The notes under the pieces: model-generated
What the model was told of the DNA's origin: nothing
Database searches by the model: none
The model's input: the letters and a program-made list of their open reading frames with translations, nothing else
Source of the DNA: Prototheca cutis
Taxonomy: Eukaryota > Chlorophyta > Trebouxiophyceae > Chlorellales > Chlorellaceae
Reading direction: 5' to 3'
NCBI GenBank assembly: GCA_002897115.2
Contig: BCIH01000018.1
Coordinates: 82,322-146,321, forward strand
Length of the DNA: 64,000 nucleotides
Part shown: in pieces, positions 1 through 64,000 of the stretch
Numbering within the stretch: position 1 is the stretch's first letter
Layout of the letters: each line of letters begins with the position of its first letter
Program-made: the position numbers and the translations under genes

Positions 1-91
1 TGTGTTTATAAAACGCAAAATCACACCGTGCATGGGCTCATGGACATTGTTACTCAACAGGATCCCATGCTGTCGTGAGCGCGACGGAAGC

Positions 92-2992
92 ATGCCCGGC
101 ACCGGTCTCGGCAGGGCTTTGTTCTTGGCAACGACCGTCGCGCTGTGCGGCTTGGTCCTGGGCTCGGCGTCCTTGGAGCCTTCCACTCGTCACGAGGAGG
201 TCCTGCGCGCCGCGGCGGGCCTGTTCAGTCCCGGGCCTGGGGATGCCGAGTGCCTGTCCGAAAGCGCCTTGGTCAGGCCGGGTCTGGAACTGAGCCCAGA
301 GGAGAGGGATCTCCTGCTTTACCTCTGCATCCCGCCCGCGGCCCTCGTGCCCTCCAACGACGCCCAGCCCCCCGTGTCGAGGCGTGGCATCCCGGAGGGT
401 GTCAACTGCACAGAAGTCAAGTGGTATGCGATCTGGATGGTGGGGTGTGTATGTGGGGGGGATGGCGGTGTCTCTCCCCTGAAGTGGTGATCTTGGTGGA
501 ATGGATGGCAGTGACACTAGTACAGCAACATTTCTGGTTAGCAATGCCCTTCCTTTTTCCAAAAACAAGAAAACAAGCGCCAACGACAAAATCTCAGGTG
601 CGATGGACAGGACCAGTGCACGATCGTGTGTGCCCGAGGCAGCGTGCAGATCCCCAACTGGCAGGTGGCCGCCACGCGGGCGCAACTGGATGCGCAGAGG
701 GACGTGCCGCTGTGTCGAGCGGCGTTCCTGGGCACCCACAACTCGGCCATTACGCTGGCGGACGGTTACGGCAACCTTGACGAGTACTGGGCGCGATACT
801 TCAAGTACATCAAGTGGCTGCTGCCCAGTGGCGGTGGCGGCCGCACCCTGCGTACCAACGACCACTGGCTCTCCCTCACCGACCAGCTCCGCCTGGGAGT
901 CCGTGTGCTGGAGCTCGATACACAGTGAGGATTCGTGGGTTTTTTTGTATTTTGGAGGGATTTTTCCTTGTTTTTATTTGTCTGAACATTGTTTTTCCAT
1001 GTTTTGTTGTCTAGGGGTATTGGAGGGTGGGAGGACATCGAGACCGGCATCCAACCGGCTGACTGACCAATACTGTGTCTTCCTCATGCACCTCTCTGGC
1101 AAACACCAAGTTCTGTCAGCAACTCAATACATAATCCATCTATACACGTACAATGCAGTTGGGTGGAGGGAGAGCTGCGGATCGCGCACTGCGGCGGGCT
1201 GCACGTGCCGCAGCTGAATGCGATCGTCAAGGCCCTGAACCTCGTGGCGAAGCTTTTAGGAAAGCGCATCCGCTGGGACACGGAGACACTGGGCTGCTCC
1301 CCCTCACTGTCCTCCATTCCCGTGACCGAGCAGCGGACGCTGCGTGACGCGCTGGGCGAGATCGGGGAGTGGATGCGGGGCCCGGATGCGGGCGACGATG
1401 TTGTCGTCATTTTCTTCGACGACCAGGCTGACCTGGCGGCCTGGGGCGTCGTGGCGCGGATGCTGGACGAGCTGCGCCGAGCGTTCCCCGACGGCATGAT
1501 CTATACCCCGGCCGACCACGCGGCCTGGGTTGCGGAGCAGGAGGTGAAGCAAGCACAAGAGCAGGTTAGTCCCGGCGCCACCGCCAGTCGAACCAACAAC
1601 CCCTCGGCAAAGACCCTGCTGCCGCTGTCGACAACGTGGCCTTCGCCGGGACAGCTGGCGGCCATGGGCAAGCGCGTGATCCTGCTGTCTGGCACAGACT
1701 ACGGACCGGCCATGTCCCCGCTCATCTTCTCCAAGGAGACCGGCGACGTCTGCGGCTGGCACGAGCCCGCCATCCGTGATGTCGTAGGCGCGCCTGTCTG
1801 CGATGTCAGAAGAAATGGGATTGCTGCTGCGGAGGTGACGACAGGCGCTGCTGGTGCTGTGGATGGGCAGAACAGCATTTTGACATCAACCAACCGCAGA
1901 ACCGATGCTGTGGCTGCAAGGAACACAAGCACAACAACTCTGTTGCCAATTGAGGCCAGCAGCGGCGACACAGGGCTGTGGGATGGCACGTGGACGCGTG
2001 TCATCTCCTGCGAGCTTGTGTACGGCCCCTTCAACTGCGAGTTCCAGCTTGGCCGGGGCAACGACCCTTGGTTCGACGCCACGCTGCTGGCCAGCGTCGC
2101 CCCCTGCGGCCTCAACGTTCCCAGCCCCGACCTTTTGACCCCGGCCCGCGCGGCGGGGATGCTGTGGGCTTGGGCGCCACGCAACCCGCCGCCGGCCCCA
2201 CCCCCGCCGCCCATCCAGGGCCTGCCGGGCTGGTGGGGGGCCGTGCTCCGGTTCCTATACGACGTGCTAGGCCTGGCACGCGTGTTTGCCGAATACAGCC
2301 GCACTGACTGCGCTGCGGTGCGAGCCGCTGACGGCCGCTGGGTGGCGGTGAGCTGTGCCCAGGACATGCACGTTGCCTGCAGGCGCGGCGTTGGTCGCGG
2401 AGACGTCGCTATGACTGGTGATGCTGGTGGTACAACCCGGCGATGGGATTGGGCAAGGGCTGCATCCATGCGTGGCAGTCGGGCACTTGACCCGGGCGCA
2501 GGGGGTCGTGTGCATCCCCAGCCTGGGGCGCCAGACGACGACGATGCAGAGTGGCCCATGTCATGGCGGGAGCGCCGGCGTGGGTTGCTGGATGCGCTGA
2601 CTACGCGGACAAGGAGTGGACCGTTCGGGTGGAGCCTGTTTTCTTCACGGGGCGACGGCGATTCAGCGCAACAGCAGCAGGCAGCACGGCTTAATGACGA
2701 GCTTGCGGTAGCAGATGAAGCAGCGGCGCTTGATCCATCAGCCAGCAACCCTGACATGGCCGGCACCACCACCTCAGCACTCATGCCCTGGTACGTTGCC
2801 GGGAGCTGGCTGGTCATCCCTGGCGCGAGGGACCAGTGCCCGCCGGGGTCACGGCCGGATGTGCCCCGGCACGCCGTGGACAATGCCCGACTGGCCGCTG
2901 CCGTGGCCGCGGCCGGGCAGGAGCTGGCCTGGCTACCGCTCCAGGCCACCGGCGACAACGGGTTCGACCTGCACAACCTGCCCGCATGGTGA
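92..2992 (+). CDS. Secreted PI-PLC X-domain-like phosphodiesterase
   Basis: Three exons (92-423, 598-924, 1159-2992) give about 830 residues. The start at 92 places a hydrophobic signal peptide (ALFLATTVALCGLVLGSAS) at the N-terminus; an in-frame ATG at 32 is also possible. The phosphatidylinositol-specific phospholipase C X-like TIM barrel is shown by FLGTHNSAIT, with the first catalytic-type His, by DQLRLGVRVLELDTH across the exon 2/3 junction, by LRIAHCGGLH, and by GKRVILLSGTDYGP after a variable insert. A proline-rich stretch lies near 2190-2215, and a Cys-containing C-terminal part (GSWLVIPGARDQCPPGSR) recurs in secreted members of this group. Substrate is not predictable from sequence; members cleave phosphoinositide or related phosphodiesters outside the cytosol. 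The long inserts in exon 3 are low-complexity and could hide an unrecognised in-frame intron. Confidence 0.8.
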
Positions 2993-3588
2993 CATGACGA
3001 CAAAGTGGTTGTTCTTTCCTTCTTTTTGTACTTGCATTTTCTTTTCCCGCCTCAGTTTTGAGGGTCCTAGGCTTTCCTCTTATCACGCGCCTTGCGGTCT
3101 GGCTGGATGCAAGAAAAATCGGCGGCTCGCCCCTTTGCGCCCCTCTTGAACGCTGGTGAACGTCTGTTGTGTCGATCAGCGTCAGGACTTGTCTCCGTTC
3201 ATGTGAACCTGCTATTCCACTGCATGCTCATGCCGATATTCTGGCCCTCACATGAAGCAACTACCCAGACCATCTCCGATTGGTGTTGCCTTGCGTGACA
3301 AAGCGACCGGCACCATATTGGCATGGGAAGGCGCGAAGGCAGACAGGCATCGACGGCCATATCGGTCATGGTATGCGCAGGACGATCCGCAGTGAATGTG
3401 TCTCACGGTGTGTGTGTGTGTGTGTTGGGGGGGGACCTCTGTCCGCGCTCATCAAGGCGACTCGTGGAAAGATGCTTACATTCCACACATGGGTTATCAT
3501 TGGCACTGCCGCCAGCCTTGGTCAGCCCCAGCATGGGATGGGATGGGATAAGCACATCCCACAATGCCCCAAACTCCGGCGTCAACAA
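2993..3588. other. Convergent intergenic region
   Basis: This is 3' flank shared by the PLC-like gene and the convergent TFIIA gene. A short (GT)n tract followed by a G run sits near 3411-3436. A minus-strand TGTAA at about 3476-3480 is a possible green-algal polyadenylation signal for TFIIA. I see no coding signal. Confidence 0.6.
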
Positions 3589-4582
3589 TCAAAAGTTAAA
3601 CTCCCCAGTGGCCTTGTGCAGGAGGTAGTCCCTGCCGTTGAGCTGCAGCACGCAGTGGCGGAGGTTGACCTTCCACCGCGCCTTGGAGCGATGCACTTTA
3701 TCGAATTGACCCAGGACCATATCTGGCAGCGGCTCGTCCGATCCGCTGCCAGCGTTGTCAATCTCGTCCAGATCGTCATCCTCGTTCAGCTCTGGGTGAA
3801 CCTCGCAGTCCTCGGTGGGGTCCTGCGATGCAGTTGCAACGGCTGCCTCGCTGGACACCCCGGCCTCCTCGCTGCCGTCCCCCGCCCCATCCCACTGCGG
3901 TATGCTCGCCAGCTCGGGGTCCAGCTTTGGGATCTTGGTGGGGGGAGAGTCTCCCGTGGGCTCACGCTCCCGGGCCGCGGGGCCCAGGGGGGCCTGGGAA
4001 GCAGCAGCGGGCCGCTCCGGCTTCACCTCCCCATGACCCACGGCCTCCAGGACCGAAGCGTCCTCGCTCAGCTTCACGGGCTTGCCGGGCACGCTGGGCT
4101 GTGCCGCCCTGCAATCAGAGAACAATACAATTGGAGCAGAGGTCAGAAAGAATGCAAGGGTGCCACCGGCGCGAGTGCATTGCCTGGGCTCCATGGGGGA
4201 AGGACCACCAGTCCCGGGGCCATCATCAGCTCAGTACCCGGCATCGCTTACTCTTCCCCTGCCGGCTTCTCTCGGTCGACTGCTCCACTACGGACAAGAT
4301 ACGACTCCCATAGGGCTCGAAGCTCGTCCAGCACGGATCTGCGAGGGAAGGTTCCGTGGGGCCGGTCCCGGTGATCGCTAGTCACCCGAGCCAGCTGGCC
4401 ATGCGGCGCCCCATTCCCGGCTGTTCTCTATTGCAATTCAATCTAACGCACTCGTCGACGCCTTCTTGCACAAAGTCGGCCTTGACATTGGCCACGACGT
4501 CATCAATGATGCCCTTGTACGCTGTCAAGGTGGCCTCCGCCACGGAAGGCCGACTGGGCCGCTCACCACCCGCACGAGACAT
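3589..4582 (-). CDS. TFIIA-L: Transcription initiation factor IIA large (alpha/beta) subunit
   Basis: Three exons on the minus strand (4582-4452, 4338-4252, 4108-3589; phases 2, 2) encode 245 residues. The N-terminal four-helix-bundle segment reads YKGIIDDVVANVKADFVQEG and continues across the intron into VDESVLDELRALWES, the classic TOA1 block. A Pro/Ala/Glu-rich linker and an acidic segment (ELNEDDDLDEIDN) follow. The C-terminal beta-barrel (VLGQFDKVHRSKARWK, then VLQLNGRDYLLHKATGEFNF) ends the protein exactly where the family ends. TFIIA stabilises TBP on TATA DNA in RNA polymerase II initiation. Length is shorter than the human subunit because the linker is short. Confidence 0.95.
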
Positions 4583-4622
4583 GGTGGCTGTCTGGCAAAC
4601 TGTGCAGGGTGCTGGTCCAGCA

Positions 4623-4629
4623 TTATATA
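4623..4629 (-). promoter_or_regulatory. TATA box of the TFIIA gene
   Basis: The minus strand reads CTATATAATG, with TATATAA centred about 43 bases upstream of the TFIIA start codon. That spacing implies a very short 5' UTR, or a start of transcription close to the ATG. The motif stands out in a GC-rich stretch. This is a motif match only. Confidence 0.5.
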
Positions 4630-4730
4630 GCTGCCGGGACCGGGGTCCATCGGGGGGGGGATGCTGGGCGGGAGGTGTGGCCCCGACGCGCACCGTCCGT
4701 CCCCTTTTATTTCATCACACGAATGCCTGC

Positions 4731-5086
4731 GCCGATAGACACCGGGGTGGGGGGTGGGCACATTCTTGACACATGGTCTTCAGGGCCCTCCTACGCCCAC
4801 CAACCTCGCCCGATGCACGACAATTTTTATCCCAAAGTACTGACGCAGTCTGCGGGCACCTCTGGGAAGGAGGTGGGCGTGCCTGCACGCAGTCCCCCTC
4901 CAAAGCACCCCAGAGCGCCGTTCCATGGATCGAGACCTCTGAACAGCGTGGATAGGGCCTTTGCAGCGCCTTTTTCTTCCAGAATTATGTATATCAACAA
5001 ATCTTAGAAGATGAGAGATGGAAAGAGCACCTGGTATTCGCGACTGAAGTGGTTTCACGAACACCGTCTTAAAGACCCTTGATCAT
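4731..5086 (+). repeat. Dispersed repeat, copy A, left part of Fanzor-like element
   Basis: About 356 bases align by eye with 31692-32040 in the same orientation. Shared landmarks are GGGCCCTCCTACGCCCACCA, CGACAATTTTTATCCCAAA, GACGCAGTCTGCGG, GCCTTTGCAGCGCC and ACTGAAGTGGTTTCA. Small indels that are not multiples of three break any common reading frame, so this part is probably non-coding (promoter, leader or terminal region). In both copies it lies about 720-730 bases upstream of a homologous zinc-ribbon exon, so the two repeats appear to belong to one family of larger elements. Confidence 0.75.
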
Positions 5087-5806
5087 TACGCCACTTCCCG
5101 GAACGGAACACTGGGCTGCCATGCAACGATCCAAGGACCATTGTCTGAGGTGAGAAAGAGTCCCAGGCCGGGAGTTGCAGGCCATGCATGCAAGACGAGA
5201 AGGTGGTACTTGTCACTAGCAAGGCGAATCGTGACAAGAAAGCATGGTTGGAAAATGTGGAATCCACTGGGATGTGGTGGTTGGGGCCAGGCCGACGGGC
5301 AGCCTGGCGTGCAACAACTCCAGCCATTTCCACATTGCAGAGTGAGTGGGAGACGTGTGGAGCCCACAGGGTGACCGTTACATTGCGTCAGTGGCCGCAG
5401 TCCCATCCGTGGCATGTTCTTTGGCATGTTACTGCAGGGTCTGCACTTTCGCACCGCTCGCCGGACTCCTGGCGAGCTCCCAGATCCCCGGCAGGACCCT
5501 GGGCTGGTCCTGGTCCCCTGCTTTGCTGCCACCTAATAGCCAGTCTGTCAACAGCTGCAACATCCGATCGGCAAATCCACGGAGGCACCATTGCACATCT
5601 GCGGCCAACGCCATGCAGTAGTGGGTGGGTGGGTAGGTGGGCGGGTGTGTTTATGTGTGGGTGCGCTTATGTGTGGGTGCGCACGTGCAGAGTGCGCCTG
5701 GACATGGGCACGGAGTGCGCCGGCGCAACCACAAGTGCACGCAGCGTGCGAGGTGTCAACTGGCCGCCGGCTGACACCCTCCCCGACCAAACATGCCGCT
5801 CCGCAG
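5087..5806 (+). other. Diverged interior of element copy A
   Basis: This lies between the repeat and the zinc-ribbon exon. A short patch near 5355-5385 still resembles 32252-32275 of copy B (both carry GTGTGGAGC followed by a stop in the same local frame). Most of the rest cannot be aligned by eye. No uninterrupted nuclease-like frame is visible, so earlier exons are decayed or unrecognisable. Confidence 0.4.
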
Positions 5807-6034
5807 ATCTGCTGCAAGTGCCATCACAAAGGGTGCCTGGTCCACATCGCCAGCACCAACTGGAGCCACTCTGTCCTGCAGTGCCCGGCATGCGGCGTGA
5901 TCCATCGCCGCGACGACAACTCGGGCGCAAACATCCGCTTCCTGGGGTTGTACGCGGTCGTCCACAACACCAACGTCAGGCCTGAACCTTTTGATAAGCA
6001 ACTCGGGCCACCCAAGACACCAGGGCAGGGCTGA
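5807..6034 (+). pseudogene. Fanzor/TnpB-like terminal exon, copy A (remnant)
   Basis: An exon opening after a CAG acceptor encodes 75 residues with CCKCHHKGC, then LQCPACGVIHRRDDNSGANI, then NVRPEPFDKQL. This is the order seen at the C-terminus of TnpB and its eukaryotic relatives the Fanzors: a Cys4 zinc ribbon followed by a RuvC-III-type R-D-x-N motif. It is closest to copy B at 32770-33000, sharing the RPEPFDKQL tail. Here NRDxNAARN has decayed to RRDDNSGAN. I found no RuvC-I or RuvC-II segment upstream, so this is annotated as a remnant. A small independent zinc-ribbon gene is the alternative. Confidence 0.5.
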
Positions 6035-6559
6035 GCATTGGCCCCCCTGGCATACCTTCCTTTGGCATGAGCCATATCGCCACGGGTTTCGGCCTCCGGG
6101 CTGGAGCCCGCGGCGACTTCCGCACTTTGAAAAGTGTCGAGGGTCACGCAATGAATGCATGCCAAGTCTGACTGTGCATTTCTTGCATACCCGCCTGCGG
6201 GGACGCCTCTCATCAACATTTTGGCGTGCCCGAGGGACACGCATCCCGAATCACTGGCAGCCCCCAAGCATTCCTTGAACGGACAGCACAACAAGTCCAT
6301 ACTGTCTATCTGACCTGTTTGCATGTGCGAAACATCCTGGTTTCACACACTACATGTCAACTCTGCGTCGCCAGGCAGGGAGGGCAGGCGGCGCAAGAAC
6401 GGTGCATGCGGGGTCAATTCCTGAGGGACTGGCCGTGCTGCTGGGACAGACATGTCGCGTAGAATAGCGCCATTTTGAGAACCTGAACAAAAGCAAGTTC
6501 TGAGGATGCCCTTTTCATAAAAAGAAGTCCCGCTCCATGCGTGCGGCGTCCCACTGCGG
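6035..6559. other. Intergenic region
   Basis: 3' flank of element copy A and of the convergent AP180-like gene. No gene, tRNA or repeat recognised. Confidence 0.5.
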
Positions 6560-9500
6560 TTACAGGCCGCCCGGGGAGGGATTGCGGTTGACCGACCCCG
6601 GGGTCAGCGAGGACAGTGCGGCAAACGGGTCGCGCGCGCCCGCGGCCGCGACGAGGTCCTCCCCCCCCACGCTGCCCGGCGTGCCTGTGGGCGGCCTGCC
6701 ACGCATGGATGCGGAGCCGCCGGGCGTCACACGGGCGCCGGCTTGCGCCGCACCGAGCCCCGCCGCCGCGCCGCCAAAGAACGAGACATCCAGCGGCGGT
6801 GGGCGGGGCGCGCCGGCGCCAAAGGCTGCCGGTCCGGCCTGGCCTGCCACGGGGATGGCCTGCGGCGATGGCCCCGGGGATGGCCAGCCCTGCTGGACCC
6901 AGTCAGCGCCCTGGGTGGATGCGGCGGGGCCCCCGGCAGTGGCATAGCCTGCGGGGACCGGCTGGGGCGTTGTGGGCAGCGCAAACGGGTCGACTGCTCC
7001 CGCCGGGGATGGCGCAGGAGCAGGCCATTGAGCTGTGGGGGCGGCACCGCCAGTGGCCCCCCCCATGAACCACTGCTGGTGCTGCGGTACCTGCGGTTGC
7101 TGCTGCATGGGCAGGGCAAAAGGATCCCCGGCAGCAGCGGCCGGCACAGCGGCAGCGTACACACCACCAGTTCCAGGCAGCGCAAATGGATCATGCGGAG
7201 CCGCCGGCTGTGCCGGTGCCACGCCATGAGCAGGAACCCCAGAGTCAACCGTCAGCTCGCTCAGGAGGTCCATTATGGACGGCTGCTGCGGCTGGGGCGT
7301 CGCAGTATTGCCAGCAGCTACGGGTGATGTGCTGGCCAACAGGTCATCGGCGGCTCCTGGTGCTCCAGCTGGCCCAGCGGCGCCAGAGGGTGAAGAAACA
7401 GGCCCTGCTCCGGATGGAGAAGGCTCCCCCTCGTCGCTCTCGTCCTCGGCCCGTGGCAGCGCAAGTAGCATGCCCGGATCATTAGAACCCATGCGCTGCA
7501 CCGGACGTGCCGACGCTGCTGCAGACGCCCCACCCGTGCTTCCGCGGGCCGACCCGGGCCCCGTGGCACGGCCCTTGCGCAGGGGCCCGCGGCGCGCGGC
7601 CGGGGCCGAAGCGCCCTCGGGCACGGGGGCCTCGGCCAGGTAGGCTTCCATGCTTGCCACAAAGTCTTCGGGCGGCGCCGTCAGTGCGGGGAGGTTTGTG
7701 CCAGCGTGGGAGCCACTCAGCTGACCCACGGCGCCGTAAAACAGGCTCAGCGCCTCGGTGCCCGCCCCGGCCTCACGGTATATCTCCAGGCCCTTGACTG
7801 TTTTGAGTGAAGGTGTTTTGGAGTCCGATTGTTGTTCGTGGGGTCCCGTTCAAATCAAGTACCGTCCTTTGTTGCTTCTACCTCCATTGTCATTACTACA
7901 AGGCATACCCGGGCCATGCAGCTTGTTGCCCCTGTTGTCAATGAGGGCCCCTCCTGAACACACGCACACACACTCTCTTTCTCGCAAGAGAACAATCCCC
8001 CCCCCCCAACCCACCGGCTTCCAGGTAGGGCATCGAGAAGTAGGCGTCCGCCAGGTTGATCACCCCCTCGCTGACAGCCTTGTAGAGCCGGAACGACTCA
8101 CGGACCACCATGTCCAGTGCCGCCTGATTTGTCAATGAGCAGCAGTGTTTGGAGGTTTTTATTGGTTTGGCTGTTGCTCTTTCTTTTGGTGGAAATTTGG
8201 ATTCTTTGGGGTGCTTAACTGCTTTCTGAGAGAACGAGTGACCGAAGAACCTGGGCACAGCCTGGGCCAGCGACTTACTTAAACAAGCCCCCCCCCCCCC
8301 CCAAAAAAAAAAAAAAAACAAATAAATAAATTTAGACGTACGATGGCCACGGCATCGTTGGCAGCGGCGCCACGGGGCACGCAGTCCACCAGGCGCCGCA
8401 GCAGGCGCTGCAGGTGCGGCAGCTGGTGCAGGAGTTCTGCCGGGGGGAGGTTACGGAACCGACCGTCATCGCTCCCGCTGCCACTACCGGCGGTGCTACC
8501 CCCGGCACCCGCAGACGGTGAGTTTGGACTGGCCAGACCATGGCCGGACACCGGGAACGCGGCGGAGGCGGCCCCGGCGTCTGCACCAGTGCTGCCACCG
8601 CCAGCACTGCCCCACCCCTCTCCAAACGTGCCGCCGCCGGTGGCATGCTGCCCCGGGCTGGCAGCCATGGAGCAGCAGGTCCAGCGGATGGCAGCCCACA
8701 CCGCCAGCTGTTCGTCGAGGTACTTGCCATAAGCACGGACAAACTCGGAAAAGTCAAACCGCCCTGCGATGTTTGTCGTGTCAATAAAGTTGTCCACAGC
8801 AAAAGGGTGCGGCCGGGGTCCCTCGCCTGGACCACGCAGCAGCTCATCCCACACGCCGGGGCCCGTCTCCGCCATCAGTCGGTGCAGTGTGATCAATGTC
8901 TTCAGCGCCGTCTGCAGAGTGTTGGGTGGGTTATCTTGGGTGGGGAGGTGTGCGGGTTGTGCTGATCGAGGGAGGGGAAGGAGGGAGCAAAGACGTGCAT
9001 GCATGTGTGTGCACATGGCTGGGGAGGGGAGAGAAGAGGCAGCAAACGGAGGGCCGGAATCTCGACAAAAGGCGCCAGGCCAGCGCCACAGTCCCCACCG
9101 GAAAATCTCTCGCCCACCCACCCATGCGTACCAGCCAGTCGGTGGCATTGTGCAGGCGCTCCAGCAGCTGGGACACGACATAGGACGTGGAGGTCCCACC
9201 GTAGCCCCCAACAACCGCAAGCTTGAGTGCTGCATTGAAAAATATGGACGTGTTCAGAGCGGGATGGGGATTCCTCTCCATGCACAGTCACATGCACCAT
9301 CACTCCTTCCACACGAGTCAAACTACACCCCCGTACGCACTCCGGACGTGCTTCTCCTTTGGCGGGACGTGGGTGCGGGCTGAGGTGGCCTTGACCAGGG
9401 CCACGTCCAAGTTCTGCGGGTGGGATCACGAAAGCCATGTGGCTCACCCTTGCTGCTGTGCCATGCCATGGCACCCAGCCATGTGGGCCAGGACAACTGC

Positions 9501-9673
9501 ATGGTGGCTTAGCCACCCTTGTCCCAGGCCACAGGCCCATGCATGGCAAGACCCAGTACCTTTGTGTCAGCGCGGGATATCTTCGTGCCCGTGAGCTTCC
9601 ATGCGTCAGAGGCTTTCACGCCGAGCTGGCGCACAGACTGTTTGACAGACTGCGCCGTCGTCAACTCCGTCAT
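6560..9673 (-). CDS. AP180/CALM-type clathrin assembly protein (ANTH domain)
   Basis: Six exons (9673-9560, 9413-9341, 9229-9132, 8911-8342, 8123-8015, 7797-6560) give 733 residues. The N-terminal ANTH domain is clear: LDVALVKATSA followed by HVPPKEKHVR (the phosphoinositide-binding K-x-K-H type motif), ALKTLITLHRLM, DFSEFVRAY, MVVRESFRLYKAVSEGVINL and KGLEIYREAG. A low-complexity insert interrupts the domain after CCSMAAS. The C-terminal tail is unstructured and Pro/Ala/Gln-rich with four DPF motifs (three in a DPFALP context), which bind the AP-2 alpha appendage in this family. The protein should recruit clathrin and AP-2 to PI(4,5)P2 membranes during endocytosis. No NPF motifs were noticed. 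Confidence 0.93.
8288..8318. repeat. C15-A16 homopolymer junction in AP180 intron
   Basis: Fifteen C followed by sixteen A on the plus strand. In the sense direction of the AP180-like gene this is T16-G15 directly behind the donor of intron 4. Confidence 0.85.
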
Positions 9674-10132
9674 GCTGGCGGACGGTCAGGAGCCACCCCT
9701 GCCAGCAGGGAGATCGCCAGCAGGCACGGTCTGGGGTCCGCCCCCACTCGAAGATCCGACAAACTGTCAAATACAATACAGTACACAATGCATTGATGTT
9801 CTGGGCTGTCAATGCAGTTGGTCCCTGACGGGATCTCTTTCTAGGACCCCGCTCGTTTCTTCAGAGACCAGCGGTCCCCAAAGGCTCGTCCCACCCCAGA
9901 TCGTGCCGCAGGCACCCCTCCTGGCAGTGCAAACTCGTGCCGCATCTGGAAAGGGCGACGCCCAGGTCGCAAATGTGTCAAGCTTGACGGCCCAGAGTGC
10001 ACTGCGAGTGAAATTTCCACCAAAAAAACATTCAAAGCCTTGACTTTGTTGCGGCGCAAGAGGCAGCAGCCCCAACAGCAGACGCCTCATCACCCGGGCA
10101 TCTGCACGACCTAGGGCCTCTCTTCTGGCACA
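9674..10132. other. Divergent promoter region (AP180 / SR protein)
   Basis: 459 bases between two divergent start codons; it must hold both promoters. No motif recognised beyond an A/T-richer patch near 9765-9815. Confidence 0.5.
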
Positions 10133-11465
10133 ATGTCCCGCTACGCTGCTGACCGTGGTTGCCTGGTGTATGTTGGAAATCTTCCCGATGACATTCGGGA
10201 GCGCGAGGTGCGCATGGGGACTGGGGTGGCGCCCCCCCGCAGCTGTGCCACTGTCCCTGCGCGGGGTGGGGTCCCAGGCAGCGGGTGGGGGCTTGTGCGC
10301 ACATGGCACATTACTCATCATTGTGTATGCTTGACGCGGTGGTCTTAGCCCACACCCCCGCCCCTACCTGCAGATCGACGACCTGTTTGCCAAGTACGGC
10401 CGGGTGCGGCACATCGACCTGAAGACCCCGGCTCGTCCCCCTGCCTTTGCCTTTGTGGAGTTTGACGATCCCCGGGACGCCGAGGACGCCGTGCGCGGCC
10501 GGGACGGCTACGACTTTTACGGCAACCGCCTGCGCGTGGAGCTGGCCAAAGGCTCCCGGGGCGCCGGGGGCGCAGGCGCAGGCGCAGGCGCGGGCAGCTT
10601 TGGCGGCGGCCGCAGCGCAGGCGGCTCCAGCTTCCACCCCCGCTCCACCGGGTTCCGCGTGACGGTCAAGGGCCTGCCCATGTCCGCCAGCTGGCAGGAC
10701 CTCAAGGACCACTTCCGCAAGGTCTGCACCCCAGCCTTCACCAACGTCGTCCGCGATCGGGGCCAGCCCGTTGGCATCGTCGAGTTTGAAACTGAAGAGG
10801 ACATGGACCGCGCCATCCGGTGCGTTTTAGGGTTTTTTGTGATTTCATTCGTTTGATGAGTGGCATGTGTCCTGCTTTTGGATTTTTTGGTTGTGGTGCG
10901 GCGGCTGCCAGGCTGCAGGACGGGGGCTGCGGTGGTGGATTTGCAGGGGGAGGCCCTGGGCTTGATATGCATGCATCACCACCCCTTTGCACGCACGCGC
11001 ACACACACACACACACACCAAGCAACGCCCTCTCCCCCATGCAGGCGCCTGGACGACACCGAGTTCAAGAACCCCTTTGAGCGGTCATACATCCGCATCT
11101 ACGAGGAGGGCCGCAGCGGCGGCGGCCGTGGCCGCTCTCGGTCTCGCTCCCCCCGCTCCCGCTCCCGCTCTCCCCGCGGCCGGCGGTCCCCGTCTCGCTC
11201 CCGCTCCCCCCGCGGCCGCAGCCGGTCCCGCTCCCCCGCCTCGCGGTCGCCCAGCCCGCGCCGGTCCATGAGCCGCAGCCCCTCGCCCCGTGGCCGCAGT
11301 GCAAGCCGCAGCCGCAGCCCGGCTCGGAGCGCAAGCCGCAGTCGCAGCCCGGCTCGCAGTGCCAGCAGGAGCCCCTCACGCAGTCGCAGCCCTGCTCCCA
11401 GCCGCAGCCCTGCTCCCAGCCGCAGCCCGCCACGCAGCCGCAGCCCCACGCCCCGCGATGACTGA
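10133..11465 (+). CDS. SR splicing factor, SF2/ASF (SR34) type
   Basis: Three exons (10133-10207, 10374-10819, 11045-11465) encode 313 residues. RRM1 starts at once (LVYVGNLPDDIRE, RNP2; PAFAFVEFDDPRDAEDAV, RNP1). A Gly/Ala-rich hinge follows, then the second pseudo-RRM with the SR-family signature SWQDLKD. The C-terminus is a long RS domain of Arg-Ser and Ser-Pro repeats ending in SPTPRDD. The layout RRM, Gly hinge, SWQDLKD, RS matches human SRSF1 and plant SR30/SR34. The protein binds exonic enhancers and promotes splice-site choice in the nucleus. Intron 2 shows the G/T-rich 5' end and A/C-rich 3' end described in the findings. Confidence 0.96.
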
Positions 11466-12565
11466 TCGGGCCCGGCCTTTGTGGCATGGCGATGGCGCGG
11501 CGAGAGGTCGCTGTTGAGCGGGCATCGTGCTCGGAGGAGGGAATGGGATTGGCCTGATGGATGTGGGTGGGGGTGCATGGATCCCGCGTGTCTGGCGTGC
11601 AGATGCACGGCGAGAGGGTTTTTCTCGCCTGTGTTGCCTGCGTGGACATGGCGCCTTGGTTTGAATTGCGTTGGTGAATGCACAGGGTCTGCGTTCTTTC
11701 CTTCTTCACGCTGCCACAGCTGCCTCACGAACGTGCACCGACCGCCCACGATCGTGGTAGTGCTTCTCAAACGCAGTGCGGCGCCACTGTGTATGCTTGT
11801 TTGCTTGCATGCTTGTGACCTTCCCAACCCAGCCTCCCCACCTTTGCCGAGGGATGGATGCCAGCGGCGAAAAATGGATTGGCGCCCGGGACGTATGGCT
11901 CGCTGTAACCTCGGACTGGACGCCGGGGACCGTCGGCTCTGTCACGCGTTTGCCTGCGGAGCTGTGCCCTGGAAAAACTGCTGTGGCGGCACCAGGGGAG
12001 CTGGAATGGCCGACCGCGTATTGGAAGGGGGATGGACTCGCGGCAACGGGACGTGTGTGCGCTGACAGGTCATTCGTTTAGTAGGGGACGCACGGCAGGC
12101 GACAGGACTCGTGCAGGAGGGAGTGTCTCATTCAAGGAAACTGCCGCAAAGGCGGATGGCTGGTGTGCCTAGCGTCAGCAGAAGCGTGCCGCGGAGCCGT
12201 GGCTTCAGGGGACATGGACAATCTAGGGGCGCGGCATTGCTGCTGGACATGGAGGGAGGGAAGCACCGGGGACCATGGCGCTCGCTGGCGAACCGATCCG
12301 TGATACAGGACGTGCGCAATGGACGCAGGGCGGGCATTCATGTCTCTGAGTTACGCGACGCTGCAGCTCTGCCGCGGGATTGCTGCAGTCAACTGCTGGA
12401 CATGGCAATGCTTTGAACATCCATCTTGCGAGGACCGTGCGCGTGTTTGCGATGGGACAGCCCTGTCACATCATGAGCAGGAGCATGTGGGAGCACCAAA
12501 AACTGGCTGGATCGTGGGACATCGGGGACAGGTGGACATCTTTCAGGGACTCCTTGCTGCCATGC
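11466..12565. other. Convergent intergenic region
   Basis: 1.1 kb between the 3' ends of the SR protein and the dehydrogenase. The phrase TGCTGGACATGG occurs twice (near 12239 and 12397). No coding, tRNA or mobile-element signal is seen. Confidence 0.5.
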
Positions 12566-14598
12566 TCAGTTGGCAGGCTCTGGCGGCACTTGGCCTGGCT
12601 CGAGCCCCACAGCCTTCACCGTCCAGTCCCAGACCCAGCGGATCAGCTCGGGGTCCTCGGAGGCTGGCAGCGGCGCGTGCGGCCGGCAGTCGCTGTCAAA
12701 GTAAATGTCCGTCGGATCGGTGTCAAGTTCGGGTGCCGTGGCACAGTGCAGCGTCGACCGCGCGCCTGGAAGGAAGGAAAATGTGGGCTTGTTATTGGGT
12801 GAGGATTTTTGGGTTTTTTTGATATACTTGACGGCATGCATGGATGGTCATGTGGTTGGGTGGGTGGGTTCCGTTTGCTTGCTGGTGTCCTGACCAACCC
12901 CTGCATTGATATCAACACCCCTCAACACTGCACTGCACCCAAACCCAAAATAAACTGTAAAAAAATTCATGTGCAAGACACGGAACAGCAGGCTTTCCTT
13001 GTCGTCGTATGAGGGTGTGGGTTTTGCATAGTACCACCACAGCTGCCAATCAGGCCTGTCGCCAGCACACCACAACACAGACACGCTGGGGAAAGGAATC
13101 ACCCAAACTCTGCAGCAAAACAGCACACACGTCCCACCTTGCTGGGGCGTCAGCAGGGCGAGTCCCATCGTCTTTTGGTAGAGCCACTGCATCGCACTCG
13201 GCAGCGTGTTGATGACGTTGGTCAGGACCTCGCCCGGGTGGATGGCCACGCTGCGCACGCTGTGCCCCGCGCGGCGCTGCGTCTCGCGCGCCGCGATCAC
13301 CTGCAGCAGCTTGCTCTGCGCGTACGCCCGCAGCGAGGTGTAGCCGGTGCCGAGGTTGGGGTCGGCGCGGTCGACGATGCCCAGATAGTGCAGCCGGGAC
13401 GCCACGTTCACCACACGCGCGGGCCGCCCCGTCTTTATATATGCGTATAAGTGTATGTGTGTGGGGGCTTAAAAGCGAGGGATATGCATTGGCGGGCTGC
13501 AGGGTGAAAGTGAGGAGCGGCGCATGCTCGTTCCTAAATATAAAAACCCTGGCTCAGACCTTGTCGGAGGCGGCACGGAGGCTGGGAAGCAGGAGGATGC
13601 TCAGCAGGAAGGGACCAAGGTAGTTGGTTGCCAGATGCGACTCAAAGCCCTCTGCCGTCACCGTGCGCTTGGCTGTTGGTGAGGGAGTAGGGTTGAGTTT
13701 GGGTGGTTGATCGTCAAACCAATCATAATAAACCACGCTGCATCCACCATCCTGAAAGAACACATTCAGCCCGGTTTCCCCACCTCCAATGGCAAAGATG
13801 CCAGCGTTGTTGACTAGGATGTGGAGGGGCAGTCCCTTGGCTTCCCATGCGGCGGCAAACTTCCGTACAGAGGCCATGCTGGACACATCACACTCCATCA
13901 CCTGTGGGCAGTATTTTTAGCAAGGTTTCTGCGCGTATCGCTGAAGGGGGTTTGTTATTTCGCGTCCACGTCCCGAAGCACCTGGATCCTTGCACCATCA
14001 CATGCATGTCCCCCCCCACACACACTCACCTCCAGGACGGGCTTCTTATCGCCGGCCGCTGCCGCCTGCTGCTCAAGCTCCTCCTTCCTTGCCTTGCCCT
14101 TGGCAACATTGCGACAGGCCATGTAGACTGCGTGCGGGGAAGGTGCCCGCGTGGGAACAGGCTCTGAACTGTAGTGACCCCGGCACAGCAATCCAGCACA
14201 GGGCCCCCCTTGCCAGTGAGCACTCCCCAGCAAGCCACTGCAGGTCTCGTGCAACCCCAACAAGGCGGACACATGCTTCATCGCACCATTTGCACCGCGA
14301 CGGGCAAACTCGGCGGCAGCCTGCTTGCCAATGCCCTCGGTAGGGCCCGTGATCACCACGTTCAGGCCCTGGCAGGGTCCCCCAACCTTTGACAACTCCG
14401 GCACATTGCGAAGTCTCAGCTTCTGCGCGACGTCCGGTATGGGCATGTGCATGTAGTTGTATAGACAGTATTTCAGTAAAACATGCTCCAGAACAGGTGC
14501 ATGGTGGCTCCCGGCAGCCCACAGGGGCTCCGGCTCACCTGGGTGCCGACCTCCAGGCCAATCCCACAAAACTCCTTTAGCCACTCCAGCGTGGACAT
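12566..14598 (-). CDS. Short-chain dehydrogenase/reductase, retinol dehydrogenase-like
   Basis: Seven exons (14598-14539, 14485-14287, 14127-14030, 13901-13784, 13672-13560, 13432-13138, 12765-12566) give 360 residues. The Rossmann motif is VVITGPTEGIGKQAA (G-x3-G-x-G), followed by ANVYMACRN, LHILVNNAGIF (NNAG), HLATNYLGPFLL, NVASRLH (active-site Ser) and AYAQSKLLQ (catalytic Y-x3-K). The end is SDCRPHAPLPAS plus a helical tail. The hydrophobic N-terminal 35 residues before the Rossmann fold resemble the leader of RDH/DHRSX/FEY-type SDRs and may be a membrane anchor. NADP(H) is the likely cofactor; the substrate cannot be read from sequence. Confidence 0.9.
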
Positions 14599-15446
14599 TG
14601 CAACCGCTCTATGAAGGCTTGAAGCTTGTAAAAATGATGAACACTTTTGGATTGCATCGGCTGCCCAAGGCTTGGAAGATGCGCTCGGCCGTACACCTAG
14701 CCAGGTTCCGTGCGGTAATCCATCCCGTGTGGGTGGATGGGCCACCCGGCTTCGGTTCAGAGCACAATCTCAGACATGGCACTGGGTGAGTACCAAACAA
14801 GCACCTTCCCAACGCGATTGCAACACAAACATTGCCATCCGCACATTACGATGCACTTGCACGCTGATCTGAATTGCCTTTGGATATGTTCATCCGTTGC
14901 CGGGCGTTCCCATACCTGATTGTCGAGAGGAGGCCGACTTGGAGTTGGACGCATTCCGGTACCTGCACGCGCATCCATTTGTCGGATTCCCGCGGCATAG
15001 GACAACCCGCTTTTGCACGTGTCATCTGGACGCGAGATCGCCATGTCTTTGCGCGTGGAGCGTCGCATCGAGGGTGAGAATGCGTCTGGCCGGGTGGATC
15101 TCCACCACCGATGGCGGTCGCCATCAAGGCAGCCACGACCGCTGGCATGTTCGGTTTTTAGCAGCAAGGTACTCAATCCACGAGCCCCAATCAATGCACT
15201 CCAGGTGATGGCCCCTATTCAAAGCTTGTCTTGACTTTTAGAGGAGCGAATGTCCGCCGGCTCTTCAAGCCCGGTGTGTTCTGGCCAGTTTGTGCGAAAA
15301 GGGTGGTGGAATTGTGGGTGCCGGACACCTTTGGTTGATGTGCAGCAAGCTCGATGTTCATACAGGACATTCACGGCAAAGAGCGTCCCAAATTCCAGTC
15401 ACGCATGATGTCATTGACGCTCGCACGTCCACGCATCCACCTGCAG
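14599..15446. other. Divergent region with unresolved 5' end of the PWWP gene
   Basis: It holds the promoters of the SDR and the PWWP gene and at least one missing PWWP exon. Candidates are ATGGCACTGG before a strong GTGAGT donor at 14776-14785 (phase 1, which fits the exon at 15447), an ATG at 15250, and a possible short exon near 14935-14975 reading EEADLELDAF. Confidence 0.4.
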
Positions 15447-16465
15447 GTCGAGCAGCCGAACACACCGAGCGCCCTGCCGCCTCATCGGGAGCAAACTACG
15501 ATGAAGAGGAGTCTTCCCCACGTGGTGAGCATAGTCTTGTTATTATTGAAAATGCTGTTGTGAGACAGTGCTTGGATCCATATGTGCAGAATGTGCTTGG
15601 GGCTATTCTGTGTTGGCAGCGGCGCCATCTCCCCCCAGTGTTCTGTTTCATTTCTGCCCTTTTATTTTTTCAAAATGCTCCTGACCCACCCATCCGAGCA
15701 GCCAAACGGGCGCGGCGGGAGTGGGATCAGGCAGTGGTCGTGACGCCCGTGCTGGCGATGGACGACCCGGGGGCCATGCTCCACACGCCCAGCCCTCGGA
15801 CGCCTGCGCCGCGGGGGATCTCTGCCTTCCGTGCTGGTCCCAGGCGTGCGTCAGTGGAAGAATGGGCGCACCATTTGCAAGGCCGGCAGGCAGTGGAGCC
15901 GACGCCCACTTCCCAGCAGCCACACCACCCGGCCTCAGCCCCGCTGCCACTCACTTCCCAGTCGGCCCCGTTCAGGCCGGGCGACGTCGTCTGGGCCAAA
16001 CTCCCCACCTTTCCTTGGTGGCCAGCCCAGGTCCAGGCACCCGAGGCCAAGCAGAGCAAGGCCGGAGGCCAGACCCCTCCTGGCTCCGTATTCGTTGTAT
16101 TTTATGGTCAGCGTGTTGGGCAGGCACGGGGGCCCCAAATTGGCGTCTGATCATCATGTTGGTGCTGCAAAAACAAGAGGGGATTGGGAGCAGGACAGGA
16201 GGCATGCAGTGGCCTGGCTGCACCAAACCAACCTCCCTTGTTTTTGCAGCTTGACCCCATCACCACCTCATTCCATACCAACCCAGGTACGGCAGACTAC
16301 GCCAAGGTCCCAATCCAGGACTGCGCGGCATTCGGGGCCGGGCATCCGCACTACACGCGGCATGCCGGTGCGCAGCGCCGGGGTCTCCAGCGGGCCATTG
16401 ATCTGGCATGGCAGGCGCTGGGGCTGCCGCGGCCGGACGTCGCAGGCAAGCCGCGAGGCGGCTGA
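15447..16465 (+). CDS. PWWP-domain chromatin protein (5' end incomplete)
   Basis: Three supported exons (15447-15524, 15702-16106, 16287-16465) are phase-consistent. Between them lies an Ala/Pro-rich leader with a basic patch (KRARREW). The PWWP domain reads FRPGDVVWAKLPTFPWWPAQ and then VFVVFYGTADYAKVPIQDC across the last intron; the core is PWWP with the usual aromatic cage positions (W, Y, F). A short helical tail (LQRAIDLAWQALGLP) ends the protein, as in plant and HDGF-type PWWP proteins. It should bind methylated histone H3 and DNA. The first exon begins in phase 1, so a start exon lies upstream and is not resolved. Confidence 0.8.
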
Positions 16466-16870
16466 GCGGACAAGGCCGGCGGCTGGGCAAGCCATATGTT
16501 TTCAGCTTGCAACCTTGTTGGACAAATTCACAGAGCTGAAAAGATGTTTCTGGAGTGCAGAGAACTGGAGTACAGGGTGAGCAGATTCCCCTCTGGATGG
16601 GGGGTTGAAATGGGACAGTGTTTTGCCCAGGCACTGTGGGCAAATGGTGCCAGCTGACAGGGGCCGGCCTGACCGGCAGGACACTGCCGGGCAGTAAATG
16701 TCTCCAAGCCCCGCACCACCCACGGTGCTGCGCAGCGCACCATAACGACAACCCGTCATGCGCATGGCACACTTGCACTATTTTGTCCAAGTATCAAGGT
16801 GCAGGGCAGTGGGCGGCGTGGCGTGAGCCTCCGTGTCTGTCGGGTAATGCCCCGCAGGTGACGGGAGGCC
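16466..16870. other. Intergenic region (PWWP to BRE1)
   Basis: 405 bases between two tandem plus-strand genes. An open stretch beginning with ATG at 16497 runs to a GTGAGC donor near 16577 and could be a 5' BRE1 exon, but no continuation into the BRE1 start was found. Confidence 0.4.
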
Positions 16871-19800
16871 ATGGGCACAAATCCGGCGGATGACGCCGTT
16901 TCGCGGCTGGTGGACAAGAATTCCAAATTATATGGTCAAATTGAGGTGCACAGGAGCCGCATCCACGCCCTGGAGAGCAGGTACGCGGGGGATGCAAAGG
17001 GAGCGATGGCCGACATGCCCCTGCCCAGGCTCACCTGGCTGCCAGCGCCCAGCCCTTTCCCGTGCGGTGAATTCGCAGACTCGCGCAACTTGAGGTGCAC
17101 GATGCGGAGCATGCCGAGACGGTGCTGTGCATCCGTCGCATGTGGGACGAGCTCAATGAGGCCATTGACTTCCTCAAGTATTGGTGCGCAGGCGTGGGTG
17201 GCATGGATGGGAAAATGCAGGCCCTTGACGCGGCATGAGTACATGAGACCTGGGATATGATGTGGTCAAGAGTGATACAGATGCTGTGCCTCGTCAGCTG
17301 GGTGTTTGTGCGTGCGAAAACCCTGATTTTTTCCTCCCCATGTCCCACTGCAGCGTGAGGGGCACGCGGCCGGCGCTGGACGGCCCCGAGGGCTCCGGAA
17401 GCGGGTCGAGCATCGTGACCGGCGCTTCACCCTTTCTTGCCACGGTGGCCAGCGCATTCCTGTCGGCCAAGGACCTCGCCTCGGCGGGCCTGGAGCCCGG
17501 TCCCGTGCCGGATCTCGAGGTCGAACTCCGCCGGCGCTCTGCTGCCACGCTCCAGGCCGCGGGTGTGCTGCTGCAAGAAGTGAACGGCCTGCAGCAGCGC
17601 TTTCGGGGGGCGGGGGCCGGGGGAGGTGCTGGTGGTGGTGGTAGTGGCGTTGCCGCGGCAGACGACGAGCCGGCAGGTGATGTTGCATCTGCCGAGCCCA
17701 TGGACACGGATGTGGCGGCCGAACGTCGTACCGGAGACGATGGCAACGAGCAGCCATCGCCGGCGCCGCCGGCCAGGCCGATCAACGGCGGCAGCGACCC
17801 AGGAACCGTCCACCTGGAGAAGAAGCTGGTGGCGCTGAATGTGCTGCTCAAGTCGGAAAACCGGCGGCTCCAGGACGCCGCCGATGCTGCAGCCGCCCGG
17901 CAGCACGACCTCGAGACCGCGCTGGCAGGTGTGTGACTGTGTGGAAAGCTCTGGCATTCGGCAATTGAATGTGGGGGGCTTTGGCGTGGTTGCTGCAGTG
18001 GACCGCGTGCCCTTGTATCAACCCCGCATTCGCTCGCTAATCACCCACACCCAGACCGCGAGGCTGAGCTGCTCGTGGCCCGGCGCAAGGCGGCGCAGCC
18101 CGCAGCCGTCCACGGAGCCGACAGCGCGCCTCACCCCGACCGGCCATGCTCCCCCGACTCGGTCGGTGGCCGGCCTTCAGGGACGACGACGGCCGCGACG
18201 ACGGCCGGGGGGCCCTCGCCCAGCCCGCCCCCCCCGCCGCCCGCAGAAGAAAGCGAGGCCGCCGAGCTGTCGGCGGCCAATGCCGAGCTGCAGGAGCGGC
18301 TGGGCCGAGTGGAAAAGGAGCTGGAGTCACGGGCCGCAGCCCTGGCAGCTGCCACAAGGTGTGTGGTCGTTTTTTTGGCTGTGTGTGTTTCTATTAGGTA
18401 GGATGGGTGCGTGGATTCGTGTATTTTTCTTAGGCGCCCTTCCCCCTAGCACTATGCCTGGCGTATGCCAAGGACATACAACACCCCAAAACAAAAAAAA
18501 CATGCGGAGGGGCAAAAAGCCTCGAGCACCGAAGTCTGATGCGCTTTCCACTGCGCCAAAGCAGCACCGGGCGGAAAACCGCCGGGGTAGCTACTGCTTG
18601 AGGGATTCGAACCCCCGACCCTCAGATAGCATTCGCTCGGGAGGAAACGGAACTCTATTCCAAAATCGAATTAATGTCGCATCATAACGCGACGGGTCCT
18701 GTTGGGTCCGTCCAATCATGAAGAATGTCGTTCATGGTCTCCATGGACACCAAAAAAAAATCCTGGCAGCGTTCATGCCCAGTTTCCCGTCAAAAACACA
18801 CAAAAGTAAACCTTGCCTTTTGCCATGTTCCAAAAAAGCCCACCCCAACACTCCGGAAACCCTGGCTCAGGGATGCGAGGGCGGCAAGGGAGGCTCTGGA
18901 TCTGGAGCGTGACGGCATGGCACGCGCGCGCCAGCACGACCTGCAGCAGGCCCGGCGCCTGGAGGCCGAGCTGGGCGAGGCGGACGCCGCACTGCGCGCA
19001 CTTCGCTCCGAGCGGGACCACTTGGCGCGGCGGTGCGCCGAGGCGCAGACAGCGATGGACGCGGCCGCCCACGCCGCGCGTCGCGCGCAGCTGGCAGAGG
19101 ATGACGTGCGGCTGATGGAGCGGCGCCTGGCCGCCGCGCAGGCCGCGAGGGAGGAGGCCGAGAGTTTGCTGGGCGCCGAGCGCGCCAAGGCGGGGTCCCA
19201 GCCCACGGTCCAAGCCCTCCAGGATTTACTGTCCGCCGCCAAGGTACTAACAATGCTGTTATCATTCATTTGCTCGTTTGTTTATTGAGGGAATTTTGGG
19301 GGTTTTTTCCCCGAGAGAGAGAGTGTTCCATGACCGCACATCTGCTCTGACAACACCCACCGCCCCCCAAAAAAAATCTGCAGAGGGATCTTGGGGCGCA
19401 ACAGACGACCGTGGCGCGGCTCCGGGTGCGGCTGGCAGAGATGCAGCAGGCAGCCGACAGCACCAATGCCGCGGTGTCCATGGCCGAGGTGCGGTTCTGC
19501 TGGTGGTGTTTGGTGTCGATGAGGTGGAGTGGCAGGACCGTGCTATGTTTGTTTGGGTTGCTTCATCTTGGAAGATGGGGAGGCCTGTTGCAGTGCTGCC
19601 GCTCCTGAGTTTCCAGCACCCATGCCACCGGGCTTTCCTCCGGAACGACACGACGATACAGGAGACCCACGCCTCGGAGCTTGGGGAGCTCAGGCGAAAG
19701 TTTGCGGAGGAGGAAGCTGCGTGGAAGGTGGGTGGATGGGGGAACAGCGACTGCAGGATACGTAGACGGTGCGTGGCCTTTCACACAACATCACATAGAC

Positions 19801-20996
19801 ATTCAATGAACCAAGCAACTTTTCATCGAGCCGATGAACACGGCCATGCACAGGAGCGCGAGGCAGATCTGGTGCTGTTCATGGAACTCGCGCGGGAGTA
19901 CGCGGGCGCAGGCGCGCGGAACGAAGAAAGCGCGGCGCGCGACCACGCTCGTGAGCTCCGCAGCCGCGTGATTCAGCTGGAACGACGAGTGGAGGAGTTG
20001 GTGGCTCAGCTGGAGGACGCACGGGCGGGGACACCAGCACCAGATTCCAATGGGCACGCGGCACCTGCCGGTACGACAACTCCTGACACCTCCTTGCCAA
20101 CCGACCAAGCCGCACTTAAGGACGCCAACTCCGCCTCGGCAGCACGGACGATCGCGCGGCTGGAGCGCGAGCTTGCGACGACACGTAATCGTCTGTCCTC
20201 CAGCCAGGACGAGTGCGAGGCGTGTCTGGCAGAGCTGGAAAGCGTGGCGGCCGCGTATGAGGAGGCCCAGGCCCAGGCCAGCCGACTGGCCGAGCTGGCC
20301 CAGCGTGCCGACGACCAGCGGGGCACGCTCCTGACCGAACTCATGGCCGCACAGCGCGAACGGGCGACTGCGAGAGAGAACGCGGCTGCGTCCGAGGAAC
20401 GACTGCGTATCGCGGCCGCCGCGGCCGCCGAGGGCCGCACGAGGTGCGCCGAGCTGGAAGCCTCGGTTGCGGGGTTGGGAGCAGAGTCCGCCGCGCTGCG
20501 GCAAGAGGCTGGCGAAGCGCGGTCTGCGCTGACTGCAGCGCGAAGGGCCGTCGAGGAGCGAGACGTCGCGTTGGCGACTGCAAGCGCGGATGTCGAGGCG
20601 CTGCGGTCGGCGTTGACGGCTCGGTCTTCGGAGCGCGACGCCGCGGTCGAGGCTGCTGCAGCCGCCGAGGCACGCGCGACAGCAGCAGAACAAAGCGCGG
20701 CCGCAGTCGCCGAACGCCAAGCCGCTGTCGCCACTGCTGCTGCTGCTTTGACAAACACGGGCGGCATCAACGCTGACGAGGACGTAGCGGGGCTGAAAGC
20801 GGAAGTCGCTGCTTTAAGAGACATGGTGAACTGCTCGGTGTGCCATGCCCGACGCAAGTCGGTTGTGCTGACAAAATGTTTCCACATGTTTTGCGGCGCG
20901 TGCATCAAGCGCAACCTGGAATCGCGGCACCGCAAGTGCCCTGGCTGCGGCACGGGCTTTGGCGCCAACGACGTTGCCCAGTTCTTCTTCACCTGA
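16871..20996 (+). CDS. BRE1: BRE1/HUB-type RING E3 ubiquitin ligase for histone H2B
   Basis: Eight exons (16871-16980, 17079-17183, 17354-17928, 18055-18358, 18871-19243, 19384-19488, 19662-19727, 19854-20996) encode 926 residues. The N-terminus (VSRLVDKNSKLYGQIEVHRS, then a WDELNEAIDFLKYW helix) matches the start of plant HUB1/HUB2 and yeast Bre1. The middle is almost entirely Ala/Glu/Arg-rich coiled coil. The C-terminal C3HC4 RING (CSVCHARRKSVVLTKCFHMF, CGACIKRNLESRHRKCPGCG, GFGANDV) is diagnostic for BRE1/RNF20. It monoubiquitinates H2B in transcribed chromatin together with RAD6. Intron 4 (18359-18870) contains an antisense tRNA gene. Confidence 0.96.
18514..18518 (-). terminator. RNA polymerase III T-run terminator
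   Basis: Five T on the minus strand, ten bases after the last base of the permuted 5' half; a longer T run follows at about 18492-18499. This fits the end of a Pol III transcript that reads 3' half, spacer, 5' half. Confidence 0.7.
18529..18627 (-). tRNA. trnR-UCG: Circularly permuted tRNA-Arg(UCG) gene
   Basis: On the minus strand the 3' half (18627-18592) precedes the 5' half (18565-18529), separated by 26 bases (18591-18566) that fold into a GGCGG-TTTT-CCGCC hairpin. Joining 5' half to 3' half gives a complete 73-nt cloverleaf. The acceptor stem is GCTGCTT/AAGCAGT with one G-U pair. The D arm is GCGC-AGTGGAAA-GCGC. The anticodon arm is TCAGA-CTTCGGA-TCTGA with anticodon TCG. The variable loop is GGGTC, and the T arm is GGGGG-TTCGAAT-CCCTC. 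The discriminator is A and CCA is not encoded. The break lies in the anticodon loop between positions 37 and 38. Outside the break, GCTCGAGG (3' flank) can pair with CCTC-CC-GAGC (5' flank), a bulge-helix arrangement as used by the tRNA splicing endonuclease. It is nested antisense in BRE1 intron 4. Confidence 0.88.
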
Positions 20997-22016
20997 TAGC
21001 TTTGTTGGGTCTTAGGGTCTTAGGGTTGCGGCGGTGATCCACCACACCACACCACGGGTGTGATAAACAAACTGCAGATGACGCTTGCTGTCGTTTGGAG
21101 CGCAGATGCTGGGTATCCCAGTTCATCGCCAGCCTAACACTCATATCCCTTGCCAAGGGCAGCATGTAAGCAGTTGACCCACCAACAGAATAGAAAGGCC
21201 GCGTTCTTCTACCATGCAGGGCAAAATAATGCAACCAGCTCAGCCAGCAACAGCGTCACATCACCCCAGGGGTTACTGGGCATCACTGACGGCTGTGAAT
21301 TGTCCCCCCCCACAGGGCAATAGGAAGGTGGATGACCATCTTAATGATGGACCACCGCTGGGGCTGCTTTCCCTTGCCTGGCAAGGGAAGGAGCCCCGGG
21401 GTTCCCACCCCCAGTTGGGAAGGCTGTAACCTTTCAGGATGGATGGATGGATGGATGTTCATCAGCACTGCGGCACTGGGCGCTGGAAGCGCTGAGGCCG
21501 CTGGCCGGTCTTCCGCAGAGTCTGCACGATGTGCCTCATGTTCAGACACGCCATCAAGTCTCTGTTCCAGAGACGATGCTCGACTTTCGGGGGCCGCCAC
21601 TCCGCATTGGTGCAACACCAGCTGATGGCACACCACCGTGGGCGTCTGCTCTCTGCATGACCTGCCCTGCTGCCAGGAAGGAACCCAACCCATCCTCTGA
21701 GCCATGTGGCCAGGGAATGCGGTCAAACAGGCATTTGAAAAACATGCCCATCCTGTTCACATGGGAGTGGACGAATCTCGAGAAGGTTTCATCGTTTGCT
21801 GCCGTTCGGCTACAGAGCATGGAGTGCAAGGAGGGGCCCACCAGCTTGCAAGGGAAACAAAGGGACTGAACATTAAAAAACCCTTGCCATTCATTACAGT
21901 AGCGCGGTGGGCGGCGCCGGCGGACATCAATGAATCATTCATTCGTGCTCTTTCCAGCTCCACTCAACTTGTCGGAGCATTCCCCAGGGAACAGGCTGTT
22001 GGCGGTTCAGAACACC
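20997..22016. other. Convergent intergenic region
   Basis: 1 kb between BRE1 and the FUSED-like kinase. A TGTAA at about 21166 is a candidate BRE1 polyadenylation signal. A short GGTCTTAGGGTCTTAGGG stretch (21008-21027) and a GGAT tetranucleotide tract (about 21437-21456) are present. No gene recognised. Confidence 0.5.
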
Positions 22017-25000
22017 CTAGACCCCATTGCCGCCGGTCGCCCAGGTAACGCCATCCGAACCAACACCGCCAACAGAGGCAGTCAATTTCGCACGGACGCG
22101 AGCGACGTACCGCTCGAGCACGGCGTCACCCGCGTGCCGGCGGATCAGCGAAACCAGTGCTGTGTGTAAGCCGGCACGAACCAAGGCCGCCGCACAGGCC
22201 GCGTGTGCGCACATGTTGCCCAGGCTGAACAGCGCGATGTGCAGCGCGCTCTGGGCTTCAGCGGCGCCAGATCCAGTAGCAGGTGCCTCCAGCACCAGCG
22301 CCAGCAATGCGGCCGGTGCACCCGCGGCCACGAGCCCATCGCAGAGCAGCGAGGAGTTTCGCACGAGATTACCTAGTGCCCCGGCGGCGTTGGCACGGGT
22401 GCGGTCCTCCCGCTCCCCCAGCAGTGCGACCAGCGGCGCCAGTGCGGGCTCCAACTCGGGATACAGTGACGCATCATGGAAACCTGGCCATCCACAATTA
22501 TTTATTTTATTTTTTTTGGGGGGGGGGGGGTTTAGTTTTTTGGATGGAAGGGAAAAAAATTTTCCCAAAAGGGGAGAACAAAAGAGAGGTATGGTGGTCT
22601 GTTTGAATGGCAGTTGGAGGAAGAGAACTCAGCGTACGGCTCAGCTTGACCCAGATCAAAACAAATACCCTCCCCAAACAAACAAAGAAACAAACGAAAA
22701 AACACACCGTTCTCCCACCCAACCCACCGGCATTGCCGATGGCGAAACAGGCAAATTTCCGGACGGCACGATCAGGGTCGGTACACAGGCGCATGAGGCG
22801 TGGGAGGCACCCCTCTCGCGCCAGCGCTTTGTAAAATGCACCACTGTGGCGGCACAGATTGCCCAGTAGGTTGGCTGCACGCGCACGGACCGCAGGTTCC
22901 GGGCAATCCAGCAGCGGCGCTGTACGGGCCACAACCCGTGCCGCCGCCAGCGCGGGGAAGTGGCGCGCACTCCCACGGGCGAGCTGACTCACCACCAGCA
23001 GGCCCGACACCAGCAATGGCGTGGGCGCCCCAGGGTACAGCAGCAGACCCAATACTCCAGGGTCTAGACCTCCGGCAATGACAAACGCAGCAGCAGCCGC
23101 CTCGCTGGCCACAGCCAGCCGAGCCAAAAGGCCGGCACACGCAATTGCCGCATCGCTGGCCTCCTGCTCCGACCATGAATCATCGCCGACGCTGGATTCT
23201 GTCAGTGAGTTATTGAGCATGTGGGCGCATGTGAACGGATTTACTGTTTGTTAGAAAAAGATTCTAGAAACCGTAGCACACCAGTGACCATCCTGAACCA
23301 AAAAACAGCCAGAAGGACCTCCCACCATGATGAGCAACACTACCACTGCTGCCGCCGGCGGCGGCAGCCCTGCGGAGCGTGTCGATGGCGGCCGGCGCAA
23401 GGCGATCAATACTAGCCAGGCAGCATCGCTGCGCCTCGGCGGCCTCGGGGCCTGCCAGAGCGGCGGCCAGCAGGACAAAGCACGGTCCCACCAGACGCAG
23501 AGGTGATCCCACCGCAACGCGACCATTCATCCTCTCGCTGTCACGGCAGCACAGCCGCACCAGGGCCGCGGGCAACCCTGGAGGCAACGCCGTGCGGCCC
23601 CGGTCCACGCAGCAGCTTTGCAACGCCGCCACAAGTCTGGGCGCCAGCAATTCATACAGAAACGCCGTCGATGATGATCTGTCGCTGTCGGCCAGGCCGC
23701 CCTCCTGGCAACGGGACATGACTGCAAGGAGCAGCGACGAGCTCAGGCTCGCCAGCCTGTCCAACGCCTCGGGCGTGGCGGGGGCCAGCAGCGAAGCAGA
23801 CTGCAGGATTGACGCCCAGGCACAAAGGCTCGTTGCCGGGCTCCGTCCTGGGGTGGCGACCTGGCGATCACCACTGCTGCCTTTGGAGGAAACACCGAGT
23901 GCTTCGTCAGACAGCCGCGCCGCGACGGTCAGTGCGACGTGCCCCCACTCACGCTCCAGATTCGCCACGAGCGCGGAGAGGGATGGCTGCAGAGCCTGCC
24001 TGGCGGCTGGATCTGTACAGCAGGTTGCTTGCTTGCTGATGACATCGCCGCCATTCGGCAGCACCGCAGTCCCCTGCCCACCATTATCGTCGCTGTCTCC
24101 AGCGCAGGCTTCGATCAAGGCATAACAGAGATCCAGACAGGACGCCAGAGCCCACGTTGCGCTCTGTGCAACCGAGCCGTTGCTCTTCAGCGCCGTGCGC
24201 GTCAGCGCTTGGATGGCTGCCACCAGACAGCCCGCATCGATGCAACGGGTGCTGATATCGGCCGTGGTGTGATCCTGACGAGCGGCGTGGACACCTTGCC
24301 CGAGCACCTCCTTGGCTGCCAGTCGGCACACCTGGTCCAGGACCATGCTCGCTGGCACCGCCGTGCTTTCGCCCAGGAGCGCCGTCTGCCAGGGTCCTGC
24401 CATGCCTTTTCCCAGCGCTCGGCACGTGGCCTGGTGGGAGACGGTGCTGCCAGAGGTCGAGCTGGCGCTCCCCGTGGTACCCGCAGCAGCTGAGACAGGC
24501 CCGTTTGGAAGGACCCCAGCACTGCCGCTCCCCGACTGTCGTCGGCGCTCCAGCAGGCAGAAGAGGAAACAAAAGTCGCTGCTCGTCCCGCTTCGGATCA
24601 AAGCCGGCAGGACCCGCTCCGGTGTTGGGGCGCCATCCTTGGACCCAGATGAACAAGCCCAGACATCCACCGTCGGCTCGGCAGTCGCGGCAGCAAGCAA
24701 GGCCATGGCGGCCCCACGGCGGCGAGCAGCTGCAATACGCAAGTGCCGTTCGGGGTCTTGCATCTCTTCCAGGGTCAAGTCAGGTCCGCGGAGGGCATTC
24801 TCCATCCATGCAGTCCCACCGCGGCTGTCAGAGGGCAAGGGATCACAGCAGCAACCCTCGTCGCCTTTGCTGTTCCGGTCCTGCCCAGAAACCGGCGACA
24901 GTGCCGCGGCCCAGAGTGCCTCCAGCACCCGGGCGCCCCACGGCACTGATGTGGGTGGGGCGGCCAGGTTTGTCGCCGCACCAGCACAGACCTCTTGCAG

Positions 25001-28000
25001 GAATGCCTCCCTCCATGATGGCCGGCCCCTGGCGGCGTGCCCGGCGGCGGCAGCCAAGGTCCCTCTGCTGCCCACGACAGTGCCATTTCCACCAAGCCCA
25101 AGCACGAGCTGGAACAGCGTGCACAGCGCGGCAGCTGCCAAGCCCTCGGCACCAGATTCACGACAGGATACAAGCATGGATGCCAGGAAGTGCACGGCCT
25201 GCCGCGCCAGGTCTGTAAGGAAGTGGGGATGGACAGCGGTTTCGCACAGTGAACGAGTGGTTTGTGATCACAAGGTCGAGACCAGCGTTGTCCAACCAGG
25301 AGAAAGAGGATGGGGACGCATCTTGTCTCTTCCTAATCCTGTCATGGCAGGTGTGTATCTGCCCTGCCCGTCCCACCCAGCCATCCCCGAAGCTTGCTGT
25401 GCTGTGGGTCAGGAAGCACACTCCCCAAACCAGCACATGCATACCGTGAGCTTGATGCAGCTGGGAAGCCGCCGCCAGTAAAGCTAGGTTCACCGCTGTC
25501 GAGTTGCCATCCGGTAGATTCTCCGCCCGAGCTGAAGAATGGTTATCCGGATCTCTGCGGCCGGCCCCCAATCGCTTGGCGGCCTGCGCCAGCAGTGCCA
25601 CCAGCTGCTCCGCCACTGCTCCGGCAGATTCTTGGGTGTCGGCAGGCCCCTGGGAGGGAGACGTCCCGCCGTCCCACGCTGCCTCCCGCAGCCAGCCCGC
25701 CGCGGTCCACAACGCACCGCGCAGGGCATCCTGGGGTCCATCCAGCGACTGCAACACACGAAACGCACCCTCTTGCCTGCCGGGGTCGCGCCAGGGACTG
25801 CCCCGATCATCGTCCACAGCATGCTGCAGCCAGGCCGCTGGTGCTGTCGTGGTGGTGGTGCTAGGCCCTGTGATGGGGGGACCAGAACTTATATCCTGCT
25901 CATGATCATGCGTCCTGGCTGCTGCCGCCGCCGCCTGCACTGTCGGGCTGGATATCTCATGGGGGCTTGGGGGCTGCACCGCCGCTGGCGCAGCTGCGAC
26001 ACCGTCGGGTCGCCACAGTGTGGGTTCAGCGATGACAGTAGCCCCACTCGGACACGCGCCGGCCCCGCCGTCCCCCCTGCCTCGAAGCTGCTGCTGCTGC
26101 TGCTGGATCCTTGCTTGTCCAGCGGCCAAGGGCCCTAGGGTCCCGGTTGCATTGCTGGGCCCGGCGGCCCGCCGTTGAGCCTCGAGTTCTGCTGCTCGTG
26201 ATGGCGTCAGCCCTGGCTGGTGTGTGGTGGTCCGAGCAAGCCCCAGGCAGGGACCTGCGGCCGCCATTTCCTGTTGCCGCTCAAAGTCCAGCCGCCGCCG
26301 CTCCGGAGAGGGCTCCCCACCCCGCCCGACCGCCGCGGGTGTCGTCGTTGTGGCAAAACCTGAGTGCGCACGAATGCCCCCCTCCGCAGCTTCATCTTCC
26401 TGTTCCTGGCCTGGGAGGGGGCCCCTGGTCGCTGGTGTGGCATCCGGGGACAGCCGTTGGCCGGCGACTGGCTCGTCACCGCCGGGGCCCTTTTTGGCCA
26501 CAGTGAACCCAGCGGCCGTCAGAGGCGTTGCCAACAGCTGCTTTGGCGTCGCCTGCTGCGGCGTCTGCCTTGCATCGACGCCAGCGGATGTTGCATGGGC
26601 GGGCGTGCCACCGCCCACTGCCTCGGCCACCGGCCGAGGCACGGAGGTGGCAACAAAGGGGTGGTGCAGCAGTGCCGGCCAGTCCAGTCGCCGTGATGGC
26701 TGTTTCTCCAGCAAGCCCTGCATGCACCATTGTTTGCTGTTGTTACCTAGTTGGGTCGGGAATAAACTCCTTTGCAGTGTGAGTCGTGCTGTCATGTTCA
26801 AGGAATGCGGCAGCGCCTTGTGTGTCCTGCTTGACCAGCGGTCCCGTCTAGTCTGCACAACAAGCAAAGGCTTCTGTGGACCCTAGGACCCGGCCATCAC
26901 CCACACTGCACCTGCAGCAGCGACCTAAACTCTGGTCCCGCAGAGGAGGGAAATGCGACGGGTTCACGGACGATTTGCTTGACCAAGGTGTAAATGGAGC
27001 TCGCATAAAAAGGCGGCCGACCGACATAGAGTTCGTAGAGAATCACGCCCAGACTCCACAGGTCCACGGTGTGATTGTAGGGCCGCTCCTGGACCAGCTC
27101 CGGTGCCATGTAGAGCGGCGTGCCCTTGACCGAGGTGGCCACCAGCGTATGCGCCGACAGGCTCCGGGCAAACCCAAAATCGCACAGCTTGACCGTGCCG
27201 TCCGCGGTGAGCAAGATGTTTTGAGGCTTCATGTCACGGTGCAGGATGCGGTGGGAGTGCAGGTAGTGCAGCGCGCCCACCAGCTGCGCTGCCACGGCCC
27301 GCACCACATTTTCAGGGAGTCTCTGATCGTCCTCGAGCACCTGGAACAGCTCCCCTGTGTAAATGGAGGGTTGGATGGGCCTGTTGAGGCCGCCGCAATT
27401 TTTTATTTGGAGGAGGTTGTTGTTGCAGTGGTCATAAAGTGGTGTGCTGCATCCTGGGATTCCTAGATGCTTGGGGGATGATGGTGGGTTAACCCCCCCC
27501 CCCCCCCATCACCACCGCCGCCCTCAACCAAATCACGCTCCCCACTCACCCTGGGCAAACTCGGTTACGACGCAAAAGTCTGTGGCGGTTTCAAAGGCGT
27601 CCAGCATCTGGATGATGTTGGGGTGGCGCATGGTCCGGAGAATGTCAATCTCCTGCCGCAGGCCCAGCAGGTCTCGCTCATTCTTTCCTCGCTTGGTGAT
27701 CAGCTTGACAGCTACCGTGGCCAGACTGCCCGTCCGACGAGCCTTGAATACCTGTGCGTTTGTGTGTGTGTGTGTTTTGCGGTGGAGGTTGTTGAAGGGG
27801 AGGTTGTGCTGTCCGGGAGAGGGTCACTACAGGGTAGTGCGCCCTGGAGGGGCGGGGTCACAACCACCTAGGAGACCAACTGGGCTGAGACACGCCCCAC
27901 TGGTGAAACACAACCTCCCATAACTCAAAATGAATCGGGTTTTCATTTTTCACGTATGGTCAAGCAGAACCATGGCACATGGCATGGACACAGGATCCTC

Positions 28001-28121
28001 CTCTGCTTTGCGGCCAGCCCCTCTAAAGCCCCAAACCCACCTCCTGGCTCACCTTGCCAAAGGAACCCTCCCCCACCAGCTCCAGGATGCGATACCGCCC
28101 GACAAACTCGGGCTTGCTCAT
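22017..28121 (-). CDS. FUSED/TIO (STK36)-type protein kinase with ARM-like C-terminus
   Basis: Seven exons (28121-28053, 27751-27550, 27354-26912, 26717-25445, 25212-23326, 23198-22728, 22483-22017) give about 1603 residues. The kinase begins at once: [40 protein letters not shown], then [20 protein letters not shown], the last two typical of the Fused family. Residues 260-680 are Ala/Gln/Pro/Thr-rich and unstructured. The C-terminal 900 residues are helical, ARM-like repeats ending with [20 protein letters not shown], as in plant TWO-IN-ONE and animal STK36. Plant TIO acts in phragmoplast cytokinesis and animal Fused in Hedgehog signalling and cilia; the algal role is not known from sequence. 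Introns 2 and 6 carry a sense G15 and C13 run. Confidence 0.93.
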
Positions 28122-28510
28122 CCTTTGTTACACCATGCACCAATGACCCATGTGCGGGGTTGCGTGCGAGCGGCACCCTAGTGCCCAAGGGAAGGCCCCC
28201 GGGGCGATCCCGCCCGCAGCAGGCGGTCAGCAGCGAGCCTCACCACGCATGATACAAACAATGCTACACACTACACGGCAACGATTGCGTGTGCGGGCTC
28301 TGAGTCTCCAGTCCTGCGCTGTATCACCCCCAGGTATCGACGACCGGTGCCTGTCGGGGAAGAGAATTAAACGAACTACCCACGCGCGCCCTCTTTGAGA
28401 GAGAGAGAGAGAGAGACACACACACTCCGGAAAGCAGCCAGTGGGTAAGCCATCATGCATGGCAAAGCACCTCCAGTTGCACCCATGTCAGTAGTCTAAT
28501 AGTACAACAA
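28122..28510. other. Divergent promoter region (FUSED / basic protein)
   Basis: 389 bases between two start codons. A (GA)n tract followed by (CA)n lies at about 28397-28426. No other motif recognised. Confidence 0.5.
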
Positions 28511-29734
28511 ATGTCGTCCTCATCGAGCTCATCCAGCTCGGACGACGAGGAGGCTGCCAAGTTCCGCAGCGTGGCGATTAGTGCGGAGACGCTGGCCACG
28601 GCCGCTGCAGCGAGTCAAGAGGTGCCAAGGGACAGGATCCGTGGCATTGATACTGACCCCTTTTGTAGCCCGTGCATGCGTGATTTGAACTGTGGACTTA
28701 ACGGTAAATAAATCCCGGCTTGTCCCTAACCCTCCGCACGCAAGTGCAGGCAGCGCAGAGGCGACATGCCCGGGCCATCCAGAGAGCCAGAGGTGGTGGC
28801 TCTGTCCTCAGCAACCGGGATGACAGCGGTGGGTCAGGGGACGAAGGACCAGAGCTCAGCATAACTCACAAAAAGGTGACATATTCTAAGTAGTGCAGTA
28901 TAAATGCCTGCTTGGATCAACCTGGGTCTTGCCTTGTTGTTGTTGTTGTTGTTGTTGTTGTACCAGCTGCTGCCTGCATGTTTCCAGTTTTGTGGCAGAA
29001 TGCGTGCTGCACTGCGTGCTGACGCTTGCTTGGACTTTTGTGTACATACACATCCACCTGTGCAGCTGGCGGCAGCATTGACGGCCAGACTGGATGCAGA
29101 GCTCGCGGATGTTTGGATAGAGAATCCCCAGAAAGCCGGCGGGCAACTTCGTGAGCCGCCAGCTAGCAACGGCACACCAGAGAACAAGGTCGTTCCCGAC
29201 GGGGACTTGCCCTTCCAGCTCTTCACTCGCATCGTACCTTCCAAGCCACCACCATCCAGTAAAAAGGCCAGTGGCAGGGGAAACAGGGCCAGTGGAAAGA
29301 AACGGCGACTGGAATGGGAGGAGCCGTCGCTGGAGATCTGTTCCTCGGTGGCAGTTTCAGCCGAGGACCTGGAGGCTTCCGCCTCCCAGGCACTGGACAA
29401 GAACAACAGCAGCATTGCGACCGCCACCTGGCCCCACGAGTCTGGCTGCACTGGGTCTGGCAAGGCCCACATCCGGAGCGTCCTCCGCCGGCGCGCCGCG
29501 GGGGAGTCTGTCAACTGCCCGCACGTGCCAGAGGCCAAAGAACTGCCGCCGACTCCCCAGAAGCGGCCTGCCCCGCCCCCGCAGCCCATCTCCACGAAGA
29601 AAGCATCGGAAAAGCGGCGGCTCAAGCGTGCAGCGGAGCGTGCCGCAAAGCGGGAGGCAGCCGCCGCGGCACTGGCTGAACAGTCTGCCGGAGAAAGTTC
29701 CAAGACTGAGAATGGACCAAGTACCGCAGGCTGA
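28511..29734 (+). CDS. Unrecognised Ser-rich, lysine/alanine-tailed protein
   Basis: Three exons (28511-28621, 28750-28875, 29066-29734; all phase 0) encode 301 residues. It opens with nine Ser and an acidic patch (DDEEAAKFRSVAI). A basic region RRHARAIQRARGGG follows, then a helix (LAAALTARLDAELADVWI). Two basic segments come next (SGRGNRASGKKRRLEWEE and STKKASEKRRLKRAAERAAK). The composition and bipartite basic motifs suggest a nuclear or nucleolar protein. I do not recognise a family; the acidic-Ser start plus short helix is only loosely reminiscent of CUSTOS-type proteins. Intron 2 contains a (TTG)n repeat at about 28934-28960. Confidence 0.7.
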
Positions 29735-30201
29735 CCTTTTTGCTCGTGGATTATTACAACATTTGCGATATCTAGGAGCCATGCGTGTGCAGAATTTCAT
29801 GGCCGACATCCTCTGACCACAGATCACTCTGTCTATTCTCTGTTGGAAAATCCTGCTGTGGGGTCACCTGGAATGTGACATGAACACTCATGTGCTCCGC
29901 TCGTTCGACTTGCCAGTCCCCCTCACTCTACGACCATTCCGAAACTGTGATTTGCGCATCAGTTGAAAAGGGTGCGGCACACACACACACACGTACATAC
30001 GCTGCTGATATGACAAGGGCACTGCGTTTTGAAGAGGCAAGACTCGGGACACAGTGACCTCAGAGCTCCTCTTCGGCCTTGTAACTCACAAGGGTCGCCA
30101 CGCTGTGAACCTACAGTGTCAAATGTGGGGATTTCACCTCATGCAAGGGCGCTGGGCGTGGGTGAGAGGGGAGCTATGGTGTCCGGACTGGCCCTCTGTA
30201 A
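29735..30201. other. Convergent intergenic region
   Basis: 467 bases between the basic protein and MAD2 3' ends; a short (AC)n tract near 29980. Nothing else seen. Confidence 0.5.
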
Positions 30202-31525
30202 CTAGCAACCCAGCTTGGATACCTTGGTGGAGAATGACCGCAGCTTCACATCGGCGGCGTTCGTGATGTACCGAGGGTCGCTCTCCTCCCTGCACATTGC
30301 GCTCATGGTGGGTTGCCTGGCGTGCTTGCAAAAGCATTGCAACGGTGATTAACAATGGTCAGGGAAGAAAATGTGGTGACCCAGGTCGAAGGCGTTAAAG
30401 TTTTGTGGGCTCAGAAGCCCCACCTGCCTACTGGAAGGGATAAACTGATCTCCCCCCCCTTTTCCCAACGTACCATTCGCTGGGGACCTCACACTCCCGA
30501 TCAGTGTAAGCCAGCAAGTCAATAGTGCCTGTCAGTGTTTGGGGCCAGAGAACGTAGGTTGAAAGCCCAACCGGACAGAGCCGTGCAGTCTGGAACTCAG
30601 ATGCCAGCATCGCCCTTCACTGGCTGCATGACGACTCTTCAATAGCCCCCTAATCCTTAATCTCTTGGCCACAACACACACGTACACGCATCGCTGAGCA
30701 GCGGGAGGAAAGTGATGCTGGCCGTGATTTGCCGGATGATTGCCTGGATCTCCCCGGAGATTTGGGCCTCGGGCTTGTCGGGGAACACCCTGTGGTGAGA
30801 GGAGTACATGTCTGGACCTTCTGAGATGTGTTCGATTGTTCTCCCCGTGTCCCATGGCACTTGGCTGTCACAGTTCCGTACTGCCACGAAATTGCCTGGG
30901 CGAATCATAGCAGCGATGTCATTACCACCGCCATGGTGCCACGCACTGGGTGGTGATGACGTCCTTGTCTGTCTGGATGTCAAATGCCCAGCGCTCCTGG
31001 ACCTGCCGGGTGTCGCGGGAGGCGATGACCAAGACCACCTGCTGCAGCGTCCCCCGGCTCAGCCAGTCTGCGGGCAAGAAAATGGGAATTAGCAGCAATT
31101 TTTTGCGCGGGGTGGGTGGGTGGGTGTGTGTGGGGGAACAGTGCGATCCCATCACACCAAGGCAACCACACCGTGACTTCAACGGTCTCCCATGCTCAAT
31201 GCCCTGCAAGGACCATCACGATCAATAACGTACACATCACATGTGCATGGTATCAATGCACTATCTCCAGGGCTACGGCAAAATACCACGGGCGCCCCTG
31301 CTGACCTTTGAACTGCTGGAGCACTGCCTGGAGATAGGTCTCCAGCTTGGGGTCCTTGACGCCCATGACAGTCAGGCCGTACCGCTTCTGAGGCTCAAAG
31401 GACTCGGGAGGGTACACGCCGCGCTGGTAGAGAATGGAGGACAGCGCCGTCTGGAAGAACTCGGTCACCGTGGCCGTGCTGCCCTTGAGCGTCACGGTGT
31501 TCCGGCTCGCCACCGCGGTCGACAT
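30202..31525 (-). CDS. MAD2: MAD2 spindle-assembly checkpoint HORMA protein
   Basis: Five exons (31525-31306, 31067-30947, 30789-30686, 30528-30474, 30289-30202) give 195 residues, close to the usual 200-210. HORMA landmarks are all present: VTLKGSTATVTEFFQTALSS, ILYQRGVYPPESF, KYG-type KRYGLTVM, LQQVVLVIASRDT, ERWAFDIQTD, QISGEIQAIIRQITASITFL, ACTIDLLAYTDRECEVPSEW and the C-terminal safety belt EESDPRYITNAADVKLRSFS. MAD2 binds CDC20 and MAD1 at unattached kinetochores and delays anaphase. The gene is complete with no missing key segment. Confidence 0.97.
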
Positions 31526-31691
31526 AATGGCGCCTGTCTCGTCTCGTGCACCAGCTCTCTCGTCTAAATGCCAACATCAATGCGATGCACGAGAAACGCA
31601 ATCATGTGCTTGCCCTCGCTCAGTACTCGACTTTTGCTTTGGCCGCACGGCAAGCGAGTCGGCATGGCGTGGAGATCAAAAGCCTCCAGCT

Positions 31692-32040
31692 GTCGATAGG
31701 GTGCGCATTCTTAACAAATGGTTTTCAGGGCCCTCCTACGCCCACCAACCTCGCTCGCCCTGCACGACAATTTTTATCCCAAATTTCTGACGCAGTCTGC
31801 GGAGGGTACCCCTCGGAAGGAGGTGGCCGTGCCTGCACGCACTCAGCCCTCGTCCAAAGCACCCGCGGAGCGCCGTATCAGGGATCGAGCCCTTTGAACA
31901 GCGCGGATAGGCCTTTGCAGCGCCCGTTCCTTTCAGAACTATGTATATTAGAAACATTTAGGAGATCAGGAATGGGAGAGAGGATATTCTATTCGCGGCT
32001 GAAGTGGTTTCAAGAGCATCCTTTACATACCCTTGAGCAT
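31692..32040 (+). repeat. Dispersed repeat, copy B, left part of Fanzor-like element
   Basis: Same orientation and same landmarks as 4731-5086. Substitutions and small indels are scattered along the whole length, and a few are frame-breaking. It starts about 167 bases upstream of the MAD2 start codon, so it occupies the MAD2 promoter side. Confidence 0.75.
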
Positions 32041-32574
32041 GACTGCGGGAAGGAAGGTGGTTCACAGAAGCCGGGCTCTGTCTTGTTTGGAGCCCTCGGT
32101 ACAACCCCAACCATCTGGGGGGATATTCCTCGTGGTCTTCTCTCTGCATGGTTATTACATTGGTGTATTGACAATCCAAATCAGGACACATTTGATCAGG
32201 GAGTTGTACAGGCAGTTCAGCCTGCCCGTGAACTGGCGCTGCCAGGAGCGTGGAGAGAGTGTGGAGCGGCACCCCTGAGATTTTGCCCGGATTGTTGCAC
32301 TCTTCTTGGGATTGATATCCAGCCAAGGCTAGTGTATCCTCGACGACCTGGTGCTGATATTGCTGTGGGATCGCCGGAAATAGCGATACTATCGCTTCTG
32401 GCGAGCCACCAACGCAGAGCAGACTATCTGGTTTGAGTTCAGGTGCCATTGCCACGAAAGTCGTCAGAACTGCATGCATGCTTGCCATGGTACGACAGCC
32501 CCCCGTGTGGGTCCAGGCCAAGCTATCAGCGATGAACGCTGTTAGCCAGATGGCCGTTGCATGCATGTGCGCAG
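32041..32574 (+). other. Diverged interior of element copy B
   Basis: This is more open than its copy A counterpart. A frame at 32033-32278 reads a helical, partly basic stretch (HLIRELYRQFSLPVNW) but ends in a stop, and the minus strand is also open. I cannot assign a RuvC-I or RuvC-II motif here. Confidence 0.35.
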
Positions 32575-33000
32575 GGCGATGAGGAAAGCACCGTCGGCCA
32601 CTGTCCCCACGTGACGTCGCAGTCGCTGCTGCTGCACCGCCTCCCTTATGTGATGGTGGTGCTTGCGCGGGTGCAGGGTGAGCACACACATGCACATGCG
32701 CGCGCAGCCATGCACGGACGGTTTCCACGGGCTGTGGGTCACGCCTACGCCAAGCGCGCCGCACCGCAGGTTTGCTCGGCGTGCAATAAACCATTGCGCC
32801 TGGGCGACTGCCCCACCGCCGCGCAGAAGCACTTTGTCCGGCAGTGTCAGAACGAGGCCTGCGGCCTCGTGCACAACCGCGACGAGAACGCGGCGCGAAA
32901 CATGTGCTACGTGGCACTGGGCCTGATCTTCAACGGCGTCCGGCCGGAGCCTTTTGACAAGCAGCTCCCCCCCCTGGCCCCTGCCCTGAGTTCAGCCTGA
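32575..33000 (+). pseudogene. Fanzor/TnpB-like C-terminal exons, copy B
   Basis: Two phase-0 exons fit: 32575-32670 (ending LLLHRLPYVMVVLAR, resembling the strand that leads to RuvC-II) and 32770-33000. The second encodes VCSACNKPLRLGDC, a zinc-ribbon knuckle, then FVRQCQNEACGLVHNRDENA followed by ARNM, the canonical N-R-D-x-N-A-A-R-N RuvC-III motif with its acidic catalytic residue intact, then GVRPEPFDKQL. TnpB and Fanzor proteins are RNA-guided DNA endonucleases of IS605-type and eukaryotic mobile elements. The usual E and T-S of RuvC-II before the first CxxC are not visible, so the gene is either truncated or has an unrecognised small exon. Better preserved than copy A. Confidence 0.55.
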
Positions 33001-33337
33001 ACACCCCCCACCCACTAACGTGTCCAGCTACTGATTTCTGCTGGTCTCAAAGGAGGCTTTCGCTTCCTCCCTTGATGCTTGAGCAGGCATCGGAAAACCC
33101 CACCCTGCACGCACGTTCGTTGCTGAGAAGGGGTTGCTCCAGGGCACCGTCAATGTTGTGTTTATTGCTTGCATGTTGTCTTGTGTTTGGCCTGCATGAT
33201 CGATGGTCTAGAATTGGTGGCGCCGCTGTCGATCGTATTTTTAATTTTTTTGTACCCTTCCGCCCATTGGCCGGCGCGACGGCCTCGGGAGGACTCCACA
33301 TAGCCCCACATGCGGACCTCGCTTTGCACAATGCAAT
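33001..33337. other. Intergenic region
   Basis: 337 bases containing the right flank of element copy B and the promoter of the Tic22-like gene. A T-rich stretch lies at 33236-33253. No hairpin clearly resembling an omega-RNA scaffold was identified. Confidence 0.45.
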
Positions 33338-35563
33338 ATGGGTAACGCGAAAGATCCTTTCGCGGCGCCAAGGCGCATGCAGGACCACATCGGGCGCTGC
33401 ATAGAGGCATGGCAGCGCAATGTGGCAGCCCTTTCACAGACGCTCGGCACGGCCATGAGGGCCCACGCCGCGCAGGCACAACAGGAGATGCAGATGGTGG
33501 CCGATAACATGACACGGCTGCACTCGCATCTCAAGGGCCACCAGAAAGCGCAGCCCGGCGCGGTCTTTGCGGTGCGTCGATGGGGTGGGGGTGAGTCCTG
33601 TTCTGGCACCCCGGCTGATGAGGCAGGCGCCCCGTCATCACCACCGCCTCCAGCGATGCGTGCATGGCCCATGATATGAAATATTGCATTCCACTGCCCA
33701 AATGCAGTCCATCTCGAGCACTGCGAGGGTGTTGACGGGACGCCGGCCCCAGGCAGCCTGCCAGCTGGCCATGAGTGCCGCCGCCATCAAGGACAGGCTT
33801 GCCAATGTGCCCGTGTTCACGGTCGTCAACGATCGCGAGGAGTTTGTGCTGGTGTCCAACGAGGTGCGTTGGTGGGGCATTGTGAACTAATGGATGGATG
33901 GTGTGGGTTGGAGTGAGGTTCCGGGGGGTTCTTGCCATGTGGGGCGTGTGTAAGGGTCTACCGTGGCGAGCAGGGTCTCGTCCGCGTAAATGTCCTGGGC
34001 GCGTAAAGCCAGCACACGCCTGCCTGGTAACCTCTGTCAATTTCATTATTTGCAGGGGGATGAAAGCTCCAAGGATCGGTATATGGGCATGTTTTTCTTC
34101 AGTGAAGACGAAGCCGAATCCCTGCTTGCCAAGGTCTGCGTCTGATACTGGTGGTAATGATGGAACACGACGGCATCACCACGCCAAATCACTGGAAAGT
34201 TGCTTGTATTTGCGTGCGGGCCACACCCCTGCTGCGCTGCATTGCCAAACGTGTGCCTGGGGTGGTGGAGAGTCCCAGGCCAGATGGCGCGTTGTCATGT
34301 CATGTTGCCGGCTGGGGAGCCCAAACCCTAAACCTGAACTCTGACGATGCCACACCCCACCCATGGGCCAGCAAACTTTCACCACGGCTCACGCAGATGC
34401 GGGCAGAGGGCGGCGAGCAGGGGCGCAAGGCGCGAGTGGTGTCCACCAACCTCGCTTCCGTGTACGACTACACGATGAAACCTGTCCACAAGTCCAGCGA
34501 TGACGTCATCTTCCGGTTTGTGCCCGCGCCGGCAGAGGTGGAGGCGGCGCTCCACCTGTACGCCACCGCCGGGATCGGGGCCGGAGGGTTCATGGGTGTC
34601 CCGCTGTTCCAGGCGGAGGGCCTCACCGTCGTGGCCGATGGCAAGCGCTGCACACCCCTGTTTTTCAGGTACGATTGGGGTATGTGAAAACGGGCAGTTG
34701 GGGGGAGGGGGTCACTGGACAAAATGGAGAGCAAGCGTCTTGTTATGACCCTCGGCTTCCCTGCAACCGATGCCAATAGTCACATCCACACGAAAACAAG
34801 CGTTCACCCACCCATCCATGCCAACACGCGAATTGCAGCAAGTCGGATTTGGACGTCGCGCTGGGCAGTGCCGCGGATGCCAAGCATACTGGCATGGAAG
34901 CAGAGCTCCGGGATCGAAGCCAGCAGCTGGTGGAACAGATCAAAGCCCTTCGCCGAAAAGTCAGTCTGCGAGTCTTTTTTTGGTTTCTCGAGGGGGGGTG
35001 TTTGGGGGGCATATTCTTTTCCAGGCTCTGCATCACCTATTCCGGAAGGAACAGTGGCATGTGCTCTGTTCTAAATGCGATGTACATATTTCTGTGTGCC
35101 CATCATCCATATCAGCAAGCCAGCACCATGACAATGATCTGTGTAGGTTGACGAGCTGAAATCTGACAAGGAGGCACAGAAGGCGGCCAGCCAGGAGCTG
35201 AGGCAGCTGATGGCCTTGGATGCGCAGCAGCAGTCGGTCCTCAAGAATATGACAAGGAGCAGGGTGGGCACACGGGAGGATGGCTGGTCTGGACTTGTTT
35301 TGTTTTAGGGGACCAGTGGCAAGAGACGCTGTCGCAGGCGCACTGCATCTGCCCATCAACTGCACGGCGAAAAGCCTCGCTGACAATGCCGCCCATCCAC
35401 ATGCGGACCACCTCACCTCAACACACTACCTCAGATGAAGCTGCCGAAGGTAGATTTGGGGAGCCTGGAGGAGGTGCTGGGCAGAATGGAAGCTGACGTG
35501 TCGGGCGAATGGGATGACGTGTTCTTCGTGCCGGCCGGCACCATGAATGCCCCTGCAAAATAG
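33338..35563 (+). CDS. Tic22-like plastid import protein
   Basis: Seven exons (33338-33571, 33708-33863, 34056-34133, 34397-34668, 34839-34959, 35147-35263, 35435-35563) give 368 residues. The Tic22 block is recognisable: LANVPVFTVVNDREEFVLVS, MFFFSEDEAESLLAKM, VYDYTMKPVHKSSDDVIFRF, GGFMGVPLFQAEGL, RCTPLFFS and KSDLDVAL. A helical segment (EAELRDRSQQLVEQIKALRR) and a C-terminus with LEEVLGRMEADVSGEW follow. Tic22 proteins act as chaperone-like factors in the plastid intermembrane space during preprotein import. The N-terminus (amphipathic helix, few Ser/Thr) is not a textbook transit peptide. Confidence 0.82.
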
Positions 35564-35879
35564 CTGCTTGATTGAAGCCTTGCTCCTGACAGACACACCA
35601 GCATGTTGCACAACCAGACATACGCCACTGCATGTAAACAATTTTGTCCGGCTCAAGGTTGTTGAATGGAAGGCAAGGGGGCGACCTTCTTGCCAGGTGC
35701 CCGGCTGCCACGGCACCAGGTTTCTCTCACGCTGCGCATGCCGACCCAACAGGACTCCCCCCACATCCAGCGGCCCACGGGCAGCTGTCACCTCCCCCCC
35801 GGGCCTGGACTGGATCGATGGACGGTATAAGCTGCGCATTGGAAAAATCGTTTTTCTCGTCCTCTGGCCCGCGGTGATC
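35564..35879. other. Intergenic region (Tic22-like to FAH)
   Basis: 316 bases between tandem genes. The frame of FAH exon 1 stays open upstream to 35547, but the ATG at 35880 gives the cleanest start. Confidence 0.45.
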
Positions 35880-37168
35880 ATGGCAATGGGCGGCGACAAG
35901 GGGTCGGATCAGGGCCCGGGGCGGGTGCTGTATGTCTGCTCTCAGCCCTTTGTCCTGCCGGCAGATTTCCCGCACCCCGGCGGCAACAAGGTAGCCCTGG
36001 GGATTGGGTATGGATCACAAACCCATGTCATGATCCATGAAGCATCGCGCGAGCTCCTTAAGGGGCCATGCGGTGCCCAACTGCTCGATCCCGTTGATGG
36101 TGGGTTGTGCAGGTGCTGGAGGCAGGCTTTGGCAAGGAGGTGGGGCAGCTGTTCACGGGCAAGAAGGGCGGCCACGCCCACTCTGATGCCGCCTGGCAGA
36201 TGCTGTGGGAGCACCACCGCCCAGAACTGGCTGCGTGCATGCCCTCTGGAGGCGGCAAGGAGATGGGGGGGGCCGGCCCGACACTGCCCTGCCGCGACCC
36301 GCCACCAGTGGATTGCAGCCTTCCTATTCTGTCCCAGGTCCGAGGATCGTGCTGGATTGGAGAGCATGTGCTGTGCATTGTAGTGGTCGGTGCCAGCCAA
36401 TTAAGGGCTCCAAAGCATGGAACAGCTGCTGTGGTTGGTCAGCAGAGTCAGTGCAGTGCCCATCCGTGCCAGCCGGTTTTTCCCACCATCCTACGAGTCA
36501 TTCTGAAATCCCATGATATGCAGGTGTACCGGTTGGACAGCGCCACCTATGCATCTTGGGTGCATGCACCTGTGCCCGGCCACCCCCGTTTCTTTGCCTC
36601 CGGGTGGCTAGAATCCATCACCAAGGTGCAGTGGTGGGTGGTGCCCCTGGTCTGGTTGCCCATTGCTTCCCTGTGGTTGGCCTGGGCAGCACAGCGGCTA
36701 GGCTGGGCATCGGCCGCCGCACTGGTGCTGCTGGGCGCCGGCGGCTGGCAAGCCGTCGAGTACAGCCTTCACCGCTGGATCTTCCATGCCACGGCGCATC
36801 GCCCCTGGACCATCTGGGCGCATTTTCTTCTGCACGGCTGCCACCACAAGTTCCCGCTGGACACCGAACGCCTGGTGTTCCCGCCGCTGCCTGCAGCTGC
36901 CATCGCTTCTGTCATTTATCGCATGATTGCGCTCTGCTTGCCTCCCATCGCCCGTGACGCTTTCTTTGCCGGCATTCTCTTTGGTTACGTGCGCTACGAC
37001 GTCATGCACTATCTCATGCATGCGGGGCGGCTGGGCGGGAGGCTCAAGAGCGCGCACATGCGGCATCACTACGTCGACCCCACCCGCGGCTTTGGCATCT
37101 CCGGCGACGCCATGGACTGGCTGCTGGCCTCGGCTGCAAATCAAGCATCAGCACCCCTGCACACATGA
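35880..37168 (+). CDS. FAH: Fatty acid 2-hydroxylase with N-terminal cytochrome b5-like domain
   Basis: Exons 35880-35990, 36113-about 36337 and 36524-37168 give about 326 residues. The C-terminal two thirds are a fatty acid hydroxylase: EYSLHRWIFHATAHRPW, HFLLHGCHHKFPLDTERLVF, YDVMHYLMHAG and HMRHHYVDP supply the His clusters of the di-metal site, between four hydrophobic segments. It 2-hydroxylates the acyl chain of ceramides in the ER. The first two exons read FPHPGGNKVLEAGFGKEVGQ and GGHAHSDAAWQML, a short cytochrome b5-type heme domain with both His ligands plausible (HPGG and HAHS). The donor at 36338 is the weakest splice site of the model. Confidence 0.85.
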
Positions 37169-37305
37169 GTTGTGAACAGGGTAGAGGCCTGTTACGCTTC
37201 CATGTGCTGTTGTACACCGTTTGATTTCTCTTCTTCTCGAAGGCCATCGCCCCGTTCTGGCTACATTCACAAGATCCATAATGAAGTGAGCTGTGACTCG
37301 GAGCA

Positions 37306-38701
37306 TCAGTGCTTGGGCCGCCGTGCTTTCTTCTTCAGCCGCTCGTTCGACGTCTTCCGGCCACGGCGGCCGGATCCCGCCTTTTCCGCTTGCAGCTTGT
37401 TGAAGCGCTTTGTCCGCGCCTAGATAGGGGGTGGCGAGGGGAGAGGATTGCTGTCGTGGACGCCGGCATTCCAGCTGCGCTCAGAGGGGTTGTGCTGCGA
37501 GCATGGTGGAGCAGCTCGCTCTGGTGCCGGTCAATTGCAAGGACGCTGCCGACACCTGTTCCTACCGCGGAATCCCCTCCAAAAAGCCACGTTCCCCACC
37601 TCGTTGTAGTAGGGGTTTGCGGCAATCTCCTCTGCAAATGTCTGTTTCCGCTCGGCCTTTGACAGGCGGCCTGAGAAGGGTGGAGGAGAGGTGGCACGAT
37701 GTCTTTACGGGCCAACGGGCTTGCAGAGGGTTGAGCAGCTCCTGTGCATCACCCAAGACACCGCCAGGTACCAGTGCAGGCACTGGCGGCAACCCGCCCT
37801 CCCCTGCAATCCCCCCCTACTGGAATAAAATTCGGCCGAGGATTCCACGACCGTGCCCATCTGGAAATACTTCGGGAACTTGGTCCGGTCAAACTTCTTG
37901 TAGAATGTCTTGGGATCGAATGCAGACCTGCAATTTAATTTTTTGGGGAAGGAGGGGGTGAGGGGGGGCTTGGGGGCTGGTGCGAGCTGAACCTGTGTGG
38001 CAGTACAGAACAATCAGAATATCCCCCCCACACATCGATGCGGTCCCCTTCCCCCAGCAAACACATACACACACACACCTGAGTCGGAGCATCTGCAGGT
38101 CCCTCTTCACCTCATCCGTGATCTTGGGAGCCGTCATGTCAAACCAGGACTTGCCAGTCGTGTCTGGCGCTGCAGTCTTGGCGGCCCGAGCTGCCTTTCG
38201 GGCATTAAGCGTCGGCAGTGTCAACTGCAAGCGACGGGTGGGTCGTGCATGGGTGGTAGAGGAAGGGGGCATTGCAAACGGCTGCCCTTCGTTCATACAA
38301 GGCCTGGACTGGTGAGTGCACTTTCAGCTTGCCGGGACCTCAACCACAGGGACACCGTCAGCTCAGCGGCTGGGTGGTCTGGCCAGTCCCAGACATACCT
38401 GCTTTGCAAGACTGGTCCCCGATGGCAGCGACGTGCCGGGCTGCCCGGCCTGAGAGATGCTAGGAAGCCGCACCTCCGGCTTCCATTGAAGACCCTCCAG
38501 GTCTGGCATGCCACTGCTGCCAGCCGCTGCCCCCGAGCCGGCCCTGGCCAGCGCCATGTCCGCTGACTGCTCCTTTGCCAGCTCGGCCACCACTCCATGA
38601 ACGAGCTGATCCAGGAAAGACTCGGTCGCCGCAGTGCCAGCGGCATTCTCGACCTCAGCCTCCTCCGCCGGGGCCCGACCGCCCGACCTGGTGGATACCA
38701 T
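37306..38701 (-). CDS. FCF2: FCF2-type pre-rRNA processing protein
   Basis: Five exons (38701-38399, 38224-38079, 37927-37821, 37670-37600, 37419-37306) encode 246 residues. A variable acidic N-terminus is followed by the Fcf2 domain: KSWFDMTAPKITDEVKRDLQ, AFDPKTFYKKFDRTKFPKYF, QMGTVVESSAEFYSSRLSKA, ERKQTFAEEIAANPYYNE, then a Lys/Arg-rich tail (SNERLKKKARRPKH). Yeast Fcf2 and human DNTTIP2/TDIF2 act in the small-subunit processome on early 18S rRNA cleavages in the nucleolus. The domain is complete and in normal order. Confidence 0.95.
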
Positions 38702-39101
38702 GGCGACGCTCCTTCCCTCGAGGAGGTAAAGACTGACAAAGGTTGCAGCCAAGGAAAGCTATGCAAAACGTTCGCCAAGTTATTTCCATGTGCATGCGCC
38801 AATGAGTGGTGCACGTTGAACCTCTGCATGGACTTGCACATCCATCGATTCCGAGAGTTTGGCTTTTGCGAAGGTGGGTGGGTGCGACCCTTCCGCGCCT
38901 TCCCTCCCTGTTATGTGGCCGAAACGTAGTGCCGGCTCGCTTAAGCAATTCAAACAAGGGTGCAAAATCAAAGGTATGACTAGGCAACATGCAGGCACCT
39001 GTTTTCAAGTGTGCACAGCATATGCAAGGCAATCTGGTTTCTCCATGTTCTCGTCAGGGAGGCGGCTGGCGTGCGCGATGATGACTCTGAAACGAATGTG
39101 C
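38702..39101. other. Intergenic region
   Basis: 400 bases between the FCF2 start and the 3' end of the CABIN1-like gene. No feature recognised. Confidence 0.5.
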
Positions 39102-42100
39102 TCAGGCAGGAGGGCCACCCTGTGGCTCTGCTGCCAGCGGCGGCATCTTCGCAGGCGATTCCACCCTAGGCAGCTCCGTCGGTGACTGAGTGCCTGCCTG
39201 GGCGTCACCGTTCGGAACTTGATCCGTGACCGGCATCGGCCCGGGCTGACTGGTTCCCTCCGTCCCCGTCGCCGCTGCATTTGCGCCCCGCTCCTCGCGG
39301 CGCCTCTTGTCAGGGCTTGACCTCTCGGAGGCTGCGGCGGCAGCCGCAGTGGCCTCTGTGCCTGCAGCGCTTTCCCGCTGGCGTTTCCGCTCTTTCTTCA
39401 GCAGGTCCTCCACGGCCTTGGTCACCGCGGCGTCGGCCCCCACCACCTCTGGGAGGATGCCCGTCGACAGGAAGCCGTGCAGCTGCAGCAGCCTGCACCA
39501 GTGAAAGAGAGTCCGATAGCTGGCACACAGAGCTGGCAAGTGGGTGGGTGAGAATGCAGGGAAGAGGGGGGCACCGAGCGCTATTGAAACCCACGAGCAG
39601 GCACGCCCCGCTCATGGCGAAGCAAGTCAGCCAGCCAGCCACCACAGCGGGCAGCCAGCTCCCACAGTTTTTCTGCGCCAAGCAATCCCTCCCAAGTCAA
39701 CCCCCCTCGCGCCCGCTTACGTGCGCATGCTGTCTGCTAGCTGGGCGTTGGTTCGAGCCAGGCGGGCTTCGACCGTCGCGTCCTCGGTGCATTTGAGTTG
39801 CTGCAGGACATGAATGGATGCCATGGTTGGGCGGTGGGTAGAGACGTGTCCAGCGATCAATCAATCAAAAAAACCTTTGCGTGACCCAGCCCACTAAACC
39901 CACCAAGGCCCAGGTGCTAGCCTTGATCGCCGCCTGGAATCTCCGCATAAAGTCGAGCGTCGCCTCCAGCACGGCCGCCCGCCGCTCGGGCGAGAGTGCG
40001 TCCGCCGGCAGCTGCACGGGCTGTGGCGGTGAAGGGGTGGCCGCGAGTGTGGTCGCTGGAGTCGACAACGGTACCACTACAGACGACTGCGCCACCGGCG
40101 GCACCGGAACAGCAGCGGAAGAGGGTGTCGTCGCAAGCGTGGCTGCGGTTGAACTCTCTGCCATCACAGTGCCGACAGCGATGCCACCAGGTGCGTGTTG
40201 GCCATGCACCGCTGCGACGCAGGCCTCGAGCCTGCGGTTGGCATCCTCGACGGCAGCCTGCATGCGCCGCGCTTCCTGCACCTGGACAGCCACCAGGGCG
40301 TCGCGCCGCGCGGCCATGGACCCATGCAGGGCCGCAGTGGTCGCTGGGTCAGCGCCCGCCGCGACAATGGCTTGGAGCTCCAATGCGCTGCGCACAGAAA
40401 GCTGGTGCAGTTGGACGACGTGCGTCGCCCGGAGCTGGTGCTCCACGGCGGCTAGTTGCCGCAGCGCGTCTTGCGATGCCGCGACGTGCGCTGCCAGGGC
40501 CTTGGTCTCGGATGAACCTGGACTAGGCTCGCACACCACCACCACCGGTGCTAGCGTTTGGTCACCGGGCATTCGGGGTGGCATAGGGACTGCTGCGCTT
40601 GCTGCCTGAGCAGCACTGGCGGCTGAATCTTGCCGCTTGGCTGCCGCTTTTGCCTCTGCGGCTGCCTTCTCGGCGGCGGCGACGACGGCTTTGCGCCGGT
40701 GGCGCAGCTGGCGCCTCGCGCTGGCCAGCAACCCGAGCTCCCAGCCCAACGCGTCCTGCACCTCGTTCCACAACGCCGCGCAGCGGCAGGTGTGCAGCAT
40801 CTGCGCCAGCCGCGCACAGGCAAACACCGCGGCACGAGGCGCATCGGGTCGAAGCCGTCGTCGCAGTCCCGCCGCCAGCGCCGTCAGTGCAGGCTCGCCA
40901 CCTGCTGGTGTCACGGCTGCCTCACGCTCGGCTTGGGGCGCTGCGCTGTTGAGAACAGCATCGTCGCCTGCCGCCGCCGTCGCCGGCTGCTCGCCACTGT
41001 GGTCGGTGGGCCCCCGGCCGGCAGCACCTTGCACTCTACGTCCGGCACCTCCTCCACCAGTGCCACCACCCGCCGGCGCTCCCGCAGCGGCAAGCAACAA
41101 CACGTAACTGTCGGTGGCCGCAGCGAAGGAGGCCGACTGCGCACGGGGATCAGTCAGCCAATGGCTGTCTTCCATCGACAGCAGGTCCGGCTCGGGCCAG
41201 CCCGGGTATGCTGTCTGGACAGTCAGGCTCCGCGCCGCATCGGCCGCGGGCTCCGCACACCGCAGGCGCCACGCCTCGCCCGGCGCCGCCGCCACGACGC
41301 CGTCGACAAACACGTCGTAAGCCCGCCGCAGCGGGTCCATCACCTCTGGCCGGGCCGCGAGCCGCATCGGCCGCCGGCCCATCCACACCAACCCCGTCGT
41401 GTGCATGGCATGGCTGGAGCGATTGCCGCCACCTCCACCGGTGGGGCCGTCGCTGTCTGAATCAATGAGCACCACTTCACTCGAGTTGTCCCTGCCACCT
41501 TCTTCATCGGCCGTTTCATCACCATCAGCGAGCACTCGGGCGAGGGAGGGCGCCCAGACCATGCGTCCCAGGGTCACGAGGTAGGCGCCCCACGCCAGCC
41601 GGGCCGCGGCGCCGGCTCGCGCCAGCCGCACGTGGGCGCCCGACGCCGCGGCCGCCGCTCCGCCCGCGGTTTCTCGTCTCAGCGCCACCGTCGCGGCCTG
41701 CAGCGTCTCCAGATCTCCGTCGGCGCTCAGCATTGCCAAGTACATTGCCAGCGCCCGAGCCGCTCGTCGCCAAAACTGCCATGGCTTTTCCCGCCGCCCG
41801 TTGCCCGCAGCACGCATGGACGATGGGGATGACGATGTCGGGTTGCTACAGCCCCACAGCGCCCATTCCTGGAGGGTGGTATAGCTGGCGGCGGGCGCGG
41901 GTAGTTGCCGCGCCACAGTGCTGACCCCGCCACCATTTGCTGCCCTGACATTGCCAGCACCACCACTGCAAGGGGGAAAGCTTTGCAGCATATGCTCCAG
42001 GTCCCGCCCAAACGCCGCGCGCAGCGCGGCGCCCTCATCGGCTTCGGACTCGGGGCCAGCAGCACCCCCGCCATGCTTGCCCACATCGCCAGCCTCGATG

Positions 42101-45100
42101 GGGAACATGTTGAACACCCAGGTCTGCTTGGCACGGCTGAACAGCGGCGCCATCTCCGCCACTGCGGCCATGTTCTCCCCAAGACCAAGCTGCAGCTTGG
42201 CCGCCCTGTGGGTTTTAGGGGATGTCAGAGCAGCTTTCCTGGGAAACCACCGTTGCGTGAGTGGGGGGGGCCACAGTTCACACCCGCATGCATTCATGCA
42301 TTTACCATGGACATAACGACGACGCAGGGTCCCTTTCAACATCAGGGTCCCCCCCCCTCCCACCCTCCCCACCCACACCCACACCCCCCACCCACACCCC
42401 CAATAAGATCCATACATTGTGGCTGCGCGGTGAAAGTACTTGTCCCGAGCCAGGCACCAGTGCATCGCTGCGAGCACATCACGCATCAGATACTGGCGGT
42501 CAGACTCCATGACCTCAGCGCCTTGTATTGGTGCCGCCCCTCCATAATGTCCTGCAGGCATACGAGGAGCAAAATGGTCAAGGTTGCTGACGCCTTGGAC
42601 ACAGCATCCCCAGATAGCATGCATGCCCTGTCCCTGAAACCTAGCATCCCCAATCGCCAAGGAAACGAATTCCCCGCTTCTCGAATCGCAGGGCCCTCAC
42701 GCACCTGAAAAGCACGTGGCACGGAGGACGGCTGCCAGGTCAGCCCCGATGGCCGGCAGGCGCAGCAGGAGACGAGCGCGTGCCGCGTGCAAGTCATAAA
42801 TCGGCTCGACGAGTCGACCATGGAACTGGGCACCGCAACGAACCGCATGCGCCCTGCGGATCAGCGACCGCTCATAGGCACCGGCTTTCCAGTCGCATCG
42901 AGCCAGCGCCAGCTGGACCTCCCAGGCACAAGGATCCACCTCTGCCACCATGGCCCCCAGTGCGGCCACTGGCTCGCAGGCAGCAGCAGTCGTGTGCCCG
43001 GAGCTGCGCATTGCTGCTGCCAGGTCGCGGTGCGGCCCCAGGGCCTCCATCCAAGGCAAGTCTGGAGACAGGCGCAGCGCCTCCCTGCGGCGACGATCGA
43101 TCGTGGTCGCGGTCAACGTGGGAGCCAGCACATGCCCTCGCTTCCAAAGCCAAACGCTGCGCGGCATGCCCATGCGACTGCCTACACCCACTGTCTGCAC
43201 GAGATGCACACATGACAAAACAGCGTGAACAGCCTACCCAGGCCCCCCTCTTCATTCCCCATGCAACAAAAACAACACACAGGTCTAGCAGGACCAAGAA
43301 CATCTCAATCTGCTGCTCCTTGTTCCGGGCCCGCACAATGGCCCCGACGCAGCACGCCGCTGCCAGCGCCCGGAAACGGTGCACCCTGCGCACGCGTGCT
43401 TGTTCTGATTGTCGGTCGACCGGCAAGTGATGGTGCAGCATGATACGCATCCTCCTCCTCACATTCGAAGAAAACATGCCCACTGTGCAATCCCCCTCTC
43501 TCAAAAACACACACACACACACACACACACACAACCTGTGCCAAAGCTCATCCGAAGCAGCTGCCAGCTTGGGTGTCAGTGCAATGGTGGCTTCCGTCTG
43601 GTTTTGTGTGTGGGTTTGTTGGGCCTCCTGTTTCATGCCGTCGTCGTTGTTCTTGTTCTTGTTGTGGCACATGCAAAAACAAGCACTGTCAATCAACCAA
43701 TCAATCTCACTCAACAGTGCAGCAAACAAGCAGAGGAACGGTCTGCAAGGGAATGAATCCGGCCTCAACTCACCAGGACCCTCTCCATGGCGAGCGAGTA
43801 GACTAGCGCCAGGGAGGTCCAGCCCACGGCCCAGTCAGTCTCCGGGTACAGGACCGCGTCCTTGCTGACCTGAAGCTCGCGCTCCAGTTCGGCATCGACC
43901 CTGGGGTCAAGCGCACGCGCCGCCGGCAGCTCCACCGGTTCGGCAATCCGTGCCAGGAAACCATACAGTGTGGACCGAACAGCGTAGCCAGAGTCCAACG
44001 GGTCTGAGTGTGTGTGTTGCTGGGGGGTGAATTCATGGGTGCCAGTCTTCCATCCTGAGAAAGAGGGCATGCAATTGAAAGAGCTTCCCCTCGGCAGTTT
44101 CCCTCCAAATTCCCCCACAAATGCAAGTCCCCCACAACCCAGCCCACTGCACACGCGTCCCTCCATCCCCTGTTCAAAAGAAAGAAAATGCATTCCATGG
44201 CGGCGCCGCCCCCCCCCCCCCCCCCCCCCTCCCGACACACACACTTTCTCTCACCTGGCTTCTCGAGCAGCGGCGCCAGCGGGCTGAGCTCGTGCAGGCG
44301 CAGCAGACTCATGGTATCGTGGTGGCCACCGACAGTCTCTGTGGCCGCCAGCGCCACCCAGGCACGGGCAGCTCGATCGCGCAGCTCCGGGGGAGGCGAT
44401 GGGAACATGCGCCGCGCGGCGCCCAGGAACCTCGCATGCCGACTCAGAGCCTGGCGGCTGAGCGTGCGCAAGTGAGCGGCAAGCAACGGCCATGCCGCCA
44501 CGATTTCCTCCTCGTTCAGCAGCGCCCACTGTTCGTCCGGGTCGCACGCCTGTTTGATTTTTTTGTTTGTGGTGGGAGGGCCCAAGGGAACGGAGCCTGG
44601 GATTGCAAGGCGAGAGACGATGCTGCTATCCAGGGCCCCCAAGCAGGTCGAAACCCACTCCCCCACAACCCCATACCCCATCCACCCAATCCATAAAGAT
44701 CAATTCAATTCCAAACAAGAGCAGGCAGGCACTCACGTCTAGGCCCGGCCCGCCCCACTCGTTGTCTCGCTCCCAGGCCGGCAGCTCCAGCCCCGCGAGC
44801 CAGTGCAGGCACGTGGCAAGACCCGCCTCCACCGTCTGCCGCAACATGTCATCGTCGGTGCCATTGGTGTCGCGATGACCACCAGCAGCACCCTCGGCTC
44901 CGGCCGCTGGCCGCTCCTCTGGTGCGATGTCAGAGGTAGCGGAGCCTGGTCCGACGATGTCCATGCCGGAAATGTTTGTTGCAGTTGCCGTGACTCCCCG
45001 GGGCTGCTCGACCATGGGGGGAGCACCGCCGCCAGCGATGCCATTGCCGCCGTCACCAGTACCGCCGTCGGCCCCCGCTCCGCACAACCGTGCCCTGGTA

Positions 45101-48100
45101 TATAACAGATGCCGCGTGCAGCTGGCTGCCCACGCCCACTGCCTGGCCGGCAGGGCCCCCGTGGCGTCCAGCGCGACACTCAGACCCCGCAACAGCCGCA
45201 CGAGCGCGGCATCGTCCTCGACCCTGCGTGCCATGCGGAACAACTCCTGCGCCAGTATGGCAAGGTCGCCTGCCAACGCCCGAAGCATTGCTGAATCGGA
45301 GAGCGTAGCACTGGGCTGCTGACTGGCGATTGGTGGTGCTGTTGTGCTGGATGGGGGGCCAACTGATACTAATGGCACAGGCTCCGTGGCCCCGGCGGCC
45401 ACGGCTTCGACGATGCTCACCGTGCCTGGTGCCGTCACACCACCACCACAACTAGTACCACCCCCACCATTGCCCGGGTGGTCGAGCATGGCGGCGAGGA
45501 GAGCGCGCAGCGTGCACAGCGCTGCGCGGGCAACGCCCAGGGCCAGCCCGTGCTCCGGATCGGCGTCGTCGAGGCGCATGCCGCCGGCGTCCAGTGGCAG
45601 CGACCGCTCCAGGGACAGCAACGCTGCCGCGGTGTCGCGCAGCGTGCACAGCGCGTCCAATGCCCCACGGTAGGGTCGCTGTAGTGGTTGGCGCCGGTTG
45701 TCCCTGGCACCTCCAATGGCGGCGGCGTTGGTTTTGTCATCATTTCCGACTGCATCGCATGCCGCCAGCGAGCGGAACAGTGCCATCCATCCGTGGGATG
45801 GCTGACCACAGCCAGGTTCCGACCCTGGCTCCACCCCGGTTCGACCACCACCAGATCCCGTGCCTTGCAGCTCGTGGGCCGCACCAGACATCCGGCTCCA
45901 GCTGGCCAGCACGGCGGAAGCAAGGCGCAGGTGGCACTGGAAAGCGCGCACGCCGTCGCCAGCCTCGCCCGCGGCGGCCAGCAGCCGGCGCAGGGCCCTC
46001 GTCCACAGCCGGGGCCGGGGCGGCGCGCTGGGGTCAAACCGCGCGGGGCCCAGCAGCGCCGGCGCGAGCTGCTCCAGCACCGCTTGCGCCGAGCCCGCGG
46101 CGGGTGGAGATGATCGTCCCTGGGAAGACCGGGCAGGCGTGGCGGCCTCGTCAGCGACTGGATTGCCAGCCGCTGGCAATGGCCCTGGAGCTGCGCTGGC
46201 ACTTGCGCGATCATGTCCAGCGCCCGTGCTTGCACTCTTGTCGACAGCTCTGGCTGTCACCATCGCCGCCATCATATCACCGCCACCAGTATCATCTTCC
46301 GGCGCCCATTCGACGGCCACGCCTGCACCGACTGCCCCGCCCCGCCGAGCCAACACGCCTTCCAGCATGCGCTTGAGTTCCAGTGCCTCGAGCCGCGCTC
46401 GGACGGCCGCCGGGCAGAGCTCGGCGTCCACACGCCAGTGTGGCTCTGTTATCGAAAAGGTGGGACCTCTGGCCGGTACAAGTGACGCTTGTTCGACACT
46501 GTTGCTGTCATCGCGCTCTGCACCGTCACCCACTCTGGGTGCCAGCGCCTCCAAAATAACTCGTGCTGCGTCGTCACGTCCAGCGACCTGGTGCAGTCGC
46601 GCCGTCGCCCATAGCCACCGCAGATTGATGACCGAGGCAGAGCCTGATTCAGTCTCATGTATGGAATCTGGTTGCGTGCTGTAGGGAGCTGGCCCCCCGT
46701 CGGGCGTCGTCGCTCGCGGCGGCTCTGCAACCACTGCCTGTTGCCGCTCGCCATGCAACCGTTGCCAAAGGAGTAGGGTCTGGCAGCACGAGGCTCGCTC
46801 GGCCGGCGAAGGCCGCGGCAACGCTCGCAGTGCCGCCCGTAGCACCGGCGACACATCACTAGTATCGTCGTGGGACGCTCCAAGAGCATCTCTGATCGCC
46901 TCATCTGAGGGACCCAGTCCAGCCTCGGAGGACGGCTGCTGCTCGATGGCGGCGCCCTTGCCGGAAGACCAGCCCTTTGCCGTGGGGTTGTGCTCGGAAC
47001 CAGGAGTTGCGGCAGGCTGCTCGCCGCCACGATTCGCGGTCTCTGCGCTCCTCTCCTCCCTTTCTTCCTCCTCGTCACCCTCGAGCTCCAGGTCGTCAAT
47101 CCCAGCTTCGGCGAGGGCGAGGCAGGCGTCTGGCGGCAGCGGCGGCGCCCCGCCACCTGCGCTCTGTGTCTCGTACCACTCCCGCACAAAGAGCACCAGT
47201 ACCTCCACTGCGCGGCGAGCAGAGCAAGACACAAGAGTGGCATCCCGTTCCTGCCCATCCTCGGCCCTCAAAACCCGGCCCAGCGCGGCACCTCGGCCGT
47301 CGCTGCACAGCAGCGTCAGAACCTGGACTGCCAACGAGTACGGGTCAAAGCACGGCGCATCATCGGCTTTCGAGGCAGACAGTTGGCGCCACAGCTGTGC
47401 TTCAACCACAGCGGCTTCAGTTACTGCTGCCCATCCTGTGGCAATTCTCCCGGCGCTGCCAGCTGACGATGGGTCGTCTTTGGTCCGTTCATCTTCTACC
47501 ATCGAGGTAGTGGTGGTGTCTTCTGCTCTCACGCCCCGGTCCGTCAAAACCGGCGTGCCTGGAAAAAGCGGCATCAGGCCATCCAGCTCGTCCATCACGA
47601 CCGCCGCCCACGCCGCCGGGCCGGCGGGCACATCGTCGTCGGTGGCAGAGCCCCTTTTCCGTGCCCTGAAATGGTTGGCATCAATGAGCACGGGGTTGCA
47701 AGGTTTTGTGGTGGTTTCGTTCGACACCTGTGTGCACACTCAATCCTCTCCAGTCCTTGCCAAGCAATTACCAAGCCGCCTTCCAAGCCCAAGTCAAGGA
47801 CACAGCCCGTTCTAGCCTCCCCCAATAGAAAACAGCAGGCACTCACTTGGCTCGAGTCCTGCTTGCCATCGCCGCCGGCGTCCCGGCGGCTACTGCCGCT
47901 GCATCGTCGGCCTCGGATTGCAAGTCTACCGCTCCCGCAGCCAGCCGGCTTGCCCCGGTGCCGGCGTTGGGGTTGGAAGCGGCAGGAGAAGCGTCAATAA
48001 TCCCTCGCGCGACAGCATTGATTTGCTCAGCAGCAGAGGTGCTCTCCACCTGCTGCAGCTGATCGCAGCGGTGTTCGGGTTCAAGAGGCGCCTGGTCAGT

Positions 48101-48647
48101 GTTCCCTGGCACCACCAGCCGCAGTCGCTCTGGTGCAAATTCCAGCCCATCGTCGTCGTCGTCGCCGCCCTTTTCAGCATTCTGGGCCGACTCCAAGGCG
48201 ATAAACCCCGCAGCCGCGAGGCAGACAGCTGTCCAGCCGGGCTGCAGCACTGCCGTCCCAATGGCTGGCGAAGGAACTGCCTGGGGAGCCGTGTCAAAGG
48301 CTGGGCCCGGCATCAGTCGCGCCGGCGGGATCCCATCAGGGCCCGGAATTCTGTCACCGACATGCGCCGCGATGGCGCCCGCTTTTCTGGCCAGCGTCGG
48401 GTGCCCCGGGTCAAGCGCCAGGCCTCGCTCTGCAGCCCACCGAGCCAGCGCCCAGCGCCGCTGCTGTGCCGCCTGCATCATCGTAGCGGTTTGGGTGGCA
48501 CACTCAGTCAATCAACTTGGTTGGCTGCTGCCAGTTGTGCAGCCATCCGGGGGTGGGGGGCACGATAGGTCGAAGTCACAGCTCCTCCTCCAGTGAACCC
48601 TAACATTCCCAACTGCCATTTGAAGAGACTACCGCCCACTTCTCCCC

Positions 48648-48696
<49 letters not shown>

Positions 48697-49338
48697 CAAA
48701 AACACAAGAAACATACCAGGGTGGCCAGGCGGCTGAGCAGGATGACATCGCCGGCGCCGCCGGCATCCACAGCCTGGCAGTAGTAGTCTAGCGCCTCGAG
48801 GGCCCGCTCCGGCTCGGCGGCCAGGAGTGCCCCCAGCTGCTTCAGTGCCAGCAGGCGCAGCGTGACCAGGTGCTCTGAAGCCGCGGCCTGCACCGGGGTT
48901 TCTGCCAGCAGCGCGCGCAGGAGGGCCTGCGGGGCGGGGATTGATGTCGCTTGTGCATGGGGAGGGAGGAGTGCAGGCCCTAGGAGCAAACGTTTCCCTG
49001 GTAACCGATGCGACAAAAGGGGCTGCAGGGCATTGATCTTGGAACCGTAAGCCATGAGCCTGCTGCAGGGGTGTCGCTGCGGTGGTACGCGAGTCGCGGG
49101 CCGCCGATCGACCTAGTCAGCCGGGTGGGGGCCCAGATCAGAGGCACTGCAATATGCTCCTCCCGCACGCCCTCACCTCGGCCTCATCCCTGTCTCCTCG
49201 TTTGGCATGGATCAATGCGGTCTCGAATCCCTCCTGGATACGCGACTCCAGGGCTTCGGCCGTCTCGCCATGCTGCTCCTCGGCCCCGGGTCCCGGCCCA
49301 GTGGCGTTTATCGCCGAGAACCCCCGGAGCCGCACCAT
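39102..49338 (-). CDS. Calcineurin-binding protein 1 (CABIN1)-like TPR protein
   Basis: Thirteen exons fit in phase: 49338-49177, 48926-48717, 48502-47847, 47665-44737, 44549-44255, 44054-43774, 43567-43536, 43457-43277, 43194-42705, 42551-42398, 42205-39904, 39800-39721, 39492-39102; about 2720 residues. The start (MVRLRGFSAINATG, then TPR-like helices ALKQLGALLAAEPERALEAL and RRWALARWAAERGLALDPGH) matches plant and animal CABIN1. RQYLMRDVLAAMHWCLARDK and SRAKQTWVFNMFPIEAGD match its conserved central block. The rest is Ala/Gly/Asp-rich. CABIN1 works with HIRA in H3.3 deposition. The last two exons begin at an ATG (39824) and could instead be a separate small gene; in-phase GTGGGT...TGCAG splice sites favour joining. 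Exons 7 and 8 are small and least certain. Confidence 0.8.
44209..44229. repeat. C21 homopolymer in CABIN1-like intron
   Basis: Twenty-one C on the plus strand; in the sense direction a G21 run near the 5' end of intron 5. Confidence 0.85.
48660..48694. repeat. (AC)n microsatellite in CABIN1-like intron
   Basis: About 17 AC units on the plus strand, so (GT)n in sense, just behind the intron 2 donor. Confidence 0.85.
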
Positions 49339-49891
49339 GTGACGGGGCCTGCCTCCCTCCCGCTGTCACATGGCCCACATTATTAAATTGCGCATTGAAG
49401 ATCGCCGTTTATGGCGCTCAGAGATCGGGAGAAATGGCTGCAAGGGTCCTGATCGGCAAAGGTATTAGATTTTAGACATTCGCGATGGGCCTCCGCCAAT
49501 CGCAGGGCTCGTCTCCACGACGTAACCCCCCCCGGGATTCTTTGAGCCCAGCGCTTATGCCTCAATGAAATGGTGAATGCTAAGAGGTTACAAACCAATG
49601 CCTCATGCAAGCGAGGAGATTCGGCAGACATCATGACACATGCCGCCAGGCAAGCAAGCATGGCCGATGCAACGACCGTTATGGCTGCTCTATCATGGGC
49701 TCCTCCTCACACACGCTGCGCACTCGATCCAACCAGCAGCGGTGCCAGATAATGAAATTCCTACCAGCGACTATGGATCCGGACACGTGCTGGTCGCAAA
49801 ATTGGAGCATTGGCAGGGGTTGATGGGGTCACCGAGCGGTGTCCCGCAACACATTGGGCCCCCCCTTCCAGCGCGATATGCACCAGGGGCT
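49339..49891. other. Intergenic region
   Basis: 553 bases between the CABIN1-like start and the F-box gene end, both on the minus strand. Promoter of CABIN1-like expected; nothing else recognised. Confidence 0.5.
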
Positions 49892-51931
49892 CTAGGCTCT
49901 GGGGTGCTTCTGAAACTCAAGGTACTGCCGGGCTCGTCCAGACAGCCTGACAAATGATGCTGCATCGTCCGAAGTGAAAAGGAAGACGTCTTTCTCCACC
50001 AAACTCTTGAACCAAACGGGGGGCGGCGGGTCGGCGACTGCGCGCAGCGTCGCCAGCAGTGCCCTCCCGGCGTCGCGTGCAGCGTCAGTTTCCAGCGGCA
50101 AAAATTCCTCATGATTGTACATGGGGCCATGTTCTTCCCGGTCGGGCCCGTCATCTCTGCTGGCCCAGAGCTCGTCCCTCCCCATATGCTGCATTGTGGT
50201 ATGGGTGTGGGTGCCAGGTGGGGGAGTGGGATTGCCACGGTTGGGAGAGGGGCGCATGCTGTTGCTGGCACATCAGTGGCATCCTTGCAATGCAGCGGCA
50301 AGGTCCACGGATGCCATGTCAGCCCTAGAGACAAGCTGACTGTCATCGCCCCTCCACCCACCCACACCACTCCTCAGAGACGCCCGTGCCCGCACACGCA
50401 CGTATCGAACAATCAGGCCGGGCGGGCCCTGCGGCGTGGCCAGCACAGACACCATCGCCAGCAGGCGGCTGTGACCCTTGCAGTGGTAGAGCCCCACTGC
50501 GCCGTAGCCCTGGCTCGGCAGCGTGCCAGTCGAGCAAAGGCTGCGGCCCAGCAGCTTCACGAGGCGGATGCAGCAAAGCTGGCGGTCTTCTGGCCGCCTG
50601 GGCCCTCCAGGTGTCTGGCCCGACCCTGGCTGTTGCACGCTAGCCCGGTGGAAAGCATCGTAGGCCGCGTCAAACGCCCGTTGGTGGCACGCCTCCTCCT
50701 GGCAGGGTTTGGGGCTCTCAAAAAGAGACGGGTCAGTGCCTGCAATCGCCAGCAGCGCCAACAGGCATGCGTATCGTCCCTGACCAGAACTGGGAGGCGC
50801 ATTGCATGCACTGCCAGTGATGCGCTGCACCCAAGGCCCCACCCAGGTCCATGCCGTAGCCCTGCCCAGGAAGGACCAAGAAGACAGCACGCACCGTCTG
50901 GCCATGCTGACTGACGGGTTTGGAAGTGATGCGCAGATCCAAGTGAACGCACCCGTCTCTTTTGCAGAGCTCTTCCTTCACATGCACCCTGTGTGAGCTG
51001 TTCCCGCTGGGGGAAGGGAATGCAAAGTCTGAGCCAGGTTTGAAGCTGAGTCAACGAAACGGTCCACACAGCAATTGCGTGCGACAGCTGCAATCACAGG
51101 CAGCCAGGTAGCCTCCCGGCACGAACACCGCAACCGTCGCAAGTATGGAAGCATGTGTGATTCCTGGGGCGCAAGCATGCAGCCACCCCCCATCCTCTTC
51201 ACACGCGCAGACTGAGGCGCGTGCCCCAGGTACGCACCCTGGCGCGACGGTGAGAGCCCGGTTGCATGGCAGTTTGCGCAGATATGCCCTCTCGATGTGT
51301 CTGTCCCAGTCCACAATGCGGACAGCGAGACCCCGAGGGCCCACAGTGACGGAAGCGATCAAGTACTCGATTCCGCCCCAATAACTCCGCGCCACCCACA
51401 CGCCGGCACAGCGTCCCCAGCCAGCCAGAATAAAATAAAGGGTCCTATGTGCGGTGCGATTGGCTGGTCTCAAAAGACATGCACATTGGTGCCACACAGG
51501 TCTAAAGGGCAACAGAAACCGCTGTGGGCTCGCAAACTTTGCGAGTGTAGGCGCCATCACAGACATCCCCAGGCTCGACGGCGCCCACTCGCCTCAAAGA
51601 TGCAATTGTAACAACTGCATCCTTGGCATTGAAGCAGGAAACGGCATGCCCGTGCCTCCCCTCAACTGGGGCCATACCTGTAGTCGACCACCGGCTTCTC
51701 CGCAGCTTCCTGTTGTGCGTGGCCAGCCCTCCACGCTCCAATGATGTCCTCCAGCACGAGGTCGCAGCGCTTTGCCTGCTCCTCGCACAGGCCCTGCCAT
51801 ATCCGCTCGTCCTCTAGCTGACTTCTGATAGAGTTGGAGGTCTGCAGCAGCGCGTCAACGTCGCGTCCATCCAGGTGGCACAGCACGCCCCCCCACTCAG
51901 TCCAGCTGAGGTGGGAGAGGGAAGTCATCAT
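49892..51931 (-). CDS. F-box protein
   Basis: Five exons (51931-51678, 51468-51238, 50988-50895, 50824-50366, 50188-49892) give 444 residues. The N-terminus reads WTEWGGVLCHLDGRDVDALL, then QTSNSIRSQLEDERIWQGLC, an F-box in the usual place with the typical trailing W-x2-LC. The next exon (RTLYFILAGWGRCAGVWVAR, ASVTVGPRGLAVRIVDWDRH) resembles the region after the F-box in plant proteins that read Y-R plus G-x-W strands. The remainder is not recognised. By family it should link SKP1-CUL1 to a substrate for ubiquitination. The start uses the first of two adjacent ATGs. Confidence 0.65.
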
Positions 51932-52389
51932 GCAGGGCCACACGCCAACCGCAGCTATGCGATGCAGCTGTCCACATTCATGGCTCAATGTGTCTAAACC
52001 ATATGGGGGTTTGTATACGCTGCAGGTGCGGTCCTGAAATGGGCGCCCCGCGATCGTCCAGCTTGAATGTCGCGTGTACTAGCCAGCGCCCGCTTGCATT
52101 TTGGGAGGAGGGAATCATTAGAAACGCACAGATGCCATGCACACGTTTTCGTGCGCTTCATGATGTTGGAGACCCCTCGTGACAGCGCGTGGGAGGGAGG
52201 ACTTCCTAGTTTAACATTTGCCATGACCCGGCCCTGGCCGGCGCCCCTCCCGTTCGCTTGTGGAGAATCCCGATCTAAAGACCTCCCCACGATTTCCGAA
52301 AGATCGCCGAATTCCGGCCCCGCAACGACACTGTTCAGACAAGCAGAGTCAGTGTGTTCGTTTGGATTCATTATGTGCACATAGGACTC
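51932..52389. other. Divergent promoter region (F-box / ClpR4)
   Basis: 458 bases between divergent start codons. The ClpR4 frame is open upstream to 52354, so an earlier start there is possible. No motif recognised. Confidence 0.45.
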
Positions 52390-53955
52390 ATGCAGGGCTC
52401 GGCAGCACCCATGGATGGCTGCCCCCGGGCGGTGAGCCACCTGTGCAGGCCCGCCCCGAGAGCCACATGGTCCCGCACGCCTTTTTCTGCCACAACGAGC
52501 GCCAAACCTTGGAAGAGATCTATTCATGATGCGAAGGCGGCAGCGAAGGAGAGCATGTGGCTTCACCAGGTCCTTGAGCCCTCCGAGGAGGACTCGGAGC
52601 TTGAGGTTGAGCTGGCTCCCGAGTTTGGCCTCAGTGGCCCCCAGATGCGTCTGCTGGGCCTGACCAATCCCGACGTCGGCAGTACTATTGAGCCGGTAAG
52701 AAAAGATGGGCGTGTGTGCGATGTTCTCCCGTGTCTGTACTGTTCATGGCATGGTGATGGAGAGGTGGCCCTGGCAGGGCGGCTGGGCTGTGACCCTGCG
52801 CACCGGTGAACAGAGGTAGGACCTCCTCCCTCGCTGATCCTCACCGCACAGGACTCACTCTCCGCCATTTCCTGGTACTCGGGGCCGGACATGGTGTGTG
52901 AGGCCAATGGGCAGCCTGTGGCCATGGCTCGCCGAGGACGGCTCGGCCGCGGTCGGCCCACCCTCGGTTACGGCCAGCGCGGTCGGCGCGGCCGGCGCAA
53001 CAAGCCCCCGGACCTGCCCTCTAGACTCCTGGACAGCCGCATCTGCTACATCGGCATGCCGGTGCGTGGGGCTGTGGGTGATCGGGCTTGTCTGCTGTTT
53101 AATTTTTTGTTTGGGGGTGGGGTGGGGGGGGGGGGGGGTTGTTGGGGGGGGGGGGGGGGGGGGGGGGGGGTTCTTGATGTGCACGTCAAATGGGGTTGTT
53201 CATGATGCCGCAAATACGGTGCTGTTTTTCTGCAGTCTAGAGCAGCACACCATGTCACCTTATCATTCACGAAGTAGCCGGCCCCCCCTTTTCACGCGGA
53301 CAAATATGCACAGTTGGTGTCATCGGTGACGGAACTGGTAATGACGGAGCTGTTGTGGCTCAACTATGATTCTCGGGAAAAACCTGTGTACATCTACATC
53401 AACTCCATCGGCTCCCAGACACAGCTGGGCGAGGTGCTTGGTCTGGAGACGGAAGCTGCAGCCATCTTGGACACCATGGCCTACATCGCTCCAGACATCT
53501 ACACGCTGGTGATCGGCGAGGCCCGGGGCAACGCGGCGCTGCTGGCGGCCAGCGGGACCAAGGGGTGTCGCTACGCCATGCCTCACGCGCGGCTGCAAAC
53601 GTGCCCGCCCCGCATCAACCGCACCTGGGGCGTTACCAAGGATCTCATGATCTGGGCCAACGAGCTCGAGGCCAACACACAGGTGTTTGTCGAGTTTATG
53701 AGCCGCGCCACGGGCAAAGACACCCGCACCATACGCAAGGACATGGGCCGGGACAAGTGGTACTCCCCGGAAAAGGCCATCGAGTACGGCCTGCTGGACC
53801 ACGTCCTCCAGAAACGCCAGCCCACACGCCTGGGGACCAAGGGCAGGATCGAAGCGCGTGCGTTTGGCAAGCCAGCCATCAAGCCGCCTGCAGCGGAGAC
53901 CCGGCTGGTAGTCAGGCCCGCAGAAAGCGAGGACGAGCCACAGACAGGCGTCTGA
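52390..53955 (+). CDS. CLPR4: Plastid Clp protease inactive subunit ClpR4
   Basis: Three exons (52390-52695, 52852-53061, 53314-53955; all phase 0) encode 385 residues. The Arg/Ser/Thr-rich first 40 residues look like a transit peptide. The ClpP fold is clear: PPDLPSRLLDSRICYIGMPL, TELLWLNYDSREKPVYIYIN, ETEAAAILDTMAYI, RINRTWGVTKDLMIWANELE and KWYSPEKAIEYGLLDHV, closest to plant ClpR4. The catalytic Ser position is replaced (IGEARGNAALLAASG) and the His motif is lost (MPHARLQTCPP), so it is a ClpR-type inactive subunit of the plastid ClpPR ring. The C-terminal extension is Arg/Glu-rich. Intron 2 is G-run-rich. Confidence 0.93.
53124..53170. repeat. G15 and G27 runs in ClpR4 intron
   Basis: Two G runs (53124-53138 and 53144-53170) split by TTGTT, in the sense strand of ClpR4 intron 2, about 60 bases behind the donor. 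Confidence 0.85.
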
Positions 53956-54413
53956 GCGGTTTTGGAGATTTTGGTTTTCTCGACCCCTCAAGTTGGATCA
54001 ACGGAGGGTGGGGGGCACTAAATCACATGCTGCGGTCCTCTCACTGTCGCTATGAATCCTTTTTCCGTATTAACCCTGAGTAGCAGGGATTGTCCAGAGT
54101 CGTCGTTGGCAACGCATGTTTCCTCGACAGCGGCGCCCTGCCAATTCACTGTCGTTGTTCACAGGATGATCCGATGCTATCTGATCGTGTCCCCTATGCC
54201 TCCTGTAACCCCACAAAAAAAACCCACTGCGAAATTCTGTGACAACTGATTCACAACAGGTGCTTCACGACTGTGCAGTTTTAGAATCCCATAGATGGCC
54301 AGGCAGCACCACGGCAACGTAGTGAGTGCTGGTGCGCTCACGCGGACGGGGGTGCAGCGCCACTGGCGGCGGCTGCACTCCCGAGCCACAGGCGTCCCTC
54401 CTCCAGGTTGATT
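53956..54413. other. Convergent intergenic region
   Basis: 458 bases between ClpR4 and CCT1 3' ends, AT-richer than the surroundings. The minus strand carries short open frames without recognisable product. Confidence 0.5.
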
Positions 54414-56111
54414 CTACTCATCGCCTCCCTCCTCCGGCTCAGGGTCTAGGCGGATGAAATCATCGATCCGCAGGATCGTGATGGCCGCTTCGGTAGCAAA
54501 CTGTGCATTATTGGTGGGGTGTGTGTTGTGGTGTGCGCGCGTGTGTTATGAAGTTCATCCTTCTTTCCCGGCAGAGCCGCGCACATTGCCGGCCATACGC
54601 ACCCATCCTCCGTGCTGAGTATCCTCCACACCCTCAGAACAGAGCACACAGAAACACAAGCACCATAAAGCAACACTGCTTACCTGGAGGATCTTGATCT
54701 TGCTCAGGGCGGGCTCAAGCACGCCGGCCTCCACGCTGTCCCGAACGGTGCCGGCCATCAGGTCCAGTCCGCACCTCGCCAGATGCTTCTTCTCAGGCTT
54801 GGTCTGCAATATTGTGTGTGGGGGGGTGGGGAGGGGGGGTTGTCATGCTGCTCCAAAGCGCATAAAAGGCTCCAAAACTTCAAAATGACCCAAGCAACCC
54901 ACACCTGGGCAGTATAGTGGTAGGCACGGAGCTTTGCGACGAGGTCGGTGGCGTCCTGGGCGGCGTTGACTGCCAGGGTCTTTGGAATCACGAGCAGGGC
55001 ATCTGCAAACTCGGCGATGGCCAGCTGCTCGCGGCCTCCCAGTGTGGTGGCAAAGCCTTCCAGGTAGACGTCGAGTGCGGCCTCGACGGCCCCACCCCCC
55101 GGCACGACCTGGCCGCTCTCCAGCACTCTCTTCACAATACACAGTGCGTCGTGCAGGGAGCGGTCCATTTCATCAAGCAGATAGCCGTTGGCGCCGCGGA
55201 GCAGGACGGTGGCGGCGCGGGTGGAGGCCGGGCGCCGGACCATGAGGATGTCAGACCCCGCCACGCTTTCCTCGGCGACTTCCTCCGCGGAGCCCAGGGC
55301 CGCGGGGTCAAATGTCTCCTCACCATCCATGTCTGCCAGCGTCGAAACAATGGTGGCCCCCGTGGCCTTGGCCACCCGCCGCAGGTCGTCCTTGGGCACG
55401 CGCCGCGCGGCGATGCACCCGGCCTCGACGAAATATTTCAACGACATGTCATCGATGCCCTTGGTGGTCAGGATGACGTTGGCCCCTGCCGCGATGATCT
55501 TCTGGATGCGTTCGCGCGTGATGTCCGACTCGCGGGCCCGAATCTTCTCCAGCTCCGCAGGATCGGAAACCAGGACCTGGACGCCCATGTGCATCCGCGC
55601 CTTTTGAAGGTTCATGTCCAGGCACGCGATGCGCGCGGGGCCGACGCGCTTGGGCATGCCCTGCGCCGCCCGACCAAGGTTGAGCGCGTAACCGTCCAGC
55701 AACCGACTCTCTCGCAGCGACTTGCCCTGCGCCTTCAAGATGTTGATCGCCGAAATCGGGCACTTGACTTTGCCCTCGGGGGAAGTCGTCTTCACAGCCA
55801 TCACTGTATTGGAGGGGTTCGGGGCTTTCCTTTTTGCGGGGGAGTTGTGTGGCGGGGGGAGTTTCATCCCTGGCAGGTCTGCTTAATACAGATGCCGTTC
55901 CAGGGAGCAAAAGCGCAACACCCCCCACCTTCAACAACGCAACCCACCGGCATTGACAACGATATCTCCGAAAAAGTCGGCTTCAGCGCCCAGGATCTTG
56001 GAGCTGAGCGATGTCCGGGCCGCATTGAGCAGTGTGTCCTTGCCTAGACTGTCCGTGGGCATGGCCAGGTTCTCCTCCACATACTTGCAAGCCTGTTTTG
56101 TGTGTGCGTGT

Positions 56112-56163
<52 letters not shown>

Positions 56164-57169
56164 GAAGAGTGCACGTTGGGGTATGGGCATCGTAATTTGC
56201 CTGGGTGCTGGCGCAGCCTTCGGTGGATGGTCACATCATAGCATTGCTCGGCTCCTCGGGAGGCGGTCATGCGAGAAAGTGGGACTCCGCAAGCTCCATG
56301 TCCCTTTCTGCCCTCCAAGGGACCCCGACCCAACCCCCAATAACATACACACCCCCGCGCACGCCATGCACGCTACGACCCACCTCGCGCATGGCGAGCC
56401 GGAAGCCACTGAGGATGTTGGTGGGGTGGATCTTGGCACGGACGAGATCGTTTCCGCGGCGGAGCAGCTCCGAGGCAAAGATGACCACGGAGGTGGTCCC
56501 ATCACCAACCTCCTGATCTTGCAGATCCGCCAGATCCACCAGGATCTACAGCAGTTTGGTTGTTAAGATGGGGTGGGTAGGTGTCATTGTTGGTGACCCA
56601 CATTGCTTCGTAATGTGGGCATCAAATATTAACAACATGCATCTATAGAACAGGGCCGCCCTTTCCAGCCCCATCCAGCTGTACTGGCTCAACCGGCCTC
56701 AGGCTCCACAGCAGTTTCCACTCGCGTGCAACACGCTCATATCATGCATGCCCCCTCGTCCCTTGCCTGCACAAACACTGCGCCCCTCAATGAACAGTCA
56801 CATGGCCCAGATTGTCAGCAACAGACCTTGGCGGCCGGGTGCTCAACCTCCAGCAGGCTGAGGATGGTGGCGCCGTCGTTGGAAATGGTCACGTCCCCAA
56901 TGTCGTCCACCAGCATCTGTAGAGGGGGGATGGTGGGGGGCATGGGAAGGCATGGCACAGCATTGCACGACCCGCCCTGACCCATGGCACACTCGAGATG
57001 CGGCCCGGTCCCCCCTGCACTTAGGTACCTTGTCCAGGCCCACGGGTCCCAGGCTGGATTTGAGGATGTTGGCCACGGCCATGACGGCAGTGGTATTCTG
57101 GGTCCTCACATCCTGGCCCGACGTCCGCTCGCCCGCGATGTGCAGCTGTGGGCCCGAGGCCCCCGACAT
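54414..57169 (-). CDS. CCT1: Cytosolic chaperonin subunit CCT1 (TCP-1 alpha)
   Basis: Seven exons (57169-57029, 56916-56827, 56545-56384, 56092-55948, 55803-54905, 54803-54684, 54500-54414) give 547 residues, the usual CCT length. Group II chaperonin motifs are [60 protein letters not shown] and [20 protein letters not shown]. The end ([14 protein letters not shown]) assigns the alpha subunit. It forms one position in the eight-subunit TRiC ring that folds actin and tubulin with ATP. Intron 3 has a G/T-rich 5' end and a sense C51 run ahead of its acceptor. Confidence 0.97.
56112..56162. repeat. G51 homopolymer (C51 in sense) in CCT1 intron 3
   Basis: Fifty-one uninterrupted G on the plus strand. 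In sense it is a C51 run ending about 19 bases before the intron 3 acceptor, followed by an ACACGCACACAC stretch. Confidence 0.85.
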
Positions 57170-57928
57170 CGGTGCTGTGGCGCGGTGGCTGCGAGGTGAT
57201 CAGCCGGGGTCCACGCCTGGCAGCAAGGCAACGCCGATCCCAGCACTGCCCAGCAGAATGATAAGTGAAATCAGATGGTTGGGGGGATTTCATGCAAGCG
57301 ATGCCAGGCGGTGCGCAGGTCCTTCCAGGCGCCGCTCGAATCGAGCTTTTAGTCAAAACCACCCGCGCGCACGGTGAGGTCCCGATGGGAGTGCGGGCAG
57401 GGGTACAGCGGTGGGGCCCGATCTGGGCATCGCAAGGCCCTCAGCCACCTCTCCCACTACCCAATTTTCAACTTGGTTTGACAATGCTAATTTTGCACGA
57501 GGCATGTTGAGGCGCGCGAGCGGCAGCTGGCGGCAACTTGTGAGCATCGGGGCGGGCACGTCTCGGGACCCGGAGGCCAGTTGAGCCGCTCGTGTCAGCT
57601 CTCCATTGTCGACGCCCCGCTGCTGGATGATCCACTTGGTGCATGCGGGTCCGCTCGTGAACTGCACAAGCCCCAGACAACGACACCTGGCAGCAGGCCG
57701 TGCGGTCATGCGGGGCCCAGGCCCATGGGGTTTAGCATTCGTGTCCTGCAGGCGCCTGTCAGCCGTGTTCAAAGCAGGCACGATGTAATGGGGGTGCATG
57801 GGCATGGTGGACTTGAAATATTGATGGAGCATTATGTCTGTTGTGCTGGGAGGACTGGCTGACCGCGGAGGGGCAATGTTGCGCATGCGAGTGCTGAGGT
57901 GGGCTGCCGGTCCCGCATCTGGGGATGC
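57170..57928. other. Divergent promoter region (CCT1 / Twinkle)
   Basis: 759 bases between divergent starts. The Twinkle frame has an in-frame GTG and open sequence back to 57899 only. No regulatory motif recognised. Confidence 0.5.
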
Positions 57929-60900
57929 ATGGCCAAGAGCCGTGATTGCGATCCCACCCCTGCACATGCAGGCCGGGCGGCGCCAGTGGTGCGCTGCTGG
58001 TCGGCGGTGGCGAGCGACTCCACGGCAGCGGCAGGCCATGCGCCAGCGGCATCCAACCACTCCCCGCCCCCGCATCACTTGACACTGGAGGCACAGTACC
58101 ACATGGAGACCTGCCTCAAAGAGCTGCGGAAGCTGGCCTCCAAGTCGAATCTTCATGAGGCGTCGGATGCGGTGCTGGCCGCGGCGGGGTTGACGCGCGA
58201 GGAGCTGGAGGGCATCATCGCCCGCCTCGGTGCGGGCCCTGCCGCCATGGCCGGCGTGCGGAGGGCCATCCTGGCGGCGCTGCAGGCAAAGGGCCAGGTC
58301 ACGGAGATGCAGCTGGAAGAGCTCCAGCATGTGTCCAGTGATGCCCTGCACACGCGGACCGACCTGGGCATGCGGCGTGACGGTGTCGGCAGCGGTTCAA
58401 CGGCACCCACCGCTGCTGGTGCCAACGCAAGTACATTCTCTTCTGGAGCATTTCCAGAAGGACCTAACAACCCCCCCATGCACAGGGGATGGGATCTGGC
58501 TGCTGCTCTTGAAAGAGCGGGGTTTCCTCGCTCGCAGCTGCAGCGACTTGACCCCGGCGTGCACCGCATGGCCTGCCCGCGCTGCGGTGGCGGCAGCAGC
58601 GCCGAAAACAGCTTGGCACTGACGGTGGAGCCGGACGGCAGCCCCGGTGCGGTGTGGTGCTGCCACCGTGCGACGTGCGGCTGGAAAGGCGGCGTGAGTC
58701 CGGGATCAAGTAATCACGCCGCAACGGCGACGAGGCCGCCGTCGGCCCGGCGACGAACGGCACAGGCGGGCCCCCCCGTGCGCCCGACACCGACGCTGGA
58801 ACCTCTTACCGAAGAGATGAAGGCATTTTTCGGGCATCGCTGCATTCCTGAGGAGGTTCTTGTCCGTGCAGGCGTGGCGGCGGAGCGCCTCGTCGCACCC
58901 GGGACGACGGCCCCCGCGTCCGTAATCGCCTTTCCGTACTTCCGACCCCTCGACGGTGTCGGTGCTGGGATTGGTGGCGGCGACGAGACTGCTGGCAACA
59001 CGGGAGATGTCAGCGCAGATGGCACGGAAGCAACGGCCACGATGAGTGGCACCTCTGCAACTCCTGCCACCGCCGGCAACAACCTTGAAGCCGCCACCCC
59101 CAAGAACCGGGCTCGGATGGTCAATGTCAAGTATCGAACACTGGACAAGCGGTTCTGGCAGGTCAAGGGCGCGGAAAAGGTGCTGTACGGCCTGGAGCGC
59201 CTGGATTTCGAGGCCTGCCCCGACGTCGTGATCGTGGAGGGCGAGCTCGACGCCCTGGCCATGGCCGCTGCAGGGGTGCCGAATGCGTTGTCTGTGCCAG
59301 ATGGCGCGCCGGCACGCGTGCGTGAGGGCGGGCCGCCGGCACCTGAGGACGACGCCAAGTTCTCCTACCTCTGGAACTGCAAGGACGCGCTGGACGCCGC
59401 GACGCGTGTGATCATCGCGACCGACAACGATGCCCCGGGGGAGGCGTTGGCGGAGGAAATTGCCCGGCGGCTGGGTCGGGAACGGTGCTGGCGCGTGCGC
59501 TGGCCGGATGACCGTGGAGACCACGAGCTCGCTGCCGCGCTCGGGCACCTTCAATTGGGGCTCGACGGCCGCTGGCACGATGCTCCTGCTGCTCTTGAGG
59601 GTGATGGTGGCCGTGGTGCGGTGGACGGCCAGACAGAGGGCGCGGCAGTGTTGCCATCATCTTCGTCGCTCCAAGAAGCAGGCAGCATTGCGATGTCCAG
59701 CGGCGAAGACGGCGACAGTGGCGGAGACAGACAAGGGCCACCCTCAGCACCAGCCACGACACCCCGTACTCCCATCAGTCGCCCCTCCCCCGCCCCGTCA
59801 ACGGCGTTCAACTGGCACCGCAAGGACGCAAACGAGGTGCTGATGCGTGACGGCGCTGCCCTGCTTCGGGCGCTGGTCGCGGGCGCACAGCCGCTGCCCA
59901 TCCGGGGCCTGCTGCGTTTCCACGAGTACTACGAGGACATTCTGCGGTACTACATGCTGGACCCCGGCGCGGCCGGCCCCGTGTCCACGGGCTGGCCCTC
60001 GCTAGACAGGCTGTACCGCGTCGTCCCCGGCGAGCTGACCATTGTCACTGGCGTCCCAAACTCGGGGAAATCAGAGTGGATCGACGCGCTGCTGTGCAAT
60101 CTGGCTGCCACGCAGGGCTGGACCTTTGCGCTGTGCTCCATGGAAAAGCGAGCCACCGACCATGCTCGACACCTCGTGGAGAAGTACGTCGGCAAGCCTT
60201 TCTTTGACGCCGAGTTCACGCGCCAGTCCATGCGCCTGAGCCCCGAAGAGCTCACCGACGGTCTGGACTGGGTGGACGAGCATTTTCACCTCATCAGGTG
60301 GGTCATTTTGGGGGTAGCTGGGCCCGTGGCTGTGTGTTTTTGGGGTTTTGGGCGCTGTGATCAATGGAACCCCCTTGCATCACCCTTGGCATCGTTCCAG
60401 CAATGCACCCCTCCCTTCAATACACATGGCCCCACAAAACAAGTCCCCCCCCCCGCCTCAACACGCACACATCTTCCTTTCCTCACAACAGAACCCCCCC
60501 CCCCCAGCGCGCGCCCCCCCCCCCCCCCCCAGGTACGAGGACGACGCGTTGCCGAGCGTGGAGTGGGTGCTGGACGTGGCGCGCGCGGCGGTGCTGCGCT
60601 ACGGCATCCGGGGCCTGGTCATCGACCCCTACAACGAGCTGGACCACCAGCGACCCGGGCACATGAGCGAGACCGAGTACGTGAGTCAGATGCTGACCCG
60701 GGTCAAGCGCTTCGCGCAGACGGCAGGCGTGCATGTGTGGTTTGTGGCGCACCCCCGCCAGCTGCAGCAGTGGCGGGGCGAGGCGCCTGGGCTCTACGAC
60801 ATCTCCGGCTCCGCGCACTTTATCAACAAGGCCGACAACGGCATCGTGGTCCACCGCAACCGCGAACCCGAAGCAGAGAACAAGGATGCAGTGCAGATCC

Positions 60901-61058
60901 TGGTGCGCAAGGTCCGGAACAAGATGGCCGGGACCATCGGCGACGGCGAGCTGCGCTACGTCAGGGCAAACGGACGGTACCTGGATCCCGTAGCGCCCCC
61001 AGGCACCGTCGCGCCCACCTCCCAACCCGTCGCCCGAGAAGCCAGGGGCCAACCCTGA
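57929..61058 (+). CDS. TWINKLE: Organellar DNA primase-helicase (Twinkle)
   Basis: Two exons (57929-60297, 60533-61058) give 964 residues. The Ala/Ser-rich first 60 residues are a likely organelle presequence. The primase zinc ribbon reads ACPRCGGG and WCCHRATCGWKGG. The TOPRIM part has VVIVEGELDALAMAAAGVP, SYLWNCKD and ATDNDAPGEALAEEIARRLG. Low-complexity inserts precede FNWHRKDANEVLM. The DnaB-type helicase has VVPGELTIVTGVPNSGKSEW (Walker A), FALCSMEKRATDHARHLVEK, GIRGLVIDPYNELDHQRPG (Walker B) and ISGSAHFINKADNGIVVHRN. This is the plant-type enzyme that both primes and unwinds mitochondrial and plastid DNA. It is longer than plant homologues because of the inserts. Intron 1 ends in a C17 tract against the AG. 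Confidence 0.95.
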
Positions 61059-61785
61059 GGCACCACCTTGGTTTCCGATTGCCTACATTGTGCCAATCAC
61101 GCCATTTCATGCTATCCAGCAGCTTGTGCTTGTAACTCCCGGGAAAAGAATTGTTGGGCTCCCTCCCCCGGTGGCCTGCCGGGCTTTGCTCGTGACCAGA
61201 CTGAGACCAGGGAAGCCATGTGATCGGTCAGAAAGCACGATACCCGCCGCTCGCGGGCATGTACCCGCTGTGCTTGTCAGATGAGTCCATGAATACCCAT
61301 GGCAAGATGAACGTGGCACGTATGCAGCGTTGTATGGTGAGCGGCGGGCTCCCGGCACTGCGCAACCTGAGCGGTACGCGCGCCGAGCCGTACGGATTGC
61401 GCTTGTGGTCCCAAACCCGGCCGGGAACCGGTTGGGGTGCTGGGGCCCTCGGGCGCGGTGGATATCTCGCATGCACAACTACCCCAAGGCTGCCGTCATT
61501 GCCAATCAGCGCTTATTTCGCAGTCGCGCCACCGCGTTGAGGCTGGCTGGCATTGAAAGGGTGGGAGCGTGACGATAACCCTCGTGGGAACCCTGCGCTC
61601 CGAGACACCCGGCCCGCTCGAGGACAGGGCTGGAGTGTAACGTCATCCTCCACGGCATGTTGCCATTCGAATCATCATTTTCCTCGTGGCACATGCATGC
61701 CTGCTCATCGCATTGGCCAGCGCGGCCCTGAGAGTGTCCGAGGCTTCCGTGAGGCCCGGGGTGGCCTGGCCTCCCGCCCGGCCTC
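61059..61785. other. Intergenic region (Twinkle to permease)
   Basis: 727 bases between tandem genes. No coding or RNA signal recognised. Confidence 0.5.
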
Positions 61786-63343
61786 ATGAGTGCGCGGCAG
61801 AGCATGCAAAAGGTCTCCTCCGGCCTGCAGAAGGCCTGGAGTGGGGCCAAGACCTCCATTAATGCCTCTGCCAGGGGCATCGCCGGGACCACGGAGAACT
61901 GCGTCTCCAGAGTCGGGGACAGCTTTGACAACCTGAACAGGCGCTGGGACAAGTTCACCCAGCGCCTCAACACCTGGGCGGACGACAACAAGGTATGTGC
62001 AGCTGGTTGTTTCTGGAGTGAATCGAGCGGTTGGTGGACTTGCCTGGACAGGGGTTTTCTGTGCGTGTCTGTGGGGGGGGCGCTGGCAGGCGGGGGTGGG
62101 CGACGACGGCCTTCCTCAATAGTCACCCCTCCCCTGAACAACAAGCACCCACCCACCCACACTGCACAACAGGTGGGGCAGTACTTTCGGTTCCGGGAGC
62201 GGAATGCTCGCTTCACGGTGGAGCTGCGTGCCGGCACCATCACCTTTCTCATGGTGGCGTACATCCTTGCGGTCAACCCAAACATCCTGGAAGCCACGGG
62301 CGGTACTTGCAGCCCAGATACCGACTGCCTCCCAGAGGTACGGTTGCTGCTGGTTTGTTGGCTGGGTGGGTGGAGAAGGAGGGGTCGCACCTGCAGGGAC
62401 CTGGCTACCCATGGTCACGCCGTGCGTCTCATTGTTCCTGTGTCTTCTCTACTGGCTCGCCGCTCGGAACAGCCACCATCACTATTACCACCAACATCCA
62501 ATTATTCCCCTTCATATATGTATATAGAGCAAAGAGCGGTACGGCAACGCATGCTTGGGGAATACGGACGACCCTGTGGCGACGAGCTGCCTGGCACAGT
62601 TGAAACGGAACCTGATCACGGCAACGGCGGCGAGTTCCCTGATTTCCACGTTCATCACGGGCACGCTGGCGAACTTACCGTTGGCCCTGGCCCCGGGCCT
62701 GGGCATCGCGGCGTACGTGGCGTACCAGGTGGTGGGCATCTACGGTGCAGGGGAGCTGACATACCAGGAGACCATGGCAACAATTTTCATAGAGTCTTGG
62801 ATTTTCATCCTGCTGTCCATCACGGGTGTGCGTGGCGGGCTGATCAAGTACATGCCCAAGACGGTGGCCCTGGCTTCCTCCGTCGGCATCGGCTTGCTGC
62901 TGGCGTTCACAGGCCTGCGCAACCTGGACGTCGTCGTGTTCGACTCGTCCACTCTGGTCCAGCTGGGCGGCTGCAACGCCGACAGCCGGCAGTACGTCTA
63001 CGCATTCGACGCGCCGCTCAACGTCAGCGCCCTCCCCAACGCCTCCACCATCCTCCTGGCCGAGGCCGACGTCTACGGCTGCATCGGCGGGCAGATGCGG
63101 TCGCCCACCATGTGGCTGGGCATCGCGGGCGGGTTCATCTCCGCCATCCTGCTCTACATCGGGGTCAAGGGCGCGCTCATCATCGGCATCGCCTTTGTGA
63201 CCATCATCTCCTGGATTCCGGGCCATGCAGCCACATACCTGGGGTCCACATCCTCCATCCCAGGTGAGACCTTGTTTTTCCGCTCTCCAGGTGGAGCGCT
63301 GTCCTCGGGGGAATGAGGCTTGAGAAGAATGCACGACAGAGCG

Positions 63344-63427
<84 letters not shown>

Positions 63428-63940
63428 CCCGCGCCCCCCCCCCACACACACACACACACACACATACTTCCCACTAACCGACAGGAGGGGAGGCGAGGCT
63501 GCAGGTATTTCGGCAGATTGTGGCGGCGCCGACGCTCGACTTGACTGGCCTGGCATGGAGTTGGACGGCGTTCAGCTCGGGCAAGCTGTGGGTGGTGCTG
63601 ATCACGCTGCTGTACATCGACCTGCTTGACTGCACGGGGACGCTGCTCAGCATGGCCCACGTTCTGGACAGCGTGCTGCCTGGGTTTCTGGATGATGCGG
63701 GCGAGTTTCCGGGCCAGATGTGGGCATTTCTGGCTGACGGCACGGGCATCCTGGTGGGATCCATGATGGGGACCACGCCGTTGACGGTGTTCATCGAGTC
63801 GGCAGCGGGTATCGAGGACGGCGGGCGCACGGGCCTCACCGCCATCACCATCTCCTGCTATTTTTTTATTGCCCTGTTCTTCTCGCCCATCCTGGCAAGC
63901 ATCCCGCTCTATGCCACTGGTGCCGCGCTCGTCCTCGTCG
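61786..63940 (+). CDS. AzgA-type adenine/guanine permease (NCS2), 3' end outside window
   Basis: Four exons are visible (61786-61992, 62173-62337, 62528-63263, 63485-63940), and the gene continues past the edge after a GTGCGG donor at 63941. The soluble N-terminus leads into [88 protein letters not shown] and [20 protein letters not shown]. These are the conserved blocks of eukaryotic AzgA transporters, including the N-P-x-I-L motif and the APG segment. It imports purines across the plasma membrane by proton symport. At least eight membrane segments are inside the window. The exon 3 acceptor (TATATAG) is the least certain site. Confidence 0.92.
63344..63426. repeat. C83 homopolymer in permease intron 3
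   Basis: Eighty-three uninterrupted C in the sense strand, then a second C10 run and (AC)n up to the acceptor at 63484. The true length is uncertain for any assembly. Confidence 0.8.
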
Positions 63941-64000
63941 GTGCGGGTTTTTGGTTTACTTATATACGCGCGCGCGCGTGTGTGTCGGGGGGGGGGGGGG

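Follow-up and report, generated by a model that had tools for sequence, protein, structure and literature searches.

A circularly permuted tRNA-Arg(UCG) gene broken at 37/38, one of 40 permuted tRNA genes found in a green algal genome

Results

Structure of the tRNA-Arg(UCG) locus

The window, by which we mean the whole 64,000-nt stretch of DNA analysed, has a GC content of ~62% and comes from a genome of 19.89 Mb in 23 contigs (G000). Read directly from the sequence, its minus strand carries in this order a leader, the 3' half of a tRNA-Arg(UCG), an insert, the 5' half, a trailer, a T5 run and a T8 run. This tRNA gene lies antisense inside a proposed 512-nt intron of a plus-strand coiled-coil gene, which we infer probably extends as far as the RING finger in ORF 19251-20996 (Pfam PF13920/PF00097); a protein search with the RING protein returned one distant match only. 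The features of the locus are as follows.

18359..18870, plus strand: proposed host intron, 512 nt, GT..AG (from the reading frames, junction set by hand, phase kept)
18628..18643, minus strand: leader, on the 3'-splice-site side of the junction, where pairing with the trailer is possible; its base -3 is G and can pair with C32
18627..18592, minus strand: 3' half of tRNA-Arg(UCG), A38 to discriminator A73, 36 nt, T arm included (sequence, ARAGORN, model R2)
18591..18566, minus strand: insert (intervening sequence), 26 nt, joining both acceptor ends (sequence)
18578-18575, minus strand: TTTT in the loop of a GGCGG-TTTT-CCGCC hairpin inside the insert (sequence)
18565..18529, minus strand: 5' half of tRNA-Arg(UCG), G1 to G37, 37 nt, with the D arm and the anticodon TCG (sequence, ARAGORN, model R2)
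18528..18519, minus strand: trailer, complementary to the leader, on the 5'-splice-site side of the junction (sequence, duplex energy)
18518..18514, minus strand: T5 run, presumed first RNA polymerase III terminator (sequence)
18500..18493, minus strand: T8 run, presumed back-up terminator (sequence)

Joined in the usual order, the two halves give a 73-nt tRNA that ARAGORN calls tRNA-Arg(tcg). Every stem of the cloverleaf is paired (acceptor 7/7, with G1-U72 as a G-U pair; D 4/4; anticodon 5/5; T 5/5 including one G-U), and the sequence keeps the invariant T8, D-loop GG, T33 and TTCGA. After joining, the anticodon loop reads CTTCGGA, with the break between CTTCGG and A, that is, at 37/38. A preliminary description of this DNA had proposed tRNA-Arg halves in swapped order on the minus strand, a complete cloverleaf on rejoining and a break in the anticodon loop. 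Its coordinates for the halves (18627-18592 and 18565-18529) are exact, the stems, invariant bases and ARAGORN call bear out the cloverleaf, and the break at 37/38 is borne out by that call together with the R2 score and the junction pairing reported below.

Scanning the raw window found no tRNA by ARAGORN and none by Rfam at the gathering score, a silence that is expected from the permuted order. CCA is absent from the gene, and GCT opens the insert right after A73. The locus thus has the features of a type II permuted gene: a 3' half upstream of the 5' half on the same strand, a 37/38 junction, a short insert, leader/trailer pairing capable of forming an hBH, a T stretch downstream of the 5' half and no encoded CCA. 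Taken at the level of sequence, a permuted tRNA-Arg(UCG) gene broken at 37/38 is a well-supported reading.

Scores against a model free of permuted genes

Linear class I tRNAs from this genome, six in number (Lys, two Arg, Phe, initiator Met and Asp), were rotated in silico and alone made up a covariance model, R2, which therefore included zero permuted genes. R2 scored the window locus at 63.2 bits (E 2e-17; 113,548 bases from 59 sources searched) and gave no second match in the window at E <= 1. Since the model holds no permuted gene, this score argues that the locus is not a product of chance. An earlier model, R1, was built with the window gene included, and its 73 bits there are not an independent measure.

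Twenty control sites chosen blind by T-arm motif (L218-L237) yielded no R1 match at E <= 0.1 and no R2 match at E <= 1, and neither ARAGORN nor the stem scan called a tRNA in them; R1 gave weak matches of 12 to 18 bits at other motif sites without a tRNA (L083, L088, L091). Full-length R2 matches of 28 to 69 bits were obtained in 38/40 of the permuted genes described below. Ser(UGA) at L050 received a partial R2 match (20.6 bits) and a whole R1 match (35.3 bits), and the second Gln(CUG), where R1 and R2 gave 17.6 to 18.6 bits over the insert and 5' half only (L008/L170), was counted on the stem scan and was missed as a whole gene by both models.

Permuted and linear tRNA genes of the genome

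The inventory was drawn from genome sites of T-arm motifs: GGTTCGANNCC (163 sites, among them GGTTCGAWYCC at 43 and GGTTCGASYCC at 53), GGTTCAANYCC (88), CGTTCGANYCG (46) and AGTTCGANYCT (16). We ran R1, ARAGORN and a stem-pairing script over the loci, which took in all of the 43, 53, 46 and 16 sites, 60/88 and 10 of the remaining 67 of the 163. These motif lists are independent of gene order, and 17/18 linear genes carry a listed motif, the initiator Met being the one without. We found 40 permuted tRNA genes with 27 anticodons and 18 linear ones with 11, and no anticodon occurs in both groups. The inventory is incomplete, and the fractions 40/58 of genes and 27/38 of anticodons refer to the genes found.

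Permuted genes by anticodon:
Ala: AGC x3, CGC x2, UGC
Arg: CCG, UCG, UCU
Asn: GUU x2
Cys: GCA
Gln: CUG x2, UUG
Glu: CUC x4
Gly: CCC, GCC x4, UCC
His: GUG
Ile: AAU x2, UAU
Leu: AAG, UAA
Pro: UGG
Ser: CGA, UGA
Thr: UGU
Trp: CCA
Tyr: GUA
Val: CAC x2, UAC

Linear genes by anticodon:
Lys: CUU x2
Arg: ACG x2, CCU
Phe and initiator Met: one each
Leu: CAG x3, CAA, and UAG at L068
Asp: x3
Pro: AGG x2, CGG

The gene at L068 was labelled Phe(aaa) by ARAGORN and was read by hand as an intron-bearing Leu(UAG). Anticodons absent from this incomplete inventory are Val AAC, Thr AGU and CGU, Ser AGA and GCU, Lys UUU, Glu UUC and elongator Met. No tRNA was present at 20 GGTTCAA loci examined as a third batch, and searching the DNA with six tRNAs combined into one query brought no additional paralogue. 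On the genome, at least 17 matches to the Rfam tRNA family were obtained, all of them linear, with 63 of 246 first-look candidates scored. One short, odd, linear tRNA-like stretch that ARAGORN did not assign (L075, G000:C12:216306) is perhaps of organelle origin and was left out of the counts.

All 40 permuted genes share the architecture of the window gene. The junction is 37/38 in 40/40, the acceptor stem pairs 7/7 across the insert in 40/40 when G-U is counted, T8 and T33 are kept in 40/40, and ARAGORN assigned the expected anticodon to 40/40 of the rejoined tRNAs. The anticodon stem is 5/5 in 38 and 4/5 in two; for permuted Trp its register was set by hand rather than by the script. Inserts range from 9 to 80 nt. 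Eleven of the 40 are exactly 9 nt long and none is shorter, as if a minimum loop were required.

Pairing at the junction

Leader and trailer of the window gene can form a duplex of -11.2 kcal/mol, and 1.8% of pairs swapped between genes were as low. Averaged over 27 families, the duplex energy was -7.21 kcal/mol, against -5.22 +/- 0.40 kcal/mol when partners were swapped among families, and 0 of 20,000 swaps reached the observed mean. At the level of single genes, 15/40 ranked with the lowest 10% of energies for swapped pairs and 13/40 were weaker than the swapped median, so the pairing holds on average and not gene by gene. Two unconstrained folds of the precursor were computed, and neither minimum showed the whole permuted cloverleaf.

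In 17/27 families, the leader base at -3 is able to pair with base 32, compared with 1 for base -2, 6 for base -1 and at most 11 for any of bases -4 to -10. With genes rather than families as the unit, the figures are 23/40 for -3 and 19/40 each for -4 and -7. We take the -3/32 pair to be the site of the anticodon-intron pair used by the eukaryotic splicing endonuclease. The genome encodes PF01974, the tRNA-splicing endonuclease catalytic domain, at two places (contigs C3 and C7), and the best PDB matches of the two domains are Sen2 and Sen34.

Transcription signals and expression

Four or more consecutive T follow the 5' half within 40 nt in 40/40 permuted genes; in the controls such a run occurs in 3/20, a difference due in part to their lower A+T content. 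The corresponding figure for linear genes, within 40 nt after the 3' end, is 18/18. This placement of the T run suggests that the transcript ends beyond the 5' half and speaks for a single RNA that carries both halves. Upstream signals are less distinct: TATA at -60 to -16 occurs in 8/40 permuted genes, 1/18 linear genes and 1/20 controls, a weak enrichment, and is missing from that interval in the window gene. Upstream A+T content has a weak peak at -50 to -31. As promoter signals, the A+T peak and the TATA are suggestive only. A search with the TFIIIC B-block family gave one match above the cut-off (25 bits, E 3.5e-4), in a search that also matches 8/14 prokaryote controls and is therefore too unspecific to be informative.

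Among the 40 permuted genes, only the window gene has four or more consecutive T within the insert, and this TTTT is the main reason to doubt its expression. If it ended transcription after the 3' half, the locus would be a young pseudogene, a permuted gene that has lost its expression, with CGA read by tRNA-Arg(ICG). Since 6/40 permuted genes have no T run of five or more within 45 nt downstream, four T may be sufficient to stop RNA polymerase III in this alga. Decoding would not stand in the way of such a loss: linear tRNA-Arg(ACG) is present in two copies, tRNA-Arg(ACG) could decode CGA through inosine, and tRNA-Arg(UCG) therefore need not be essential. Against this reading, all stems and invariant bases of the tRNA are intact, the leader/trailer duplex is among the stronger ones by the comparison with swapped pairs, and the T5 and T8 runs lie downstream at the usual place. 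We consider loss of expression unlikely and the window gene presumably functional.

The preliminary description had also called for a genome-wide check for an ordinary tRNA-Arg(UCG) copy. The check turned up no close linear copy: a single DNA search with the rejoined tRNA, sensitive to close copies only, matched solely the two halves at their own locus (100% each).

Other origins of the arrangement

A 3' half followed by a 5' half could also arise by accident from two truncated or neighbouring ordinary tRNA genes. Such an artefact does occur in this genome: the 31.1-bit R1 match at L012/L051 was rejected because it spans two linear neighbours, the 3' half of a Pro gene and then an Asp gene. 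At the window locus, in contrast, no complete gene is called, the halves fit each other along the acceptor stem (7/7) and the anticodon stem (5/5), and the same arrangement recurs at 40 loci with 27 different anticodons, which together make an accidental neighbourhood very improbable. Least credible of all is an assembly artefact in which a linear gene was cut and rearranged by the assembler; the assembly does have 23 contigs, with N in some genome stretches, but 40 loci share the same junction and, on average, complementarity across it, and linear genes of the same genome were assembled normally.

Other R1 matches of ~12 to 25 bits were rejected as halves of linear genes or as sites without a tRNA. 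A match of 24.6 bits at L105/L175 was rejected as an orphan Phe 3' half (G000:C8:264185-264220, minus strand), which lies just upstream of a permuted Glu(CUC). No Phe 5'-half motif was present in the 597 bases examined near it, and a complete linear Phe gene is present elsewhere in the genome (L005).

Source of the DNA

A Toprim-domain protein encoded in the window found its best match in Auxenochlorella (47% identity over 84%; 27 matches), and the light-harvesting family had no match in the genome at E <= 0.01. Because of this absence, a colourless alga of the Prototheca type, within the AHP lineage, is the probable source. Three contig-end pieces were considered for a telomere repeat as a clue to the organism; the stretches inspected showed N, ordinary sequence with poly-C at its end, or ordinary sequence. 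The description of the source as a Chlorella-like alga was roughly right, in that Auxenochlorella is the best named relative of one window protein. The other 39 permuted genes, and the published permuted tRNAs of Auxenochlorella, were beyond what that description could show.

Discussion

We conclude with high confidence that the window holds a nuclear type II (37/38) circularly permuted tRNA-Arg(UCG) gene, whose product would mature through a circle. RNA polymerase III would make a linear precursor of leader, 3' half, insert, 5' half and trailer, ending at a T run. In the folded precursor, the anticodon stem and the leader/trailer helix would form a substrate for the tRNA-splicing endonuclease, which, by analogy with algae studied earlier, would cut before A38 and after G37. 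A ligase would join 37 to 38 to close the circle, as in the same algae, and RNase P and tRNase Z would then excise the 26-nt insert before CCA addition. The mature tRNA-Arg(UCG) would read CGA and possibly CGG.

The kind of gene is already known, although rare; what is notable is the scale and the sister pair of linear and permuted Pro genes. A 2014 review (PMC3978253) counts 34 permuted tRNA genes across seven genomes, with a maximum of 11 per genome and inserts of 1 to 74 nt. It names the 37/38 junction type II, the canonical position, and describes processing via a circle as shown by experiment in the algae studied earlier. Two more permuted tRNA genes were found later in a chlorarachniophyte nucleomorph (PMC4494063).

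The prasinophyte genes summarised in that review resemble the present ones in being green algal nuclear genes with a 37/38 junction in nearly all cases, a short insert and an hBH. They number three to six per genome and, as summarised there, none is Arg(UCG), compared with the 40 genes found here (PMC3978253). The genes of Cyanidioschyzon merolae (Soma et al. 2007, as summarised in PMC3978253) likewise place the 3' half first and have a BHB-like junction. Their circular intermediate has been demonstrated by experiment. In the same summary, 11/43 genes of C. merolae are permuted, with four junction places, and 4/11 carry an extra intron; here 40/40 break at 37/38. Most of those genes have a TATA-like box upstream, in contrast to the weak TATA signal here (PMC3978253). 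Their inserts are stated to lack a termination signal, a typical rather than a defining property, whereas the insert of the window gene holds TTTT.

Closer to the present alga, Auxenochlorella UTEX 250-A, a trebouxiophyte of the AHP lineage, also has permuted tRNA genes, which were found after tRNAscan-SE had given an incomplete set (Plant Cell 2025, PMC12636532; preprint PMC12633428). Among the literature matches listed, we noticed no other report of permuted tRNAs in the Prototheca, Chlorella or trebouxiophyte lineage. The 40 permuted genes suggest that standard gene finders undercount tRNA genes in this lineage, as the Auxenochlorella authors say of their own genome (PMC12636532). The P. 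wickerhamii genome paper points the other way. Using tRNAscan v1.4, it gives all tRNAs except Sec as encoded, and the word 'permuted' is absent from the text consulted; this counts against the generality of the present result. That species may differ, or its calls may misread some genes.

For the genome studied here, we think it probable, though with clearly less assurance than for the window gene, that most nuclear tRNA genes are permuted and that tRNAs for most amino acids ordinarily arise from circular precursors. The A and B boxes would then be unusable as the usual bipartite promoter, and genes would still pass between the linear and permuted orders, as in Pro(CGG) and Pro(UGG). With 40/58 of the tRNA genes found being permuted, several questions become testable, namely what serves as the promoter of a tRNA gene with swapped A and B boxes, whether the circle serves any purpose and by what route permutation comes about.

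The Pro pair, one gene linear with an intron and the other permuted, is a direct test case for the origin of permutation. The permuted Pro(UGG) (L046) and the linear, intron-bearing Pro(CGG) (L015) are alike at 71/72 mature bases and differ at base 34. The next closest permuted/linear pair, Leu AAG to Leu CAG, reaches 0.76 (eight linear tRNAs compared). Because this identity is unmatched by other permuted tRNAs, the change of gene order in the Pro pair, or a gene conversion between orders, looks recent. A tandem duplication of the intron-bearing gene was considered as the origin of Pro(UGG) and found no clear support in the flanks and intron. The leader, trailer and insert of Pro(UGG) resemble the intron and 3' flank of Pro(CGG) no better than shuffles do; against the 5' flank of Pro(CGG), the insert was equalled by 22/500 shuffles, which as one of four comparisons was not counted as support.

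Two further gene pairs were observed. At L077 (G000:C13:121950-122750), two permuted Gly(GCC) genes stand in tandem, and ARAGORN joins the 5' half of one to the 3' half of the next into a linear tRNA with a 235-nt intron, a reading that is the mirror image of the tandem-duplication model. The permuted Val(CAC) genes L168 and L169 (G000:C10) lie ~10 kb apart on opposite strands; the halves and a long trailer are common to both, and their 40-nt inserts are quite different.
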